The notes under the pieces are model-generated. The model ran no database searches and had not been told where the DNA came from. It saw only the letters and a program-made list of their open reading frames with translations. The position numbers and the translations under genes are program-made. Source: Lysobacter sp. (lineage in GTDB: Bacteria; Pseudomonadota; Gammaproteobacteria; Xanthomonadales; Xanthomonadaceae). From it: a DNA stretch of 64,000 nucleotides. Where the stretch lies: NCBI GenBank assembly GCA_008015835.1, contig SSGH01000037.1:62001-126000 (forward strand). The letters run 5' to 3'. Below are positions 1 through 64,000 of this stretch, piece by piece; positions within the stretch are counted from its first letter, which is position 1, and every line of letters starts with the position of its first letter.

Positions 1-1
1 C

Positions 2-700
2 GCCGAATTCGTGCGAGGCGGATCCGACGCCGACCCGTTGGCGGCGATCGCGCGCGATGCGATGACCTTTCGTCCGTTCAATCTGCTGGCCTACGACGGA
101 CGCACGCTGAGCTTCGCGACCAATCGCGCCGAACCCCGCGGCGAAGCGCGGTTCGCGCGGCATGCGTTCGAACCCGGCGTACACGGCGTCTCCAACGGCG
201 CGCTCGACGCGCCCTGGCCGAAAACGCGGGCGCTGACCGCGCGGCTGGCGGCCTGGTCGGCGATAGCCGCGTCGCGCCCGGACGATGCGACGAACGACGC
301 GACGGACCACGCGCCCGATCTCGCGCCGCTCTTCGCCGCGCTCGGCGACACCGCGATCGCGCCGGACGCGTCGCTGCCGGATACCGGGATCGATCTGGAA
401 CTCGAGCGCTTCCTCTCGCCCGCATTCATTCGCGGCGAACGTTACGGCACGCGCGCCAGCACGGTGGTGTTGATCGCCGACGACCATGCCCGCATCGTCG
501 AACGCCGCTTCGGCCCGGAGGGTGTGTTCGAGGGCGAAACCGATCTGCGCGTGGCGTTCGAGGACGTGACGTTCGAGAGCGTGGCGTTCGAGGACGTGGC
601 GTTCGAGAGCCTGCCTTTCGAAGGCGCGCCAATCGAGGGCGCGCCGCTCGACGACGTCGCACCGGAACGCCAGTCGCAGCGCGCGGAGCCGATGGAATGA
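2..700 (+). CDS. NRDE/TANGO2-family protein, 5'-truncated by window edge
   Basis: This is the C-terminal part of an NRDE (TANGO2-like) protein; the reading frame is open to the first base, so the true start lies outside the window. Family hallmarks are RPFNLL, GVHGVSN, APWPKT, LPDTGI, SPAFIRGERYGTR and the STVVLI strand in the typical order. Members have the NTN-hydrolase-like NRDE fold and no firmly established reaction. Unusual is the C-terminal tail after the normal end: about seven degenerate five-residue units (AFEDV, TFESV, AFEDV, AFESL, PFEGA, PIEGA, PLDDV), built from a roughly 15-bp DNA repeat at 551-655. The stop codon overlaps an ATG (ATGA at 697-700). Confidence 0.85.
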   Translation, partial: AEFVRGGSDADPLAAIARDAMTFRPFNLLAYDGRTLSFATNRAEPRGEARFARHAFEPGVHGVSNGALDAPWPKTRALTARLAAWSAIAASRPDDATNDATDHAPDLAPLFAALGDTAIAPDASLPDTGIDLELERFLSPAFIRGERYGTRASTVVLIADDHARIVERRFGPEGVFEGETDLRVAFEDVTFESVAFEDVAFESLPFEGAPIEGAPLDDVAPERQSQRAEPME

Positions 701-765
701 ATCGCTTCCCGCGTTCGTTCGACGGTTCTGGTCGCATGCGCTCTATGCACAACGCCGCCGCATGA
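697..765 (+). CDS. Possible 22-codon linker ORF with ATGA overlaps at both ends
   Basis: A 22-codon frame starts inside the stop of the NRDE gene (ATGA) and ends inside the start of the next membrane-protein gene (a second ATGA at 762-765). It begins MNRFPRSF and has no recognisable domain. The two exact overlaps would let ribosomes pass from gene to gene by termination-reinitiation. It may equally be chance, since short ORFs are common here. No separate ribosome binding site is evident. Confidence 0.2.
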   Translation: MNRFPRSFDGSGRMRSMHNAAA

Positions 766-1487
766 ATCGACGCGGCCGTTGGCTGTTCGGACTGAGCGGC
801 GTCGCGGTCGCGCTGGCGTGCCTGGATTCGCCGGTGCTCTTGCCGTATCCGCTGTTCGTCGCGAGCGCGCTGTTCGGTTGGCGGCCGTTCGATGCGCGAT
901 CGCCGAACGCGCGCCCGTGGCTGCGCCTGTTGGTGGCGACCCTGCTGGCGACCGGCGTGCTGGAAACCGGCGCCTGGGCCCACAACTTTGTTCGCGACGC
1001 GGCGGAACCGGCGCTGTTCCATCCGCAACTGTTCGCCGACCTACTGATCGCCGTCGGCTTTTACCTCGGTTGGTGGCTGACGTGGCGCTGGCGATTGCGG
1101 CGCGATCGTTATTCGCTCGCCGAGGTGTTCTGGATCACGGCGACCTACGGCGTGCTGATCGAACAGCGAGGCGCGATTTTTCTTCAAGGCTTAGCGACGC
1201 TGCCGCTCGGCCTCGCGTTGTGGGCGTTCGTCGCGCTGTCTTACGGCTCGACGATGGCGCTCGCATACGTCTGGGCCGGCGGCTCCGACGCGTTCGCGCC
1301 GCTCGCCCGCGCATCGAGCCCGCGCGACGCGCGACCGCTCGTCGCCCGCCTCGCGAAGTATCTCCTGCCCTGGCTGGGGCTCTTCATCGCGTCGGTCGCG
1401 CTGATCGTATTGTGGAATTGGCCGCTCGAAGCGCTGGATCTGCTGCCGCCCAAGCGCCTGCCGATGCGCGCGCACCCGTTTTGGTGA
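762..1487 (+). CDS. Polytopic membrane protein of unknown function
   Basis: A 241-residue protein of an unrecognised family. It opens with a short basic N-terminus (MNRRGR) and shows about six hydrophobic segments, roughly at residues 8-38, 50-72, 88-108, 118-134, 145-172 and 196-218, joined by Arg/Asp-rich loops, so an inner-membrane location is likely. There are no catalytic motifs. It sits 61 bp after the NRDE gene on the same strand and is probably co-transcribed with it. The start is the ATG at 762, which overlaps the stop of a tiny upstream frame. Confidence 0.7.
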   Translation: MNRRGRWLFGLSGVAVALACLDSPVLLPYPLFVASALFGWRPFDARSPNARPWLRLLVATLLATGVLETGAWAHNFVRDAAEPALFHPQLFADLLIAVGFYLGWWLTWRWRLRRDRYSLAEVFWITATYGVLIEQRGAIFLQGLATLPLGLALWAFVALSYGSTMALAYVWAGGSDAFAPLARASSPRDARPLVARLAKYLLPWLGLFIASVALIVLWNWPLEALDLLPPKRLPMRAHPFW

Positions 1488-1659
1488 GTCGCACGCCCGT
1501 CTGGCTTCGCGCCACGTCTGGCCGGCCGCAAAATGTTCGGCGCGACGCGCACGAAGCGCGGGGAGAAGCCCTAGAATGACGCTCGCTCGCATCGGATGCG
1601 CCGTCGTCTCGCTCCGCGATCGAGCGCATTTCTCTTTCGGTCGCTGCGGGTAGAGTCGG

Positions 1660-2808
1660 ATGTCGTTTTGGGCGGTGGTGTACGCGATCGGAGCGGCGCA
1701 GGCCATGCTGTTGGCGTCCACGCTGTGGAAGCGCACCGCCAACCCTCACGCCAACCGGCTGTTGTCGGTTTTTTTGGGACTTTGCGGTCTCGATCTGATC
1801 GTGCGCACCCTGTTCTACGCCGCTCCCGACCCGCGCTGGATGACGGCACTGACCTTCTTCACGCTGCTGCCGGCGCTGCACTGCGGATTTTTCTATGTCT
1901 ACGTCCGCACGCTGACCAGCGGGCGCCCGCTGCGCTGGCGGGATACGATCCACGCCGCCTTCTTTTTGATGGCGGTCGTCGGGACGGCCGCGTATCTGTA
2001 CTTCGGCGAGGTGACTAACGCGCAGTTATTCGCGAGTTGGCAAGACCAAACGCGCCCGCCCGAACAGGGCGTCGGTCAAATGTTGGACTGGGTCTTGTTC
2101 GCCTACGCCTTCGCCTGCATCGCCGCGGCGTTCCGGCTGCTGCGCCGCTACCGCGACCGATTGCGCGAGCGACGCTCGGATGCGGATCGGCATTCGATGC
2201 GCTGGATCGACGCGATGGCGGCGGGCCAGATCGCGATCTGGATCATCGCGTTGACCCAGGACACGCTGCGCATCCCCTACGTCGAATACGAACTGATCTA
2301 CGGCGCGTTGACGGTGTGGCTGTGCGTCTTGGGTTATCTGGGCCTGCGCCAATCGGAGGTGCGCGCGCAACCCGCCGACGCCGCGCCCATAGAGCCCGAA
2401 CCCGCGCCCGCCGCAGTCGACGACCCGCGCATTCCCGACGTGCTCGGACGGCTGTCGCACCTGATGACGGAGGAGGCGCTTTACCGCGAACCGGCGCTCA
2501 CCATCGCCCAGGTCGCCAAGCGCAGCGGCTATCCGGAGTATTTGGTCTCGGTCGCGATCAACCGACGGCTGGGCGGCAATTTCTGGGACTACATCAACCG
2601 TCTGCGGATCGATGCGGCCTGCCGCGCGCTGAGCGACCCCGGCGACGACCGGACCGTGCTGGACATCGCTTACGACTGCGGCTTCACCTCCAAATCCACG
2701 TTCAACACCGCGTTCAAGCGCCGAACAGGGAGTACGCCATCGGCCTATCGGCAGTCGCGAACCGCATCCACGGACGCCGCAGCAGAGCCTCGCATGCGGC
2801 CAGACTGA
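1660..2808 (+). CDS. Membrane-anchored AraC-family transcriptional regulator
   Basis: A 382-residue protein with a two-part architecture. The first 230 or so residues contain about seven hydrophobic segments (from FWAVVYAIGAAQ to VWLCVLGYLGL). After a proline/alanine-rich linker comes an AraC-type double helix-turn-helix (about residues 265-370) with LTIAQVAKRSGY in the first unit and VLDIAYDCGFTSKSTFNTAFKR in two stretches in the second, ending GSTPSAYRQ. Similar membrane-embedded AraC proteins are common in Xanthomonadales; the 7TM half is assumed to sense an envelope or small-molecule signal. Its last 95 bp overlap the convergent gene on the other strand. Confidence 0.88.
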   Translation: MSFWAVVYAIGAAQAMLLASTLWKRTANPHANRLLSVFLGLCGLDLIVRTLFYAAPDPRWMTALTFFTLLPALHCGFFYVYVRTLTSGRPLRWRDTIHAAFFLMAVVGTAAYLYFGEVTNAQLFASWQDQTRPPEQGVGQMLDWVLFAYAFACIAAAFRLLRRYRDRLRERRSDADRHSMRWIDAMAAGQIAIWIIALTQDTLRIPYVEYELIYGALTVWLCVLGYLGLRQSEVRAQPADAAPIEPEPAPAAVDDPRIPDVLGRLSHLMTEEALYREPALTIAQVAKRSGYPEYLVSVAINRRLGGNFWDYINRLRIDAACRALSDPGDDRTVLDIAYDCGFTSKSTFNTAFKRRTGSTPSAYRQSRTASTDAAAEPRMRPD

Positions 2809-3385
2809 GCGGCCACAAGACCCACGCGATCGCGAACGGCTCCGGGCCATCGAACAACATCGGCATCCACAGCGAAGAGCGCCACCAGCGCGAAGCGGCG
2901 GCCGCGCAGATGAGCGCGGCGCTGCGGTACATCCAGCGGCGGGCGCCCGCGGCGTCGCGCATCCGCAGCGACCATAGCGCCAGCAGCGTCGTATCCATCC
3001 ACAGCAGGGTCCAAAGGCTCAGGCCGACCCGTAGCGCATCGTCCGCGAGCGCGGCGTCCGAGGCCATCGCGAGCGCGGCCGGACCGCCGATCGCGCTCAT
3101 GGCGCACCACAGCCACACCCCGAACCGGTGCGTCCGCGCCATCCTGCGCCGCATCCAGCGACCAGCGAGCAACGGCGTCAATGCGAACGCGAACCCCGCG
3201 GCGAACTCCTGCGGCGGCACGCGCACCGGAAATCCCTCGGCCCCGCCCACCGGAACGTCGCCCAGCGCGGCCCACGACAGACAGCCGAACGCCTGCAACC
3301 CGATGACGAAGCACAAGGCCCCATAGAGAAAGGCGATCGACCAGCGTTGCGCGGTTTTGATCAGGAAAGGCAGTGATGCTCGCAT
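2714..3385 (-). CDS. DUF2306-like membrane protein, convergent overlap with AraC gene
   Basis: A 223-residue protein with six or seven hydrophobic segments. The C-terminal half carries a pattern like DUF2306 membrane proteins: an Arg-rich WMYRSAAL helix, RWWR, a phenylalanine/proline loop and an IAWVLWPLSL-type helix. I chose the ATG at 3385 (MRASLPFL) because hydrophobic protein-like composition starts there; the frame is open further upstream but reads as arginine-rich shadow. Its final 31 codons lie inside the 3' end of the AraC regulator gene on the opposite strand. The family assignment is tentative; no enzymatic role is suggested. Confidence 0.6.
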   Translation of the reverse strand: MRASLPFLIKTAQRWSIAFLYGALCFVIGLQAFGCLSWAALGDVPVGGAEGFPVRVPPQEFAAGFAFALTPLLAGRWMRRRMARTHRFGVWLWCAMSAIGGPAALAMASDAALADDALRVGLSLWTLLWMDTTLLALWSLRMRDAAGARRWMYRSAALICAAAASRWWRSSLWMPMLFDGPEPFAIAWVLWPLSLAACEALLRRPWMRFATADRPMAYSLFGA

Positions 3386-3685
3386 GCGCCGCTCGGCCCG
3401 AAACAGCCGACAGCATCGAGGGCCGAGCGGCGACGGTCGTCCGAAGCGGCGGAATCGAACCTGCCGACGCGACCCGACACCACTCGATACGGCCCTCGAC
3501 ATCTCTTTCCGGGCGCGGCGACGCATCGCCGTAAGGCCGGGAACGGGCAGCGCCATCGGCCCGGATCGCGTCGACAGGCCCGGGGGAAGGTCTGAATCAC
3601 GCCATCGCGGGGCGATCCCGCGGGAGCGCGCCATCCATGGCGCGCGGAAATTCTGAATGCGTCCGAGTTTCCCTAAAATCGCACG

Positions 3686-4243
3686 ATGACCGATCCCGTC
3701 GTCGCCGCCAGCAAGTTCATCAGTCTCGTACTGCGCCATCGCCCCGAGGCCATCGGGCTGACGTTGGATGCGGAGGGGTGGGCGGACATCGAGGCGCTGA
3801 TTCGTCTCTCGCAGTCGCGCCACCCGCTCACGCGCGCGCTGATCGACCGGGCGGTCGCGACGAACAACAAGCAGCGGTTCGCGATCAGCGAGGACGGCAG
3901 GCGCATTCGCGCCCGGCAAGGGCATTCGATCGCGGTCGAACTCGGACTCGCGCCGGTCGCGCCGCCCGAACGCCTGTATCACGGCACCGCGGCGCGCTCG
4001 GTCGAGGCGATCCGCCGCGAAGGGCTGAGCAAGCGGCGACGTCAGCACGTGCATTTATCGGCCGATGTCGACACCGCGACCCGCGTCGGCGCGCGTCACG
4101 GGAAACCGGTCGTGTTGACCGTGCGCGCGGACGCGATGGCCGCGGCCGGGTTCGCGTTTTTCCGCTCCGAGAACGGCGTGTGGCTGACCGATGCGGTACC
4201 GCCGCAGTTCATCGCGTTCCCCGACGAATCATCCGCCGCTTAA
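3686..4243 (+). CDS. kptA: RNA 2'-phosphotransferase KptA/Tpt1
   Basis: A 185-residue protein matching the KptA/Tpt1 family over its whole length. These enzymes move an internal RNA 2'-phosphate to NAD+, giving ADP-ribose 1'',2''-cyclic phosphate. Visible signatures are SLVLRHRPE with the first catalytic Arg-His pair, the winged-helix N-lobe (EGWADIEAL), KQRFAIS, GHS, the NAD-binding YHGT, and [13 protein letters not shown] with the basic catalytic cluster. A TAAAAT -10 box lies at 3674-3679, six bases before the ATG, and TTCTGA lies 17 bp upstream of it, so the mRNA is probably leaderless. Most bacteria lack a known 2'-phosphate-leaving RNA ligase, so the physiological substrate is unclear. 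Confidence 0.93.
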
Positions 4244-4483
4244 CGAAAATCCGATCGGCGCGATGCGCCGCGCCGGCTCGAAGCTCGCGGAAACGACGAA
4301 ATCGGCGCGAATTCCCAGGGAATACGTTTTCAGCGCCGCGCGCGCGCCTTGCCGCGCGTATCGGGATCGCCGACAGTGCGATCCGCATGCGCGGAACCCT
4401 GTTTTCCGCGGAGTTTTTGCTGCATCGCACAAGTCGCTGCGCCGATATTCCCCCTTCCCGACCGGACTCTCCAGGAGGCCAGG

Positions 4484-7400
4484 ATGCGTACCTTCTTCTC
4501 TCGCGGGCATCGCGTACTCACGATGCTCGCGGCCGTGTGCCTCACCTTGACCTTGGCCGCATGCGACCCGCCGTGGCGCGCCGAGATCGGAGCCGACGGC
4601 GCGGAGGCCGAATTCGGATCGGCGCAAGTCGCGCTCGACGCGTTCGCGAAGCACCACGGCGACGAAGCCGCGAGCGGCATCTGCGCTGCGACCGATCTCA
4701 GCACCGTGCTCGATCCGGTGCCGCCATCGACAGGGACCGCGCCGGTGAACGTGCGCATCCATTACCGTCGCGACGACGCGCAGTACGGCGATTGGGGCCT
4801 GCATCTGTGGCAGGTGAACGATGCCGGCCAGTACATCGCCGACTATCCGGGCGTGAACTGGAACGCGCCGTTCGCGCGCAGCGGCATCGATAGCTACGGC
4901 GCGTATTTCGATCTGCCCGCGAGCGCATTCGACAACCCCGCGGCCGCCGGCTTCGGTTTCATCGTGCATCCGCCGGGCCAGGGCGGCGATCCGGGCGTCG
5001 ATCGCGTCTGGAAATTCGCCGACGGCGGCGAATTCTGGCTGCGCTCCGGCGACAGCACGGTGTATCGCAGCAATCCGCTGACGACGACGCCGGACGTGCA
5101 CACCTTGCGCGTGCATTACAAACGTTTCGACGGCGCGTTCGACCAGTGGGGCCTGCATCTGTGGCCCACCAGCGGCATCGACCCCGCGCGTTTGCAGGGG
5201 CTGACGCTCGACCAATGGGGTAATCCGGTGCCGTTGAGCGCGATGCCCGGCTACGTCGCGCAAGGCGCGAACGACATCGTGTTCGATCTGCCGGTGCTGA
5301 ACCCGACCGGCGATTCGAATCGACGTGCGGTGGAATTCATCGTCCACGGCATGCCGAGCAACCCGAACGGCGGCGTGAACAATAAAGACGGCTGGAACGA
5401 CAATATCCGCGTCGCGTTCGGCGCGATGACCATCGCCAACGGCGTCGGCCATATCTGGCTGATCGGCGGCGATGCGCGCGTGTTCTACTCCACGCCGGAT
5501 ACGCGCCGCGTGTCCAGCACCGATGCGCGCGCGGTGTGGCTGACGCGCGACCGCATCCGCTGGCCGCAAGTCGATGGCGCGGGTCGGTTCAAGCTGTATC
5601 ACTCCGCCAGCGGCCAGATCCGCGTGCGTCGCGGCGCCGCCGTGGAAGGCGCGGACGGCGCGATCGCGCTCGAGATCGGCGGCGACGTGCCGGCCGACGC
5701 CGCCGAACGTTTCCAATACGTCGGCGCGGGCGTCACGCTCTCGGTACCGGCCGCCGCCGCTGCGCAGTTGGATGAAGCACTGCGCGGGCAACTGGTGTTG
5801 GTGCAGGAAGACGGCGACGGCAACACGCTCGGCGCCACCACCGCGCAAATCGCGGGCTTGCTGGACGACCGCTTCGCCGCGGCGCAGAACGTGGACGATC
5901 TGGGCGTGTCGATTCGGCATGGCCGCACCGCGTTCAAACTGTGGGCGCCCACCGCGCAGAAAGTGACGCTCTGCGTGTACGGCCGCGGCGGTTTCCGCAG
6001 CGCGCAGCGCGACATGCAATTCGATGCGACGACCGGCGTGTGGAGCTTGCGTCAGCACGGGCGCCTCGACGGTCTGTACTACCGTTATGCCGTCGAAACC
6101 TTCGTGCGCGGCGTGGGTCGCGTGCGCAATCTCGTCACCGACCCGTATTCGATCGGCCTCGACGCGAATTCGCAGCGCAGCTACATCGCCGATCTCGATG
6201 CACCGTGGCTGATGCCGCACGGCTGGCGGCACAGCAACCCGCCGCGCAACGTGCGCGCGCAGGAAGACCTGTCGGTGTACGAATTGCATGTGCGCGATTT
6301 CTCGGCGAACGACGCCAGCGTCAGCCCGCGCAATCGCGGTAAATATCTCGCGTTCGGGGAATGGAATTCGAACGGCATGCGCCACCTGCGCGCGCTCGCC
6401 GACGCCGGGGTCACCGACGTGCATCTGCTGCCGGTGTTCGATATCGCCAGCGTGCCGGAAACCGACTGCACGACGCCAGCCGTTCCGAACGCGGGCCCGG
6501 ATTGGGCGGACCAGCAGGCCGCGGTCGCCGCGACCCGCGGCGAAGACTGCTTCAACTGGGGCTACGACCCCTGGCACTACACCGCGCCGGAAGGCAGTTA
6601 CGCCAGCGACGCCAGCGACGGCGCCGCGCGCATTCGCGAATTCCGCGCGATGGTGATGAGCTTGCATCGCGCCGGTCTGCGCGTGGGCATGGATGTGGTC
6701 TACAACCACACCACCGCATCGGGCCAAAACGACCGCTCGGTGCTCGATCGCGTAGTGCCGGGCTATTACCACCGCCTGAACGACGCCGGCGACATCGAGC
6801 GCTCGACCTGCTGCGACAACACCGCCACCGAAAACGCGATGATGGGCAAGCTCATGATCGACTCGGTGAAGACCTGGGCCACGCAGTACAAGATCAGTTC
6901 GTTCCGTTTCGATCTGATGGGTCATCAGCCGCGCGCGACGATGGAGCGTCTGCAGAGCGAAGTGAACGCCGCCGCCGGTCGTCGCGTCGAACTGTTCGGC
7001 GAAGGCTGGAATTTCGGCGAAGTCGCCAACGGCGCGCGCTTCGTGCAGGCCTCGCAACTCTCGCTCAACGGCTCGGGCATCGGCACGTTCAGCGACCGCG
7101 CGCGCGACCACGTGCGCGGCGGCTCCGGGTTCGACAGCGACATCTGGCTGCGCCGCAACCAGGGCTACATCAACGGCATGCACTACGACGACAACGGCAC
7201 CGGCGGCAACAAGAGCCGCAACGACCTGATGTGGTCGGCCGACGTGATCAAAGTCGGTCTCGCCGGTTCGGTGCGCGATTTCACGATGACCACGCATTGG
7301 AACGCGACGCTGCGCCTGGATCAGATCGACTACGGCGGCCAGCCGGCCGGTTACGTCAGCGACCCGCAGGAAGTGGTGAACTACGTCGAGAACCACGACA

Positions 7401-8110
7401 ACTGGACGCTGTTCGACAATAACGCACTCAAACTGCCGGAGAACACCAGCCGCGAAGATCGTGCGCGAGTGCAGATGCTGGGCGCGGCGATCAACGCCTT
7501 CAGCCAAGGCGTCGCGTACTGGCACGCGGGCGTGGACACGCTGCGCAGCAAATCGCTGGACCGCAACAGCTACGACAGCGGCGATTGGTTCAATCGCCTC
7601 GATTGGAGCTACGCCGAGAATTACTTCGGCACCGGTCTACCGCCGGAAGGCGACAACGGCGGCAATTGGTCGACGATGGCGCCGCTGCTGCGCAACGCCG
7701 ACATCAAGCCGACCGCGACCGACATCCGCTGGACTCGCGACGCGTTCCGCGATCTGCTGAAGATCCGCGCCAGCTCGCGCCTGTTCCGCCTGCGCACCGC
7801 CGACGAGATCAAGCAACGCCTGACGTTCCGCAACACCGGCAGCGATCAGGTCGCCACCGTGCTGGCGGGCCACTTGGACGGCAACGGCTACGCCGGCGCC
7901 GGTTTCAAGGAAGTGCTGTATTTCGTCAACGTCGACAAAACCGCGCAGACGCTGACCGTTCCGGCGGAAGCCGGCAAGGCCTACCGCCTGCATCCGGTGC
8001 ACCTCGCGCACGACGCCGCCGACCGTCGCGCCGCCGCCGCGACCTACGACGCCGCGACCGGCCGCTTCGCGCTGCCGCCGCGCACGGCAGTGGTGTTCGT
8101 GGTGCGCTAA
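4484..8110 (+). CDS. pulA: Secreted lipoprotein pullulanase (GH13)
   Basis: A 1208-residue pullulanase that hydrolyses alpha-1,6 links in pullulan and branched dextrins. The start at 4484 is set by AGGAGG (4473-4478) and by the lipoprotein signal peptide it creates (MRTFFSRG, hydrophobic core, lipobox LAAC); the frame is open further upstream. After the Cys comes Asp at +2. Two CBM41-type starch-binding modules follow, each with a WGLHLW motif, then a CBM48/N-domain near KLWAPTAQ. The GH13 barrel has region I DVVYNHT (about 737), region [11 protein letters not shown] (nucleophile Asp about 810), region III GEGW (acid Glu about 840) and region IV YVENHDN (about 967). A beta-sandwich C-domain ends the protein. 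Confidence 0.95.
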
Positions 8111-8265
8111 GCGAACCGCGACCGCTCTCCTCTCGCGGGGGGAGCGGATCGCGCAAAGGCGCGAAGGACCTCCGCGCGAGGCGATACGCGCGGAGAACGC
8201 GTAGACAAGATCGCGGTATCGTATTTCGGCGCGCGCATCGCGCATCCCAGCATCGCTGGCCGCCG

Positions 8266-8553
8266 ATGAACGCAAAAAACCTCGCGTGGAAACAGTATCG
8301 CCTCGTCAGGCGCGCATGCTGGGCTCTGTTGCTCGCATCCGCCGTGGCTATGCGACTCCCCGATCGAACGGCCGCCTGGGTTCTCTTCTTCCTTTGGGCC
8401 GCGATCTCGTACGGACTCGCCTTTTGGCCATGCCCTCGATGCGGCAGCAGGGTCGGCGTCGTCTCGTTGGGCGCGTTGACCGCGGTTTGGCCGTTCGGCG
8501 GGTGGTGTGTGTCCTGCAAGCAGCGGCTGTTCTTGCGCGCGTCGAGCGAGTGA
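8266..8553 (+). CDS. Small two-helix membrane protein with zinc-ribbon cysteines
   Basis: A 95-residue protein. Two hydrophobic segments (about residues 17-28 and 37-52) are followed by a CPRCG knuckle and, after another short hydrophobic stretch, a CVSC pair; together these four cysteines could bind zinc. The ATG at 8266 was chosen because upstream sequence in the same frame reads as shadow of the pullulanase gene. No wider family recognised. It stands alone between the pullulanase and DUF4157 genes. Confidence 0.6.
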   Translation: MNAKNLAWKQYRLVRRACWALLLASAVAMRLPDRTAAWVLFFLWAAISYGLAFWPCPRCGSRVGVVSLGALTAVWPFGGWCVSCKQRLFLRASSE

Positions 8554-8721
8554 GCGTTCGTCGGACGAGCGAGCCGCATCGTGGCGAGGCGTTCCGCGGG
8601 GCATCGCAGCGCTCTACCGATCTGAAGGACGGCAGTCGCGATGGCGCGCCCGGATCGCGGCGCGTTCTGCGTTGTCTTGGAGACGGGCATCCGTCCCGTC
8701 GCCGAACGAGGACCGTCCACG

Positions 8722-10887
8722 ATGCGTACGCACAGAGGCCAGGAGCCTAGGAGTCAAAACGTCCGCTCGAAGCGCTCCGATTCGCCGCCTACCGGGCGCG
8801 CCCCCGACGACCCATCGCTCCCCCGTTTACAGCGCAGTCTCGGCAACCGGGCGCTGCAGCGTTCGTTGCTCGGCGATGGCGCCGCATCGCGCACGGAGGC
8901 CGATGCGACTGCGCGCGCCGTTTCCGCGTCGAACGCATCGGCGACGCTGCCGGCGCGATTGACGATGGACACCCCCGGCGACGCTTGCGAGCGAGAAGCC
9001 GACGGCGTCGCCGAGCGGGTGATGCGCATGCCGACCCCGCAGGATGCCGAGGCGCAACCCGAGCCGCCGGTCTCGGGCGCGTCCGCGCAAGACACGCTGC
9101 GAAGAACTACGGCGCCCGCGAACGCGCGCGAGGAGGACGCCGGGAACCCGAACACGGTCGATGCGGGGCACGTCGGCGATGCCCTGTCGGAACCGGGGCG
9201 TTCGCTGGAGCCGGCGACCCGATCGTTCATGGAAACGAGATTCGGACAGGACTTTTCCGAGGTGCGCGTGCATACGGGGCAGCGCGCGGACGCGTCGGCG
9301 CAGGCGGTGAACGCGACGGCTTACACCGTCGGGCACCATCTGGTGTTCGCCGAAGGCGCCTATCGCCCCGAAACGCCGGGCGGCCGCCGTTTGATCGCGC
9401 ACGAGTTAACGCACGTCGGGCAACAAGCCGCCGCCGGTCCGCGATTGCAGCGCGACGAGAAGCCGGCGCAGGTGGCGCCTGTCGATGCGAGCCTGGACGC
9501 GATCTTCGACCGCCTGGGCACCGAAACCAACAAGCCCGTCGGCCCCAAGACGCGAGAGAAACTTCGCGTTTGGGCCGCGAATTACGAGAAAAAGCGCGGC
9601 GCGAAAGCCGGGTACGAACAAATCAGCGGAGCGCTGCAGCGCTTCCGCATGTACGGGGCGATGCCGGAGGTGTTCAGCGATGCGGAAATCGAAGCCCAAA
9701 AATTCAAACCGCCGGTCCCCTGCGATCGGATCATTCCCTTCAAAGTCGGTTCGAAAGTGCGGATCACGCATCTGCTCGACAAGATCCTTCCGCCGGATCG
9801 CGTCGGTACGCTGAAAAGCATCGCCGCCGATAAACAGGAAGAAGCCGACGAAGCCGCCAAGAAGAATCCCGCCGCGCAGCCGGCGAGCAGCGTGGAAGAG
9901 ATCGTCCGCAAGCACCCGTCCGCGGTGTTCGATCTGATCATGTCCGCGAACGTCCCCAAGAGCGCGACGGCGGTGATCACCGCATCGGGCCCGGAGGACG
10001 TGGAGGCGAAGATCGATCTTCCCGCGATTCCGGCGAAAGGCGATTTGCCCGCCTACGAAGCGTTCACCGCGGTGATGTCGCTGCATTTCGATATTTACGG
10101 CGGCGGTTACACCTTGAAATTCCTGCGCATGGACGGCGACAAGCCGGGTGCGTCGTTCTCCCTGTACGGCTTGGGTTTCCAGACATCCGGGGATGGGATT
10201 CAGGTCGGCGTCAAAGGCATGGACTATTTCAAGGTCAAACTCGTCGCGGGCGACGACGGCGCACTCACGCTGCGCGCGTTCGATATCAACCCTTTCGCGA
10301 AACTGCTGTTCGGGCTCGACGACGAAATCGCGTTGTTCGACGTGACCCGGACGGGGCAAGTCGGGCAACCGGCGGCGAGCGCGCAAAAAAGCGAAGCCGA
10401 CGTGCGTTCGAAATACGCGCCGCCGCGGTTGGCCGACCCTCCGAAGCTCTACGCGGGCGCGGGTATGCAGTGGACCGATCGCTCCAGTCTGCTGCTGTCG
10501 GCGGGATGGAAGTTCACGTTCAGTCCGGGGCTGGGATTGGTGAAAGTGCCGCTCGCCTTCCAGTTCGATTACGCGCCGCGCACCGATGCGTTCGCCGGGA
10601 TCTATTCCGGCTCGGAATTCACGATCCCCAGCCGAGTGCCGGTACGCTTGAGCTTGATCGGCGGCGCGCGCGCCGGTTCGATCGAAACCACGACGCCGGA
10701 CGGCGGCGCAGGGCCGCGCACGCCGGTCGCCGGGCCGGTGTTCGGCGCGGGCGTGGGCGTGCGGCTCGGCTCGTCGGTCGAACTGCAGTTGGATACGACG
10801 CACATGCTCAACCTGATCCAATTCGGCACCGACCTCGGGCCGACCTGGATTCCCAACGTGGGCCTGAAAACCAGCATCGCTCTGTGA
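8722..10887 (+). CDS. DUF4157 (eCIS core domain) protein with unknown C-terminal half
   Basis: About 721 residues. After a disordered, basic N-terminus with the characteristic LQRSLGNRALQR block comes the DUF4157/eCIS-core domain (about 168-235): METRFGQDFSEVRVHTG, ATAYTVGHHLVF and the metallopeptidase-like IAHELTHVGQQ. Proteins with this domain are often linked to extracellular contractile injection systems or are toxin-like, though many are orphans. The rest has no domain I recognise; the last 150 residues alternate short glycine-rich strands (GAGMQW, GGARAGS, GAGVGVRLG) as in a beta-rich or porin-like fold. The start is uncertain: an in-frame ATG at 8641 would add 27 residues. ACGAGGA precedes the ATG used here. 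No injection-system genes are nearby. Confidence 0.85.
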   Translation: MRTHRGQEPRSQNVRSKRSDSPPTGRAPDDPSLPRLQRSLGNRALQRSLLGDGAASRTEADATARAVSASNASATLPARLTMDTPGDACEREADGVAERVMRMPTPQDAEAQPEPPVSGASAQDTLRRTTAPANAREEDAGNPNTVDAGHVGDALSEPGRSLEPATRSFMETRFGQDFSEVRVHTGQRADASAQAVNATAYTVGHHLVFAEGAYRPETPGGRRLIAHELTHVGQQAAAGPRLQRDEKPAQVAPVDASLDAIFDRLGTETNKPVGPKTREKLRVWAANYEKKRGAKAGYEQISGALQRFRMYGAMPEVFSDAEIEAQKFKPPVPCDRIIPFKVGSKVRITHLLDKILPPDRVGTLKSIAADKQEEADEAAKKNPAAQPASSVEEIVRKHPSAVFDLIMSANVPKSATAVITASGPEDVEAKIDLPAIPAKGDLPAYEAFTAVMSLHFDIYGGGYTLKFLRMDGDKPGASFSLYGLGFQTSGDGIQVGVKGMDYFKVKLVAGDDGALTLRAFDINPFAKLLFGLDDEIALFDVTRTGQVGQPAASAQKSEADVRSKYAPPRLADPPKLYAGAGMQWTDRSSLLLSAGWKFTFSPGLGLVKVPLAFQFDYAPRTDAFAGIYSGSEFTIPSRVPVRLSLIGGARAGSIETTTPDGGAGPRTPVAGPVFGAGVGVRLGSSVELQLDTTHMLNLIQFGTDLGPTWIPNVGLKTSIAL

Positions 10888-11059
10888 GACGCCGCGGTCG
10901 ATGCCGTCGCGAGGCGCGCGATCGAAAGCGAAGGTCGCGCGCGCCGCGATCGCGCGACGCGCTCGCTGGCGCGCATCGTCGGCACGAACGCGATGCCTCC
11001 GGCATCCGCACTCGCCGTTTCGGGTATCGTGTCGCGAACGTTCGCAGCGAGGGCCAGCC

Positions 11060-11551
11060 ATGACGATCGATTTCTTTCGCGGTTTACGCGCGGTGGCGAT
11101 CGCGTCGGTCGCGATGAGCGCGACCATCGCGACCGCGCTGCCGGCATCGGCGAAAGAGCCCAGCGAGCGCCAGCGTATCCTCGACGCCGCACGTCCGCGC
11201 GCGGCGACCGCGGCCGGGCAGCCGGTACGCATCAAGGTCGACAAACTCAACGTCGATGGCGAATGGGCGGTGCTGGTCGGCGAGTTGGTCGGCGCGCCGG
11301 GCAAAACGATCGATTGGAATAAAGCCGCAGGCTGCGAAGCCGATCTCGACAAGATGCTCTGGGTGGTGCTGCGCGAACGCGACGCGGCATGGCGCGTCGA
11401 ACACATCGAGATTTGCGCGTCCGAACCGCCGTATTGGTATTTGGAGGGCTACGGCGGCTTCGTTTGGCCCTGCGGCGTGTATCGGACGCTGGACGGCCCG
11501 GACGGCGTGTCGCTGGAAGCGCAGTGTCGGCTCGAACGCGAGACGAAATAG
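11060..11551 (+). CDS. Secreted protein of unknown function
   Basis: A 163-residue protein with a clear Sec signal peptide (basic MTIDFFRGLR, alanine-rich core, cleavage around PASA-KEP). The mature part has KVDKLNVDGEWAVLVGEL, several tryptophans and four cysteines in the second half (ICASEP, WPCGVY, AQC), which may form disulfides in the periplasm. No family recognised. The start at 11060 is chosen because it produces the signal peptide; the frame is open 159 bp further upstream without protein-like composition. Confidence 0.7.
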   Translation: MTIDFFRGLRAVAIASVAMSATIATALPASAKEPSERQRILDAARPRAATAAGQPVRIKVDKLNVDGEWAVLVGELVGAPGKTIDWNKAAGCEADLDKMLWVVLRERDAAWRVEHIEICASEPPYWYLEGYGGFVWPCGVYRTLDGPDGVSLEAQCRLERETK

Positions 11552-11575
11552 CGCGATAAGCGCGCCTGGCTCGCG

Positions 11576-12520
11576 TTACGGCGCTTCGCAACGATCGCCG
11601 AGCGCATCGCGCAAGGCGCACACCTCGGCGACCCACGCGTCGAGATCGAAACGCTGCGGGTCGTCGTGGCCGCCGATGAAGCCGGTGTCGAGCGCCGCGT
11701 GATACGCGGGAATCAGCCATTCGCCGGCGCGCGCGCTGGCGGCGACGTAGACCAGCGCCAAGCGTTTCGTTTGCGCGGCGCTGAACCCGAGCGTCGGCGC
11801 GATGCGATCGTTGACGCAGGCCCCGTCGGGCCGCCGCAGCGGCGCGTCGGCCGCGACCTCGGGACGACGCGGTTGCACGTTCTCGATATGCAGAAACAGG
11901 CCGCGGCTGGGCTCGCGCAAATACTTTTCGAATTTGGTCGCGCGCCACGGCGTCGCGAAACTCCGCCCCTGCGGCGCGTACGCCTCGCCGTCGCGGGCGA
12001 TGAACAGATGCGCCTGCGGATCGTCGCGCCAGCGCTCGCGGCGGTTCCACGGCGCGTCGGCGGCGTCGATGTTCGCGGGAAAGTCCTCGCGCTGGCACAG
12101 CAACGTGCTGGTGTCGTGAATGACGAAATAGCGCGCGCGCCGCGGATGCGCGCCTTCGGTGAGCGACAGCGGCGCGTCGAGCGCGCCGCCGATCCCGCTG
12201 TCGTCGATGCCTGTCGCGTCCAGCCATGCGCGCAAGACGGCGACGTCGAACATCACCGGTCGACCGACGCTCTCGTCGAGCGCACGAGGGAGCACCGCGG
12301 GCGCATCGCCGACGCGTCCGCCGATCGCGACGGGCCGCAGCAAACAGCGCGCCTGTTCGGCCGGCGTACCGACGAACGAAAACGCGGCGGCATCCCACGC
12401 GCAAGCGCGGCCGTCCGCATGCGCGGCATCGGGCGCGCATGCGACGACGACGATCAACCCGGCGGCGCACGCGCGAACGAACATCGCGCGAACGCGGGCG
12501 AACGCGCGGGCTCGGCTCAT
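11576..12520 (-). CDS. Exported N-acetylmuramoyl-L-alanine amidase-like protein
   Basis: A 314-residue protein with an N-terminal signal peptide (MSRARAFARVRAMF then an alanine/valine-rich core). The core resembles the amidase_2/PGRP fold: YFVIHDTST (first metal-ligand-type His), HLFIARDGEAY, ATKFEKY, LHIENV and the late GGHDDPQRFD, corresponding to the conserved second His-Asp region. Such enzymes cut the amide between muramic acid and L-alanine in peptidoglycan. The long insertion before the first motif is unusual. Its ATG overlaps the stop of the upstream SGNH-hydrolase gene (ATGA), so the two are translationally coupled. The specific activity is inferred from motifs only. Confidence 0.65.
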   Translation of the reverse strand: MSRARAFARVRAMFVRACAAGLIVVVACAPDAAHADGRACAWDAAAFSFVGTPAEQARCLLRPVAIGGRVGDAPAVLPRALDESVGRPVMFDVAVLRAWLDATGIDDSGIGGALDAPLSLTEGAHPRRARYFVIHDTSTLLCQREDFPANIDAADAPWNRRERWRDDPQAHLFIARDGEAYAPQGRSFATPWRATKFEKYLREPSRGLFLHIENVQPRRPEVAADAPLRRPDGACVNDRIAPTLGFSAAQTKRLALVYVAASARAGEWLIPAYHAALDTGFIGGHDDPQRFDLDAWVAEVCALRDALGDRCEAP

Positions 12521-13335
12521 TTCAACACGCTGGTCAACGCCGGCTTCCAGCAGTCCTTCGCGATCTTCTCGAAGCCTTTGGCGACCGGATGGATCTCGTT
12601 TTCCCACTGCGCTTCGGTTTTCAGCGTGCCGCGCGAATCCACCAGAATCATATTCGGGTTCTGCGAGACGAAGGCCTGCAGTTCGCGCGCGAATTGATCG
12701 ACCAGCCACGTGGTGACGATGCGCTGTTTCTTCGGGTCGGTCAGGCGTACGGCATCGAGCGCAGGCTTCACCCACGGCTTGAATTTGATCGGTCCGAGCT
12801 TGAACGGCTTGCCGTTGGGGAAAATGTAATCGTAGGTGTGCACGAACACGACCGACTCGGGCGAAGCGCGGTCGCGGAACTGCACCACTTGCTTCAAATC
12901 GGCGATGGCGAAGCGCAACGCATGCTCGAAACTCTCCAAACGAATGTGATCGCGCACTTCTGGCGGAATCGCGCCCCACGGCATCGAACCGACCGACTGC
13001 GGCATTTCCGGCGTCTTCACGAACTCCTGCAGTTCTTCGCCGACGATATCGTTACCGCCGGTGGACAGCAGAATCGCGTGAAAACGGTAGGTTTCGATGT
13101 GCCGTTGGATACGCGGCAAGGCGGCTTTCCAGGTGGCGCTATCGCGCCCGGCCAGGCCTTCGCGCAGGAACAAAGTGTTCGGAAACAGCCGCGCGAGTTG
13201 CTTGTTCAGATCGGTCGGATGCGGCACGTATTGGAACCAAGAATCGCCGAAGCAGATCGCGCGCTTGGCCTTGGGATGCTTCTCGATGGCGCGCGCGTAT
13301 TCGTCGCGGGTGAGGTTGTTCTTGAACGCGGGCAT
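12517..13335 (-). CDS. SGNH/GDSL-family hydrolase
   Basis: A 272-residue protein with the four SGNH blocks: block I CFGDSW (nucleophile Ser), a glycine in the second block (EGLAGRDSA), block III STGGND and block V NEIHP (catalytic His, with the acidic residue three before it). These are esterases or lipases acting on acyl or acetyl groups; the substrate is not evident. There is no signal peptide, unlike the amidase it is coupled to through a 4-bp ATGA overlap. The pairing suggests a joint job on cell wall or acylated polymer, which is inference. Confidence 0.8.
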   Translation of the reverse strand: MPAFKNNLTRDEYARAIEKHPKAKRAICFGDSWFQYVPHPTDLNKQLARLFPNTLFLREGLAGRDSATWKAALPRIQRHIETYRFHAILLSTGGNDIVGEELQEFVKTPEMPQSVGSMPWGAIPPEVRDHIRLESFEHALRFAIADLKQVVQFRDRASPESVVFVHTYDYIFPNGKPFKLGPIKFKPWVKPALDAVRLTDPKKQRIVTTWLVDQFARELQAFVSQNPNMILVDSRGTLKTEAQWENEIHPVAKGFEKIAKDCWKPALTSVLK

Positions 13336-13604
13336 GGGCGGCTCCTTGCGGTCGTGGCGTGAGAATCGAACGCTTGCGACATCATCAACGCAGTCGGGAC
13401 CGAGGGACGGCCTCCGATCGGCCTCTTATCGCCGCTTCGAATCCGCTGCGGATTCGTATCGTATCGCGTTCGTTCGCGCAGCATGCGCCGACCGGATCGC
13501 GGCGTATGCGACCCCGCTAATCGCAGCGTTTCGGCATCGGTGCGCCGCGCTGCGGTACAGTTTCGGCTCCGGGGCATCGCCCCGCCGCGCGCCGCCTCAC
13601 GCCC

Positions 13605-14621
13605 ATGACGCCTTCGTCGCTCCGCCCGTTCATATTCGCGCTGTGCGCGTTCGCGGCGGCGTTCGCATCGCCATGTCGGGCCCAGTCGCATACGGACGCG
13701 TCGACCCGGACGGCCGCGCCCGATCGTCGCATCGCCGTGACCATCGACGACCTGCCCTGGCAGCGCATCGCGAAAACGCCGCCCGAGGCCTTGGTCGCGC
13801 GCCATGCGGCGCTGTTGGCGCAATTGCGGGAAGGCGGCGCGCCGGTGATCGGTTTCGTCAACGAAGACAAGTTGGAAGTCGACGGCGTCGTGCGTCCCGA
13901 ACGCGTGGCGATGCTGCAGGCGTGGCTCGATGCCGGTTACGCGCTCGGCAATCACACCTACGGCCACGTGGATCTGCATGAGGTCGGCATTCCCGCGTAC
14001 GAAGACGCGATCCTGCGCGGCGAACGCGCGCTGCGGCCGATGCTGGCCGCGCGCGGCGAAACGCCGCGATGGTTTCGGCATCCGTATCTGCGCGCCGGGC
14101 GAACGCCGGACGATAAAGCGGCGGTGGCGACGTTTTTGGCCGAACACGGATACCGCATCGCGCCGGTCACGGTCGACAACGGCGAATGGGTGTGGGCCTT
14201 CGCTTACGAGCGCGTGTTGGACGAGCGCGCCGAGACGCCCGAGCGCGCGGAATTGCTGGAACGTCTGCGCCTAGGCTATGTGCCGTACATGCTGAACAAG
14301 ATCGACTATTACGAGCGGCAGTCGCAGGCGTTGCTCGGCTACAACCTGCCGCACGTCTTGCTGCTGCACGCCAATGCGCTGAACGGCGACGCCTACGCCG
14401 CGCTGATCCGCGGCATCGAACGTCGCGGCTATCGCTTCGTGACGCTAGAGGAAGCGATGCGCGATCCCGCCTACGCGCGCGAGGACGGTTATCGCGGCCG
14501 TTACGGCCCGAGTTGGCTGCATCGCTGGGCGATGGCGGAGAAAAAACCGAAAGAGTTCTACGACGGCGAACCGACCGTGCCGCGCTGGGTGTTGGATCTA
14601 GCCGGCGTGGACAGCGAGTGA
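13605..14621 (+). CDS. Exported polysaccharide deacetylase (NodB-homology domain)
   Basis: A 338-residue protein with a signal peptide cleaved near CRA-QSH. The carbohydrate-esterase family 4 motifs are present in order: VTIDDLPW (motif 1, catalytic base and metal Asp), GNHTYGHVDLH (motif 2, metal-binding His pair), RHPYLRAG (motif 3), DNGEW and a final LLLHAN (motif 5). Such enzymes remove N- or O-acetyl groups from chitin-like oligosaccharides, peptidoglycan or exopolysaccharide. The stop overlaps the GTG start of the next gene (GTGA), so it forms an operon with the AraC regulator. Confidence 0.88.
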   Translation: MTPSSLRPFIFALCAFAAAFASPCRAQSHTDASTRTAAPDRRIAVTIDDLPWQRIAKTPPEALVARHAALLAQLREGGAPVIGFVNEDKLEVDGVVRPERVAMLQAWLDAGYALGNHTYGHVDLHEVGIPAYEDAILRGERALRPMLAARGETPRWFRHPYLRAGRTPDDKAAVATFLAEHGYRIAPVTVDNGEWVWAFAYERVLDERAETPERAELLERLRLGYVPYMLNKIDYYERQSQALLGYNLPHVLLLHANALNGDAYAALIRGIERRGYRFVTLEEAMRDPAYAREDGYRGRYGPSWLHRWAMAEKKPKEFYDGEPTVPRWVLDLAGVDSE

Positions 14622-15478
14622 GCGTGCCCGCGCAGCGCTTGGGCGACGGCGCGTTCTTCGGCGACGTGCGCGAACGCCGCACGGTCGGCGAGATCGCGTT
14701 GTCGGAACTGCGACCGACCGTGCCCGAGCGCGCGATCGAAACGCATACGCACGATGACGCGCATCTGCTGTTGGTGCTGGAAGGCGCGTACGTCAGCAGC
14801 GCCGAGGACATGCCCGCGCTGTGCGTGGAACCGGTGCTCATCCTCAACCCGCCCGGCACCACGCATCGCGATTGTTTTCGCGACCCGCGCGACGGCGCGC
14901 GCGGCCGACGCGTGCGCGAAGACGATGCGCCGCCTGGGCGCTTCTTCGCGCTCTCGCTACCGGCGACGCGCTGGCGCGACGCATGCGAGCAACGCGCATT
15001 GCCCGATCGCGCGTTGCGCCTGCCGCTGCCGGCGCTCGCCGCAGCGCTGCGTCTGCGTCGGCATTTGCGCGCGAACGACGATGCGGCGGCGTTGTCGGCG
15101 GAAGCGGAGATCGAAGCCTTGCTCGACGCCGCCTCGTTGCGACCCGCGCCGCCCGCGTCCGCGCCGGCCTGGCTGCAGCGCGCTCGCGCGCGTTTGCGCG
15201 AGGACTGCGCGCAGGCGCCGAGTCTGGCTGCGCTGGCGCAGGAGAGCGGCGTGCATCCGGTGTATTTCGCGCGCGCATTCCGCCATCGCTACGGTTGCGC
15301 GCCGGGCGAGTATCTGCGCCGCTGCCGCTTGGAACGCGCGCTGGGCTTGCTGCGCGATCCGCGCCGTTCGCTGACCGACATCGCGCTGACCAGCGGCTTC
15401 GTCGATCAAAGCCATTTCACCCATGCGTTTCGGGATGCGTTCGGGCGCACCCCGGCCCGGTTCCGCGCCGAGGGTTGA
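14618..15478 (+). CDS. AraC-family transcriptional regulator
   Basis: A 286-residue protein with an N-terminal cupin-like sensor domain (THTHDDAHLLLVLEG, NPPGTTHRD) and a C-terminal AraC helix-turn-helix pair (about 185-283): LAALAQESGVHPVYFARAF then LTDIALTSGFVDQSHFTHAF and GRTPARFR. I use the GTG at 14618, which overlaps the deacetylase stop codon; no ATG lies near the start of homology. It is cotranscribed with the deacetylase and may regulate it or nearby carbohydrate genes, which is inference. Confidence 0.85.
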   Translation: MSVPAQRLGDGAFFGDVRERRTVGEIALSELRPTVPERAIETHTHDDAHLLLVLEGAYVSSAEDMPALCVEPVLILNPPGTTHRDCFRDPRDGARGRRVREDDAPPGRFFALSLPATRWRDACEQRALPDRALRLPLPALAAALRLRRHLRANDDAAALSAEAEIEALLDAASLRPAPPASAPAWLQRARARLREDCAQAPSLAALAQESGVHPVYFARAFRHRYGCAPGEYLRRCRLERALGLLRDPRRSLTDIALTSGFVDQSHFTHAFRDAFGRTPARFRAEG

Positions 15479-15585
15479 CGCGTTCGTAGGCGGGATCAGC
15501 GGCAACGCCGCGCAGGTTCGAAATCTACAAGGCGCGGCGCGCGCGACCTGCTAGGGTTGCCGGCATCGCCTTTCGAGACCTCGCC

Positions 15586-16683
15586 ATGGCTCACGCCCCT
15601 TCCTTCGCCGCGGGTTTGTGCGGCCTCGTTCTCGGCTTCGTCCTGCCGCACGCGCCGGTGCGCGCGGCGACGCCGACCGACGCGCCGAACGTCGCCGCGG
15701 GCGACTTCGATGCGGTCACCCGCGCGGTCGAGGCCGGCGAATTCGAAAAGATCACCAGCGTGGTGGTCGCGCGCGACGGCCGCATCGTGTACGAGCATTA
15801 TTTCGACGCAGGCGGCGCACAGGCGCGGCGCAACACGCGTTCGGTCACCAAAACCGTCGCCGGCATCCTGACCGGCCTGGCGATCGCCGACGGCAAACTG
15901 CCGAACGCGCAGGCGCCGGTGCTGCCGTATCTGCGGCCCGCGAAACCGCGCGAACACGACGACCCGCGCAAAGCGAAGATCACCTTCGAGGATCTGCTGA
16001 CGATGTCCTCGCGATTGGAATGCGACGACGAGAACCAATTCTCGCGCGGCAACGAAGAGCGCATGTATCTGATCGAGGACTGGGTGCAGTTCTACCTCGA
16101 CCTGCCGATCCAGGGTTTTCCGGCGTGGATGCCGAAACCCGAGGACTCGCCGCACGGCCGCAGCTTTCGCTACTGCACGGCGGGCGTGACCACGCTGGGC
16201 GCGGCGCTGCAGGGCGCGGTGGGCGAACGCTTGGATGCGTACGCGCAGCGGCGCTTATTCGCGCCGCTCGGCATCGAAGCGCCGCAGTGGCAATACTCGC
16301 CGCTGGGCTTAGCGCAAGCGGGCGGCGGCTTGAGTTTGCGCAGCCGCGATCTGTTGGCGTTGGGGCAGTTGTATCTCGATGAAGGGCGATACGCGGGTCG
16401 GCAACTGGTGCCGGCGGACTGGGTGCGCGCCTCCGTCGCCACGCATGCGCAGCCGCGCGACGACGTGGAATACGGGTATCTGTGGTGGAAAATGCATTTC
16501 CCGGTAGGCGATGCGATGTGGGATTCGTTCGCGATGAACGGCACCGGCGGCAATTCCGTGCAAGTGTTTCCTGCACAGCGTGTCGTGGTGGTCGTCACCA
16601 CCGAAAACTTCAACGCCCGCCAGCCGCATCAGATCACCGGGAAGCTGCTGATGACGAAGATTCTGCCTGCGCTGTCGCGGTGA
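15586..16683 (+). CDS. Exported beta-lactamase-fold serine hydrolase
   Basis: A 365-residue protein with a signal peptide (core LCGLVLGFVLP, cleavage near VRA-ATP). It belongs to the class C/penicillin-binding-like serine hydrolase superfamily: nucleophile motif SVTK (about 86-89), a second motif RYCTAGVT in the position of YxN, and NGTGGN replacing the KTG box. The divergence from beta-lactamase motifs points to an esterase or peptidase role rather than antibiotic resistance. A TAGGGT -10-like hexamer lies at 15553-15558. Confidence 0.85.
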   Translation: MAHAPSFAAGLCGLVLGFVLPHAPVRAATPTDAPNVAAGDFDAVTRAVEAGEFEKITSVVVARDGRIVYEHYFDAGGAQARRNTRSVTKTVAGILTGLAIADGKLPNAQAPVLPYLRPAKPREHDDPRKAKITFEDLLTMSSRLECDDENQFSRGNEERMYLIEDWVQFYLDLPIQGFPAWMPKPEDSPHGRSFRYCTAGVTTLGAALQGAVGERLDAYAQRRLFAPLGIEAPQWQYSPLGLAQAGGGLSLRSRDLLALGQLYLDEGRYAGRQLVPADWVRASVATHAQPRDDVEYGYLWWKMHFPVGDAMWDSFAMNGTGGNSVQVFPAQRVVVVVTTENFNARQPHQITGKLLMTKILPALSR

Positions 16684-16690
16684 CGAAGGC

Positions 16691-17512
16691 TCAGTCCAGC
16701 GGCACCACCGCATCGCCGATGCGCAGCGTGCCTGTACCGCGCGGAATCAGATTCATCCCGAAGGTCACGCCGGCCGGCGTGCGTCGATAAGTCGTCAGCG
16801 TGCGCAGCGGTTCGCCGTCGGCGTCGCGCTCGCCCGTGTCGGGGTCGACCGTAGTGAACACGCAGCGCGTGCAGGGTTTCGCCGCCTCGAATTCCACGTC
16901 GCCGATGCGCACGCGACGCCAGCCGTCTTCGGCATGCGCATCGCAACCGGCGACGACCACGTTCGGGCGGAAACGAAGCATCGACACCGGCGCGCGTCCG
17001 CCCCTCGCCAACCGCGCGTTCAACGCGTCGAGCGCGGCCTCCGACAGCGCCAACAGCGGATAGCCATCGGCGAAGCCCACGCGGTCGCCGGGGCGGGCAT
17101 AGGCCGGGTCGACCGTGCGCAGCGCCGCGTCGTCGATGTAGACCAACCGCACCGATCGGCCCAAGGCGCGGCTCAGCCAGGCATCGGCGGTTCGGTCGAC
17201 GCGCTGCGCGCGGACGGTGTCCTTCCACACCGTGGCCTCGACGCGCTCGGCGTCGGCGGCGGGGATGTCCAACGCTAGCTCGCCTCGTTCGGGGATCGAT
17301 AAACGCAAGCCGCGCTGGTCGACCTGTGCGCGCAGGCCGACCAGCGCCGGCAGCGTACGTCCGGTGAGGAAGCGGCCGTCGTCGTCGATCAGCATCCAAC
17401 GCCGGTCGTGCGGCGGCCCGCTGAGCGCGATCGGCAGCGCCGCCATCGACATGCCCGCCGCGGATTTCAGCGGGTACTGCCACAGCGCCGAGACGCGCGC
17501 GGATTCGGTCAT
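16691..17512 (-). CDS. MOSC-domain protein (YcbX/mARC-like)
   Basis: A 273-residue protein with an N-terminal MOSC_N beta-barrel (LWQYPLKSAAGM, RRWMLIDDDGRFLTGR) and a C-terminal MOSC domain (MLRFRPNVVVAG, the cysteine-bearing AAKPCTRCVFTTVD, IPRGTGTLRIGD). The conserved Cys in such proteins binds the molybdenum cofactor; YcbX reduces N-hydroxylated compounds such as hydroxylaminopurine. The start at 17512 is preferred; an in-frame ATG ten codons upstream exists. It converges on the serine hydrolase gene with a 7-bp gap. Confidence 0.85.
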   Translation of the reverse strand: MTESARVSALWQYPLKSAAGMSMAALPIALSGPPHDRRWMLIDDDGRFLTGRTLPALVGLRAQVDQRGLRLSIPERGELALDIPAADAERVEATVWKDTVRAQRVDRTADAWLSRALGRSVRLVYIDDAALRTVDPAYARPGDRVGFADGYPLLALSEAALDALNARLARGGRAPVSMLRFRPNVVVAGCDAHAEDGWRRVRIGDVEFEAAKPCTRCVFTTVDPDTGERDADGEPLRTLTTYRRTPAGVTFGMNLIPRGTGTLRIGDAVVPLD

Positions 17513-17654
17513 GGTCGGGGCCGAGAGAGAAAGACGTCGCATTGTGCCGCAGCGCGGGGCGCGTGCGAGCAGGCTTTGACGGTTCGCATGACGGTTCGCA
17601 CGACGGATCGCTGCGTCTCGCGCGGTGAGATGCAGCGCATGGCAAAATTCGGCG

Positions 17655-18932
17655 ATGGAACTGGCTCGCAAACTCGCCATTCTCGCCGACGCGGCCAAAT
17701 ACGATGCGTCCTGCGCCTCCAGCGGCGCGGGCGGGCGCAATTCGCTCAAATCCGGCGGCATCGGCAGCACCGAAGGCATGGGCATCTGCCATTCGTACAC
17801 GCCGGACGGACGCTGCGTGTCTCTGCTGAAGATTCTGCTCACCAATTTCTGCATCTACGACTGCGCGTATTGCGTCAATCGGATCAGCAGCGACGTGCCG
17901 CGCGCGCGCTTCACCGTCGACGAAGCGGTGCAGCTCACGCTCGATTTCTACAAGCGCAATTACATCGAAGGCCTGTTCCTCTCCAGCGGCATCGTCCGCA
18001 ACGGCGACTACACGATGGAGCGGATGGTCGAAGTCGCGCGCCGCTTGCGCGAGGAGCATCGCTTCGCCGGCTACATCCATCTCAAAACCATTCCCGAAGC
18101 CTCGCCCGAACTGCTGGCGCTGGCCGGGCGCTACGCCGACCGGCTCAGCATCAACATCGAATTGCCGACCGAAGCGGGCCTCAAGGCGTTGGCGCCGGAG
18201 AAAACCCTACCGGGCATTCGCGCCGCGATGGGCGAAGTGCGGACGCGGATCGAGGAAAACCGCGACGCGCGCAAACCCGCGCCGATCGCCAACGCCGCGC
18301 CGAAACGGCGCAAACCGCCGCGTTACGCGCCGGCCGGGCAAAGCACGCAGATGATCGTCGGCGCCGACGACGCCGATGACCGCAGCATTCTGCGGACCTC
18401 GCACGGTCTGTATCGCGATTTCGGCATGCGCCGCGTGTACTACTCCGGTTTCAGCCCGATCCAAGACGCCTCGTCGCGGCTGCCGGTGAAAGCGCCGCCG
18501 CTGCTGCGCGAACATCGGCTGTACCAAGCGGATTGGCTGCTGCGCTTCTACGACTACCGCGTCGAGGAGATCGTGCCGGACGCCGTCGGAACGGACGACG
18601 CGAGCGGCATGCTCGATCTCGACATCGACCCCAAACTCGCCTGGGCTTTGCGCCACCCCGAGGCCTTTCCGGTCGATCTCGACACCGCCCCGCGCGAGCG
18701 CCTGTTGCGCGTGCCCGGGCTGGGCGTGCGCAACGTCGATCGCATTCTGATGTCGCGGCGCCACGGCCGCCTGCGCGTGCACGATCTGGCGCGGCTGCGC
18801 GTGCCGCTGCAGAAAGTGCTGCCGTTCGTGGAACTGAGCGATCATCACCCGCGGCGGCGCTTGGACGACCCGGTCGCGCTGCGCGCGCACCTCGCGCCGA
18901 AACCGCGGCAAGCCGACCTGTTCGCCGCATGA
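17655..18932 (+). CDS. Putative DNA modification/repair radical SAM protein
   Basis: A 425-residue protein of the radical SAM family usually annotated as putative DNA modification/repair protein. The iron-sulfur cluster cysteines are in TNFCIYDCAYCVNR (CxxxCxxC). Residues around 335-395 hold a helix-hairpin-helix (VPGLGVRNVDRILMSRR), which would bind nucleic acid. The start at 17655 gives MELARKLAILAD; a CAAAAT hexamer lies six bases before it, so this too may be leaderless. The next gene, 18 bp downstream, encodes the DUF4130 partner that nearly always accompanies this family. The substrate is unknown. Confidence 0.88.
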   Translation: MELARKLAILADAAKYDASCASSGAGGRNSLKSGGIGSTEGMGICHSYTPDGRCVSLLKILLTNFCIYDCAYCVNRISSDVPRARFTVDEAVQLTLDFYKRNYIEGLFLSSGIVRNGDYTMERMVEVARRLREEHRFAGYIHLKTIPEASPELLALAGRYADRLSINIELPTEAGLKALAPEKTLPGIRAAMGEVRTRIEENRDARKPAPIANAAPKRRKPPRYAPAGQSTQMIVGADDADDRSILRTSHGLYRDFGMRRVYYSGFSPIQDASSRLPVKAPPLLREHRLYQADWLLRFYDYRVEEIVPDAVGTDDASGMLDLDIDPKLAWALRHPEAFPVDLDTAPRERLLRVPGLGVRNVDRILMSRRHGRLRVHDLARLRVPLQKVLPFVELSDHHPRRRLDDPVALRAHLAPKPRQADLFAA

Positions 18933-18950
18933 GCGCGATGCGGTGACGCG

Positions 18951-19784
18951 ATGACGAGCTTTCGCGCGCGAATCGATCCGCCGTGGTCGTTGGACGCGTG
19001 GCGAACGGCCGCGCGCGCGGGTCTGCGCGCACGCATTCCGCCGGACGCCATCGACTGGGAAGATGCCGCGCAGTCAGCGCTGCTGCCCGCGCCGGATCTC
19101 GCCGACGCGCCGCCGCTGCGCGCAGCGCCCGCGGTGCCGCCCGCGCTGTTCGAACTCGCGGACGCGGCGCTGTGCCATCGCGACCCGCAGCGCTGCGCGG
19201 TGCTGTATCGCATCGCGTGGCGCATCGCCGAAGGCGAACGGCATTTGCTCGCGCGCGTGGTCGATCCCGATGTGCGCCGCGCGTTCGAATGGGTCAAAGC
19301 GGTCGGCCGCGATACGCACAAAATGAAGGCGTTCGTGCGCTTCCGCGAAGTGCCGGGCGAGACCGACGCCTTCATCGCGTGGTTCGAACCGGCGCATCGC
19401 ATCGTCGATCGCGTCGCACCGTTTTTCGCGCGGCGCTTCGCCGGCATGCGCTGGGCGATTCTGACCCCGGACCGCAGCGTCGCCTGGGACGGCGAAGCGC
19501 TCGTCTTCGGCCCGGGCGCGCAACGCGCGGATGCGCCGAGCGAAGACGCGCGCGAAGACCTGTGGCGCACTTACTACGCGAACATCTTCAACCCCGCGCG
19601 CCTGAATCCGCGGATGATGCGCCAGGAAATGCCGCAGAGCTATTGGAAGCATTTGCCGGAAACGCATCTGCTGCCGGAATTGATCCGCACCGCGGGCGAA
19701 CGCGTGCGGGCGATGCAGGAGCGCGAAGCGCGCGCGCCGCGACGGCGCGGACGGCGACGCGACGAGGATGCGCCCAGCGCCTGA
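18951..19784 (+). CDS. DUF4130 putative DNA metabolism protein
   Basis: A 277-residue DUF4130 protein without the uracil-DNA glycosylase (UdgX-like) domain that is fused to it in other bacteria. Visible conserved blocks are HKMKAFVRFRE, IAWFEPAHRIVDRVAPFFARRF, WAILTPDRS and YYANIFNPARLNPRMM. The C-terminus is a basic tail rich in arginine. It is the standard partner of the preceding radical SAM gene; together they are thought to act on damaged or modified DNA, which is based on association rather than biochemistry. Confidence 0.85.
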   Translation: MTSFRARIDPPWSLDAWRTAARAGLRARIPPDAIDWEDAAQSALLPAPDLADAPPLRAAPAVPPALFELADAALCHRDPQRCAVLYRIAWRIAEGERHLLARVVDPDVRRAFEWVKAVGRDTHKMKAFVRFREVPGETDAFIAWFEPAHRIVDRVAPFFARRFAGMRWAILTPDRSVAWDGEALVFGPGAQRADAPSEDAREDLWRTYYANIFNPARLNPRMMRQEMPQSYWKHLPETHLLPELIRTAGERVRAMQEREARAPRRRGRRRDEDAPSA

Positions 19785-19810
19785 CGCAACACGTGCTCAA
19801 GCCGCAAGGC

Positions 19811-20575
19811 TCAGGCCAAATAACCGCCGTCCACGGTCAAACACGTGCCGGTGACGTAAGCGGATGCCGGCGAAGCGAGAAACAGTACGGCGGGAGCGAT
19901 TTCGTCGGGCTGCGCGCTGCGGCCCATCGGGATGAGCTGCGACATCAGGCCCATCAATTTCGGATTGCCGGTGATGGCCGAAGCGAATTTGGTGTCGGTC
20001 AAGCCCGGCAACACCGCGTTGACGCGGACGCCGTGCGCGGCGAGTTCCTTGGCGAAGCCTTCGGTCATGTTGACGATGCCGGCCTTGGTCATCGAATACA
20101 CGCCTTGGCCGTGCGCCGGGCGCTTCGCGTTCACCGAGGCGACGTTGACGATGCTGCCGCTTTTCTTCGCGGCCATCCGTCGCGCGGCCTGCACCGTGGT
20201 CCAGAAATAGCCGCGCAGATTCACGTCCACGGTTTTCTGGTAGCTCCCCAAGTCCATGTCGAGCATCGGCCCGAAATACGGGTTGGCGGCGGCGTTGTTG
20301 ACCAGGATGTCGGGCGCGCGACCGGCGGCGTCGAGCGCTGCGAACACGGCCTCGATCGCCTCGGGGTCGCCGACATGCAGCGCATGCGCCTCGGCCGACC
20401 CGCCGCCGGCGCGGATCGCGTCCGCTACCGCGCCGCTCGCCTCGAGATTGCGCGAGGTGCAGACCACGTGCGCGCCGTGCGCGGCGAGCACATGCGCGAT
20501 GGCTTCGCCGATGCCGCGCGACGCGCCGGTGATCAAGGCGGTCTTGCCGGAAAGGTCGAACAAGGGGTCGGTCAT
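19811..20575 (-). CDS. SDR-family NAD(P)-dependent oxidoreductase
   Basis: A 254-residue classical short-chain dehydrogenase. It shows the cofactor motif GASRGIG (residues 17-23), the NNAA stabilising motif, a catalytic Ser in VNVASVNAK, the YSMTK catalytic Tyr/Lys pair and the C-terminal TGTCLTVDGGY typical of FabG-like members. The substrate cannot be told from sequence. It converges with the DUF4130 gene and diverges from the next dehydrogenase gene across 121 bp. Confidence 0.9.
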   Translation of the reverse strand: MTDPLFDLSGKTALITGASRGIGEAIAHVLAAHGAHVVCTSRNLEASGAVADAIRAGGGSAEAHALHVGDPEAIEAVFAALDAAGRAPDILVNNAAANPYFGPMLDMDLGSYQKTVDVNLRGYFWTTVQAARRMAAKKSGSIVNVASVNAKRPAHGQGVYSMTKAGIVNMTEGFAKELAAHGVRVNAVLPGLTDTKFASAITGNPKLMGLMSQLIPMGRSAQPDEIAPAVLFLASPASAYVTGTCLTVDGGYLA

Positions 20576-20696
20576 GGGCGGCGTCCAGCGTGCGCGATCG
20601 AGGAAGGCCGATCATAGTCGAGAACCCTGCGGGTCGACGCGTTCGCACCGCGGCCGGGATTGCTATCCTGAGACCTTCCACGCACACGGACCCGCC

Positions 20697-21509
20697 ATGA
20701 CCGCACCTCGACGACGCGTTCTGATCACCGGCGCCGGCAGCGGCCTCGGCCTCGCGCTGGCGCAGCGCTACGCCCGCAGCGGCGCGCGCGTGGCCTGCGT
20801 GGATATCGACGCGCCGCGCGCCGAGGCCGCGCGCGCCGGTTTGCCCGGCGACGGCCATCTCGCGTTGACCGCGGACGTCGGCGACGACGCCTCGATGCAA
20901 GCGCTGTACGACGCCGTTCAGCGCGAATGGAACGACGCCGACGGTACCTGCGTCGACGTGCTGATCAATAACGCCGGCATCGCCTCCGCCGGCGCGATGG
21001 TCGAGACCACCATGGACGAATGGCGCAAAGTGCTGGAGATCGATCTGCTCGGCGTCGTGCGCGGCTGTCGCTTGTTCCTGCCGAGTATGCTGGCCGCGAA
21101 GCGCGGGCAAATTCTGAGCACCGCCAGCTTCGCCGGTTTGGCCGGCGCGCCGAACATCATGAGCTACGGCGTGGCGAAAGCCGGCGTGGTCGCGCTCTCG
21201 GAACAACTGCGCGCCGAAGTCCACGCGCATGGCGTGCGCGTCGGCGTGATCTGCCCCGCGTTCTTCCGCACCAATCTGATGGACAGCGCCCTCGCGAGCG
21301 ATGCGACGAAAGCCCGCGTGCAACGCTGGATGGATCGCGCCCCGGACACCGTCGACAGCGTCGCCGACAAAGTCTTCGCCCACGCCGAGCGCGGCGTGTT
21401 CCTGATCATCCCGACGAAACGCGAGCCGGGGTATTGGCGGTTGAAGCGGTGGTTGCCGGGGATGTATTTCCGCAAGCTCACCCAAATGGCGATCGCGCGC
21501 GCGCCCTAA
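20697..21509 (+). CDS. SDR-family oxidoreductase
   Basis: A 270-residue classical short-chain dehydrogenase with GAGSGLG (about 11-17), NNAG, catalytic Ser in STASFAG, YGVAK for the Tyr/Lys pair and a C-terminal extension (KREPGYWRLKRWLPG) found in membrane-associated, lipid-linked members. The start at 20697 follows a TATCCT hexamer at 20664-20669. Divergent from the preceding dehydrogenase, with which it shares only the superfamily. Confidence 0.88.
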   Translation: MTAPRRRVLITGAGSGLGLALAQRYARSGARVACVDIDAPRAEAARAGLPGDGHLALTADVGDDASMQALYDAVQREWNDADGTCVDVLINNAGIASAGAMVETTMDEWRKVLEIDLLGVVRGCRLFLPSMLAAKRGQILSTASFAGLAGAPNIMSYGVAKAGVVALSEQLRAEVHAHGVRVGVICPAFFRTNLMDSALASDATKARVQRWMDRAPDTVDSVADKVFAHAERGVFLIIPTKREPGYWRLKRWLPGMYFRKLTQMAIARAP

Positions 21510-21543
21510 GCGCAGAACACGGCGCACCGCGTCGTCGAGACGT

Positions 21544-22641
21544 TCAGCGCCGATCCCGCATCGCCATCACTACGCCCATGCCGGCGAGCAGGGACACCGC
21601 GGCGGTGCCGCCGTAGCTCAGCAGCGGCATCGGCACGCCCACGACGGGCAGCAGGCCGGAGATCATGCTGCCGTTGACGATGACGTAGACCGAGAACGCG
21701 AGGCCGAGCGCGCCCGCGAGCAAGCGCGAATACGTGTCGCGCGCTTCGCTGGCGATCCACAGACAGCGGCCGACGATGAAGACGTACAGCGCGAGGACGA
21801 AGGCGACGCCGGCCCAACCAAATTCTTCGGCGAGCACGGCGAAGATGAAGTCGGTGGTGTGCTCGGGCAAATAGTCCAGATGCGATTGCGAACCTTGGCC
21901 CCAGCCTTGCCCGGTGAAACCGCCGGCGCCGATCGCGATCTTGGATTGGATGATGTTCCAGCCGGTGCCGAGCGGGTCGCGCTCGGGATTGAGGAAGGTG
22001 AGGATGCGATCCTTCTGATACGGGCGCAGCAGCCAGAACCACGCGACCGGCGCGACCGCGGCGACGCCTGCGAACGCGGCGGCGAACCAGCGCCAGGACA
22101 GGCCGGCCAGATAAATCGCGAACGCGCCGCTGGCCGCGACGAGCATCGCGGTGCCGAAATCCGGCTGCAGCAGAATCAAGCCGGTGGGAACCGCCACGAT
22201 GGTTCCTGCGACAAGCACCGTCGCGAACCGCGGCGGCAGCGGCTCGCGATGCAGGTACCACGCCGCCATCATCGGCAGCGTGAGTTTGAGCAGCTCGGCC
22301 GGCTGAAAAAAGAACACGCCCAGATTGATCCAGTGATTGCCGTGCTTACCGTCGCCGATGAACAACACCGCGACCAGCGGCAACAGCGATGCGGCGAACA
22401 GCATCGGCGTGACGCTGCGCAGTTGCAGCGGCGAAATGCGCGAGAGCAGCCACAGCGCGCCGAGACCAACGCCGTAACGCGCGCCCTGCGCCATCACCAG
22501 CCGCGGATTCTCGTTGCCCGCGCTGTAGAGCACGGCGAGCGCCACGCCCATCAGCGCGAGCAGGGCCGCGAGCAACGGCCAGTCGAGCGTGCGCGTGAGG
22601 CGCAGGAACAGATCGAGGAGCCAACGGACGAAGGCTTTCAT
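21544..22641 (-). CDS. rodA: Peptidoglycan glycosyltransferase RodA
   Basis: A 365-residue SEDS-family glycosyltransferase with about ten membrane segments. It polymerises lipid II during lateral wall growth in complex with PBP2 and MreCD. Signatures: NWIN-type HGNHWINLG, QPAELLKLTLP, LLQPDFGTA with the catalytic-site Asp, NPERDPLGTGWNIIQSKIAIG, PEHTTDFIFAVLAEEFG and PLLSYGGTA near the end. The start at 22641 gives MKAFVRWLL. It lies 37 bp after mrdA and is co-transcribed with it. Confidence 0.96.
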   Translation of the reverse strand: MKAFVRWLLDLFLRLTRTLDWPLLAALLALMGVALAVLYSAGNENPRLVMAQGARYGVGLGALWLLSRISPLQLRSVTPMLFAASLLPLVAVLFIGDGKHGNHWINLGVFFFQPAELLKLTLPMMAAWYLHREPLPPRFATVLVAGTIVAVPTGLILLQPDFGTAMLVAASGAFAIYLAGLSWRWFAAAFAGVAAVAPVAWFWLLRPYQKDRILTFLNPERDPLGTGWNIIQSKIAIGAGGFTGQGWGQGSQSHLDYLPEHTTDFIFAVLAEEFGWAGVAFVLALYVFIVGRCLWIASEARDTYSRLLAGALGLAFSVYVIVNGSMISGLLPVVGVPMPLLSYGGTAAVSLLAGMGVVMAMRDRR

Positions 22642-22678
22642 GCGCGGAGGCTCATGCGCGTGCGTCGATGCCGAGTCG

Positions 22679-24763
22679 TCATGGCCGCACGCGGGGTTTG
22701 GAGGGCGGATTCGTCGACAGCGCGCTCGGCGTATTCGCGGCGGCGGCCGGACGCGCCGTCGTCGATGCGCTGGTGGATGCGTTCGTCGGCGCGCTCGTCG
22801 GCGCATTGGCGGATGCGCTTTGCGCTGCGTTCGCGGGGACGTTCGTCGCATTCGCGACCGTCGCGCCGTTCGGGGGCGCAGTCGGCGGCTCGGGTTTCTT
22901 CGGTTCCTCCGGCATTTTGCCCAACAGCCACGCATCCAAAATCGTGCGCGCGATCGGCGCCGCGGTGCTGGCGCCGTAACCGCCGCCTTCCACCACCACT
23001 GCGACCGCGATGGTCGGCGCTTCGGCGGGCGCGTAGCAGATGAACAAGGCGCGATGACGCAAATGCATCGGCAATTTTTTCGGGTCGAGACTCGCGGCGC
23101 CGCGACGGCTGATGACCTGCGCGGTGCCGGTTTTGCTCGCGATGGTGTAGGGCAGATTGTGGCTGATGACGCGCGCGGTGCCGCCGGGACCGTGAACGAC
23201 GCGAATCATGCCCTCGCGCACCACCTGCAGATGCGCGGGATTGCGCGAGATCAAGCGCGGCGGGGGCTGCGGCACGGCTTTCCAGGGCTGATCGTATTGA
23301 TCGTGCCGCGCCACCACCAAATGCGGCCGGCGCAAGCGGCCGTCGTCGGCCAGCGCTGCGGTGCTTTGCGCCAACTGCAGCGGCGTGGCTTTCCAAAAAC
23401 CTTGCCCGATGCTGGTGATCACGGTGTCGCCCGCGTACCACTTGCCTTGTTTCTTGGCGTTTTTCGCTTTCCATTCCGGCGAAGGCAGGATGCCCGCCGT
23501 TTCGCCGGACAGATCCACGCCGGTCGGCGCGCCGAAGCCGTACAGCGCGAGGTATTCGTCGTATTTGCGAATCCCCATGTCGAGCGACAGCTTGTAGTAG
23601 TAAGTGTTGACCGAATCGGCGATCGCTTTGCGCGCATCGGTCCAGCCGTGGCCGACGTGCGCATCGCGATAGCCGCGCTTTTGCCCGGGAATGCGGAATT
23701 CGCCGGTGGCCAGGATTTTGTCTTCGGGCGTGCGCAGGCCGCTGTCGAGCCCCGCCAACGTCGTCAGCGGTTTGAGCGTGGACCCGGGCGCGACGCCGCC
23801 GAGCACGTTGCGGTTGAACAACGGCCGCGCCGGGTCGTCCATCAGCATGCGGTAATCGGTGTGCGAGATGCCGTTGACGAACAGATTCGGATCGTAGGTC
23901 GGCAAGCTGACCATCGCGAGGATCTCGCCGGTGCGCGGATCGATCGCGATCGCCGAACCGGTGAGATCGCCGAACGCGATGGTCGCGGCGCGCTGCAGAT
24001 CGACGTCGACGCTGAGGCGCAGATTGCTGCCGGGTTTCGCCGGAATGCGGCCGACGCTGCCGATGATGCGGCCGTCGACGTTGGTCTCGATCTGCTCGTA
24101 ACCGATGCCGCCGCGCAAACTCTCGTCGTACGCGCGCTCGATGCCGGCCTTGCCGGTGTGACTGTACGCGGCGGTGCCTTCGCCGAGTTTCTCCACGTCT
24201 TTCTTGTCGACGCGGCCGACGTAACCGACCACGTGCGCGAACAGATCGCCGTAGGGATACCGGCGATTGAGATAAGGCACCAATTCCACGCCGGGATAGC
24301 GCCAACGATCCACCGCGAACCGCGCCGCCTCTTCGTCGGTGATGCGCAGGCGCAGCGTCACCGGCATGAAACTGCGCGTGACTTTGCGGGTGTCGTGAAA
24401 GCGCTCGATGTCCTCGGGCGTCAACGCGATGATCTTCGCCAAGCCGGCGATGGTCTCATCCAAATCGTCGGTTTCGGCGGGCACGATATCGAGCCGATAC
24501 GCCGGCACGTTCTCGGCCAACACGCGGCCTTTGCGGTCGTAGATCACGCCGCGCGCGGGCACTTCCGGGCGCTGCTTGATGCGATTGGCCTGCGAGCGCA
24601 TCGCATAGTCGGTGTGGTCGATCACCTGCAGCTTGAAATACCAGGCCGCGACTGTGCCTAGCGCCAACGCCACCGACAGGAAGCCGAACGCGGCGCGCGC
24701 GCGGAATTGCTCGGCTTCGCGTGCGGCGTTCTTGATGTAGCGGCGGCGCTGGGGCTTGAACAT
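22679..24763 (-). CDS. mrdA: Penicillin-binding protein 2
   Basis: A 694-residue class B PBP, the transpeptidase partner of RodA in cell elongation. One N-terminal membrane anchor (about 27-45) is followed by the pedestal domain (RGVIYDRKGRVLAEN) and the transpeptidase domain: catalytic GSTLKP (Ser about 328), SVN motif in ADSVNTYYYK and SKTGTAQ (about 545). Most PBP2 proteins end near 630-650; this one adds a tail of 60 or so residues almost entirely Ala, Ser, Thr, Asn and Pro. The gene is separated from mreD by a 267-bp inverted-repeat element. Confidence 0.96.
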   Translation of the reverse strand: MFKPQRRRYIKNAAREAEQFRARAAFGFLSVALALGTVAAWYFKLQVIDHTDYAMRSQANRIKQRPEVPARGVIYDRKGRVLAENVPAYRLDIVPAETDDLDETIAGLAKIIALTPEDIERFHDTRKVTRSFMPVTLRLRITDEEAARFAVDRWRYPGVELVPYLNRRYPYGDLFAHVVGYVGRVDKKDVEKLGEGTAAYSHTGKAGIERAYDESLRGGIGYEQIETNVDGRIIGSVGRIPAKPGSNLRLSVDVDLQRAATIAFGDLTGSAIAIDPRTGEILAMVSLPTYDPNLFVNGISHTDYRMLMDDPARPLFNRNVLGGVAPGSTLKPLTTLAGLDSGLRTPEDKILATGEFRIPGQKRGYRDAHVGHGWTDARKAIADSVNTYYYKLSLDMGIRKYDEYLALYGFGAPTGVDLSGETAGILPSPEWKAKNAKKQGKWYAGDTVITSIGQGFWKATPLQLAQSTAALADDGRLRRPHLVVARHDQYDQPWKAVPQPPPRLISRNPAHLQVVREGMIRVVHGPGGTARVISHNLPYTIASKTGTAQVISRRGAASLDPKKLPMHLRHRALFICYAPAEAPTIAVAVVVEGGGYGASTAAPIARTILDAWLLGKMPEEPKKPEPPTAPPNGATVANATNVPANAAQSASANAPTSAPTNASTSASTTARPAAAANTPSALSTNPPSKPRVRP

Positions 24764-24771
24764 GCGCGCCT

Positions 24772-25038
24772 AGAGCCTGTTCATGATCTCTCCATGCCTC
24801 GCGCCGGTCCTGCCGGGGCGCGGAGCAAGGAAGAGAGAGGGAGTGGATGTCAATCCACGACCGAACGATGACGCCGCACCGTGCCTCGGCAGGACTGGCC
24901 CTCCGGGTTGTGCCGCAGCGGCCCGCTGGATGCCGTACGCCGCTTGACTGGACCACCAGTCAAGCGCTGGGCGGTGCCTGACACCGAGCAGGCCGCTGCG
25001 ACACAACGAGAGGTATGGAGAGATCATGAACAGGCTCT
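24772..25038. mobile_element. MITE-like element with 29-bp terminal inverted repeats
   Basis: A 267-bp block between mreD and mrdA bounded by near-perfect inverted repeats at 24772-24800 and 25010-25038 (one mismatch in 29). The repeat begins AGAGCCTGTTCATGATCTCT. Inside are no ORFs of note but two perfect hairpins: 24941-24966 (11-bp stem, loop ACCA) and a six-pair stem around 24845-24862 (GTGGAT/ATCCAC). This is the architecture of a non-autonomous insertion element. No target-site duplication is clear, and the mreD stop codon abuts the right repeat. The transposase family is not identified. Confidence 0.7.
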
Positions 25039-25517
25039 CAACCTCTGCGCCCCAATCGCAGCGTATCCAGCGCCACGAACAACGGCGGCCACAGCACCGC
25101 GCCGATCAACGGCGTCCACCACCACAACCACGAGCGCACCGGCTCGCCCAACAGGGCGTGCATGCCGGCGGCGATGATCAGATCGTTCAACAGCAGCCCG
25201 CCGATCGCCAGCGACTGCTGCGGCAGCGGGAAAAAGCGCAATTGCGGACGGAACCGCTGCAGGATGAAGGTCATCACGCACAGCCGCAGCGCCTGCTCGC
25301 CGAGCAGCGAGCCGAACACGATATCGGCGATCAACCCCAGCGCGAACGCGACCCCTAAACCGACGCGCTCGTGGTCTTCCAGCAGCCAATAGGCCCACAC
25401 CAGCGCCAGCCAATACGGCCGGAACGGCTGCAACACCTGCGGCAACGGCAACAGGCCGAGCAACAGCGCGATCGCCAAGCTGACCGGCAACAACCAGGGG
25501 CGACGCACGCGACTCAT
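25038..25517 (-). CDS. mreD: Rod shape-determining protein MreD
   Basis: A 159-residue inner-membrane protein with about five hydrophobic segments, of normal MreD length. Family features are LLPLPQVLQPFRPYW, WLLEDHERVGLG, GLIADIVFGSLLGEQAL and a Trp-rich LWWWTPLIGAVLWP helix. It belongs to the MreBCD-RodA-PBP2 elongation complex. Its ATG overlaps the mreC stop (ATGA). The stop codon lies right at the edge of the inverted-repeat element, so the insertion may have replaced the native 3' end. Confidence 0.93.
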   Translation of the reverse strand: MSRVRRPWLLPVSLAIALLLGLLPLPQVLQPFRPYWLALVWAYWLLEDHERVGLGVAFALGLIADIVFGSLLGEQALRLCVMTFILQRFRPQLRFFPLPQQSLAIGGLLLNDLIIAAGMHALLGEPVRSWLWWWTPLIGAVLWPPLFVALDTLRLGRRG

Positions 25518-26626
25518 GGCGTTGGCGTCCCCGTCGGCGGCGGAGCGGTCGATGTCGATGCGGGCGCGGCTTGCGCGGCGGGCGACGAAGACACCGGCGC
25601 CGTCGCGTTCTGCGCGGGCGTCGAAGCGTTCGTCGCAGCGCCGGCCGTCGCGGACGCTTGCGGCGGTGCGCCCGACGGCGTCGCCGAATTCGCGAGCGAT
25701 CCCGTCGCAGGCCCTGTCGTCGTCGCGGTATCGGTTGGCGCGAGGCTCGGATCGGTCGTCGCCGCGACCTGCGGCGGCGGCAACACCGGCGTCGGCCGCA
25801 GCACGCGCTTCAGCAGCAGCACGTCGCGACCGCGATCGAGCTGCGCCGCGGGCGTGAGTTCGCCGACCAGAAACGCACGGCTTTCGTTGGGATGCAGTTT
25901 GGCGATGGTGCCGACCGGGAACCCGGGCGGGAAGCGCCCGCCCATGCCGGACGTGACCATCACGTCGCCGACCTTCACGTCGCTGGACATCGGCACGTTC
26001 GCCAACTCCAGCCGGTCGCCGCGGCCGTAAGCCACCAAACGAATGCCGTTGCGCGCGACCGCCACCGGCACGGCGTGATCGGGATCGGTCAGCAACAACA
26101 CGACGGAAGTATTTCGATGCACGTCGATGACCTGTCCGAGCAGACCGCCGGCATCGATCACCGCTTGCCCCATCGACACGCCCTGATCGGCGCCGGCGTC
26201 GAGCACCAAGCGCTGCCGCGTCGGGTCGAGCGAGATATCCAGAATCGGCGCGAGCTGCACGTCCAGCCCGCCCTGTTCCGCAGCGCCGAGCAACCCGCGC
26301 AGCCGCGCGTTCTCGATCGCCGCAGTCTGCAGCCGCGTCAACCGCGCGCGATTGATCAGCAGCGCATTGCGCAACTTACGATTCTCTTCGCTCAACTGGG
26401 TGCGGGTCACGGCTTCGTCGCGCACGCTTTGGCCGACCTTCGCGGGCAATCCCGCCAATCGCCACAGCGGCTGCACCGCCGCTTCGCCGTACGCGCGCAC
26501 CGTGCGCAGCCAGCCCATGCGGCTGTCGGCGATCATCAAGGCGATGGCCATGCCCAAAAAAAGCAACAGCCGCAGCGTGCCGGCGATGTCCTCGCGTGCT
26601 GCGGAAGGGCCGGCGTAGGGAGGCAT
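25514..26626 (-). CDS. mreC: Rod shape-determining protein MreC
   Basis: A 370-residue single-pass protein: short N-terminus, membrane helix (about 18-35, LLLFLGMAIALMIADS), a coiled coil (about 65-105, LSEENRKLRN to NARLRGLL) and the double beta-barrel MreC domain ending near residue 280. The last 90 residues are a Pro/Ala/Thr/Ser-rich tail of low complexity. MreC links MreB to periplasmic PBP2 activation. I chose the ATG at 26626 preceded by GGAGG-like bases (TAGGGAGGC read on the forward strand is not the signal; upstream reads CCCGACCC), so the start is a choice by homology; an upstream in-frame ATG at 26680 exists. Confidence 0.92.
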   Translation of the reverse strand: MPPYAGPSAAREDIAGTLRLLLFLGMAIALMIADSRMGWLRTVRAYGEAAVQPLWRLAGLPAKVGQSVRDEAVTRTQLSEENRKLRNALLINRARLTRLQTAAIENARLRGLLGAAEQGGLDVQLAPILDISLDPTRQRLVLDAGADQGVSMGQAVIDAGGLLGQVIDVHRNTSVVLLLTDPDHAVPVAVARNGIRLVAYGRGDRLELANVPMSSDVKVGDVMVTSGMGGRFPPGFPVGTIAKLHPNESRAFLVGELTPAAQLDRGRDVLLLKRVLRPTPVLPPPQVAATTDPSLAPTDTATTTGPATGSLANSATPSGAPPQASATAGAATNASTPAQNATAPVSSSPAAQAAPASTSTAPPPTGTPTP

Positions 26627-26639
26627 GGGTCGGGCCGGG

Positions 26640-26710
26640 AATCGTGCGTCGGAAATCGTGCGTCGAGAATCGTGCGCCACGCACCGTGCATCGGGAATCG
26701 AGCAGGGAAC
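26640..26710. repeat. Short direct repeats upstream of mreC
   Basis: In the 228 bp between mreB and mreC, an ATCGTGCGTC-type unit recurs about every 15 bp (around 26640, 26656, 26671 and degenerate copies to 26705). It is a small degenerate minisatellite. No promoter or terminator is evident in the spacer, so mreB and mreC are probably one transcript. Confidence 0.5.
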
Positions 26711-26854
26711 ATCGAGGCGCTGCGGGCGTTCGTTCGACGACGATCCATCGTCGGTCGCGGCGAACTTCGGGGGAAAACGCGATACGCGGAAGCGCGGGTC
26801 GCGGGGCGGGGATCGCGTATCGACGATTCCCCGCGCGCGAACCGCGCCGAAGGC

Positions 26855-29824
<2,970 letters not shown>

Positions 29825-29891
29825 TCATCGTTCGGGGCATCGATGCGGTCGGGCATCGACCCGCCGCCCCCTCCTATCGCGAGATTTCCCT

Positions 29892-30284
29892 ATGACCATC
29901 GCCTACTGGTGCATCCTGATCGCCGCCCTCCTGCCTTATCTGTGGACCACCCTCGGCAAGTCCGCGGCGTCCGGCGAGCGCTACGACAATCGCGACCCGC
30001 GCGGCTGGGTGGCGCGGCAGACGCATCCGCGCGTGCATCGCGGGAACGCCGCCCACCTCAACGCCTTCGAAGCCTTCGCGCCGTTCGCGGCCTCGGTGCT
30101 GATGGCGCAGGCGGCGGGCGTCCCCGAACCGCGCATCGCGATGGCGGCGGTCGCGTTCATCGTCTTTCGCGTGCTGCACGGCGCGTTCTACCTCGGCGAC
30201 AAGCACGCGCTGCGCTCGCTGTCGTGGGCGCTGGGCATCGCCTGCGTCGTGGCGCTGATGGTGCAGGCCGCGCTGCGGGTTTGA
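29892..30284 (+). CDS. MAPEG-family membrane protein
   Basis: A 130-residue protein with four predicted membrane helices and the MAPEG pattern: N-terminal helix (YWCILIAALLPYLW), a loop with NRDPRGW, then RVHRGNAAHLNAFEAFAPFAASVL, the FIVFRVLHGAFYLGD helix and a last hydrophobic helix. Eukaryotic relatives are glutathione-dependent enzymes of eicosanoid metabolism; the bacterial role is unknown. TTTCCCT precedes the start, with no strong Shine-Dalgarno. Confidence 0.88.
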   Translation: MTIAYWCILIAALLPYLWTTLGKSAASGERYDNRDPRGWVARQTHPRVHRGNAAHLNAFEAFAPFAASVLMAQAAGVPEPRIAMAAVAFIVFRVLHGAFYLGDKHALRSLSWALGIACVVALMVQAALRV

Positions 30285-30396
30285 TCGCGAACATCGCGAT
30301 CGCGCGGAGTCGGGGCTACACGGAATCGGGACAGCACGGGATCGAAGCCGCGCGGCATCGAAACGGCGCGAGCGCCCTGCCCATATGGCCGCAAAC

Positions 30397-30430
30397 ACGA
30401 GAAAGCCCGCGTTTTCGCGGGCTTTCTCGT
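30397..30430. terminator. Bidirectional hairpin terminator
   Basis: A perfect 14-bp stem (30397-30410 with 30417-30430) and a GTTTTC loop. The stem is A/T-rich at the base on both sides (AAAG/CTTT), so it can act in either direction. It closes the MAPEG transcription unit and separates it from the minus-strand RNA candidate. Confidence 0.7.
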
Positions 30431-30517
30431 ATGCGGCATCAGTCGACGCGGCGCGCGCCGCTAGGCTCGAATCGCGTCGCGGGCTCGCGAATCGCGGGTT
30501 TCGTTTTTCGAGCGCAC

Positions 30518-30550
30518 AAAAAAAGAGCGCGCACGTATAGTGCGCGCTCT
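30518..30550 (-). terminator. Intrinsic terminator of the small-RNA candidate
   Basis: Minus-strand stem AGAGCGCGCAC/GTGCGCGCTCT reading 30550 to 30524, loop of five, followed by a seven-residue U tract (A-run at 30518-30524 on the plus strand). A textbook rho-independent terminator, and the best evidence that something is transcribed leftward here. Confidence 0.85.
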
Positions 30551-30636
30551 CGGAGAAGACCTTCCTGACGTCACCCGTGCAGGTGCGTACCTCCTCCTTG
30601 CAACCTCCGTATTGCAGCCAGCGTCCCTACCGGCTG
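30518..30636 (-). ncRNA. Candidate GGA-rich small RNA (CsrA/RsmA-binding type)
   Basis: On the minus strand a promoter-like TTCCCA (30666-30671), 17-bp spacer and TAACTT (30643-30648) is followed by about 119 nt ending in a strong terminator (30518-30550: 11-bp stem, loop GTATA, then seven U). No ORF of note. The transcript would carry five GGA motifs. One sits in the loop of a CCAGC/GCTGG hairpin and one in the loop of a TGCAA/TTGCA hairpin; two lie in an unpaired AGGAGGAGG stretch. That arrangement matches RNAs that sequester CsrA/RsmA (RsmX/Y/Z, CsrB class). Identification is by structure only. Confidence 0.5.
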
Positions 30637-30896
30637 GGAGAGAAGTTACGCATAGTCGGTTTCGGTGGGAAGACAGGGGTCGCGCGCAAAAGCGCCAATT
30701 CCGGTGAGCGCACATCAGAAAGCGGGCTTATTTCCCTGATTTCGTAAGCCATTTTGAGTAGCATGCCACCAAAAGCAGACAACGTTAGGACAACATTGGT
30801 ATCGGCGTGAGTATCGGTAGCAAGTTCTCGCCTCGACCCCAAAAGCCCTGAGGTTGGCTTTTCGCCCCGAATTGAGTGATTGGTGTCACACAAATT

Positions 30897-31307
30897 ATGA
30901 ATTCCCAAGACCGTATTCGCCTCGCGCGCCGCCACGCCGGGCTTTCCCAAGCCAAATTGGCCGAAGCCATCGGCGTTCAACGCAGCGCGGTAAGCCACTG
31001 GGAGTCGCCCCAGGGCAAGAATCCCAGCGTGGACCATCTTCGCGCCGTCGCCATGGTCGCGGGCGTCACCTTCGAATGGCTGGCCACCGGGCGCGGCAAG
31101 ATGGAGTTGTCCGAGGACGCCAAGTTCGATTCGGTGTCCGCCGCCGACGCCATCCTGGTCGAAGAACGCAACGAACTGCGTCTGATCCAAGCCTTTCGCC
31201 TGGCGCCGCCGGGCATTCGCGTGGCCTTGCTGGAAATCATCGAAGAACTGACCGCCAAACGCCTGGGCCGCACTCGCGCGAAGCGCTTGACGCGCCTGGG
31301 CGAGTGA
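30897..31307 (+). CDS. XRE-family transcriptional regulator
   Basis: A 136-residue protein with an N-terminal lambda-repressor-type helix-turn-helix (about 5-60: RIRLARRHAGLSQAKLAEAIG, VQRSAVSHWES) and a helical C-terminal part (ELRLIQAFRLAPPGIRVALLEII) that may dimerise. The start is uncertain: ATG at 30897 or the in-frame GTG at 30876. Immediately before it lies the imperfect palindrome TTGGTGTCACACAA (30880-30893), a plausible autoregulatory operator. Confidence 0.8.
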   Translation: MNSQDRIRLARRHAGLSQAKLAEAIGVQRSAVSHWESPQGKNPSVDHLRAVAMVAGVTFEWLATGRGKMELSEDAKFDSVSAADAILVEERNELRLIQAFRLAPPGIRVALLEIIEELTAKRLGRTRAKRLTRLGE

Positions 31308-31495
31308 GGCGGCGCGAGGCCGCACGCGCGGAACTCGGCGCGGCGGAGACTGTCGCAGGGCTGCGGGCCTCTCTACACTGAGCGTCCGCGCGGCGCGGGA
31401 TGTTCGACGCCCCGATCGAGACGTCTCGATCATGAGGCGTCGCGACGATGCATCGCCCCGCTCGTTCCCCGCCTCGCTACCGACCCCCTATCCCG

Positions 31496-33994
31496 ATGTC
31501 CGCATTCCTCGAACGCCTGCGCCGCGGGCTGGTCCGCACCGTCGCCGCGACGGCCGTCGCTTGGCTGTGGACGCTGCCGGCGCAGGCGGTGGACGAAGCG
31601 GATCTGCTGCCGGTCGATCGTGCGTTCGTGCTGTCGACGCAGGCGGTGGACGCGAACCGCATCGACGTGCGGTGGGCCATCGCGCCGGGCTACTACCTGT
31701 ATCGGCATCGCACCAAGGTGCAGATTCTCGAAGCCGGCGTGGCGGCGGGCGCGCTGCAGTTGCCCAAGGGCGAAGCGCATGACGACGAATTCTTCGGCCC
31801 CACCGAAACCTATCGCACGCGCTTGGTCGCGACGTTACCCGAGGTCGCGGGCGCGGCCGGCAAAACGCTGCGGTTGAAAGTGCAATACCAAGGCTGCGCG
31901 GATGCCGGCGTGTGTTACCCGCCGCAGACGCGCACGCTGCAGGTGACGATGCCGCAGGCCGCGACGACGCAAGCCAATCCCGCGCGCACCGAGCCGACGC
32001 CCGACGACGGTTTCGCCGCGCTCGGCCGCGCGCTCAGCGGGCGCGGCGATGCCCCGCGCGGCGCGGACACGGCGCCGGTACGCCCCTTCGTCGAGACCGG
32101 CGTGCGCACCGCGCTGCCGGAAACGCAGGCGTTCGGGTTCGAAGCCATCGCCGGCGACGGCAACACCTTGCTGCTGCGCTTCTCGCCGGCCAAGGGCTAT
32201 TACCTGTATCGCGATAAGACCCGCATCCGCGTCCGCGGCCAGGGCGAACGGGTCGGCTTGGGCAAGATCGCGTGGCCGAAGGCGACGCCATGGCGCGACG
32301 AACACTTCGGCACCGTGCAGGTGTATTTCGATCGCATCGATGTGCGCGTGCCGCTTTCCAGGGCCAGCGCCCAAGCGCTGCCGGTCGAGATCGAGGCCGA
32401 TTTCCAAGGCTGCCAAACCGACGGCATTTGCTACCCGCCGATGCGGCGCACGCTCGGCGTGACCTTGCCGGCCGGCGCGACGGTCGCGGCCGCGGCGACG
32501 CCTGCGCCGGCATCGAACACGACCGCCGATCCGCAAACGCCCGGCCCGCTCGCTGCGAACTCGGACTCGACCGCCGCGCAGACCACCGCGGCGGCTTCAG
32601 CATCGCCCACCGCCGACACGGCGTCGGCCGCGCCGCCGGACGCGATCGGTCCCACGACCGAGGCGAACGGCACGAGCGGCGACATCGGCGAGACGGGCGA
32701 CATGGCCGCCTCGGCCTCGCCCGCGAACGACGACGCCCCGCAGGGTCGGATTTCCAGCGTGTGGGTCGCGCTGGTGCTGGCCTTCCTCGGCGGCATCGTG
32801 CTCAACCTAATGCCCTGCGTGCTGCCGGTGCTCTCGCTGAAAGCCCTGGGTTTGGCGGGCAGCGGCGAAACCCCGGCGCGCGCTCGGGCGCATGCGCTGT
32901 GGTACACGGCCGGCGTGTTGGTCAGCTTCCTGGCCCTGGGCGGTCTGGCCATCGCGCTGCGTCAGGCCGGGCTCGCGTTGGGCTGGGGCTTCCAACTGCA
33001 GCAGCCGCTGGTGGTGGCCGCGTTGGCGTTGCTGATGTTCGGCTTCGGTTTGAGCCTCTCGGGCCTGTGGTACGTCGGCGGCCGCTGGACCGGCGTAGGT
33101 CACGAATTGGCCAGCCGCGGCGGCGCCACCGGCGACTTCTTCACCGGCGTGCTGGCGGTGGTGGTGGCCGCCCCATGCACCGCGCCGTTCATGGCGCAGG
33201 CGCTGGGCTGGGCGTTCACCGCGCCCACCGCCGCCGCGCTGTTGGTGTTCGCGGCGCTCGGCCTGGGCCTGGCGCTGCCGTTCCTGTTGATCGGCTTCGT
33301 GCCGGCGCTGGCGCGACGCCTGCCCAAACCCGGCGCGTGGATGGACACGCTGAAGCAAGCGCTGGCGTTCCCGATGTATCTCACCGCGATCTGGTTGCTG
33401 TGGGTGCTGACCAAGCAGCGCGGCGCGGATGCCGGCGGCTGGTTGGCCATCGCCGCGCTCGGCGTCGCGTTCTCCGCCTGGGCCTGGCGCGTGCGCGCGC
33501 AAGGCACGAAGCATCGCGCGCTGGCGACGCTGTGCGTCGCGCTCGGGCTGGCGACGGCAACGTGGTCGCTGGCGATGATCGCGAAACTGCCGAAACCTTC
33601 GGCGGCGAACACCGGGAACATCGCGACCGCCGCGCAGAACGATCTGGCCGTCGTGCCGTTCTCCGAACAGCGACTGGCCGATCTGCGTCGCGCCGGTCGC
33701 GTGGTGCTGGTGAACATGACCGCGGATTGGTGCATCACCTGCAAAGCGAACGAGAAAGCGGTGTTCGCGCGCGACGGTTTCCGCGATGCGCTGCGCGAGG
33801 CCGACGCGGTGTACATGGTCGGCGATTGGACCGATGTCGACCCCGCGATCACTGCGTATCTGCAGCGTTATCGCGCGGTCGGCGTGCCGCTGTACGTGGT
33901 CTATCCGCGCGGCGGCGGCGAAGGCCGCGTGTTGCCGGCGGTGCTGACGCCCGCACTGGTGCGCGACGCGCTGGCGGACGCGGCGAAGCGATGA
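31496..33994 (+). CDS. dsbD: Thiol:disulfide interchange protein DsbD with duplicated N-terminal domain
   Basis: An 832-residue DsbD, which passes electrons from cytoplasmic thioredoxin across the inner membrane to periplasmic thiol proteins. After a signal peptide (cleavage near AQA-VDE) there are two DsbD-alpha domains in tandem rather than one: the first with CADAGVCYPP (about 133-140), the second with CQTDGICYPP (about 305-313). Each has a YYLYR cap motif. A disordered Ala/Thr-rich linker leads to eight membrane helices (LMPCVLPVLSLK, VVAAPCTAPFMA with the transmembrane Cys pair) and a C-terminal thioredoxin domain with WCITC (about 746). The start at 31496 is preferred; an in-frame ATG at 31448 also exists. 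Confidence 0.93.
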   Translation: MSAFLERLRRGLVRTVAATAVAWLWTLPAQAVDEADLLPVDRAFVLSTQAVDANRIDVRWAIAPGYYLYRHRTKVQILEAGVAAGALQLPKGEAHDDEFFGPTETYRTRLVATLPEVAGAAGKTLRLKVQYQGCADAGVCYPPQTRTLQVTMPQAATTQANPARTEPTPDDGFAALGRALSGRGDAPRGADTAPVRPFVETGVRTALPETQAFGFEAIAGDGNTLLLRFSPAKGYYLYRDKTRIRVRGQGERVGLGKIAWPKATPWRDEHFGTVQVYFDRIDVRVPLSRASAQALPVEIEADFQGCQTDGICYPPMRRTLGVTLPAGATVAAAATPAPASNTTADPQTPGPLAANSDSTAAQTTAAASASPTADTASAAPPDAIGPTTEANGTSGDIGETGDMAASASPANDDAPQGRISSVWVALVLAFLGGIVLNLMPCVLPVLSLKALGLAGSGETPARARAHALWYTAGVLVSFLALGGLAIALRQAGLALGWGFQLQQPLVVAALALLMFGFGLSLSGLWYVGGRWTGVGHELASRGGATGDFFTGVLAVVVAAPCTAPFMAQALGWAFTAPTAAALLVFAALGLGLALPFLLIGFVPALARRLPKPGAWMDTLKQALAFPMYLTAIWLLWVLTKQRGADAGGWLAIAALGVAFSAWAWRVRAQGTKHRALATLCVALGLATATWSLAMIAKLPKPSAANTGNIATAAQNDLAVVPFSEQRLADLRRAGRVVLVNMTADWCITCKANEKAVFARDGFRDALREADAVYMVGDWTDVDPAITAYLQRYRAVGVPLYVVYPRGGGEGRVLPAVLTPALVRDALADAAKR

Positions 33995-34653
33995 ACGAAG
34001 ACGATGCTCGCGGCCGCCGCGACGCGCGTGGCGCGGCGAACACGCGCACCGTATTGATCGTCGCGATCGTGGCCGCCGTGCTCGGCGCGGGCGCGGGCTT
34101 GCTGGTCTCCGGCCCGGGTCCGATTTGGCGCAGCGAATGGGGACAACGCGCCCTGCAGGAGGCGGCCGACGCCACCGCACCGACCGTGCCCGAAGGCACG
34201 CGCGTCGCCGAACTCGGCGACCCGATGCCCGCGCTGCGCTTACCCGATTTGGACGGCCGCACGGTCGCGCTGCCCCAGGCTTACGCGGGCCGGCCGCTGC
34301 TGATCAACGTCTGGGCCAGTTGGTGCGGCCCCTGCATCGACGAAATGCCGGAGCTGCAGCGCTACAGCGAGCGGCAAGGCGCGAACGGCGTGCAGGTGAT
34401 CGGCCTGGCGTTGGACGACCCGGCGGCGGTGCGCGAATTCCTCGCGCGCGTGCCGGTGGACTATCCCATCGTCGTCGAACCGCCCGGCCCCGCCGACGCC
34501 AGCGTGCGGCTCGGCAATCGCCGCGGGGTGTTGCCCTATTCGGTGCTGATCGATCGCGACGGCCGAGTCGCGAAACAGCGGATCGGACCGTTCGCGCACG
34601 GCGAATTGGACGGCTTCGACGACGGTCTCGTCGACGATTCGGGCCCGCGCTGA
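33991..34653 (+). CDS. Membrane-anchored TlpA/ResA-type thioredoxin
   Basis: A 220-residue protein with one N-terminal membrane helix (about 20-42) and a periplasmic thioredoxin fold of the TlpA/ResA/DsbE type: LRLPDLDGRTVALP, INVWASWCGPCIDEMPELQ with the WCGPC active site, and a cis-Pro loop in GVLPYSVLIDRDG. The ATG overlaps the dsbD stop (ATGA), so it is coupled to DsbD, its likely electron donor. Such proteins reduce specific disulfides, for example during cytochrome c maturation. Confidence 0.9.
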   Translation: MNEDDARGRRDARGAANTRTVLIVAIVAAVLGAGAGLLVSGPGPIWRSEWGQRALQEAADATAPTVPEGTRVAELGDPMPALRLPDLDGRTVALPQAYAGRPLLINVWASWCGPCIDEMPELQRYSERQGANGVQVIGLALDDPAAVREFLARVPVDYPIVVEPPGPADASVRLGNRRGVLPYSVLIDRDGRVAKQRIGPFAHGELDGFDDGLVDDSGPR

Positions 34654-34960
34654 ATCCTGGCGCCCCGCGTCGCTGGCGTCGCCGGCCGGCCTCGAACGGC
34701 TCAGGAGTGACCCGCAGCGGCAGTCGCTTGCGCGCGTCGCGCGTCGCCCCGGCCGACGAACGGCGCGGCCGAGCCCGAATCTCGGCATTGAAACCGTTTT
34801 CTCGCTTCAGCGCCCGCGAATTCGCCCCGAAATCGGCGTTTCGGGTCGGTTGGCACGAAGAATGCTTTTGTTCGGGCATGGGGCGCATCGCCCCGCCGTC
34901 CCGACGCACCGCGCCATCGCGACCGTCGGTTCCGCCACCGCCCGACCGAGCCGACTCGCC
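34654..34960. other. Intergenic region before the Roadblock gene
   Basis: A 307-bp spacer. Apart from a sigma-54 promoter at 34851-34867 I see no gene, repeat or terminator. The leader from the predicted start point to the Roadblock ATG is about 85 nt. Confidence 0.5.
34851..34867 (+). promoter_or_regulatory. Sigma-54 promoter of the Roadblock/LC7 gene
   Basis: The sequence TGGCACGAAGAATGCTT fits the sigma-54 consensus TGGCACG-N4-TTGCA with one mismatch in the -12 element. The invariant GG (34852-34853) and GC (34864-34865) are separated by exactly ten bases. Transcription would start near 34877. Sigma-54 promoters need an enhancer-binding activator; its site is not identified. Confidence 0.72.
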
Positions 34961-35413
34961 ATGTCCGCCAACACCGTGCCTTTCCCGGCGCAAAGCAGGA
35001 TGTTCGGAAAGTACTTCGAGTACGCCCGTTATCCGGAAGTGGTTCGCGCCATGCACGGCATGCTGGCCGGGCTGCCGGACGGACTCGCCTGCGTGCTGTC
35101 CACGCACGACGGCCACCACATCGCGCACAGCGCCGCGCCGATGCTCGACAGCGTTCGCCTCTCGGCGGTGTCCAGCTCGCTGTGCGGCCTGGCGCAAACG
35201 CTGACCCGCGACCTGGGCCAGCACGGCTTCCAAGACATCACCGTTATGACCGAAACCGGCTTCACCGTCGTCCAATGCCTGCCGCGCCCCGGACAGCAGT
35301 TGGTGATGATGACCGCCACCGGGCACGACACCCACCCGGCGTTGCTCGCCAGCCTGACCCGACACTGCGCGGCCACGATCGCCGCCCTGTGCGCCGGAGG
35401 CTACGACCGCTGA
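34961..35413 (+). CDS. Roadblock/LC7-domain protein
   Basis: A 150-residue protein whose central 100 residues have the Roadblock/LC7 (MglB-like) alpha/beta pattern: an N-terminal helix, LACVLSTHDGHHIAH, a serine-rich helix (SAVSSSLCGLAQTL), ITVMTETGFTVVQCL, QQLVMMTAT and a final helix. Roadblock proteins regulate small Ras-like GTPases, such as MglA in motility and polarity; no GTPase gene is adjacent. The start at 34961 (MSANTVPF) follows a sigma-54 promoter about 100 bp upstream. A terminator closes the gene, which is thus a monocistronic, regulated unit. Confidence 0.65.
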   Translation: MSANTVPFPAQSRMFGKYFEYARYPEVVRAMHGMLAGLPDGLACVLSTHDGHHIAHSAAPMLDSVRLSAVSSSLCGLAQTLTRDLGQHGFQDITVMTETGFTVVQCLPRPGQQLVMMTATGHDTHPALLASLTRHCAATIAALCAGGYDR

Positions 35414-35817
35414 CCCGGCGGCGCGCGGCGAAAACGCCGCAGCGCGCCCTTCGAAGGACCGAACGCTCACCACCGCAAGGATCGCCGCATCTTCGAGCCT
35501 CCGCTCGACACCCCGAATACCCACCCGTGCAGGGCGACGGCCCCAGGCGCAGAACGCCTGTGGGCCGTTTGTTTTTGGCGTAAACGCACCATCGGCGATG
35601 GCGGCGCGTCCGGGTCGCTCGCTGCGGCGCGGCCGTACGCGCGCCTGCTCGCGTGGGCCGGCCCGCCGCCAAGACCTCGCGCCGAACGACTGCGGCCGAT
35701 GCCGTCGCCCCGATTGAAACAAGTGCTTGAAAAAGTCACGATCTTCGTCGATCTGGACACTACTGCGGGTTTCGCGCAGACTGCCCGTCCCTTAGGCGCC
35801 TCGGCACGGACACTTCG
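35414..35817. other. Intergenic region Roadblock / aroQ
   Basis: About 400 bp with a terminator at 35537-35576 and then an A/T-richer stretch at 35710-35760 that should hold the aroQ promoter (TTGAAA at 35714 and 35732). No convincing ORF. Confidence 0.4.
35537..35576 (+). terminator. Intrinsic terminator after the Roadblock gene
   Basis: A 12-bp two-part stem (ACGGCCC..AGGCG with CGCCT..GGGCCGT, 35537-35568) with a five-base loop, followed by TTGTTTTT. It ends the sigma-54-driven transcript about 125 bp after the stop codon. Confidence 0.75.
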
Positions 35818-36264
35818 ATGTCGCGATTGCTGGTCTTGCACGGCCCCAATCTGAACCTGCTCGGGCAGCGGGAGCCGGCGATCTACGGCCACACCACGCT
35901 GGCCGATATCGACGCCGATCTCGCCGCGCGCGCGATGGCGGCCGGCCACGAGCTGGAAAGCTTCCAGTCGAACGCCGAACACGCCTTGGTCGAGCGCATC
36001 CACGCCGCTCGCGACCGCGTCGATTTCATCCTGATCAACCCGGCCGCCTTCACCCATACCTCCGTCGCCGTCCGCGATGCCCTGGCGGCGGTCGGAATTC
36101 CGTTCATCGAAGTGCACCTCTCGAACCCGCACGCCCGCGAGCCGTTCCGGCACACCAGTTATTTCACCGACCTCGCGGTCGGCATCGTGTCCGGCTTCGG
36201 CGCGCTGAGCTACGGCCTGGCGTTGGCCGCGGCTCTGCGCCGGCTCGAAGACGGAGCGCGTTGA
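35818..36264 (+). CDS. aroQ: Type II 3-dehydroquinate dehydratase
   Basis: A 148-residue type II dehydroquinase, the third step of the shikimate pathway. Signatures: [20 protein letters not shown] with the catalytic Tyr, the [12 protein letters not shown] block, [20 protein letters not shown] and the catalytic-His segment [18 protein letters not shown]. Normal length. It is followed after 36 bp by accB and accC, the frequent aroQ-accB-accC order of proteobacteria. Confidence 0.97.
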
Positions 36265-36300
36265 CCCCCATTCCTTCTCTCGTTACGAGGCACGCATCAA

Positions 36301-36789
36301 ATGGATCTGCGCAAAATCAAGAAACTCATCGATCTCCTGGAAGAGTCGAACCTCGCCGAAATCGAAATCAAAGAGGGCGAAGAATCCGTGCGTCTGGCGC
36401 GCGTGCCCAAGGGCGGCGTGGCGATGACGATGCCCGCGCCGGTCGCGCCGCTGCATCTGGAACACGCGCCGCGGGCCGCGCCGACGATGCCGATGGCCTC
36501 GCCCGTGGAAGCGGCGACCGGCGGCACGCCGCGCCCGGGTTCGGACCTGCCGGACGGTCATGTCGTGCGTTCGCCGATGGTCGGCACGTTCTACGCGTCG
36601 CCCTCGCCCGACAAACCGGCGTTCGTGAAGGTCGGCCAGATGGTGAAGCAGGGCGAGACGCTCGGCATCGTCGAGGCGATGAAGATGTTCAATCCGATCG
36701 AAGCCGACGTCTCCGGCACCGTGCTCGCGATCCAGTGCGAAAGCGGCCAGCCGGTGGAGTTCGATCAGCCGCTGTTCGTCATCGGCTGA
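36301..36789 (+). CDS. accB: Biotin carboxyl carrier protein of acetyl-CoA carboxylase
   Basis: A 162-residue AccB: N-terminal helix ([17 protein letters not shown]), a Pro/Ala-rich linker, and the C-terminal biotinyl domain with EAMKMF; the Lys (about residue 128) is the biotin site. It shuttles CO2 between AccC and the carboxyltransferase in the first step of fatty-acid synthesis. It sits 10 bp before accC. Confidence 0.97.
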
Positions 36790-36799
36790 GGACGACCCC

Positions 36800-38167
36800 A
36801 TGCTGGACAAAATCGTCATCGCCAATCGCGGCGAAATCGCCCTGCGCATTCTGCGCGCCTGCCATGCGCTGGGCATCAAGACGGTCGCGGTGCATTCCAC
36901 CGTCGACCGCAACCTCAAACACGTGGCGATGGCCGACGAATCGGTGTGCATCGGCCCCGCCGCGTCGAAAGACAGCTATCTGAACATGCCGGCGATCATC
37001 GCCGCGGCGGAAGTCACCGACGCGCAGGCGATCCACCCCGGCTACGGCTTTCTCAGCGAGAACGCCGACTTCGCCGAACGCGTGGAGAAATCCGGCTTCA
37101 TCTTCATCGGCCCGCGCGCCGACACCATCCGCATGATGGGCGACAAAGTCGAAGCGATCCGCGCGATGAAATCCGCGGGCGTGCCCTGCGTGCCCGGCAG
37201 CGGCGGCCCGCTGGGCGAGGACGTGAAGGAAAACGTGCGCATCGCCCGCGAAATCGGCTATCCGGTGATCATCAAGGCCGCGGGCGGCGGCGGCGGCCGC
37301 GGCATGCGCGTGGTGCATACCGAGGCGGCGCTGAATTCGGCGATCCAAACCACCCAAAGCGAAGCCAAGGCCGCGTTCGGTAACGAACAGGTCTACATGG
37401 AAAAGTTTCTGGAGAACCCGCGCCACGTCGAGATCCAAGTGTTGGCCGACGGCCAAGGCAATGCGATCCATCTGGGCGAACGCGATTGTTCGATGCAGCG
37501 CCGCCATCAGAAAGTGGTGGAAGAAGCGCCTGCGCCGGGCATCACGCCCGAACAGCGCGCCGAGATCGGCAAGGTGTGCGTGGAAGCCTGCATCCGTATC
37601 GGCTATCGCGGGGCCGGCACGTTCGAGTTCTTGTACGAGAACGGGCGCTTCTACTTCATCGAAATGAACACGCGCATCCAGGTGGAGCATCCGGTCACCG
37701 AGATGATCACCGGCGTGGACTTGGTGAAAGAGCAGTTGATGATCGCCGCCGGCCAAAAATTGTCGATCAAGCAAAGCGACATCGCGCTCAACGGCCACGC
37801 CATCGAATGCCGCATCAACGCCGAGGACCCGGACACCTTCTTGCCGTCGCCCGGCTTGATCAAGCATTTCCACGCCGCCGGCGGCCCGGGCGTGCGCGTG
37901 GATTCGCACGTCTACGAAAGCTACCGCGTGCCGTCGAACTACGACTCGATGATCGGCAAGCTGATCGTGCACGGCCCGGACCGCGCGACCGCGATCGCGC
38001 GGATGCAGGTCGCGCTCAGCGAAATGGTGGTGGACGGCATCAAGACCAATATTCCGCTGCAGCAACGGATCATGCACGACCTCGGCTTCCAAGCCGGCGG
38101 CCAGAACATCCATTACCTCGAAAAGCGGCTCGCGGAACGCAAGGAAAAAGCGCTGTCGATTCTGTGA
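36800..38167 (+). CDS. accC: Biotin carboxylase subunit of acetyl-CoA carboxylase
   Basis: A 455-residue biotin carboxylase of canonical length. Visible: [17 protein letters not shown], the ATP-grasp glycine loop ([14 protein letters not shown]), the catalytic [18 protein letters not shown] and the C-terminal lid. It carboxylates biotin on AccB using ATP and bicarbonate. A GAGGA Shine-Dalgarno lies seven bases before the ATG. The usual follower prmA is absent; a double AAA+ ATPase gene comes next. Confidence 0.97.
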
Positions 38168-38301
38168 AACCGCCGCGCCGCGGCGGCGGCGCGCGCCCGC
38201 CGCGACCGGCTATCATCGGCGTCGCGGCGGACGGATCGCACTCGGTCCATGGATCGGGCCGATCCCCGGACCGCGTCGCTCCGTAGGACTCCCGCCACGC
38301 G

Positions 38302-40581
38302 ATGACCCCCGAACAACCCGCACCGCCGCCGCAGGACGCCGCCGCGCTCGAAGCGCAATTGCAGGCGTTCTCGCGGCGCATCGACCGCACCCTGCGTCGC
38401 CATTTCGCGCGACATGCGCTCTGCCGGTTGTTGCGGCAGCCGGAAAGCCGTCGCGAACGCGGGCGAAAACTGGCGCTGTGGGCGCCCTCGGGCTGGCTGA
38501 TCGCGGTGATCGCCGCGTTCGCCTTGACCACGATCGCCAGTCACGCGGTGCCGGCGTTGCTGCGCGCGTTCGCGCCCGGCATGGGCGGCCGCCTCGCCGA
38601 GTTGATCCCCCGCATCGACCCGATGTGGATCCTGGTGTTGACGCTGGTCTTGCTGGTGGTGGAGCGTTTCGTTCTGCCGCGCATTCTGCTGTCGACGCAT
38701 CGCTTTCGACTGATGCGGTTGGAGCATCACGACGGCTCGCAGATCGAATTCCCCAGCGTGTATTCCGTCGCCCGCGTGGATGAAGGCGTGACCGGCTTCG
38801 GTTGGCAGTCCTGGCGCTACGCGCCGACGATCCAGGTCGGCGATATCGTCGTCTCGATCAACGACCGCCACGGCCGCGGCCTGGCGATCGTGCCGCTGCG
38901 CACGCGCGGACGTTTGCCGGTGCACAGTTGGGATCGCGACATCTTGCTGCACGACGCCTTCCCGGCGCTGCCCAAGGAGATTCGCGATCTCGCGCACGAG
39001 TTCGACCGCTTGAGCGACCGCAACGCGAAGATCGCCGACCGATTGGAGCGCGACCGCAAGGTGCGCACCGGCGGCGGCGTCAAAGCGCCACCGGCCGATC
39101 CGCGCGCGGCCTGGGCCTCGGTGGTGCTGCCGGAAACGGTGAAACTGCATCTGATCGGCTTGGCCGCGGAATTCGCCAAAGGCGGCGCGGCCGCGACGCG
39201 CGGCTTGCTGCTGTACGGCCCGCCGGGCACCGGCAAAAGCCTGATCGCCAAGACGTTCGCGTCCAGCATGCACTGCGCGTTCTATCCGCTGTCGCTGCCG
39301 GATCTGAAATCGGGCTACGTCGGCCAGAGCGGCGAACGCGTGCAGGCGCTGTGGCGCAAGGCGCTGGCCGAAGAGCGCGCGGTGATCTTCATCGACGAAT
39401 GCGAAGGCGTGTTCGGCCGCCGCGGCGCCAGCAGCACCGACAGCTTCGCCGAAGAGATCGTCGCCGCGTTTCTTGCGCAGTGGGACGGCTTCGAAAAGCA
39501 CACGCACGTGTGGGTGGTGGGCGCGACCAATCGCCGCGATCTGATCGACCCCGCGATCCTCTCGCGCTTCGAGGATCAACTCGAAATCGGCTTACCCGAC
39601 GGCCCGCAGCGGGTGCGCATTCTCGGCAACGAGTTGGCGCGCTTGAACGTACGCGACGCGCTGCCGCCGCAAACCGAACTGTTGACGCAGGGGCTTTCCG
39701 GCCGCGAGCTGGCGAGCCTGGCGAAACGATTGGCGCGCGCGTTGGCGAACGAGCGCGCCCAGCACGCGGGCGCCGCGTTGAACGAGTCGATGCTTGCCTT
39801 GGCGACTGCCGACATGCGCCGGCAGGGTTCGACCGCGACCGAGGAAACCGCGCGCTGGGACACGCTGGTGTTGTCCGACGACACGCTGCGCGAATTGAAA
39901 ACCACCGCGGGCCTGCTGCAACACGCCGACGCGTTCCGCAAACGCGGCATCAGCGTGCCGCGCGGGCTGTTGCTGTACGGCCCGCCCGGCACCGGCAAAA
40001 CCCAAATCGCGCGCACGCTGGCGAACGAAACCGGCTTACGTTTCATCGCCGCGTCCACCGCCGACATCAAACAAGGTTTCGTCGGCCAAAGCGGGCAGAA
40101 AGTGCGCGAATTGTTCGAGCGCGCGCGCGAATCGGCGCCGTCGCTGCTGTTCATCGACGAGATCGATATCGTCGCCTCCGCGCGCGGCGGCGGCAACGAC
40201 AGTTTCCAGACCGAGATCATCGGCCAATTGCTGCAGGAAATGGACGGCGCGAAAGCGCAGACGCAGGCGGTGTTCGTGCTGGCCGCGACCAATCGCCTCG
40301 ATCAGCTCGACGCCGCGCTGCTGTCGCGCTTGCCCAAGCGCATCGAAATTCCGCTGCCCGATCGCGACGGTGCGCAGCGGATTCTGCGCATCTTGCTCGA
40401 CCGTAAACCGGTCGGGTTCGATCTCGACGAAGGATGTCGCGGGCTCGCCGCGCGCGCCGACGGCCGCAGCGGCCGCGATCTGCGCAATTGGGTGGAATCC
40501 GCCGAACATCGCGCCGTGGCGCGCGCGATCGAAGCCGGCGACCCGGAATCGATCGAAATCCGCATCGAGGATTTTCGCTGA
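38302..40581 (+). CDS. Membrane-anchored double AAA+ ATPase (CDC48-like)
   Basis: A 759-residue protein with two N-terminal hydrophobic segments (about 56-85 and 108-130), a region of unknown fold, then two AAA+ modules. D1: Walker A GPPGTGKS (about 306), pore-loop-like KSGYVGQSG, Walker B VIFIDEC, sensor ATNRRD. D2: Walker A GPPGTGKT (about 560), QGFVGQSG, Walker B LLFIDEID, ATNRLD. Both modules keep their catalytic acidic pair and the second keeps paired arginines. Two AAA modules resemble CDC48/p97, but the membrane anchor is unusual. It likely unfolds or extracts proteins at the inner membrane; substrates unknown. A terminator follows. Confidence 0.85.
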   Translation: MTPEQPAPPPQDAAALEAQLQAFSRRIDRTLRRHFARHALCRLLRQPESRRERGRKLALWAPSGWLIAVIAAFALTTIASHAVPALLRAFAPGMGGRLAELIPRIDPMWILVLTLVLLVVERFVLPRILLSTHRFRLMRLEHHDGSQIEFPSVYSVARVDEGVTGFGWQSWRYAPTIQVGDIVVSINDRHGRGLAIVPLRTRGRLPVHSWDRDILLHDAFPALPKEIRDLAHEFDRLSDRNAKIADRLERDRKVRTGGGVKAPPADPRAAWASVVLPETVKLHLIGLAAEFAKGGAAATRGLLLYGPPGTGKSLIAKTFASSMHCAFYPLSLPDLKSGYVGQSGERVQALWRKALAEERAVIFIDECEGVFGRRGASSTDSFAEEIVAAFLAQWDGFEKHTHVWVVGATNRRDLIDPAILSRFEDQLEIGLPDGPQRVRILGNELARLNVRDALPPQTELLTQGLSGRELASLAKRLARALANERAQHAGAALNESMLALATADMRRQGSTATEETARWDTLVLSDDTLRELKTTAGLLQHADAFRKRGISVPRGLLLYGPPGTGKTQIARTLANETGLRFIAASTADIKQGFVGQSGQKVRELFERARESAPSLLFIDEIDIVASARGGGNDSFQTEIIGQLLQEMDGAKAQTQAVFVLAATNRLDQLDAALLSRLPKRIEIPLPDRDGAQRILRILLDRKPVGFDLDEGCRGLAARADGRSGRDLRNWVESAEHRAVARAIEAGDPESIEIRIEDFR

Positions 40582-40599
40582 GCGATGCGGCGATGCGCG

Positions 40600-40635
40600 C
40601 ACGAAAAAGGCGGCCCGAAGGCCGCCTTTTTCGTG
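40600..40635. terminator. Bidirectional terminator between AAA+ and EF-hand genes
   Basis: A perfect 16-bp stem (40600-40615 with 40620-40635), loop CGAA, with A5 on the left arm and T5 on the right arm, so it serves both converging genes. Confidence 0.9.
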
Positions 40636-40653
40636 GGGGGGAAGGGACAAGCC

Positions 40654-40983
40654 TCACTTTTTCTTGTCGGGTTTCGCGCGTCCCGTTTCGTCGGTGTGCA
40701 TCGCCAGATACGCGCGATATTCGTCGCCCGTCAGCGAGCCGTCGGCGTTGGCGTCCGCTTGTTCGAACACTTTTTCCAGCGCGGGGGCGCCGGCGGATTC
40801 GTCTTTGCTGAGATTGCCGTCGCTGTTGCGATCCAACTGTTCCCAAGCGCCTTTCGCCGGCGCGGTGGTGGCGGTGGTGGTGTCGGTCGGCGCGGGCTGC
40901 GGCGACGGGTCTTGCGCCATCGCGGCGGGGGCGGCGATGGTCAGCGCCGCGAACAGCGCGGCGATCGTAGCGGTTCGAGTCAT
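40654..40983 (-). CDS. Secreted EF-hand calcium-binding protein
   Basis: A 109-residue protein with a signal peptide (cleavage near AMA-QDP), a Pro/Thr spacer and two EF-hand loops: DRNSDGNLSKDE and DANADGSLTGDE, both with Asp at positions 1, 3, 5 and an acidic residue at 12. It should bind two calcium ions in the periplasm or outside the cell. The start at 40983 has GGAG nine bases upstream. The C-terminus is lysine-rich (KPDKKK). Confidence 0.88.
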   Translation of the reverse strand: MTRTATIAALFAALTIAAPAAMAQDPSPQPAPTDTTTATTAPAKGAWEQLDRNSDGNLSKDESAGAPALEKVFEQADANADGSLTGDEYRAYLAMHTDETGRAKPDKKK

Positions 40984-41316
40984 CGTAAAGATCTCCGATT
41001 CGAAAATGGTGGCGACCGCGGCGCGGGTGGCGAGAACTCGGGAAGGGCGCGCCGCGATCGGCCGCCACGATGCCGCGATGCGCATGAATCGATGCGGCAA
41101 CGCGAACATGAACCTAATGCGACGTTAACCACCGTCGCGACGAACCCGAGTAAGCGCACGGCGGAACGTACGCAACTGCGCGCGTTGCGGCGATCAACCT
41201 GAACGCCCCGCGCGCGGTCGCGGCTGAATCGAACACAACGTTTACGAACGCAGACGCCGGATGACGGCGAAGACCTGCGGAAAACGCGCGCTACGAAGGC
41301 CGGCGATGCGACCGGA
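40984..41316. other. Intergenic region upstream of the EF-hand gene
   Basis: About 330 bp without a gene. It must hold the EF-hand gene promoter on the minus strand; the A/T-richer part is 41105-41130 (GGTTAACGTCGCATTAGG on the minus strand). No repeat or terminator recognised for the thioredoxin gene to its right. Confidence 0.35.
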
Positions 41317-41652
41317 CTACGCCCCGAACAACGCGCGTTCGATGTCGTCGGTGCGGGTGGGCCGAACCGCACGCGCCACTTCCGTGCCGTCGCGCATCAA
41401 AATCAAGGTCGGCCACAGCTTCACGCGAAACGAGCGCCCGAGCGGGCGGCCCGGGCCGTCTTCGATCTTGCGATGCGCGATCGTGACGCCGCCGCTGCGC
41501 TCACGTTCGGCCAACGCATCCGCCAACGGCGCCTGCGCCGCGATGCAGTGCGGGCACCAGGGCGCGCCGAATTCGATCAAGGTCCAACCGGCCACCGCGT
41601 CGATCTCCGCGCGCATGGGTTCTTCGTTCGCGTATTCGGACTGGAAAGGCAT
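41317..41652 (-). CDS. Small thioredoxin-fold protein
   Basis: A 111-residue thioredoxin with the active site APWCPHC (CPHC, as in glutaredoxin- or DsbA-like proteins rather than the CGPC of housekeeping thioredoxin), the cis-Pro in KLWPTLILMRDG and a normal C-terminal helix. No signal peptide, so cytoplasmic. The start at 41652 is preferred (MPFQSEYANEEP); an upstream ATG would overlap the beta-helix gene. Confidence 0.85.
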   Translation of the reverse strand: MPFQSEYANEEPMRAEIDAVAGWTLIEFGAPWCPHCIAAQAPLADALAERERSGGVTIAHRKIEDGPGRPLGRSFRVKLWPTLILMRDGTEVARAVRPTRTDDIERALFGA

Positions 41653-41707
41653 GCGGTCGCTCCGTTCGGTGTCGTATTCGGAATCTTTCTCGTATCGAAT
41701 GCGCGCG

Positions 41708-43261
41708 TCAACGATCCACATTCGCGCGACGCAAACAACCGCCGCGCACGCAGCGTCTCGGCACGGCGCGAATCGGCGCGACGGTGGGCGACGGGGCCTG
41801 CGCGCTCGTCGCCGTCGGTCGCGGCCGCACCCGAGGCGCGGAACCGGGCAGCAGGAACGGCCCGATCAACGTGTCGGCGCTCACCTCTTCCAACGCGCCG
41901 ATATCGACGGTGAAGAACCCCTGCGGAATGCGCGGGGTTTCGTCGCCGATCGTCATTTTCGCGCGCAGCGGCGGGTCGAACGTGACGACCGGCAGCGCCC
42001 ACGGCATCGGGAACGCGACTGGCGACGGCGGACGATTGACGCCCGCGTTGCGCAATGGGCTGGTCGTGAGCGGCCTGAAATCCCGCGCGGCGATATTGCG
42101 AAACCCCGGATCGTTGCCGAGCACGGTGCCGGTCCATTCGGGCGGCACCTGCGTCGCCGCGCTCTGCACCCAATTGCGCGTGCCGAACACGCTGCGCGCG
42201 CCGCTCCACGGCGTGGTCACGAAGGGCGCGCAGAACGGCGTGTCGGGCGTGAGGTTCTCGCGCAGGATCGCCGGCGCGCCGCCGCCGGTTTGGTAGATCG
42301 CGTTGTTGTGCATTTCGACGCTGCCCATGCCGAGCTGCACGTACACCGCGGTGGCGTTGCCCGGGCGGTCGAAGACGATGGTGTTGCCCACCATCCGCAG
42401 GCGGCCGTCGCTCGCGCCGTTCAGATCGCCGCCGACGCGAATCGCGTTCGGCCACGACGCGGAGGTATGCACGATGACGTTGTTGATCAGCTCCACGTCT
42501 TCGCGCTTCGTCGCGCGCGTCCACCCGGCTTGTTGCGTTTCGCAATCCGGGCCGATCAATTCCATTTCCTGATAGAACGCGCCCTCGAACCAGTTGGAAT
42601 GGATCTCGCTGCGTTCGTGACGCACCTTCAGCAGATTGCCGCCGTTGCCGCTGTGCACGTAGTTGTAGCGCATGCGGAAGACCGAGCCCGGAAACGCGAT
42701 TTCGTCGGACTGCATGTAGATCGCGTGCCGCGTAGTGCCGGCGCCGCTGTCGTAGATTTCGCTGTATTCCAACGTGAACGAACCGGAGTTTTGGTCCGCG
42801 CCGAGAATGCCGTGACTCGGGCACGCGTGGACCACCACATCGCGCACGGTCACATCGTTCGCTTCGCTGAACAGGCATGTGCTGGTGCCGCCGCGCACCT
42901 CGAAGCCCTCGAACACCACATGGTTCGCTTGCTCGAACTTGAACGTATGCGTGCCGCCCTGCAGCACCGGCCGGGTCGCGCCCGCGACGCGCTTCCATCG
43001 CACGGTTACGGGAACACCCGGCGCGCCGCCGTCGTCGTCGCCCATCTTCGCGCTGTTGTACGTCGCGCTGCCGTCGACGTCGACGATGTCGCCCGGCGCC
43101 AGATTATTGGCGTCGAACAGCGTCGATAGCTGGGTGTAATCGCGGCCGGTCGGCCCGACGGTCCAGACCCGCGCGTGGGACACGCTCGGAAGCAGCGCGA
43201 ACGAAATACCGAAACACGCCGCGAAACAGGCGCGAGCGAAGTGGGAGGATCGAGAACGCAT
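41708..43261 (-). CDS. Secreted right-handed beta-helix protein
   Basis: A 517-residue protein with a signal peptide (cleavage near SHA-RVW). Residues 30-430 show the short-strand ladder of parallel beta-helix proteins with repeated polar turns (NHVVFEGFEVRGG, NDVTVRDVVVHAC, DVELINNVIVHTS, RLRMVGNTIVFD, SVEMHNNAIYQTG), as in PbH1-repeat polysaccharide lyases and hydrolases. No catalytic residues can be assigned. The last 40 residues are a basic, Pro/Ala-rich tail. Role in polysaccharide binding or cleavage is inference. Confidence 0.75.
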   Translation of the reverse strand: MRSRSSHFARACFAACFGISFALLPSVSHARVWTVGPTGRDYTQLSTLFDANNLAPGDIVDVDGSATYNSAKMGDDDGGAPGVPVTVRWKRVAGATRPVLQGGTHTFKFEQANHVVFEGFEVRGGTSTCLFSEANDVTVRDVVVHACPSHGILGADQNSGSFTLEYSEIYDSGAGTTRHAIYMQSDEIAFPGSVFRMRYNYVHSGNGGNLLKVRHERSEIHSNWFEGAFYQEMELIGPDCETQQAGWTRATKREDVELINNVIVHTSASWPNAIRVGGDLNGASDGRLRMVGNTIVFDRPGNATAVYVQLGMGSVEMHNNAIYQTGGGAPAILRENLTPDTPFCAPFVTTPWSGARSVFGTRNWVQSAATQVPPEWTGTVLGNDPGFRNIAARDFRPLTTSPLRNAGVNRPPSPVAFPMPWALPVVTFDPPLRAKMTIGDETPRIPQGFFTVDIGALEEVSADTLIGPFLLPGSAPRVRPRPTATSAQAPSPTVAPIRAVPRRCVRGGCLRRANVDR

Positions 43262-43401
43262 GGCGAGGCTCCACGAACGGACGGACGCGGCGCTCCCCTC
43301 GGCGGCCGTCGCGATGATGACACAGCGCGCCGCCGCGAACCGAGCGCGCACGCACGCTCGAGGTTTCCGGCATGATGCCGGTTTCGCCTCGGAACGCCCG
43401 C

Positions 43402-43920
43402 ATGCCGTCTTGGACCCGTTTGATCCGCGATGTCCCCGATTTCCCGAAACCGGGCATCGTGTTCAAGGACATCACGCCGGTGCTAGCGGACGCCGCCGCC
43501 TTCGATGCCGCCTTGGACGCGCTGGCTGCGCCCTGGCGCGAGACGCCGATCGATGCGGTGATGGCGATCGAAGCGCGCGGCTTCATCTTCGGCGCGCCGC
43601 TGGCGCGCGCGCTCGGCGCCGGTTTCGTGCCGCTGCGCAAACCCGGCAAATTGCCCGCACGCACGCTGTCGCAGCGCTACGCGCTGGAGTACGGCCACGA
43701 CGCGCTGGAACTGCACGCGAACGCCCTGCCGATCGACGCGCGCGTGCTCCTGGTCGACGACGTGTTGGCCACCGGCGGCACCTTGGAAGCGGCGCGTCAT
43801 TTGGCCGAGCGCGCCGAAGCCCGGATCGTCGGCGCGGCGGTGTTGATCGAATTGACGGCGCTGGGCGGACGCGCGCGCTGGAACGGCGATGCGCCGCTGC
43901 GAGCGACGTTGGCGGTGTGA
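43402..43920 (+). CDS. apt: Adenine phosphoribosyltransferase
   Basis: About 172 residues. It converts adenine and PRPP to AMP (purine salvage). Signatures: [28 protein letters not shown], the substrate loop PLRKPGKLP and the PRPP-binding [14 protein letters not shown]. The start at 43402 has GGA eight bases before it; an in-frame ATG at 43372 would add ten residues and cannot be excluded. Confidence 0.95.
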
Positions 43921-44014
43921 AGACGCGCGCTGTCCGCTTTTCCGCGCGAGCCCCGTAGCTTCGTTCCGTAAGCCCGCCTCAGCGGGCCGCATCGTCCATT
44001 CACGGGGAAATCGC

Positions 44015-44518
44015 ATGATTCCGCTCGAACTTTACGCCGACCTCTGCGCGCTGATGGCCCATACCGGCGGCGACGAAGCCCAGGAAATCGCCATCGCCGC
44101 CGAACACGGCGTCAGCGCCGACGACTGGCGGGCCTCGAAAACCGAATGGACCGCAAAGATGAGCGACCCGTCCGACATGGGCAAAACCGCGCTCGCGTTC
44201 ATGCCGCTGTACCAAGCCGCGCAGGCGAAGGCCCGCGGCGGCGGCGAGCCGTGCTCGCTGGAGACCTACGCGAAAATCCACGCCGAAATGGCGCACCGCA
44301 AAGACGTGCTGGGCAACAAAATCCATTACATGCTGGTGTTGGCCGACAACGGCATGAGCCAACCGCAGTGGTTGGAATGCGAAGGCTATTGGACGCCGCT
44401 GGTCGGCGGTGATGTCATCCTTGGACAACCTAATCCGAAATTCGACCCCGAACGCGCGCAGCGCTTCCGCGTGTTGATGCAGCAAGAAAGCGATCGCGTG
44501 CTGGGCATCGCGCGCTAA
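44015..44518 (+). CDS. Conserved hypothetical cytoplasmic protein
   Basis: A 167-residue, largely helical acidic protein with no signal peptide or membrane segment. It appears to contain two related halves: DDWRASKTEWTAKM and PQWLECEGYWTPL each look like a Trp-centred helix after an ALAEHG/LADNG-type turn, so an internal duplication is possible. GGGGA precedes the ATG at a good distance. No function recognised. Confidence 0.7.
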   Translation: MIPLELYADLCALMAHTGGDEAQEIAIAAEHGVSADDWRASKTEWTAKMSDPSDMGKTALAFMPLYQAAQAKARGGGEPCSLETYAKIHAEMAHRKDVLGNKIHYMLVLADNGMSQPQWLECEGYWTPLVGGDVILGQPNPKFDPERAQRFRVLMQQESDRVLGIAR

Positions 44519-44878
44519 ACGCCGTATCGAAATCCACATCGGCAGCGACACTCGAAAACGATCGTTTTTTCTCGGCATTTCGACGCAGACGCGACGACGC
44601 GCCGTATTCGCCAGCCATCTCGATGAAGAAGGCCTTTGCGATTCGCGCTCGCTGCGCTGCGCGGCGGGCGCGTTTACATTACGCTAACAATGAAAGGCGC
44701 ATGCTTCACCGACGCTGCGATGTCCTTCCGCAGCGTCGCCTCGGACGCCCCGCACTTCCATTCACTCTCCGCTCCGGGCATCACTCTCCGTCGTCGACGG
44801 ATATCGCGGCCATGCCGCCTTCGATTCGCGCGATTCGCTTTCCGCGAAGACGCGTCGATCGCCTCATCGAGAATACGC
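44519..44878. other. Intergenic region upstream of fasciclin gene 1
   Basis: About 360 bp. A palindrome AAAACGATCGTTTT followed by T residues (44557-44572) could be a weak terminator for the preceding gene. An A/T-richer stretch at 44672-44694 (TTTACATTACGCTAACAAT) is the best candidate for the fasciclin promoter; it would leave a leader of roughly 180 nt. No ORF is convincing. Confidence 0.35.
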
Positions 44879-45406
44879 ATGAATACTCCGAATACTCCGA
44901 ATACTCCCCAAAACACCGTCTCCAGCAACGTCGCGCCGAAAGCCGGGCAGGCGGCGACGCCTGTCGTCGCCAGCGCCGCGCAGGGTAAAAATCTGCTCGA
45001 CACCGCCGTCGCCAAAGGCTCGTTCGGCACGTTCGCCAAAGCGGTCGAGCAAGCCGGTTTGACCGACACGCTGCGCGGCATCGGCCCGTTCACCGTCTTC
45101 GCCCCGACCGACGCGGCGTTCGCGAAACTGCCGGCCGGCAAACTCAATACGTTGATGAAGCCCGAAAGCAAGGCCGAATTGGCGTCGATCCTGAAGTATC
45201 ACGTACTCGCTGGGCGCAAGAGCGTGGCCGACATGAGCAAATGGGAAGCCGCGAAGACCGTCAACGGCCAATCCGCACCGATCAAGATGACCGAAGGCAA
45301 GTTCAGCATCGACGGTGCGCGCATCACCGAAGGCGATATCGCTTCGAGCAACGGCGTGATCCACGGCATCGATCAAGTGATCCTGCCGAAGACCGTCAAC
45401 GCCTGA
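44879..45406 (+). CDS. Fasciclin (FAS1)-domain protein without signal peptide
   Basis: A 175-residue protein whose last 135 residues are one FAS1 domain: LLDTAVAKGSFGTFAKAV, the H1 motif FTVFAPTDAAFAKLP, ILKYHVLAGR and the H2-type GVIHGIDQVILP. FAS1 domains mediate adhesion and are normally exported, but this protein opens with MNTPNTPNTPQN and shows no signal peptide from any in-frame start. The first codons are a 9-bp DNA repeat (AATACTCCG, 44882-44905). A terminator follows. Confidence 0.88.
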   Translation: MNTPNTPNTPQNTVSSNVAPKAGQAATPVVASAAQGKNLLDTAVAKGSFGTFAKAVEQAGLTDTLRGIGPFTVFAPTDAAFAKLPAGKLNTLMKPESKAELASILKYHVLAGRKSVADMSKWEAAKTVNGQSAPIKMTEGKFSIDGARITEGDIASSNGVIHGIDQVILPKTVNA

Positions 45407-45447
45407 ACCGGCGTTGCGATGGTTCGTCCATCGCAACGTCGCGACGA

Positions 45448-45476
45448 AACGGCAGGGTTCGCCCTGCCGTTTTTTT
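45448..45476 (+). terminator. Intrinsic terminator after fasciclin gene 1
   Basis: A perfect 10-bp stem AACGGCAGGG/CCCTGCCGTT with a TTCG tetraloop, followed by a run of T residues to 45476. Confidence 0.9.
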
Positions 45477-45549
45477 GTTCTGCGACGGCACGCTCGTTGT
45501 ACCCTTAACCCCTCGACCGCGCCGACGCGCGCACGCTACCGAGGGCCAT

Positions 45550-46236
45550 GTGATCGATAGGACGATGATCGGTGCCGGCACGATCGACCGCGAACGCCTG
45601 CATCGCGACGGCTATGCGCTGCTGCGCGGTGCGATTCCCGCCGATTGGTTGCCCGCGCTGCGCGAGGCGTTCGATGCGAACGTCGCATCGTCCGAGCGTT
45701 GGGCGGTGCCGCGCGGCGCCGATTGGCGCCATTCGTTGTTGGACCTCGATCCGACGGTGCGCGCCGTGTGCCGTTTGCCGGCGGTGCTGGCGGTGGCGGG
45801 GGCATTGATCGGCGAGCGCTTCTTTCACGCGCAAGTGGAGGGCCGCGAACCGCTGCCCGGCGGCGGCCATCAAGGCCTACACCGCGATCTCTCGGACCAG
45901 CGTCCCGGCGATACCGTGAACGCGCTCGCGTTCTTCGACGACTACAGCCCCGACAACGGCGCGACGCGGCTGATCCCCGGCACCCATCGCCCCGCGCCCG
46001 ATGCGCCGCCTTGCGACCACGACGACGAAGCCCGCGCGATTCGACTCGCCGGCCAGGCCGGCGACATCCTGGTGTTCGACGCCGACCTGCTGCATGCCGC
46101 CAGCCTCAACCGCAGCGGCGGGCGGCGGCGCTCCATCCTGATCGGCTACTTCGCCGAATCGCGCTACGAGGCGCACCTGCGCACCGCCGCGCTCCGTAAC
46201 GTGCGCATGGACACGAGCGAGCGCTTCGATCCGTAG
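45550..46236 (+). CDS. Phytanoyl-CoA dioxygenase (PhyH)-family protein
   Basis: A 228-residue Fe(II)/2-oxoglutarate oxygenase-type protein. The metal facial triad is visible: HRD in HQGLHRDLSD and the distal His in DADLLHAASLNRS; the following RRSILIGYF carries the 2-oxoglutarate-binding Arg. The start is either the GTG at 45550 (GAGGG just upstream, spacing short) or the ATG at 45565. The substrate is unknown. A REP element overlaps its stop codon. Confidence 0.85.
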   Translation: MIDRTMIGAGTIDRERLHRDGYALLRGAIPADWLPALREAFDANVASSERWAVPRGADWRHSLLDLDPTVRAVCRLPAVLAVAGALIGERFFHAQVEGREPLPGGGHQGLHRDLSDQRPGDTVNALAFFDDYSPDNGATRLIPGTHRPAPDAPPCDHDDEARAIRLAGQAGDILVFDADLLHAASLNRSGGRRRSILIGYFAESRYEAHLRTAALRNVRMDTSERFDP

Positions 46237-46362
46237 GGTGGGGCCCTGGCCCACCACTCTTTCTTTCCGGAGCGATGATGCTTAATTCGCGAATTGAAAC
46301 ATGCGATCCCAAGCGCAAACGTCGTTTCATTGGCCGGATGGTGGGCCAGGGGCCCACCCTAC
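46233..46362. repeat. Inverted pair of REP-like elements
   Basis: A 24-bp element at 46233-46256 (GTAGGGTGGGGCCCTGGCCC, then ACCA) reappears inverted at 46339-46362 with one or two changes, about 80 bp apart. The core GGGCCCTGGCCC is itself palindromic. Such inverted pairs are BIME-like REP structures; this one may stabilise or terminate the PhyH transcript. It shares the GTAGGGTGG start with the array at 47.6 kb. Confidence 0.75.
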
Positions 46363-46391
46363 TTGGCTTCGATGCGGGCATCGCCGCAGGC

Positions 46392-46757
46392 TCACGGCGT
46401 TTCCGCGCGGGTCGCGATCCAGTTGAACAGGAAGCCGCGATGTTCGGCCCAGGTCTGGCCCACCGCTTTGCCGTCGATCAAGCACACCGCGGTGTGGTAC
46501 GGCCCCACGCCGTCGCTGGTGCGAAAACTCGCGCATAAGCGGCCGCGATCGTCTTTCCAACGTCCGGCTTCGATGTCGCTTTGGTAGAAACGCCCGGTCA
46601 CGCTGCGATCGGATGCGAGCGTGAGCGTCATCGGCTGGGTATACGTTTGGCCGGGTTCGGCCGAAAGGTCGACGACCCAATCGCCGTCGAGCGTGGGCTC
46701 CGCCGCGGAAACGACAGCGGCGCAGGACAACAGGGCAAGGCAGGCGAGAAGGCGCAT
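46392..46757 (-). CDS. Small secreted protein of unknown function
   Basis: A 121-residue protein with a signal peptide (MRLLACLALL..., cleavage near VSA-AEP). The mature part is a likely small beta-barrel: LDGDWVVDLSAE, TLTLASDRSVTGRFY, GRWKDDRGRLCASF and YHTAVCLIDGKAVGQTW. Two cysteines could form a disulfide. No family assigned. Confidence 0.7.
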   Translation of the reverse strand: MRLLACLALLSCAAVVSAAEPTLDGDWVVDLSAEPGQTYTQPMTLTLASDRSVTGRFYQSDIEAGRWKDDRGRLCASFRTSDGVGPYHTAVCLIDGKAVGQTWAEHRGFLFNWIATRAETP

Positions 46758-46925
46758 CGCGAGGCTCTCAGCAGTGGAATTCGAGTGTGGGCGATGCCGG
46801 GCACATCGGCAACGTCGAAGGTACGAACGGCCGCGGTATACGGATGCATCGGGCTAGTGGGCCATCGCTCGTCGTCGACGCGGATCGCGACGACGGTCGT
46901 CATCGTATCGCCGGGCTCGCCTGCG

Positions 46926-47525
46926 CTATCGAGGGTTCTCGCCCGCGCTTTTCGCCGCGTGTCGCGATCTCGGCAAGACGTCGTCGTCGCGCGAACGCAT
47001 CGGCGGATGCGAAACCAGTTCGACCCTTTGGCCGCTCCAATCGCCGGGGAGCAGGCCGCGCTCGACGTACCGATGGAACGAAGAATGCGGCCAGTCGCGC
47101 ACCCGCGCGGCATGGCCGTGCTTCACGGGGTTGAAATGGATGTAATCGATGTGATTCCGCAAATCGCGCTCGTCGCGGATCGCGTGTTCCCAATAGCGGC
47201 GTTGCCAGATGCCGCGTTCGTTGCGGATGCGCCGAGAGGCCGAGACGCGCTCCGTCCTCGGCACGCGCTCGCAGAAGGCTTGTTTGATTCGCATCCAGCG
47301 CGTCGCGAAATCCGCATCGCCCTCGGGCAACGTCCAGATCGCGTGCATGTGCTCGGGCAACACCACCCATGCGACGCTCTCGAATGGGCGCACACGCATC
47401 GTCTCGCGCACGCTCTCGCGCAACGCGTCCACGCGCTCGACCAACAAGCGCGACGAACGATCGGCGAGATTCACCGTGAAGAAATACGTGCCGCCCGGCA
47501 CCCACAACCGACGATAATTCGACAT
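46926..47525 (-). CDS. REP-associated tyrosine transposase (RAYT)
   Basis: A 199-residue protein of the Y1_Tnp/RAYT family, single-strand nucleases related to the IS200/IS605 TnpA that act on REP hairpins. Signatures: MSNYRRLWVPGGTYFFTVNL, the HUH motif in LPEHMHAIWTLP, WQRRYWEHAIRDERDL and the catalytic-Tyr helix HIDYIHFNPVKHG. The start at 47525 is well supported; the frame stays open upstream into the repeat array. REP palindromes lie directly beside it, as expected for this family. Confidence 0.93.
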   Translation of the reverse strand: MSNYRRLWVPGGTYFFTVNLADRSSRLLVERVDALRESVRETMRVRPFESVAWVVLPEHMHAIWTLPEGDADFATRWMRIKQAFCERVPRTERVSASRRIRNERGIWQRRYWEHAIRDERDLRNHIDYIHFNPVKHGHAARVRDWPHSSFHRYVERGLLPGDWSGQRVELVSHPPMRSRDDDVLPRSRHAAKSAGENPR

Positions 47526-47648
47526 CGCCCCAGCATGCCGACCGCCCGCGCCCGCCGCCATCGGACAACCCCGCCCAGCACCGTAGGATTTCCCCCACCC
47601 CGCCTCCGCCAAAAGCACCCGCAACGACAAGAGCACCGAAAAAACGAC

Positions 47649-48131
47649 GTAGGGTGGAGTAAGCGCAGCGCAACTCCACCATCGCCATCGCCCCGCCGCA
47701 TCGGCCCATCCGCGAGCGAACGCACCGCGCCCGTCGTCGGAGCATCGCGGCGTTCGAAACATTACAGCACCAGAAAGATGACGAAGCCGAAGACCCACCG
47801 TAGGCTGGAGTAAGCGCAGCGCAACTCCACCATCGCCACCGATCAGCCGCGTCGGCCAATCCGCAAGCGAATGCACCGCGCCCGCCGTTGGAACATCGCG
47901 GAATTCGAGCGATTGCAGCGCCAGAAAGATGACGAAGCGAAAGACCCACCGTAGGGTGGAGTAAGCGCAGCGCAACTCCACCATCGCCATCGTTCCGCCG
48001 CATCGGACAATCCGCGAGCGAATGCTCCGCGCCCGCCGTTGGAACATCACGGCGCTTGAGAGATTGCTGGGCCGGAGAGGTTGCGGCGCCGGTGAGAAGG
48101 TGGAGTTGCGCTGCGCTTACTCCACCCTACG
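47649..48131. repeat. 151-bp tandem repeat carrying REP palindromes, plus one inverted REP
   Basis: Three direct copies of a unit of about 151 bp start at 47649, 47800 and 47952. Each opens with GTAGGGTGGAGTAAGCGCAG and continues to a CAACTCCACC arm that pairs with it. The rest of the unit is also conserved (CAGAAAGATGACGAAGC and the preceding 60 bp). A fourth REP in opposite orientation lies at 48099-48131. The array sits between the RAYT gene and the AT-rich gene and contains no ORF of its own. Confidence 0.85.
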
Positions 48132-48146
48132 AGTCCACCTTACTCG

Positions 48147-49058
48147 TTACGAGCTTAAATTCAGGGCATTTATAATTTGCACTCTAAGTTTAGCTAGAGA
48201 AAATAAACGAACGAATTTTTCCTCTGTTATTTCATTCGCTTTCATTGCGAGAAGAGTTGGTGCAATCGATTCTACAGGCATTGCCCCAAATGTCTTGCTA
48301 TCTACTTCTCGCGCCATATCAAATAGTGCCGTGTTCAGGAGTTGGATCGCTCGTTCTTGAGCCATTATTATTCTTTTAACTTTATCAGCAGCCTCTTTCT
48401 TTTCCTCTCGCAGCTCTTTTACATATCCGTCCAGCTTAATTCTTGCTTCCTCAATCTTTTCTTCTGACTCTTTTTGAAGCTCTGCCATTCTTTCAAGAAG
48501 ATTTCTTGCATTCTCTTTATCCAGCAGCAAACCAGCATTTTGTTCTTGCGCTTCTGATAAATTTTTCTTCAAATTTAAGGTCTGCATTTCAGCGTGAGAC
48601 TTCTGCTGATTCAAGTCCTCTATTTTCTTGATGTGGTCGGAAGCCAGCTCGGTAAGCTCGTCGACTTTTATTCTTGATTTTCTCTTGAACTCAAGATAAA
48701 TATTTGGGTGCACCCATCTATATGCATCAAACCTTCTTTCAACTGCTCGCCTTACAAGACCATAAAGCTCAAATATCAATAAAAAAGCCAACGACACCAC
48801 GTAATAACCAATAATTCCAAGAAATGCATACGCCAATGGAATCCAAAGCAAATTACTCAGATCGGAAACTACTGGAGCCACTGTCTTTATTTTGATCTCA
48901 ATTGAATTTTCTGAGAAAAAAATTAACAGCAATTCACGCCAGTTGTGGATGACCCATGAAACAACAAAAGCCCCTACAAAGGGGCTTTTGAGCCGCTCGT
49001 CCAAATGAGCCTGAATCGACCCGAGAAGACTCGAAGGTGTAACCTCAGAATCACTCAT
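48147..49058 (-). CDS. AT-rich membrane/coiled-coil protein, probably acquired
   Basis: A 303-residue protein of unknown family. It has one N-terminal hydrophobic segment (SPFVGAFVVSWVIHNW, LLLIFF), a second membrane hairpin (about 68-100) and then a long coiled coil (about 120-225) rich in Glu, Lys and Leu, ending in a small globular part. Base use is strikingly unlike the neighbours: A/T-rich codons and many Lys, Asn and Ile. Together with its position next to a REP array and RAYT this indicates recent horizontal transfer. The topology would place the coiled coil in the cytoplasm. A defence or stress-sensing role is possible but unsupported. Confidence 0.75.
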   Translation of the reverse strand: MSDSEVTPSSLLGSIQAHLDERLKSPFVGAFVVSWVIHNWRELLLIFFSENSIEIKIKTVAPVVSDLSNLLWIPLAYAFLGIIGYYVVSLAFLLIFELYGLVRRAVERRFDAYRWVHPNIYLEFKRKSRIKVDELTELASDHIKKIEDLNQQKSHAEMQTLNLKKNLSEAQEQNAGLLLDKENARNLLERMAELQKESEEKIEEARIKLDGYVKELREEKKEAADKVKRIIMAQERAIQLLNTALFDMAREVDSKTFGAMPVESIAPTLLAMKANEITEEKFVRLFSLAKLRVQIINALNLSS

Positions 49059-49070
49059 TTTATCTGCCCC

Positions 49071-49874
49071 TCACCCACACTTCGAATACCCACAATTCAA
49101 ACACGTCGCGCACCCGTCCATGATCACGATCGCTTTCGTCGAGCACTTATGGCACATGGTCGCCGACGGCGGGAAGCTCACGCCTTCGCCGGTGACTTCG
49201 ATCTCTTCTTGACGGCCGGCGGGCGAGGCGGCCAGGACGCCGCCGAGGTCGTTGCTCAGCTCGGATTTTTCAGGCTTTTTTTTTGAGCGGCCTTCTTCGT
49301 ACGCGCGGCGCTTTTCGGCGATCATCGCGCGCTGGTGTTCGCTCATTTCCGGGTCGTGGATCAGACCGATCGATTTGAGGTGGTCCTCCACGATCGTGCC
49401 CAGTTCCGCCACCAGCGAGGGCATGTAGACGCCGCCGGCTTTGTAGTAGCCGCCCTTGGGGTCGAACACGGCTTTCATTTCCTCGACCAGGAAGGTCACG
49501 TCGCCGCCTTTGCGGAACACGGCGGACATGATGCGGGTGAGGGCGACGATCCACTGGAAATGCTCCATCGATTTGCTGTTGATGAAGATTTCGAAGGGGC
49601 GGCGCAGTTCGTGTTCGGTGCCGGCGTTGAGCACGATGTCGTTGATCGTCACGTACATGGCGTGTTCGACCAGCGGGGATTTGATCTTGTAGGTGCTGCC
49701 GATCAGCACGTCGGGGCGCTCGATGCGCTCGTGCATGTGGATGACGTCCGCGACGGGCAGCGCCAATTCGGCTTCGACGGTTTCGCGCGGGACGGCGGCA
49801 CCGGGAACGGCGGCCTTCTCGTCCGGTTTGACGACGGCGTAACCTTTGATTTTCTTTTCGATCTTGACGGCCAT
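49071..49874 (-). CDS. nrdJb: Small subunit of split class II ribonucleotide reductase
   Basis: A 267-residue protein matching the C-terminal part of long B12-dependent (class II) ribonucleotide reductases. Visible: AVVKPDEKAA, a KIKSPLVEHAMYVTINDI block, FEIFINSKSMEHFQWIVALTRIMSAVFR, and the C-terminal metal/redox tail with MCHKCSTKA and CATCLNCGYSKCG. In species such as Pseudomonas the enzyme is split into NrdJa and NrdJb; this is the same arrangement, with the large subunit about 1 kb upstream on the same strand. The Cys-rich tail probably re-reduces the active-site disulfide. Confidence 0.88.
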   Translation of the reverse strand: MAVKIEKKIKGYAVVKPDEKAAVPGAAVPRETVEAELALPVADVIHMHERIERPDVLIGSTYKIKSPLVEHAMYVTINDIVLNAGTEHELRRPFEIFINSKSMEHFQWIVALTRIMSAVFRKGGDVTFLVEEMKAVFDPKGGYYKAGGVYMPSLVAELGTIVEDHLKSIGLIHDPEMSEHQRAMIAEKRRAYEEGRSKKKPEKSELSNDLGGVLAASPAGRQEEIEVTGEGVSFPPSATMCHKCSTKAIVIMDGCATCLNCGYSKCG

Positions 49875-49930
49875 TGCGGGTGTGTCCGGTGTGCGTGTGA
49901 ATGTGGTGGTGCGCGAGGGGGTTGTGGCGG

Positions 49931-50082
49931 CCCCTCATCCGCCCCCTTCGGGGGCACCCCGGATCGAATCCGGGGCAGGCTCTTCTCCCCGCTTGCGGGG
50001 AGAAGAGAGTATTGCCGAGGGATGTTGAGGCCCCTCATCCGCCCCTTCGGGGCACCTTCTCCCCGCATCGCGGGGAGAAGGG
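49931..50082. repeat. Two copies of a GC-rich palindromic repeat
   Basis: Two related elements at 49931-50008 and 50030-50082. Each opens with CCCCTCATCCGCCCC, contains a CCCTTCGGGG hairpin and ends in TTCTCCCCGC...GCGGGGAGAAG. The first copy carries an extra hairpin (CCCCGGATCGAATCCGGGG). They lie between nrdJb and the histone-like gene; a third, partial copy is upstream of nrdJa's 3' end. Confidence 0.8.
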
Positions 50083-50108
50083 TGTCGCGGATTAATGCAT
50101 CTTAGCGA

Positions 50109-50633
50109 TTACTTTTTCTTCGCGGCTTTCTTTGCGGTTTTCTTCGCGGCTTTGCGCGGGGCGGCTTTTTTGCTCGCTTTCTTCGCGGCTTTTTTGGCCG
50201 GGGCTTTGGCGGCTTTCTTCGCGGCCTTGCGCGGGGCGGCTTTCTTCGCGGCGGCGGTCGCTTTCTTGGCGGCTTTCTTCACCGCTTTTTTGGCGCCGGC
50301 TTTCTTGGCGGCGGCCTTCTTCGCGACGTTCTTGGCGGCTTTCTTCGCGGCCTTCTTCCCGGCGCCGACTTTTTCCTTCACCGTCTCCACCGCGGCGGCG
50401 GCTTTGGCTTTGGCGTCGTCGACGGCTTTTCCGGCCTTCTTGCGCGCCGCGCCCGCGGCTTTGCCGGCGGCTTTGCGCGCCTTGGCGGCGGTTTTCTTGG
50501 CCTTGCCGACGACGTTGCTCACCGCTTTGCCGGGGGCGCTATTGGCCACCGCGTCGCCCACTTCTTTCGCTTTATCGGCCACCGCTTCGGCGGCGTCGGA
50601 AAGCGCATCCGTAATCACATTGCCATTGCTCAT
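50109..50633 (-). CDS. Histone H1-like Lys/Ala-rich protein
   Basis: A 174-residue protein. The first 40 residues are mixed (MSNGNVITDALSDAAEAVADK), the rest is almost only Lys and Ala with KKAAKKA-type repeats, some Pro and Arg (APRKAAKKA). This is the composition of bacterial histone H1-like proteins, which bind and condense DNA. The gene lies between the two subunits of the B12-dependent ribonucleotide reductase on the same strand. Frame choice is clear because the alternative frames give no such composition. Confidence 0.85.
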   Translation of the reverse strand: MSNGNVITDALSDAAEAVADKAKEVGDAVANSAPGKAVSNVVGKAKKTAAKARKAAGKAAGAARKKAGKAVDDAKAKAAAAVETVKEKVGAGKKAAKKAAKNVAKKAAAKKAGAKKAVKKAAKKATAAAKKAAPRKAAKKAAKAPAKKAAKKASKKAAPRKAAKKTAKKAAKKK

Positions 50634-50766
50634 GGTGGTTCCTCGTCAGGGGATCGTATCGGTCGAATTACGGGGGGTTCCCGTAGCGCGAAATGTAGCG
50701 CGATCTTCGGCGGTGCGGTGAATTAGGAAGGAAGTAGGCGCGTGGCGTGGGGACGCGCGAGGGCCG

Positions 50767-50808
50767 CCCCTCACCCCGGCCCTCTCCCCGCGTCGCGGGG
50801 AGAGGGAG
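50767..50808. repeat. Third, partial copy of the palindromic repeat
   Basis: CCCCTCACCCCGGCC followed by CTCTCCCCGC...GCGGGGAGAG; the same element family as at 49931-50082 but shorter. It lies just past the nrdJa stop codon and could act as its 3' hairpin. Confidence 0.7.
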
Positions 50809-50815
50809 GAGGGGG

Positions 50816-52966
50816 TCAGAACTTGCCGTAGTAGCCTTCTTTCAAGGCGTCGAACAGGTTGGCGGCGGTGTGCAGTTCGCCGTCGTATTCGATCTCTTCG
50901 TTGCCCTTCACTTCGACGACGGTGCCGTCTTCCAGTTCGAAGCGGTACATCGTGTTTTCCAGGTCCGATTCCTTCACCAGCACGCCCTGGAAGGCGGCCG
51001 GGTTGAAGCGGAACGTGGTGCAGCCTTTCAGGCCTTGCTGATAGGCGTAGCGGTAGATGTCCTTGAAGTCTTCGTACGGGTAGTCGGTGGGGACGTTCGC
51101 GGTCTTGGAGATCGAGCTGTCGACCCACTTCTGCGCGGCGGCCTGCACGTCGACGTGTTCCTTCGGCGTGATGTCGTCGGCGGCGATGAAGTAGTCGGGC
51201 AGCTTGGCGGCCGGATCGTCGCTGAAGGGCATGGCATCGGCGTTGATCAGTTCGCGGTAGGCCAGCAGTTCGAAGCTGTAGACGTCGACCTTTTCCTTCG
51301 ACTTCTTGCCTTCGCGGATCACGTTGCGGCTGTAGTGATGCGCGAACGAGGGTTCGATGCCGTTGGAGGCGTTATTGGCGAGGCTGAGCGAGATGGTGCC
51401 GGTGGGCGCGATCGAGCTGTGGTGGGTGAAGCGGGCGCCGTGTTCGGCGAGCTCGTCCACCAGTTCCGGCGCGACGGTGGCGACGCGCTGCATGTAGCGG
51501 CTGTACTTGGCGTGCAGCACCTTACCGGGGATCTCTTGGCCGACCTGCCAGCCGTCCTTCGCCATTTCCGGGCGCTTGCGCAGCATTTCGGCGGTGACGA
51601 CGAAGCGCTCTTCCATGATCGGCGCGGGGCCTTTCTCTTGGGCGAGCTGCAGCGCCACTTCCCAGCCGGCCACGGCCATGTCGCGGGAGACGCGTTCGGT
51701 GAATTCCAGCGACTGGGCGCTGCCGTACTTCATGCCCAGCATGGTCATGGTGCTGCCCAGGCCGAGGAAGCCCATGCCGTGGCGGCGCTTGCGCATGATT
51801 TCGGCGCGCTGCTGTTCCAACGGCAGGCCGTTCACTTCGACCACGTTGTCGAGCATGCGGGTGAACACGCGCACCACTTCCTTGTATTCCTCCCAATCGA
51901 AACGGGCGTCGTCGGTGAAGGGCTTATGCACGAACTTGGTGAGGTTCACCGAGCCCAGCAGGCACGCGCCGTAGGGCGGCAGCGGCTGTTCGCCGCAGGG
52001 GTTGGTGGCGCGAATGGTTTCGCACCACCAGTTGTTGTTCATCTCGTTGACCTTGTCGATCAGGATGAAGCCCGGCTCGGCGTAGTCGTAGGTGGACACC
52101 ATGATCATGTCCCACAGATGACGCGCCTTGATGTGGCCGTAGATCTTGCAGGCCACCATGCCGTCGTCGCGGGCGATGTAGTTGGTGTGGATCGGCCAAT
52201 CGCGCCACACCACCTGTTCGGCGTTGTTCACGTCGATGTCGCCGACTTCCTTCTCGTTGATCGGGAACACCAGCGGCCAATCGTCGTCGTTCTCGACGGC
52301 CTGCATGAAGCCGTCTGTGATCAGCAGCGAGAGGTTGAACTGACGCAAACGGCCGTCTTCGCGCTTGGCGCGGATGAAGTCCTTCACGTCGGGGTGCGAG
52401 ACGTCGAACGTGCCCATCTGCGCGCCGCGGCGGCCGCCGGCGGAGGACACGGTGAAGCACATCTTGTCGTAGATATCCATGAAGGACATCGGACCGGAGG
52501 TGTAGGCGCCCGCGCCCGCGACGAACGCGCCTTTCGGGCGCAGCGTCGAGAACTCGTAGCCGATGCCGCAGCCGGCTTTCAGGGTGAGGCCGGCCTCGTG
52601 CACTTTGTCGAGGATGCCGTCCATCGAGTCGAGGATCGACCCGGAGACGGTGCAGTTGATCGTCGAAGTGGCCGGCTTGTGCTCCAGCGCGCCCGCGTTC
52701 GAGGTGATGCGGCCGGCGGGAATCGCGCCGCGGCGCAGCGCCCACAGGAAACGGTCGTACCAATACTTCTGCTTGTCGCTGTTAGGCTCGGCGTCGGCCA
52801 GCGCGCGCGCGACGCGTTGATAGGTCGCGTCGATGTCGGCATCGACGGCCTCGCCCTGTTTGGTCTTCAGCCGGTATTTCTTGTCCCAGATATCCCAGGA
52901 CGCCGGCTGCATCGGAATCTCGGCGGCCGCCTCGGTCGCGACGGCCTCAAGACGCACTGTGCTCAT
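50816..52966 (-). CDS. nrdJa: Large (catalytic) subunit of B12-dependent ribonucleotide reductase
   Basis: A 716-residue class II ribonucleotide reductase core. It makes deoxyribonucleotides with adenosylcobalamin as radical source and needs no oxygen. Motifs: SKTINC-type NCTVSGS with an active-site Cys, FTVSSAGGRRGAQMGTFD, NPCGEQPLPPYGACLLGSVNL (substrate-site Asn-x-Cys-Glu and a second Cys) and APTGTISL. The protein ends soon after the barrel; the Cys-rich tail of long NrdJ proteins is supplied by nrdJb. Two NrdR-like boxes lie about 255-300 bp upstream. Confidence 0.93.
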   Translation of the reverse strand: MSTVRLEAVATEAAAEIPMQPASWDIWDKKYRLKTKQGEAVDADIDATYQRVARALADAEPNSDKQKYWYDRFLWALRRGAIPAGRITSNAGALEHKPATSTINCTVSGSILDSMDGILDKVHEAGLTLKAGCGIGYEFSTLRPKGAFVAGAGAYTSGPMSFMDIYDKMCFTVSSAGGRRGAQMGTFDVSHPDVKDFIRAKREDGRLRQFNLSLLITDGFMQAVENDDDWPLVFPINEKEVGDIDVNNAEQVVWRDWPIHTNYIARDDGMVACKIYGHIKARHLWDMIMVSTYDYAEPGFILIDKVNEMNNNWWCETIRATNPCGEQPLPPYGACLLGSVNLTKFVHKPFTDDARFDWEEYKEVVRVFTRMLDNVVEVNGLPLEQQRAEIMRKRRHGMGFLGLGSTMTMLGMKYGSAQSLEFTERVSRDMAVAGWEVALQLAQEKGPAPIMEERFVVTAEMLRKRPEMAKDGWQVGQEIPGKVLHAKYSRYMQRVATVAPELVDELAEHGARFTHHSSIAPTGTISLSLANNASNGIEPSFAHHYSRNVIREGKKSKEKVDVYSFELLAYRELINADAMPFSDDPAAKLPDYFIAADDITPKEHVDVQAAAQKWVDSSISKTANVPTDYPYEDFKDIYRYAYQQGLKGCTTFRFNPAAFQGVLVKESDLENTMYRFELEDGTVVEVKGNEEIEYDGELHTAANLFDALKEGYYGKF

Positions 52967-53626
52967 TCCACTCCCATCCTCGTCAGATCGACCACGGTGT
53001 GCCGCGATCTCTTGTTGTTGTCGTATCGACGGCGAAGAACGGGCTTCGCGCCGATGGCGATTCTGTGATGCGGTTCCGGGTCATACCGCGACGCTCGACA
53101 CTATGCGCTCCTGCGCGACCCGCTGTCTCGCCGGCATCCTGCGATCCCGATTCGGCGATACCCCCCGCAACCCGTGGATGTGTCCATTCTGTGACACCGT
53201 GGAACAAAACCGTCCGTGAAACACCATCGGTTGGGCTGACTGCCATTTACACCCCAAGATGTAGTGGCGACGCGGGTTGCCAAGCTACGCGCCCCGATGG
53301 GTGAAGTCAACGGCTTGACGCGGCGATTTCGATCGGTTTCCGACTCCCGGTGGGCCGCTCCGCGTTCGCCCGAACGGAGGCGCGCTCGGCGGCGCCGAAT
53401 TCGCTCGAATCCGGCCTCGATTCGCTCCGAAACCCGGCCGCTTCGGGTTTCATCCCGCGTTTATGCCGCCCGCCCGAGACTGCGGCTGCGGTCGCGTTCG
53501 CCCACCTGCTCGGCATGTCACGGGCCGGGGCTCGGGGATGGGCGCTCGGGGCTTGATTCCCGAGCGCATCGCCGCGATGTTTTCGCGTCCGCCGCCTCCC
53601 TCTCCTCGTCGCCTCGCCCGATCACG
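52967..53626. other. Divergent intergenic region nrdJa / htrA
   Basis: About 660 bp. The main signal is the pair of NrdR-like boxes at 53221-53267. The part between these and nrdJa (52967-53220) would be a 5' leader of some 250 nt; I looked for a cobalamin-riboswitch B12 box there and did not find one. The htrA-proximal part (53270-53626) shows no clear promoter. Confidence 0.45.
53221..53267 (-). promoter_or_regulatory. Tandem NrdR-like boxes upstream of nrdJa
   Basis: Two 16-bp sites related to the NrdR consensus ACACWATATATWGTGT lie exactly 31 bp apart: ACACCATCGGTTGGGC (53221-53236) and, read on the minus strand, CCACTACATCTTGGGG (53252-53267). Each matches the consensus at ten to twelve positions. 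Three-turn spacing is what the NrdR repressor needs to bind cooperatively. NrdR controls ribonucleotide reductase genes in most bacteria. Confidence 0.65.
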
Positions 53627-55102
53627 ATGACCGCCACCGACCCCACCGCCTCGCCGCGCCGTACCGCGCGCGGCTCGAAAGCCCCCCTGCTGCTGGCCCT
53701 CACCGCCGCCGCCGCGTTCGGCGGCTTCACCGCGAGCTGGCTGCGCGACACCCTGGACACCCCCGCCCAGGCCGCGGCGCCCGCCACGCCAGCGACCGCA
53801 CCGATGGTGGCGACCCTGCCCCAGGCCGTGGACGGCGAGGCCATCCCGTCGCTGGCGCCGATGCTGCAGAAGGTCACGCCGGCGGTGGTCAGCGTGCACA
53901 GCAAGCAGCGGATCCGGGTCAGTCCCTTCGCGGATCCGTTTTTCCGCCAGATGTTCCCGGAGATGACCCAGGAGCGGATCAACGAATCCCTGGGCTCGGG
54001 GGTGATCGTCGACGCCCAGCGCGGCCTGGTGCTGACCAATCACCACGTGATCGAGGGCGCGGACGACGTGTCGGTGACGCTCAACGACGGGCGCACGCTG
54101 AAGGCCGAATTCATCGGCTCCGACGCCGATACCGACGTGGCGCTGATGCGGATTCCTTCGGAGAAACTGACGGCGCTGCCGCTGGCCGACTCCGACCGCC
54201 TGCGGGTCGGCGATTTCGTGGTCGCGGTCGGCAACCCGTTCGGCTTCGCGCAAACCGTCACCTCGGGCATCGTCTCGGCGGTGAATCGCAGCAATCTGCC
54301 GGGCGCGGGCTTCCAGAACTTCATCCAGACCGACGCCTCGATCAACCCGGGCAACTCCGGCGGCGCGCTGGTGAACCTGCGCGGCGAACTGGTCGGCGTG
54401 AACACCGCCAGCTTCAACAAGTACGGCAGCGAGGCCGGCAACATCGGTCTGGGCTTCGCGATTCCGACCAATCTCGCGCGCAACGTGATGGAGCAGTTGC
54501 TGAGCAACGGCGGCGTGGTACGCCGCGGCAGCCTGGGCATCGACACGCAGGACGTCACGCCGCAACTGATGCGCGGCCTAGGCCTGAGCGAAGCGCGCGG
54601 CGCGGTGGTGACCCAGGTGTACCCCGATTCGCCGGCGCTCGCCGCGGGCCTGCGCGTGGGCGACACCATCGTGAGCGCCAACGGCCAGCGCATCGACAAC
54701 AGCAACGCCTGGCGCAATTTCCAGGGCCTGCAGCCGGTGGACAGCGTCGTGACCTTGAGCGTGCTGCGCCAAGGCAAGCCGCTGTCGATCAAGGCGACGC
54801 TGCGCGAGCAGCCGCGTTCGATCGACGGCGCGGCGATCGACCCGCGTTTGGCCGGCGCGCGTTTCGCCGAATTGCCCGAATCGCTGCGCCGTCAGGGCGC
54901 GACCGGCATTCTGGTGGAAGCGGTGGCCCGCGGCAGTCGCGCGGCCGAGAACGGGCTGGCGAAGGGCGACGTGATCATGAGCGCCAGCAGCGGCGAATTC
55001 GCCGATCTGGGCGGTTTCCGCGCCGGTTTCGCCGAACCGCCGCGCAATTTGGTGCTGCGGATCTGGCGCCAAGGGCGCCAGGGCGATGCGTTGATGCGAT
55101 GA
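53627..55102 (+). CDS. HtrA/DegP-family periplasmic serine protease
   Basis: A 491-residue trypsin-like protease with two PDZ domains. N-terminal hydrophobic segment (about 22-42) for export or anchoring, then the catalytic triad: His in TNHHVIEGA (about 138), Asp in TDVALMRI (about 170), Ser in NPGNSGGAL (about 243). PDZ1 spans about 300-390 and PDZ2 about 400-490. It degrades or refolds misfolded envelope proteins. The start at 53627 is chosen because upstream in-frame sequence is not protein-like. Confidence 0.95.
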   Translation: MTATDPTASPRRTARGSKAPLLLALTAAAAFGGFTASWLRDTLDTPAQAAAPATPATAPMVATLPQAVDGEAIPSLAPMLQKVTPAVVSVHSKQRIRVSPFADPFFRQMFPEMTQERINESLGSGVIVDAQRGLVLTNHHVIEGADDVSVTLNDGRTLKAEFIGSDADTDVALMRIPSEKLTALPLADSDRLRVGDFVVAVGNPFGFAQTVTSGIVSAVNRSNLPGAGFQNFIQTDASINPGNSGGALVNLRGELVGVNTASFNKYGSEAGNIGLGFAIPTNLARNVMEQLLSNGGVVRRGSLGIDTQDVTPQLMRGLGLSEARGAVVTQVYPDSPALAAGLRVGDTIVSANGQRIDNSNAWRNFQGLQPVDSVVTLSVLRQGKPLSIKATLREQPRSIDGAAIDPRLAGARFAELPESLRRQGATGILVEAVARGSRAAENGLAKGDVIMSASSGEFADLGGFRAGFAEPPRNLVLRIWRQGRQGDALMR

Positions 55103-55165
55103 GCCGGCCCCTCGTTTCCGCGGGCGCGCCGCCCCGACGCGACCATGTCGCGCCGGGGCGCGACC

Positions 55166-55171
55166 TATAAT
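55166..55171 (+). promoter_or_regulatory. TATAAT -10 box of a leaderless promoter
   Basis: A perfect TATAAT ends six bases before the GTG start of the HAD gene, so transcription should begin at or next to the start codon. No strong -35 hexamer is visible at 17 bp. Confidence 0.6.
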
Positions 55172-55177
55172 CGCGCC

Positions 55178-55930
55178 GTGAACTTCGCCATCCGCGCCAT
55201 CACTCTCGACCTGGACGACACCTTGTGGCCGTTCGCGCCGATCGGCGCGCGGATCGAGCGGGTGTTGGACGCGTGGTTGCGCGCGCACAGCCCGCGCACC
55301 GCGGCGGCGTTTCCCATCCCGGCGATGCGCGCCCTGCGCGAACGCGTGTTCGGGGCGCATCCGCATCTGCTGCACGATATGAGCGCGCTGCGCCGGCTCA
55401 CGCTGGAAACCGCGTTCGTCGAAAGCGGCGAGGACGCGGCGCGCACGCCCGCGCTGACCGACGCCGCCTACGAAGCGTTCTACGCCGAGCGCAATCGCGT
55501 GGAGTACTACCCGGATGCGCTGGACGCGCTGCGCCGGCTCAGCGCGCGCTTGCCGGTGCTGGCGCTGAGCAACGGCAACGCCGACCTCGAACGCATCGGC
55601 ATCGATCATCTGTTCGTCGGCCAACTATCCGCGCGCGAACACGGCGCCGCGAAACCTGAGACCAGCATTTTTCTCGCCGCCTGCGCGCGCTTGAACTGCG
55701 CGCCGCACGAGGTGCTGCATGTCGGCGATCACGACGTGATGGACGTGCTGGGCGCCGCGCGCGCCGGCCTGCGGACGGCGTGGGTGCATCGCGACGACGC
55801 GCGCCAGCGCCAACCGCACTGGCCGCACGAGACCGTGACGCCGGACGTGATCGTCCACGACCTCGCCGCGCTGGCCGATCGCATCGATCAGGCTTTCGCT
55901 CCCGCCCGCATCCCCGAGCCCACGCCATGA
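55178..55930 (+). CDS. HAD-superfamily hydrolase (YigB-like)
   Basis: A 250-residue HAD phosphatase. Motif I ITLDLDDTLWP (nucleophile Asp), motif II LALSNGNAD, motif III Lys in GAAKPETSIF and motif IV HVGDHDVMDVLGA are all present; an alpha-helical cap lies between motifs I and II. Relatives include the FMN phosphatase YigB. I use the GTG at 55178, directly after a TATAAT box; the ATG at 55145 lies upstream of that promoter. The stop overlaps the next start (ATGA). Confidence 0.88.
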   Translation: MNFAIRAITLDLDDTLWPFAPIGARIERVLDAWLRAHSPRTAAAFPIPAMRALRERVFGAHPHLLHDMSALRRLTLETAFVESGEDAARTPALTDAAYEAFYAERNRVEYYPDALDALRRLSARLPVLALSNGNADLERIGIDHLFVGQLSAREHGAAKPETSIFLAACARLNCAPHEVLHVGDHDVMDVLGAARAGLRTAWVHRDDARQRQPHWPHETVTPDVIVHDLAALADRIDQAFAPARIPEPTP

Positions 55931-57318
55931 ACGCTGCATCCGATTCCACGACGCACGACGTCGCCGCATCGCCGTATCGCCTGTGGTTGACCGCCGCGCA
56001 GGGTTTCGACGCATGGCTCGCGACGCAATCGGACGCGACGCAGCGTTGGCTGAAGGCGCAGCACTTCACCGGCGCCGCAGGCACGCACGCGCTGCTGCCC
56101 GGCGACGGCGGCATGGCCGGCGCGGTGCTGGGCGTGGGCGATGCGCACGATCCGTTCGCGTACGCGCATGCGCCGTTTGCGCTGCCGGCCGGCGACTGGA
56201 AGGTCTCGCACGGGCCGAACGGCGGGGACCTCGACGCCGACACTCTCGCGGCGCTGCAGTTGGGTTGGGGCTTAGGCAGTTATCGCTTCAGTCGCTACCG
56301 CACGCCGACGCGCGCGCCCGCACGACTCATCGCCGACGATACGGATGCCGACACCGCCGCGGCGCTCGCCGCCTGCACGCGCGTGCGCGATCTGGTGAAC
56401 ACACCGACCGAGCATCTCGGCCCGGAAGAATTGGAAGCGATCGCGCGCGAGATCGCGCAAACGCACGGTGCGGATTTCGATAGCGTGGTCGGCGACGATC
56501 TGCTGCGCCACAACTTCCCGGCGATTCACGCGGTCGGCCGCGCCTCGCATCGCGCACCGCGCTTGATCGTGCTGCGCTGGGGCCGCGATAGCGATCCGCT
56601 GCTCGCGCTGGTCGGCAAAGGCGTGTGCTTCGACACCGGCGGGCTCGACATCAAGGCCGCCGCCGGCATGCGCAACATGAAAAAGGATATGGGCGGCGCC
56701 GCGCACGCGCTGGCCTTGGCCGAATGGATCATGGCCCGCAACCTACCGGTGCGTTTGCTGCTGCTGTTGCCCGCGGTGGAGAACGCGATCGGCCCGAACG
56801 CGTATCGCCCGGGCGAAGTCATCGCCACGCGCAAAGGGCTCAGCGTCGAAATCGACAACACCGACGCCGAAGGCCGCATCGTGCTGTGCGACGCGCTGAC
56901 CTACGCGATCGAGCATTCGCCGAAGCTGCTGCTCGACTTCGCCACGCTCACCGGCGCCGCGCGCGTCGCGCTCGGCCCCGATCTGCCCGCACTGTTCAGC
57001 AACGACGACACGGTGGCGAACGATTGGCTGGCCGCGGGCGCGCGCTGCCGCGACCCGCTGTGGCGCATGCCGCTGTGGGCGCCGTATCTGCGCTATCTCA
57101 ACAGCGGCATCGCCGATGTGGCGAACGGCAGTTCGACCACGATGGCCGGCTGCGTGACCGCCGCGCTGTATCTCGAAAAATTCGTGCCCGCCGAACAACC
57201 GTGGGCGCATCTGGACGTCTACAGTTGGAACGACACCGATCGCCCCGGCCGCCCCGCCGGCGGCGAAGCGCAGGCGCTGCGCAGTTGCTTCGCGATGCTG
57301 AAGGCGCGGTTCGGCTGA
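55927..57318 (+). CDS. Leucyl aminopeptidase, peptidase family M17
   Basis: A 463-residue M17 metallo-aminopeptidase. The two-zinc catalytic domain shows VGKGVCFDTGGLDIKAAAGM, MKKDMGGAAHAL, the signature NTDAEGR with metal ligands, and DFATLTGAARVALG. The N-terminal domain is shorter than in PepA, as in the PepB-like subgroup. It releases N-terminal residues from peptides. Coupled to the HAD gene by a 4-bp overlap. Confidence 0.93.
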   Translation: MNAASDSTTHDVAASPYRLWLTAAQGFDAWLATQSDATQRWLKAQHFTGAAGTHALLPGDGGMAGAVLGVGDAHDPFAYAHAPFALPAGDWKVSHGPNGGDLDADTLAALQLGWGLGSYRFSRYRTPTRAPARLIADDTDADTAAALAACTRVRDLVNTPTEHLGPEELEAIAREIAQTHGADFDSVVGDDLLRHNFPAIHAVGRASHRAPRLIVLRWGRDSDPLLALVGKGVCFDTGGLDIKAAAGMRNMKKDMGGAAHALALAEWIMARNLPVRLLLLLPAVENAIGPNAYRPGEVIATRKGLSVEIDNTDAEGRIVLCDALTYAIEHSPKLLLDFATLTGAARVALGPDLPALFSNDDTVANDWLAAGARCRDPLWRMPLWAPYLRYLNSGIADVANGSSTTMAGCVTAALYLEKFVPAEQPWAHLDVYSWNDTDRPGRPAGGEAQALRSCFAMLKARFG

Positions 57319-57321
57319 GAC

Positions 57322-57384
57322 GGGAATCGGGAATCGGGAATCGGGAATCGGGAATCGGGAATCGGGAATCGGGAATCGGGAATC
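57322..57384. repeat. Nine perfect tandem copies of GGGAATC
   Basis: Exactly 63 bp of the heptamer GGGAATC, nine uninterrupted copies, beginning four bases after the aminopeptidase stop codon. Perfect identity between copies suggests slippage and a variable copy number. Apparent ORFs across it (repeats of Ile-Pro-Asp-Ser-Arg-Phe-Pro) are artefacts. Confidence 0.97.
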
Positions 57385-57478
57385 CAACAGCATCTCATTC
57401 CGAGCGTATGCGAGGAACCTGTTTTTCGATCGTCGCCACGCACACATCGTCGCTCATCCATCGAAGCTCGCACTGCAT

Positions 57479-58147
57479 ATGCGCATCCCCACGTTCATCG
57501 TCGCCATCGCCCTCGCCGCCTACGCATTCGCAGGGGCGCAGGCATATGCGCAACAACCCGCGCGCACCTCCTCGGTCGCCGCTAAAACGCCGGCCGCGCA
57601 GCGCACCGTGCTGGTGATGGGCGACTCGCTGTCGGCCGGCTACGGCTTGGCGACGCACCAGGGCTGGGTGTCGCTCACCGCGGCGAAAATCGCGAAAGAG
57701 AAACCCGGTTGGCGCGTGGTCAACGCCAGCATCAGCGGCGAAACCACCGCCGGCGGCGCATCACGCATCGCCGCCGAATTGAAGCGGCACAAGCCGTCGG
57801 TGGTGGTGATCGAATTGGGCGGCAACGACGGCCTGCGCGGGCTACCGCTGAAACAAACGCGCGACAACCTCGACAAGATGATGCTCGCCGCGCAGGGCGC
57901 GAATGCGAAAGTGCTGCTGATCGGCATGCGTCTGCCGCCGAACTACGGTCCCGACTACACCCGCGGTTTCGAAAATGCGTTCCGCGATTTGGCCGCGCAG
58001 CGCAAGACCGCGTTCGTGCCGTTCCTGTTGCAACCGATCGCGACCGATCGCAACGCCTTCCAAAACGATCAGATTCATCCCACGGCCGCGGCGCAACCGA
58101 AACTGCGCGATCACGTTTGGCCGGCGCTGGCGCCGTTGTTGAAGTGA
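57479..58147 (+). CDS. tesA: TesA-like periplasmic SGNH esterase/lysophospholipase
   Basis: A 222-residue arylesterase/TesA-type protein with a signal peptide (cleavage near AYA-QQP). SGNH blocks: VLVMGDSLSAGYG (Ser), SISGETTAGG (Gly), IELGGNDGLRG (Asn) and QNDQIHPTA (Asp/His). These enzymes hydrolyse thioesters, aryl esters or lysophospholipids in the periplasm. The start at 57479 gives the signal peptide. Confidence 0.92.
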   Translation: MRIPTFIVAIALAAYAFAGAQAYAQQPARTSSVAAKTPAAQRTVLVMGDSLSAGYGLATHQGWVSLTAAKIAKEKPGWRVVNASISGETTAGGASRIAAELKRHKPSVVVIELGGNDGLRGLPLKQTRDNLDKMMLAAQGANAKVLLIGMRLPPNYGPDYTRGFENAFRDLAAQRKTAFVPFLLQPIATDRNAFQNDQIHPTAAAQPKLRDHVWPALAPLLK

Positions 58148-58439
58148 ATCGTCGATTCTCGCCGCGCTGAGCGCCGATACCGCGCATCGCGACGCATGCA
58201 GGAACCTCGCGAGCGCCATCGCGGCCGACCGTCCGCGTCGCCGACAACATGAACGTTTCGTAAGCCGCGCCGCGATATCGACGCGCGCTGCGCCGAAATC
58301 GTTCGACGCCGCTGCATCCGTTCTCCCGCACGCCGCGTATCTGTTCGTGTGCCGACTGCCGACGCCTCTTCTTCCTCGCCCTCCCGAGCGTCGGCGGCTG
58401 GCCGCTCATCCCTTACGCAGATTACGGAGAACGCACCTC

Positions 58440-58994
58440 ATGAAGTCGAAACTGCTCGTCGCGGCGCTCGCCGCCACCCTCGTCGTCGGCATCGCGAACG
58501 CCGGCACCATGTCGAAGAATCCGATGGTCGGCGGCGCGGCGATGTTGCCGACGAAAGACATCGTCGATAACGCGGTGAATTCCAAGGATCACACCACGCT
58601 GGTCGCCGCGGTCAAAGCCGCGGGGCTCGTCGACACCTTGAAAGGCCCCGGCCCGTTCACCGTGTTCGCGCCCACTAACGCCGCATTCGGCGCATTGCCC
58701 GCAGGCACCGTCGACACGCTGTTGAAGCCGGAAAACAAAGGCACGCTCACCACGGTACTGACGTATCACGTGGTGCCCGGCCGTTTGGACGGCAAAGCGC
58801 TGCTCGCCAAGATCGACGCTGGAAAAGGCAAGGCGCAGTTGACCACGGTGCAGGGCGCGACGCTCACCGCGAAGCGTAAAGGCGACGCGATCATGGTGAC
58901 GGACGCGAAAGGCAACACCGCCAACGTCAGCATCGCGAACGTGTACCAGAAGAACGGCGTGATCCACGTCATCGACAAAGTGCTGATGCCGTAA
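58440..58994 (+). CDS. Secreted fasciclin (FAS1)-domain protein
   Basis: A 184-residue protein with a signal peptide (MKSKLLVAALAATL, cleavage near ANA-GTM) and one FAS1 domain: TLVAAVKAAGLVDTL, H1 FTVFAPTNAAFGALP, VLTYHVVPGRL and H2 GVIHVIDKVLMP. GGAG lies upstream of the ATG at 58440. It is a paralogue of the FAS1 protein at 44.9 kb but, unlike that one, is clearly exported. Confidence 0.93.
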   Translation: MKSKLLVAALAATLVVGIANAGTMSKNPMVGGAAMLPTKDIVDNAVNSKDHTTLVAAVKAAGLVDTLKGPGPFTVFAPTNAAFGALPAGTVDTLLKPENKGTLTTVLTYHVVPGRLDGKALLAKIDAGKGKAQLTTVQGATLTAKRKGDAIMVTDAKGNTANVSIANVYQKNGVIHVIDKVLMP

Positions 58995-59285
58995 ACGCAA
59001 GACGCATCGATCGCACGATAAGACGCAACCTGCGCGGGTGACTTCGGTCGCCCGCGCATCGTCGTGTACGGCATCGGCAGCATTCCATCGTCGAGCGCGC
59101 ATCGCGCAGGATCGAGCGCACACCGAGATTCCACCGCAACGCCGGATGCGGATTCGCGGAATGGTCGCGGGATCTGCGCGAAACCATCGCGAAGCATTCG
59201 CGTCTTCATCGTCCATCGTCCGCGCATACGTAAGCGTATGCGAGCGCGCCGCTCGTCGGCCCGACGAATGCGTGCGAAAAAATGT
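58995..59285. other. Intergenic region after fasciclin gene 2
   Basis: About 290 bp up to the next promoter. It contains no ORF with protein-like composition and no clear terminator for the fasciclin gene. Confidence 0.35.
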
Positions 59286-59314
59286 TTGCTTTTCGTAAAA
59301 GACGGGTGTAACTT
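59286..59314 (+). promoter_or_regulatory. Sigma-70-type promoter of a short transcription unit
   Basis: TTGCTT (59286-59291), exactly 17 bp, then TAACTT (59309-59314), inside an A/T-rich island (59270-59360) that stands out from its GC-rich surroundings. Transcription would begin near 59321. Confidence 0.6.
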
Positions 59315-59394
59315 GCGCGCCCACAGCAAACCGCTGCCGCTTTTCCCGTTTTTCGAAACTTTCCCCGAACCTCACCGAACCCCTGAATTTCAGC

Positions 59395-59535
59395 ATGTAT
59401 TCGATTCGTCGCTCCGCTAAATCGCTCGACACTTCGCGCCCGCAGCGCGATGCCGACGCGTGCGCGAGCGTCGACGAACGACAGGCATGCTTCGGGCGGA
59501 ATTGCCCCGAACGCCTGCATTCGGGCAACGGCTAA
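59395..59535 (+). CDS. Possible 46-residue cysteine-containing small protein
   Basis: A 46-codon ORF starting MYSIRRSAKSLD and ending LHSGNG, with three cysteines (DACAS, QACFG, RNCPE) and many charged residues. It is the only ORF between a good promoter (59286-59314) and a strong terminator (59588-59624). No Shine-Dalgarno is evident, so the unit might instead be a non-coding RNA of about 305 nt. Between the ORF and the terminator lies a hairpin GGAGATCGG/CCGATCTCC. No homologue recognised. Confidence 0.35.
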   Translation: MYSIRRSAKSLDTSRPQRDADACASVDERQACFGRNCPERLHSGNG

Positions 59536-59587
59536 CCACGACCGATTCCGTTCCGGAGATCGGCCGCCCCGATCTCCGAGGACCGCG

Positions 59588-59624
59588 AACGCCCTCGGAT
59601 ACCCATCCGGGGGCGTTTTTCTTT
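59588..59624 (+). terminator. Intrinsic terminator of the short transcription unit
   Basis: A 12-bp stem with one G-U pair (AACGCCCTCGGA with TCCGGGGGCGTT), six-base loop, then TTTCTTTT. It ends the transcript that starts near 59321. Confidence 0.88.
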
Positions 59625-59645
59625 TCGCGTTCGCAAAGGAATTTC

Positions 59646-59774
59646 ATGCACGCGCGCGGATCACCGCGTCGCGAACGGTTTCGCACACGTGTTTTCCGAT
59701 CCGCAGCATCCAGCGCGAACGTCCGGACATCGAGGTCCGAAGACGGGTCGTCGCTGTCGCGGATGTCCGCCTGA
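59646..59774 (+). CDS. Doubtful 42-residue ORF with a good ribosome binding site
   Basis: AAAGGA lies five bases before an ATG opening a 42-codon, arginine/serine-rich frame (MHARGSPRRERF...). Composition resembles GC-rich shadow sequence, and it directly follows a terminator, so it would need its own promoter, which I do not see. Confidence 0.12.
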   Translation: MHARGSPRRERFRTRVFRSAASSANVRTSRSEDGSSLSRMSA

Positions 59775-59965
59775 GGCGCGAAAGCGCTGCGCCGCGATGC
59801 TCGGTGCGGGTGGCGGGAACTGCGTGCGCACACGAATTGCCGGTTGTTCGCAGCCGGCAATGCGAAGCATCCATCGTACGTTTCCTGCGGTATGGGTTTC
59901 TCGCCCATCCGGTGCGCGCGGCTGTGCCGTGGCGTATGCCCGAGGCGATGCGCGGATGTTTCTCG

Positions 59966-60039
59966 ATGACGGTAGCTCAGTCGGGTAGAGCAGCGAATTC
60001 TTAATTCGTAGGTCGCCGGTTCGATTCCGGCACGTCGTT
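59966..60039 (+). tRNA. tRNA-Lys(CUU)-like RNA, non-canonical
   Basis: A cloverleaf can be drawn: D-arm GCTC/GAGC (59975-59991), anticodon arm GCGAA-TTCTTAA-TTCGT with anticodon CTT at 60000-60002, T-arm GCCGG-TTCGATT-CCGGC. The acceptor stem (ATGACGG/ACGTCGT) has a mismatch at the innermost pair and a T-G wobble. The discriminator base is T, and no CCA is encoded. These oddities and its place ahead of slipin and rtcB suggest a tRNA-like molecule of the RNA-repair locus rather than a decoding tRNA. Confidence 0.65.
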
Positions 60040-60041
60040 CG

Positions 60042-60112
60042 TTTTGGACCGCCTATCGGTTAGGCACTGATTTTAGATATCAGCGTTGCGGGTTCGACTC
60101 CCGCTCCAAAAA
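60042..60112 (+). tRNA. tRNA-like RNA with Leu(UAG) anticodon but class I variable loop
   Basis: A clean cloverleaf: acceptor TTTTGGA/TCCAAAA (7 of 7 pairs), D-arm GCCT/AGGC, anticodon arm CTGAT-TTTAGAT-ATCAG with anticodon TAG (60074-60076), T-arm GCGGG-TTCGACT-CCCGC. TAG would read Leu CUA, but leucine tRNAs have a long variable arm and this has only four bases. Position 8 is C rather than the near-universal U, and CCA is not encoded. It starts two bases after the first tRNA-like RNA, so both must come from one precursor. Confidence 0.75.
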
Positions 60113-60488
60113 CCCATGACCTGAAACGTCATGCCATCCGGGACGCAAGTCCCGCCCACGGAAACGCCTCTTGCGGCGTCTTCGGCACGGCGCGCTTCGG
60201 CGCGTCGCGACGAGAACGGCGCAGCGGCGATACCGCCGGATTCGCGCCCGCGACGCGCGCGGGTCGGCAACGGAACCGATGCACGCGAACATCGCATGCG
60301 GCGGCGAAGCGGTCGATCTCCGCGCCAAGCGCGCACGAGTTCCGCGTTGTCGGCGTCGGAGGCGTTTCCATCTTCTTCTCTCGCATCGGGACTCCGTTGC
60401 GATCGCACGCGCGGCGACCGATTCCCCGCGATGTGTCTTGCTTGAAGCGAATCGGACCACCAGAGCCCAACAGGAAGGAGAACCCCCG
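60113..60488. other. Leader between tRNA-like genes and slipin gene
   Basis: About 375 bp without a convincing ORF. It holds several short hairpins (CATGAC/GTCATG at 60115-60133, GGGAC/GTCCC at 60138-60152, ACGCC/GGCGT near 60165-60182) but no clear terminator, so the tRNA-like RNAs and the slipin gene may share a transcript. No sigma-54 promoter (the type driven by RtcR) was found by eye. Confidence 0.4.
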
Positions 60489-61613
60489 ATGTTCTGGAAA
60501 AAGAGGGTCGTGATCGGCGACGGCGAACGCGGCCTGGTGTATCGCGACCGCAGGTTCGAACGTGCGCTCGAACCCGGCGTTTACAACTTCGTCGACCCGT
60601 TCGGTCGTTTGGAGATCGTCGTGCACAACGTCGCCAAGCCGGAATACGTCGGCGCCGATGTCGACGCGTTGATCGCCGCGCTCGGCGACAAGCTCGACGC
60701 GCACTTCGTGCTCGGCGACGTCGGCACCGACGAAGTCGGCCTGGTGTCGAAGAACGGCAAGCTCGAGGATCTGTTGCTGCCGGGGACGCGCAAGCTGTAT
60801 TGGCGCGCGCCGGTGCGCGTGGAGATCGAGCGCATGACGCTGCCGCAGGATCTCGAAGTGCGCGCGGACGTCGCCAAGCGCTTGCGTCAGCTCGGCGCGC
60901 TGGCGCGCGTCGCCGCGGTCGCGGATGTGCCCACCGAATTCGTCGGCTTGCTGTTCGTCGACGGCCGGTTCGTGCGCACGCTCGACCCGGGCAGCTACGC
61001 GTTCTGGAATTTCCAGAAGAACGCGACGATCGATCTCGTCGACTTGCGCGTGCAGGCGGTCGAAGTGGCCGGTCAAGAGTTGTTGACCCGCGACAAAGTC
61101 TCGCTGCGCGTCAACTTGGCCGCGAGCGTGCGCGTCGTCGACGCGGTCGCGTCGCGCACCAAGGTGGCGAAGTCCGGCGAACAGGTCTATCGTGAATTGC
61201 AGTACGGCTTGCGCAAGGCGGTTTCCGCCAAGACGCTCGACGAATTGCTCGGCGACAAGGCCTCGCTCGACGGCGACATTTTCGGCTACGTGCGCGGCAA
61301 GGCGGAGGCCTTCGGCGTCGAAGTCTTGGGCGTCGGCGTGAAGGACGTGATCCTGCCGGGCGAGATGCGCGAGATCCTCAACGGCGTGGTGCAGGCGGAA
61401 AAGTCGGCGCAGGCCAACGTGATCCGCCGTCGCGAGGAAGCGAACGCCGCGCGTTCCCTGCTCAACACCGCGAAATTGATCGACGAGAGCCCGGTGCTGA
61501 TGCGTTTGAAGGAACTCGAAGCGCTGGAGAAGATCGTCGAGAAGATCGACAAGCTCACCGTGTTCGGCGGCCTGGACGGCGTGCTGAAGCAGTTGGTGAA
61601 CATCAAACCGTAA
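60489..61613 (+). CDS. Slipin-type SPFH/Band-7 protein lacking an N-terminal membrane segment
   Basis: A 374-residue SPFH-domain protein. It begins MFWKKRVVIGDGERGLVYRD and goes directly into the family's GLVYRDRRFERALEPGVY-type start, so the usual hydrophobic hairpin is missing. The SPFH core (about 195-290: DLRVQAVEVAGQELLT, KVSLRVNLAASVRV) is followed by VKDVILPGEM and a coiled coil (EKSAQANVIRRREEANAARS). A very strong GGAAGGAGA precedes the ATG. Slipins of this type travel with RtcB in many bacteria. The protein probably forms a cytoplasmic scaffold. A terminator lies right after it. Confidence 0.88.
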   Translation: MFWKKRVVIGDGERGLVYRDRRFERALEPGVYNFVDPFGRLEIVVHNVAKPEYVGADVDALIAALGDKLDAHFVLGDVGTDEVGLVSKNGKLEDLLLPGTRKLYWRAPVRVEIERMTLPQDLEVRADVAKRLRQLGALARVAAVADVPTEFVGLLFVDGRFVRTLDPGSYAFWNFQKNATIDLVDLRVQAVEVAGQELLTRDKVSLRVNLAASVRVVDAVASRTKVAKSGEQVYRELQYGLRKAVSAKTLDELLGDKASLDGDIFGYVRGKAEAFGVEVLGVGVKDVILPGEMREILNGVVQAEKSAQANVIRRREEANAARSLLNTAKLIDESPVLMRLKELEALEKIVEKIDKLTVFGGLDGVLKQLVNIKP

Positions 61614-61615
61614 CC

Positions 61616-61648
61616 CGCGCGGCCGGAAGGACCCGGCCGCGCGTTTTT
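61616..61648 (+). terminator. Intrinsic terminator or attenuator after the slipin gene
   Basis: A perfect 11-bp stem CGCGCGGCCGG/CCGGCCGCGCG with a seven-base loop, then TTTTT. It lies inside the locus, so part of the transcripts probably stop before the next two genes. Confidence 0.8.
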
Positions 61649-61706
61649 CGAACCGATCGCTCGAACGAACGACTCGAGCGGATTTCCAGAAACGGAGCGT
61701 CGTGCC

Positions 61707-62480
61707 ATGCGCGCGGATATGTACAAAGTGATCGTCGAGCGGCCGCGCCGCGGCGGCGGTATGCGCGGAGAAGACTCCGCACCGATCGATCTGGACGATT
61801 CGCCGCGGCAGGAAGGCCTGCGACGGCGACATCGGCGCCATAAATGGCTGAACGAAAATCTGGCCCCGTTGCGGCGCTATTTGGCGTCGCAGGTCGGTCG
61901 GCCGTGGGATAAGGTGTTTTCGGACATCTGCGCGGGCATCGATCGTCGCAACACCGTGCAGCGGCATATCCACCAGCATCTGGAGGATTTCGTCGCGATT
62001 CGCGTTTACGATGTCGACGGCGTTTTCCAGATCGACGGCCGTTGGCGGGGGCGCGTTCCGCTCGCGGACCATTGGGCACCCAAGTTCTACGTCCATCCTC
62101 GTCACGGATTGCTCTGCGTTAACGAAGATCGTATTCAGACGCGACGCGATTACGCACGGAAGCGGAAAGCGAGTTTGCGCGCGGCCCGTGAGGATCGATG
62201 CGTAAATCGAAGAATTCTTGATGCGAGCACGCAACTGCATCGCATCGACGGCGTCTGGTATCGGGTCGAGTTGTCCGCCATCACCAACGAAGCCATGCTC
62301 GACCGGAAAACCGACGCGCTACGAAAACTGCCGCTGGATCGATGCCCGCGAAATATCGCGATGAAAGGCGTCGCCAGCAGCTTGGACCTGTTCGGAAGCC
62401 CGGATGTCTACGCCAGCCGCAAGCGCCAACTCAAAGCGCGCGAACTGCGGCAGTACGGTCTGGTCAACGGCGAGGCTTAA
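61707..62480 (+). CDS. Uncharacterised RtcB-locus protein
   Basis: A 257-residue basic protein of no named family. The core pattern is MYKVIVERPRRG, a basic segment, WLNENLAPLRRYLASQVGRPWDKVFSDIC, NTVQRHIHQHLEDFV and FYVHPRHGLL, followed by a second basic helical half (RRDYARKRKASLR) and an RVELSAITNE strand. To my recollection such proteins recur beside slipin and RtcB genes; I cannot verify that here. Basic charge and context suggest RNA or ribosome binding. GGAG nine bases before supports the ATG at 61707; an in-frame ATG four codons later would also do. Confidence 0.8.
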   Translation: MRADMYKVIVERPRRGGGMRGEDSAPIDLDDSPRQEGLRRRHRRHKWLNENLAPLRRYLASQVGRPWDKVFSDICAGIDRRNTVQRHIHQHLEDFVAIRVYDVDGVFQIDGRWRGRVPLADHWAPKFYVHPRHGLLCVNEDRIQTRRDYARKRKASLRAAREDRCVNRRILDASTQLHRIDGVWYRVELSAITNEAMLDRKTDALRKLPLDRCPRNIAMKGVASSLDLFGSPDVYASRKRQLKARELRQYGLVNGEA

Positions 62481-62578
62481 AGCTCTAGGGCGTTTTCAGA
62501 CGCTATCGTTATTCGTTACCCTTTTCACCTCAAATATCGCGTGCGCCTCGTTCCGGGTCGCACGCACTGGATCGATCA

Positions 62579-63796
62579 ATGAGTCCCTCTTTCCAACTTC
62601 TCCACGCCGAAGACAGCCTCGTCCCGATCAAGGGCTGGGTGGACGGCGTGCCGGTCGAGCCAGAAGCGCGCCGGCAATTGCAGAACATCGCGGCCATCCC
62701 GTTCGTCGGGCCTTGGGTCGCGGTGATGCCCGACGTGCATCTGGGCAAGGGCGCGACCGTCGGCTCGGTGATTCCGACCCGCGGCGCGATCATTCCGGCC
62801 GCGGTGGGCGTGGACATCGGCTGCGGCATGGCCGCGGTGCGCACCACGCTGCGCGCGAGCGACCTGCCCGACAGCCTGGCGCTGCTGCGCAATTCGATCG
62901 AACGCAGCGTGCCGGTCGGCAACGGCGGCGGCGGCGATCACCGCAAACTGCCCGACAGCATCGAAACCCGTTTGGCGCAATCGGGCCTCGTCGCGCGGCT
63001 GGACGCGATCAAGACGAAGCATCGCAAGATCCGCACCGACAAGATCGACAAGCAGATCGGCACGCTCGGCGGCGGCAATCACTTCATCGAAATCTGTCTC
63101 GACGAAAGCGATGCGGTGTGGGTCATGCTGCACTCGGGTTCGCGCGGCACCGGCAATTTGATCGGCGGCTATTTCATCGAACGAGCGCGCGAGGAACTCG
63201 GGCGTCGCACGCTGGGCTTTCACGTACCCGACCGCGACTTGGCGTTCTTCATGGAGGGCGAGGCCTTGTTCGACGACTACGTGGAGGCGGTGTCGTGGGC
63301 GCAGGACTACGCGCGCGCGAACCGCGAGGCGATGATGGCGCGCGTGCTGCACGAGATGCGTCAGCGACTGCCGAAGTTCCAGTTGGACAAGACCGCGGTG
63401 AACTGTCACCACAACTATGTGCAGCGCGAGGAGCACTACGGACAATCGCTGCTCGTGACCCGCAAGGGCGCGGTCAGCGCGCGCGAGGGCGAACTCGGGA
63501 TCATCCCGGGCAGCATGGGCGCGAAGAGTTACATCGTGCGCGGCAAGGGCAACCCCGAGAGCTTCTGCAGTTGCAGCCACGGCGCCGGCCGCAAGATGAG
63601 CCGCACCGCGGCGAAGCAGCAGATCACGCTGAAGCAACACCGCGAAGCCACCGCGCACGTCGAATGCCGCAAGGATCAGGGCGTGATCGACGAATCGCCG
63701 GCCGCGTACAAGGACATCGATGCGGTGATGGCGGCGCAGCGGGACCTCGTCGAGGTCGTTCACACCCTGCGACAGGTCGTGTGCATCAAGGGGTGA
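62579..63796 (+). CDS. rtcB: RNA-splicing/repair ligase RtcB
   Basis: A 405-residue RtcB of standard length. It joins RNA 2',3'-cyclic-phosphate (or 3'-phosphate) ends to 5'-OH ends using GTP and manganese, for example to heal tRNAs cut by anticodon nucleases. Motifs: MPDVHLGKGATVG, VDIGCGMAA with the metal-binding Cys, LGGGNHFIEI, HSGSRGTGN, NCHHNYVQRE and the guanylated His in SHGAGRKMSR. The Shine-Dalgarno is weak and about 100 bp of spacer precede it, so it may have its own promoter (A/T-rich stretch 62495-62535). Confidence 0.96.
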   Translation: MSPSFQLLHAEDSLVPIKGWVDGVPVEPEARRQLQNIAAIPFVGPWVAVMPDVHLGKGATVGSVIPTRGAIIPAAVGVDIGCGMAAVRTTLRASDLPDSLALLRNSIERSVPVGNGGGGDHRKLPDSIETRLAQSGLVARLDAIKTKHRKIRTDKIDKQIGTLGGGNHFIEICLDESDAVWVMLHSGSRGTGNLIGGYFIERAREELGRRTLGFHVPDRDLAFFMEGEALFDDYVEAVSWAQDYARANREAMMARVLHEMRQRLPKFQLDKTAVNCHHNYVQREEHYGQSLLVTRKGAVSAREGELGIIPGSMGAKSYIVRGKGNPESFCSCSHGAGRKMSRTAAKQQITLKQHREATAHVECRKDQGVIDESPAAYKDIDAVMAAQRDLVEVVHTLRQVVCIKG

Positions 63797-63810
63797 GGGA
63801 TCGCGCGCTT

Positions 63811-63984
63811 GCTCGGGATCGCCGCGCAGCGATCCCGAGCACCCGCACATGGACGTGCGGGTGGGGCGATCAGAGGCTGTGGTACGTCACCATGGATGGC
63901 GTCCATATTGTCATTGCCTCGATCACTCGCGGGCACCACCCCGCACTTTCACTGACGCCGCGCTTTCGCGCGGCGTCTTCTTGT
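63811..63984 (+). ncRNA. Structured non-coding region after rtcB, ending in a terminator
   Basis: Four strong foldings in 174 nt. (1) GCTCGGGATCGC/GCGATCCCGAGC, a perfect 12-bp stem at 63811-63840. (2) CACCCGCAC/GTGCGGGTG at 63840-63863. (3) A long-range stem GATCAGAGGC/GCCTCGATC enclosing small hairpins (63868-63924), which can be extended by GTGCGGGTGG (63855-63864) with CCACCCCGCAC (63936-63946); this excludes stem 2. (4) The terminator GACGCCGCGC/GCGCGGCGTC at 63954-63977 followed by TTCTTGT. Competing pairings and the terminator suggest a regulatory leader or a stable RNA. No family identified. Confidence 0.5.
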
Positions 63985-64000
63985 CCAAATGATCGCAGCG

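Follow-up and report, generated by a model that had tools for sequence, protein, structure and literature searches.

Tandem tRNA-like modules within a covarying RNA upstream of slipin and rtcB in Lysobacter sp.

Two tandem tRNA-like modules, named A and B, lie within a covarying RNA of about 650 nt that reaches the start of a slipin gene in Lysobacter sp., with rtcB further downstream. This RNA spans positions 59833 to 60488 of the window, the stretch of 64,000 nt analysed here, whose positions are used as coordinates throughout. It is most likely the 5′ leader of a slipin(-X)-rtcB transcript, which would then be transcribed as one unit. Across relatives, the modules co-occur with slipin and rtcB, B has lost decoding features and its anticodon turns over fast. 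We tentatively propose that B is a bait or an alarm for anticodon-loop nucleases, re-joined by RtcB, within the leader of slipin and rtcB.

Organization of the locus

All parts of the locus are on the + strand (Table 1). ARAGORN, Rfam and Pfam confirmed the layout given by a first-pass annotation: two tRNA-like RNAs, slipin, an uncharacterised protein of 257 aa (protein X) and rtcB. A and B abut, one base apart (59966-60114), and the three genes follow in that order. The Band-7 domain of the slipin covers residues 147-318, and the RtcB domain is full-length (PF01139 over residues 33-405, profile positions 1-426 of 426). A Band-7/stomatin gene, tRNA-like RNAs and rtcB are all adjacent on one strand, a combination that Burroughs and Aravind reportedly treated as one module in 2016.

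Table 1. Features of the slipin-rtcB locus, in window coordinates
Feature	Position	Strand	Evidence
Hairpin H1 of the putative leader RNA (CGAATTGCCG..CGGCAATGC)	59833..59863	+	covaries in 124-locus alignment
Hairpins H2 and H3 of the putative leader RNA (model R1)	59883..59941	+	covariation against shuffles; R1 search
tRNA-like module A, 7-base loop with CTT in the window	59966..60040	+	ARAGORN; RF00005, 57.5 bits
tRNA-like module B, anticodon TAG in the window	60042..60114	+	ARAGORN; RF00005, 50.2 bits
Hairpin H4 (CATGAC..GTCATG), directly 3′ of B	60115..60133	+	stem counts, covariation
Hairpin H5, GCAA tetraloop	60140..60153	+	covariation, 116 loci
Multi-helix domain	60160..60369	+	covariation, 116 loci
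Hairpin CCGATTC..GAATCGG	60418..60455	+	covariation, 116 loci
Slipin (SPFH/Band-7), 374 aa	60489..61613	+	Pfam Band_7, 5.8e-28
Protein X, 257 aa, optional rtcB partner	61707..62480	+	without family match
RtcB RNA ligase, 405 aa	62579..63796	+	PF01139, 2.9e-126
Terminator-like hairpin 3′ of rtcB	63954..63977	+	terminator scan

The same annotation had included a structured non-coding stretch 3′ of rtcB. This stretch does fold far better than shuffles (z −6.15), but it was left out of the system because an ordinary terminator-like hairpin lies at its end and its matches in relatives are patchy. By covariation, the stronger structured RNA is upstream, around and beyond the tRNA-like modules, rather than 3′ of rtcB. 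No promoter was found in a sigma-70 scan of 59300-64000, and a sigma-54 promoter 5′ of A was rejected, with scattered matches in 7/124 loci and no conserved site. A strong terminator after slipin (61616-61643), considered as a shared attenuator, was likewise discarded, since by script it has counterparts in 3/124 loci, the window included, and is not general.

Structure of the upstream RNA

H2 and H3 were assessed in a selection of 54 sequences, where each of the five measures exceeded all 500 shuffles as well as the slid controls. A hairpin of at least 5 pairs occurs within 42 bases after B in 122/124 loci, against about 39% of shuffles, and its stem sequences differ. The region of H4 also covaries, and conserved structure continues to the start codon and ribosome-binding region of slipin (116 loci in both cases). 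The multi-helix domain is closed by a long-range stem, which pairs GGAAACGCC (60160-60168) with GGCGTTTCC (60361-60369), and the CCGATTC..GAATCGG hairpin sits just 5′ of a conserved ACCACCAGAGCC and the ribosome-binding region.

A search of 59600-60490 in Rfam 15, at E up to 5, returned only the two tRNAs and five matches below gathering scores, and H1-H5 matched no family of this release. The YrlA model was among the low scores, with 22 bits against a gathering score of 69 (E 0.053), and the RNA was not assigned to it. The exact H3 motif was not found in viral contigs.

Distribution among relatives

Slipin is present in 139/395 genomes of the family. Among 130 slipin loci examined, 126 have rtcB downstream, 124 have the tandem A-B pair and 32 have protein X. 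The co-conservation that the first-pass annotation proposed to check therefore holds for A-B, slipin and rtcB, which co-occur very strongly, and not for the 257-aa protein, which is optional. Model R1 (H2-H3) was found in 137/395 family genomes, 135 of these with slipin. It is slipin, and not rtcB, that the leader RNA accompanies. In L220 and L221, close relatives in rtcB that lack slipin, ARAGORN finds no tRNA-like, and the only H2-H3 matches are weak (16.8 and 20.7 bits) and on the strand opposite rtcB.

Eight of 20 more distant loci of the class have no ARAGORN tRNA-like upstream of slipin. In the Enterobacteriaceae relatives examined, slipin is present with no ARAGORN tRNA upstream, and the stretch upstream of it contains a T-arm-like motif. 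No slipin relative was found in the phage collection at E 1e-10.

An RNA that follows slipin and not rtcB would fit a structural companion: much as Y RNA accompanies Ro60, the leader would serve slipin and RtcB as scaffold or cofactor, and the anticodon loop of B would go unused and drift. We regard this as possible but doubtful, and the loop itself, treated below, bears on it from both sides.

Modules A and B as tRNA-like RNAs

Both modules pass the RF00005 cut-off, as ordinary, spare decoding or decaying tRNAs would, but such an origin is hardly credible. The anticodon of B is not conserved, and T33 (U33 of the RNA) is found in only 57/103 seven-base B loops, with A37 in 90/103. Module B of the window itself has T33 and a 7-bp acceptor, and combines a Leu anticodon with the lack of a long variable arm. 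In addition, ordinary tRNA-Lys(CUU) and tRNA-Leu(UAG) genes exist separately in the same genome and serve both codons. With variable anticodons, a U33 that is often lost, B acceptors that are short in most relatives and separate tRNA genes, the ordinary decoding tRNAs that the first-pass annotation had named as fatal to its reading were not what was found; decaying copies, like ordinary tRNAs, were rejected on the conserved position, the kept stems and the anticodon turnover.

The acceptor of B has 4 pairs in 67 loci, 5 in 35, 6 in 12 and 7 in 10, and that of A has 5 in 27, 6 in 71 and 7 in 26 (124 loci each). When the best-pairing arm is taken, the anticodon stem of B has 5/5 pairs in 123/124 loci, formed by 28 different stems. 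Its loop is 7 nt long in 103/124 loci (94/124 when the scoring does not favour 7) and has another length in 21/124. The loop of A, often GNRA-like, has 3-6 nt in 97/124 and 7 nt in 9/124 under scoring that does not favour 7, so that it is mainly B that retains a loop of tRNA size.

Folds of tRNA commonly direct cuts by RNase P and RNase Z, and A and B might be signals by which one of these enzymes cuts the leader RNA from the mRNA. By eye, many relatives seem to have ACCA as the last bases of A, immediately 5′ of B, as such processing would suggest. Nevertheless, just 4 or 5 of the 7 possible acceptor pairs form in B in 102/124 loci, and processing would not account for a fast-changing anticodon in a loop held at 7 nt, which makes this explanation quite unlikely.

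The minimum-energy fold of 59950-60135 forms the cloverleaf of B, not that of A, and this segment is only a little more stable than its shuffles (z −1.59; 13/200 shuffles as good). A kissing interaction of the A loop with the B loop was not supported, with a complementarity of 2.50 against 2.42 when permuted and 15/200 permutations as high.

Anticodon turnover in B

The 103 seven-base B loops comprise 35 anticodon triplets and 68 loop sequences. In 25 sister pairs, the anticodon differs in 16 pairs and at 28/75 positions (37%), against 7-13% at synonymous and flanking sites. These comprise the 4-fold sites of slipin (471/5391) and rtcB (549/4190), the spacer (692/8349), the stretch from slipin to the next gene (212/1930), and positions just before A (51/728) and further upstream (376/5575). 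The anticodon of B changes about 3-5 times faster than these sites. Loops were extracted directly for this comparison, which is unaffected by the one-base shift that the alignment imposes on the window's type of B in the per-column change counts on the tree. In 8 of 13 sets of loci with letter-identical B bodies the loops differ, and in one genus the same two alternative loops are held by each of three sister pairs.

Structurally free positions elsewhere in B (D loop, variable loop and T-loop 59), in columns picked among high-entropy alignment columns, differ at 48/170 (28%), which is not significantly below the 28/75 of the anticodon (p 0.18). Selection on the anticodon alone is therefore not proven, and its speed may reflect lack of constraint together with recombination or local mutation. 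That other free positions evolve about as fast, and that A lacks an anticodon-sized loop in most relatives, are both in line with the structural companion. On the other hand, drift alone would not keep the 5-bp stem of B, its usual 7-nt loop and A37, and neither the excess of anticodon changes over synonymous and flanking sites nor the differing loops on identical bodies favours a loop that merely drifts.

A possible role of B

As a bait or alarm, B would present a tRNA-sized anticodon loop with an anticodon free to change, next to A, which in most relatives is a tRNA body with its anticodon arm capped by a short loop. B would be cut in the loop instead of, or together with, real cellular tRNAs, and the cutters may be anticodon-loop nucleases such as toxins or phage-activated or stress-activated enzymes. 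Cuts in the anticodon loop commonly leave 2′,3′-cyclic-phosphate and 5′-OH ends, which RtcB joins. RtcB would re-join the cut ends of B, and slipin may supply a membrane-bound scaffold. The first-pass annotation had suggested a sensor, decoy or substrate role for anticodon nucleases; it fits the evolution of B and stands as a proposal.

A more elaborate form of this idea, which we consider improbable, is that the leader is a self-repairing sensor: cutting of the fast-evolving, swappable B loop by any attacking anticodon nuclease would turn rtcB on, and RtcB would seal both the tRNAs and its own sensor RNA and so reset it. The loop would evolve in an arms race with nucleases, independently of RtcR and RtcA.

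The locus bears on two broader questions, namely the substrates of bacterial RtcB and the means by which broken tRNAs are detected in cells that lack RtcR. The tRNA mimic described here is genetically linked to rtcB, its fold is preserved by covarying changes, and its anticodon changes faster than synonymous sites. If B is a bait or sensor, its loop sequences would be a natural record of the anticodons that have come under attack.

Regulation and related systems

RtcR, RtcA and Ro60/TROVE had been noted as absent, which is true of the locus but not of the genome, where a separate operon on another contig (C62) holds RtcR, a TROVE match, a second RtcB and RtcA. Since this TROVE match is the only one in the genome, no Ro60/TROVE partner lies beside the leader RNA. 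The slipin locus also lacks the rtcR and rtcA that flank rtcB in an RtcR-regulated rtcBA operon. None of the 12 genomes checked yielded an archease. In five near-complete genomes (G015, G018, G022, G025 and G028) the slipin system is the only rtcB and there is no RtcR or RtcA match, which supports the earlier view that regulation may be unlike that of known rtc operons, at least in being independent of RtcR.

Because RtcR was not found in these system-bearing genomes, another way of sensing damage would be needed there. The leader might act in cis: if nascent RNA were cut within B (or A), its refolding would turn slipin and rtcB on, and re-joining of the leader by RtcB would turn them off. This self-resetting switch is consistent with the genomes without an RtcR match, with the conserved structure that reaches the ribosome-binding region and with the lack of a terminator-like site between B and slipin (script, 124 loci). 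It is just as conceivable, however, that the leader is a separate RNA, and we hold the switch to be improbable.

In Pelobacter carbinolicus, the mutant tRNA Pcar_R0061 was described in 2012 beside stomatin-rtcA-rtcB, and a substrate or guide role was proposed by the authors (PMC3543383). It resembles the modules reported here in lying on the same strand as a stomatin-like gene and rtcB, 5′ of both, and in its changed anticodon, lost U33, shortened acceptor and kept stem pairs, and it differs in being a single tRNA-like in one genome, with a divergent rtcR and an rtcA (PMC3543383). The Lysobacter locus has instead two modules in tandem with neither rtcR nor rtcA beside them, an anticodon that varies over 124 loci and a large surrounding RNA. 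Relative to the Pelobacter account, the tandem form, the anticodon turnover and the large leader RNA are new.

The rsr-yrlBA-rtcBA operon of Salmonella is regulated by RtcR; broken tRNAs with cyclic-phosphate ends induce an rtc operon other than the one described here, and the authors raised the idea that the tRNA-like domain of a Y RNA might competitively inhibit an anticodon nuclease (PMC7790460). The Salmonella operon shares RtcB, a non-coding RNA with a tRNA-like domain and the theme of damaged tRNA, but it has Ro60 in place of slipin, and RtcR and RtcA are present (PMC7790460). In Anabaena, a single repressor governs the TrcR regulon, which comprises a 26-gene trn tRNA array together with rtcB and a slipin (PMC10272220). 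Here too a common stress-linked control covers spare tRNAs, slipin and rtcB, but at separate loci (all3526, alr0740 and the megaplasmid array) that are repressor-controlled, and the portion of that account used mentions no tRNA-like next to rtcB (PMC10272220).

Protein X

Searches of Pfam and NCBIfam up to E 1 gave no match for protein X of the window, and eight aligned members gave two weak Pfam matches, in one member each (best E 0.029). No PDB fold match was found at E up to 0.001, and two weak PDB globin sequence matches (E 0.007 and 0.028) were taken as chance. The AlphaFold model has a mean pLDDT of 68. Protein X adjoins rtcB with or without slipin.

Organization of the locus

In the window genome (4.39 Mb), the tandem tRNA-like modules A and B, separated by one base, are followed by the genes for slipin (an SPFH/Band-7 protein), protein X (257 aa) and RtcB, in this order. 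Judged by protein X, the nearest named relative of this genome is a Lysobacteraceae MAG.

Features of the slipin-rtcB locus, in window coordinates (window: contig C53, positions 62001-126000)
Feature	Position	Remarks
Small ORF, ~46 codons	59396-59536	Cys-containing, by eye; just upstream of the leader RNA
Strong terminator-like hairpin	59587-59618	After the small ORF, before the leader RNA
Putative leader-like RNA	59833-60488	Ends provisional
tRNA-like A	59966-60040	ARAGORN, Rfam
tRNA-like B	60042-60114	ARAGORN, Rfam
Strong terminator-like hairpin	61616-61643	slipin/X gap
Strong hairpins	63797-63953	3' of rtcB; z -6.15 for 63797-63990

Loss of decoding features

A and B are not decoding tRNAs. 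Ordinary tRNA-Lys(CTT), tRNA-Lys(TTT) and long-arm tRNA-Leu(TAG) are encoded elsewhere in the window genome. A 3' CCA is present in 39 of its 42 other ARAGORN tRNAs; since the three lacking it include the ordinary tRNA-Leu(TAG), a missing CCA does not by itself prove anything.

Anticodon arms were compared across 124 loci, the arm being picked for best pairing. B forms five of five anticodon-stem pairs in 123 loci, with 28 different stems, and has a 7-nt loop in 103 (94 if seven bases are not favoured in scoring). These 103 loops comprise 68 sequences and 35 anticodons, with T33 in 57 and A37 in 90, and the B acceptor has four or five of seven possible pairs in 102/124 loci. A presents a loop of 3-6 bases, often GNRA-like, in 97/124 loci, most commonly of four bases (56 loci), and is unassignable in 17. 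The window's own pair is atypical, with a 7-base loop in A and a 7-bp acceptor in B. When 59950-60135 was folded alone (z -1.59), B formed and A did not; A is supported instead by the covariance model and by its conservation. In the two closest relatives (slipin 96% identical), B is letter-identical to that of the window except for an anticodon change from TAG to TGG in one, and A differs in the anticodon arm.

A putative structured leader RNA linked to slipin

Three hairpins upstream of A (H1, H2 and H3) carry many compensatory changes in the 124 loci. For H2-H3, 98.5% of cells pair among 54 sequences chosen for diversity, with each of the five measures above the values from every one of 500 shuffles and from the slid controls. 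Downstream of B are found H4, H5 (with a GNRA loop) and a multi-helix domain closed by a long-range stem, and a hairpin adjoins the conserved bases preceding the slipin start; covariation there was counted in 116 loci, without shuffle control. A scripted scan of the B/slipin interval in 124 loci found no terminator-like site, and Rfam at its cut-offs matched nothing except tRNA in the leader region. Since covarying hairpins reach the slipin start and the scan gave no terminator-like site in between, the whole region may be read as one leader-like RNA, presumably a single transcript.

Slipin (E<=1e-50) occurs in 139 of 395 family genomes. Among 130 slipin loci inspected, 126 have rtcB downstream in the same orientation, 32 have protein X, and 124 have a T-loop pair at tRNA spacing upstream. 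The upstream stretches of three of the other six end short (L131, L178 and L200, 121-360 bases), and L159 (783 bases upstream), L190 and L198 have a single T-loop. R1, the H2-H3 model, matches 137/395 family genomes, and slipin is present in 135 of them; the two are on different contigs in G023 and G630. The two R1 genomes without slipin gave weak matches (34 bits), and the four with slipin and no R1 have distant slipins (G507, G011) or short upstream contigs (G487, G513). Weaker R1 matches precede slipin in Burkholderia L089 and in more distant loci such as L077, L072, L068 and L071, whereas other sources among the 30 searched gave no match.

At class level, slipin (E<=1e-30) is present in 22/369 genomes. 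A sense ARAGORN tRNA-like lies 150-700 bases upstream of it in 12 of 20 loci (window and L066 left out), with none in eight. Among loci outside the class or on plasmid records, two from Burkholderia have one tRNA-like each and one from Photobacterium has two; one from Subdoligranulum has none near slipin. Two close rtcB relatives without slipin (L220, rtcB 90% identical; L221, 80%) lack ARAGORN tRNA-likes, and their H2-H3 matches are only weak (16.8 and 20.7 bits) and lie antisense to rtcB; a third, L222, is truncated by the start of its contig. Distant slipins L224 and L225 have neither ARAGORN tRNA-like nor H2-H3. Therefore, the leader RNA is linked to this slipin type, not to rtcB as such.

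Relatives of protein X adjoin rtcB in five loci (L060, L061, L062, L063 and L018) where tblastn found no slipin; X thus appears to be a partner of RtcB independently of slipin. Extra CCA-ended tRNAs lie near slipin in the more distant L075 and L077, recalling the Anabaena trn array; L075 has 13 ARAGORN tRNA genes, some with unusual D arms.

Anticodon turnover and proposed function

The slipin gene tree yielded 38 sister pairs, of which 25 were kept (slipin divergence <15%, a 7-base loop in each member); loop length removed 11 pairs, 10 of them with different loops, and divergence removed two. The B anticodon differs at 28/75 positions (37%), affecting 16/25 pairs. In the same pairs, differences amount to 471/5391 (8.7%) at slipin 4-fold sites, 692/8349 (8.3%) in the B-to-slipin spacer, itself structured RNA, 376/5575 (6.7%) further upstream, 51/728 (7.0%) just before A and 21/1076 (2.0%) in the B core. 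Where pairs could be aligned, they reach 549/4190 (13.1%) at rtcB 4-fold sites and 212/1930 (11.0%) between slipin and the next gene. The anticodon exceeds the spacer, upstream, pre-A, slipin-to-next-gene and rtcB 4-fold rates (each p < 2e-7, pooled Fisher).

The main rival to the proposal below, a scaffold RNA whose anticodon goes unused, seems to us less probable than that proposal, though not by much. High rates are also seen at structurally free sites of B, in the D loop, the variable loop and at T-loop 59 (48/170, 28%), and are not distinguishable from that of the anticodon (p 0.18). What sets the B loop apart is that loops differ on identical bodies, as in 8 of the 13 groups of loci whose B bodies are letter-identical, and that alternatives recur: in genus g45 the same two loops, TCCGTAA and TCCTGAT, occur within each of three sister pairs, as if alleles were exchanged.

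The first-pass annotation had suggested a sensor, decoy or substrate for anticodon nucleases. Our tentative proposal, which we hold somewhat short of even, is that B would present a tRNA-sized anticodon loop to such nucleases as bait or alarm, RtcB would re-join the cleaved product, and slipin would be a scaffold at the membrane; in its boldest version, the leader would be a self-resetting sensor. Structure, linkage, lost decoding features and anticodon turnover are observed; expression, cleavage, ligation and any switch are inferred.

Relation to known rtc systems

Band-7 modules with tRNA-like RNA were reportedly described by Burroughs and Aravind in 2016. PMC3543383 reports one genome in which a tRNA-like adjoins stomatin-rtcA-rtcB and rtcR; its anticodon is altered, U33 is missing and the acceptor is shortened, and a substrate or guide role is proposed. 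PMC13086221 notes an SPFH gene in the rtc locus of P. aeruginosa PA14, and PMC10272220 places rtcB, together with a slipin and an array of tRNAs, under a single repressor. A tRNA-like beside stomatin/rtcB is hence already known. The tandem pair, the anticodon turnover and H1-H5 appear in no title or abstract opening among the matches listed, which cover few subscription journals; we therefore judge them an apparently new form of a known arrangement.

RtcR and RtcA, not seen by the first-pass annotation, are encoded in a separate operon with a TROVE match and RtcB on another contig (C62) of the window genome. In five genomes, each at least 99% complete (G015, G018, G022, G025 and G028), RtcB was matched by the slipin system alone, and the searches for RtcR, RtcA, TROVE and archease gave nothing. 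The system therefore stands alone there and RtcR cannot control it.

The Enterobacteriaceae variant differs in a nucleotidyltransferase gene after slipin, with rtcR divergent in Citrobacter. Its upstream stretch contains a T-arm-like motif by eye (E. coli L087, 5500-5811; Citrobacter L088, 5690-5990) and no ARAGORN tRNA; the E. coli stretch has a match in 1624/5426 complete genomes.

The terminator-like hairpin in the slipin/X gap has counterparts in 3/124 loci, including the window's own; in the window genome, slipin may be partly uncoupled from X-rtcB. The strong hairpins 3' of rtcB are matched patchily in close relatives.
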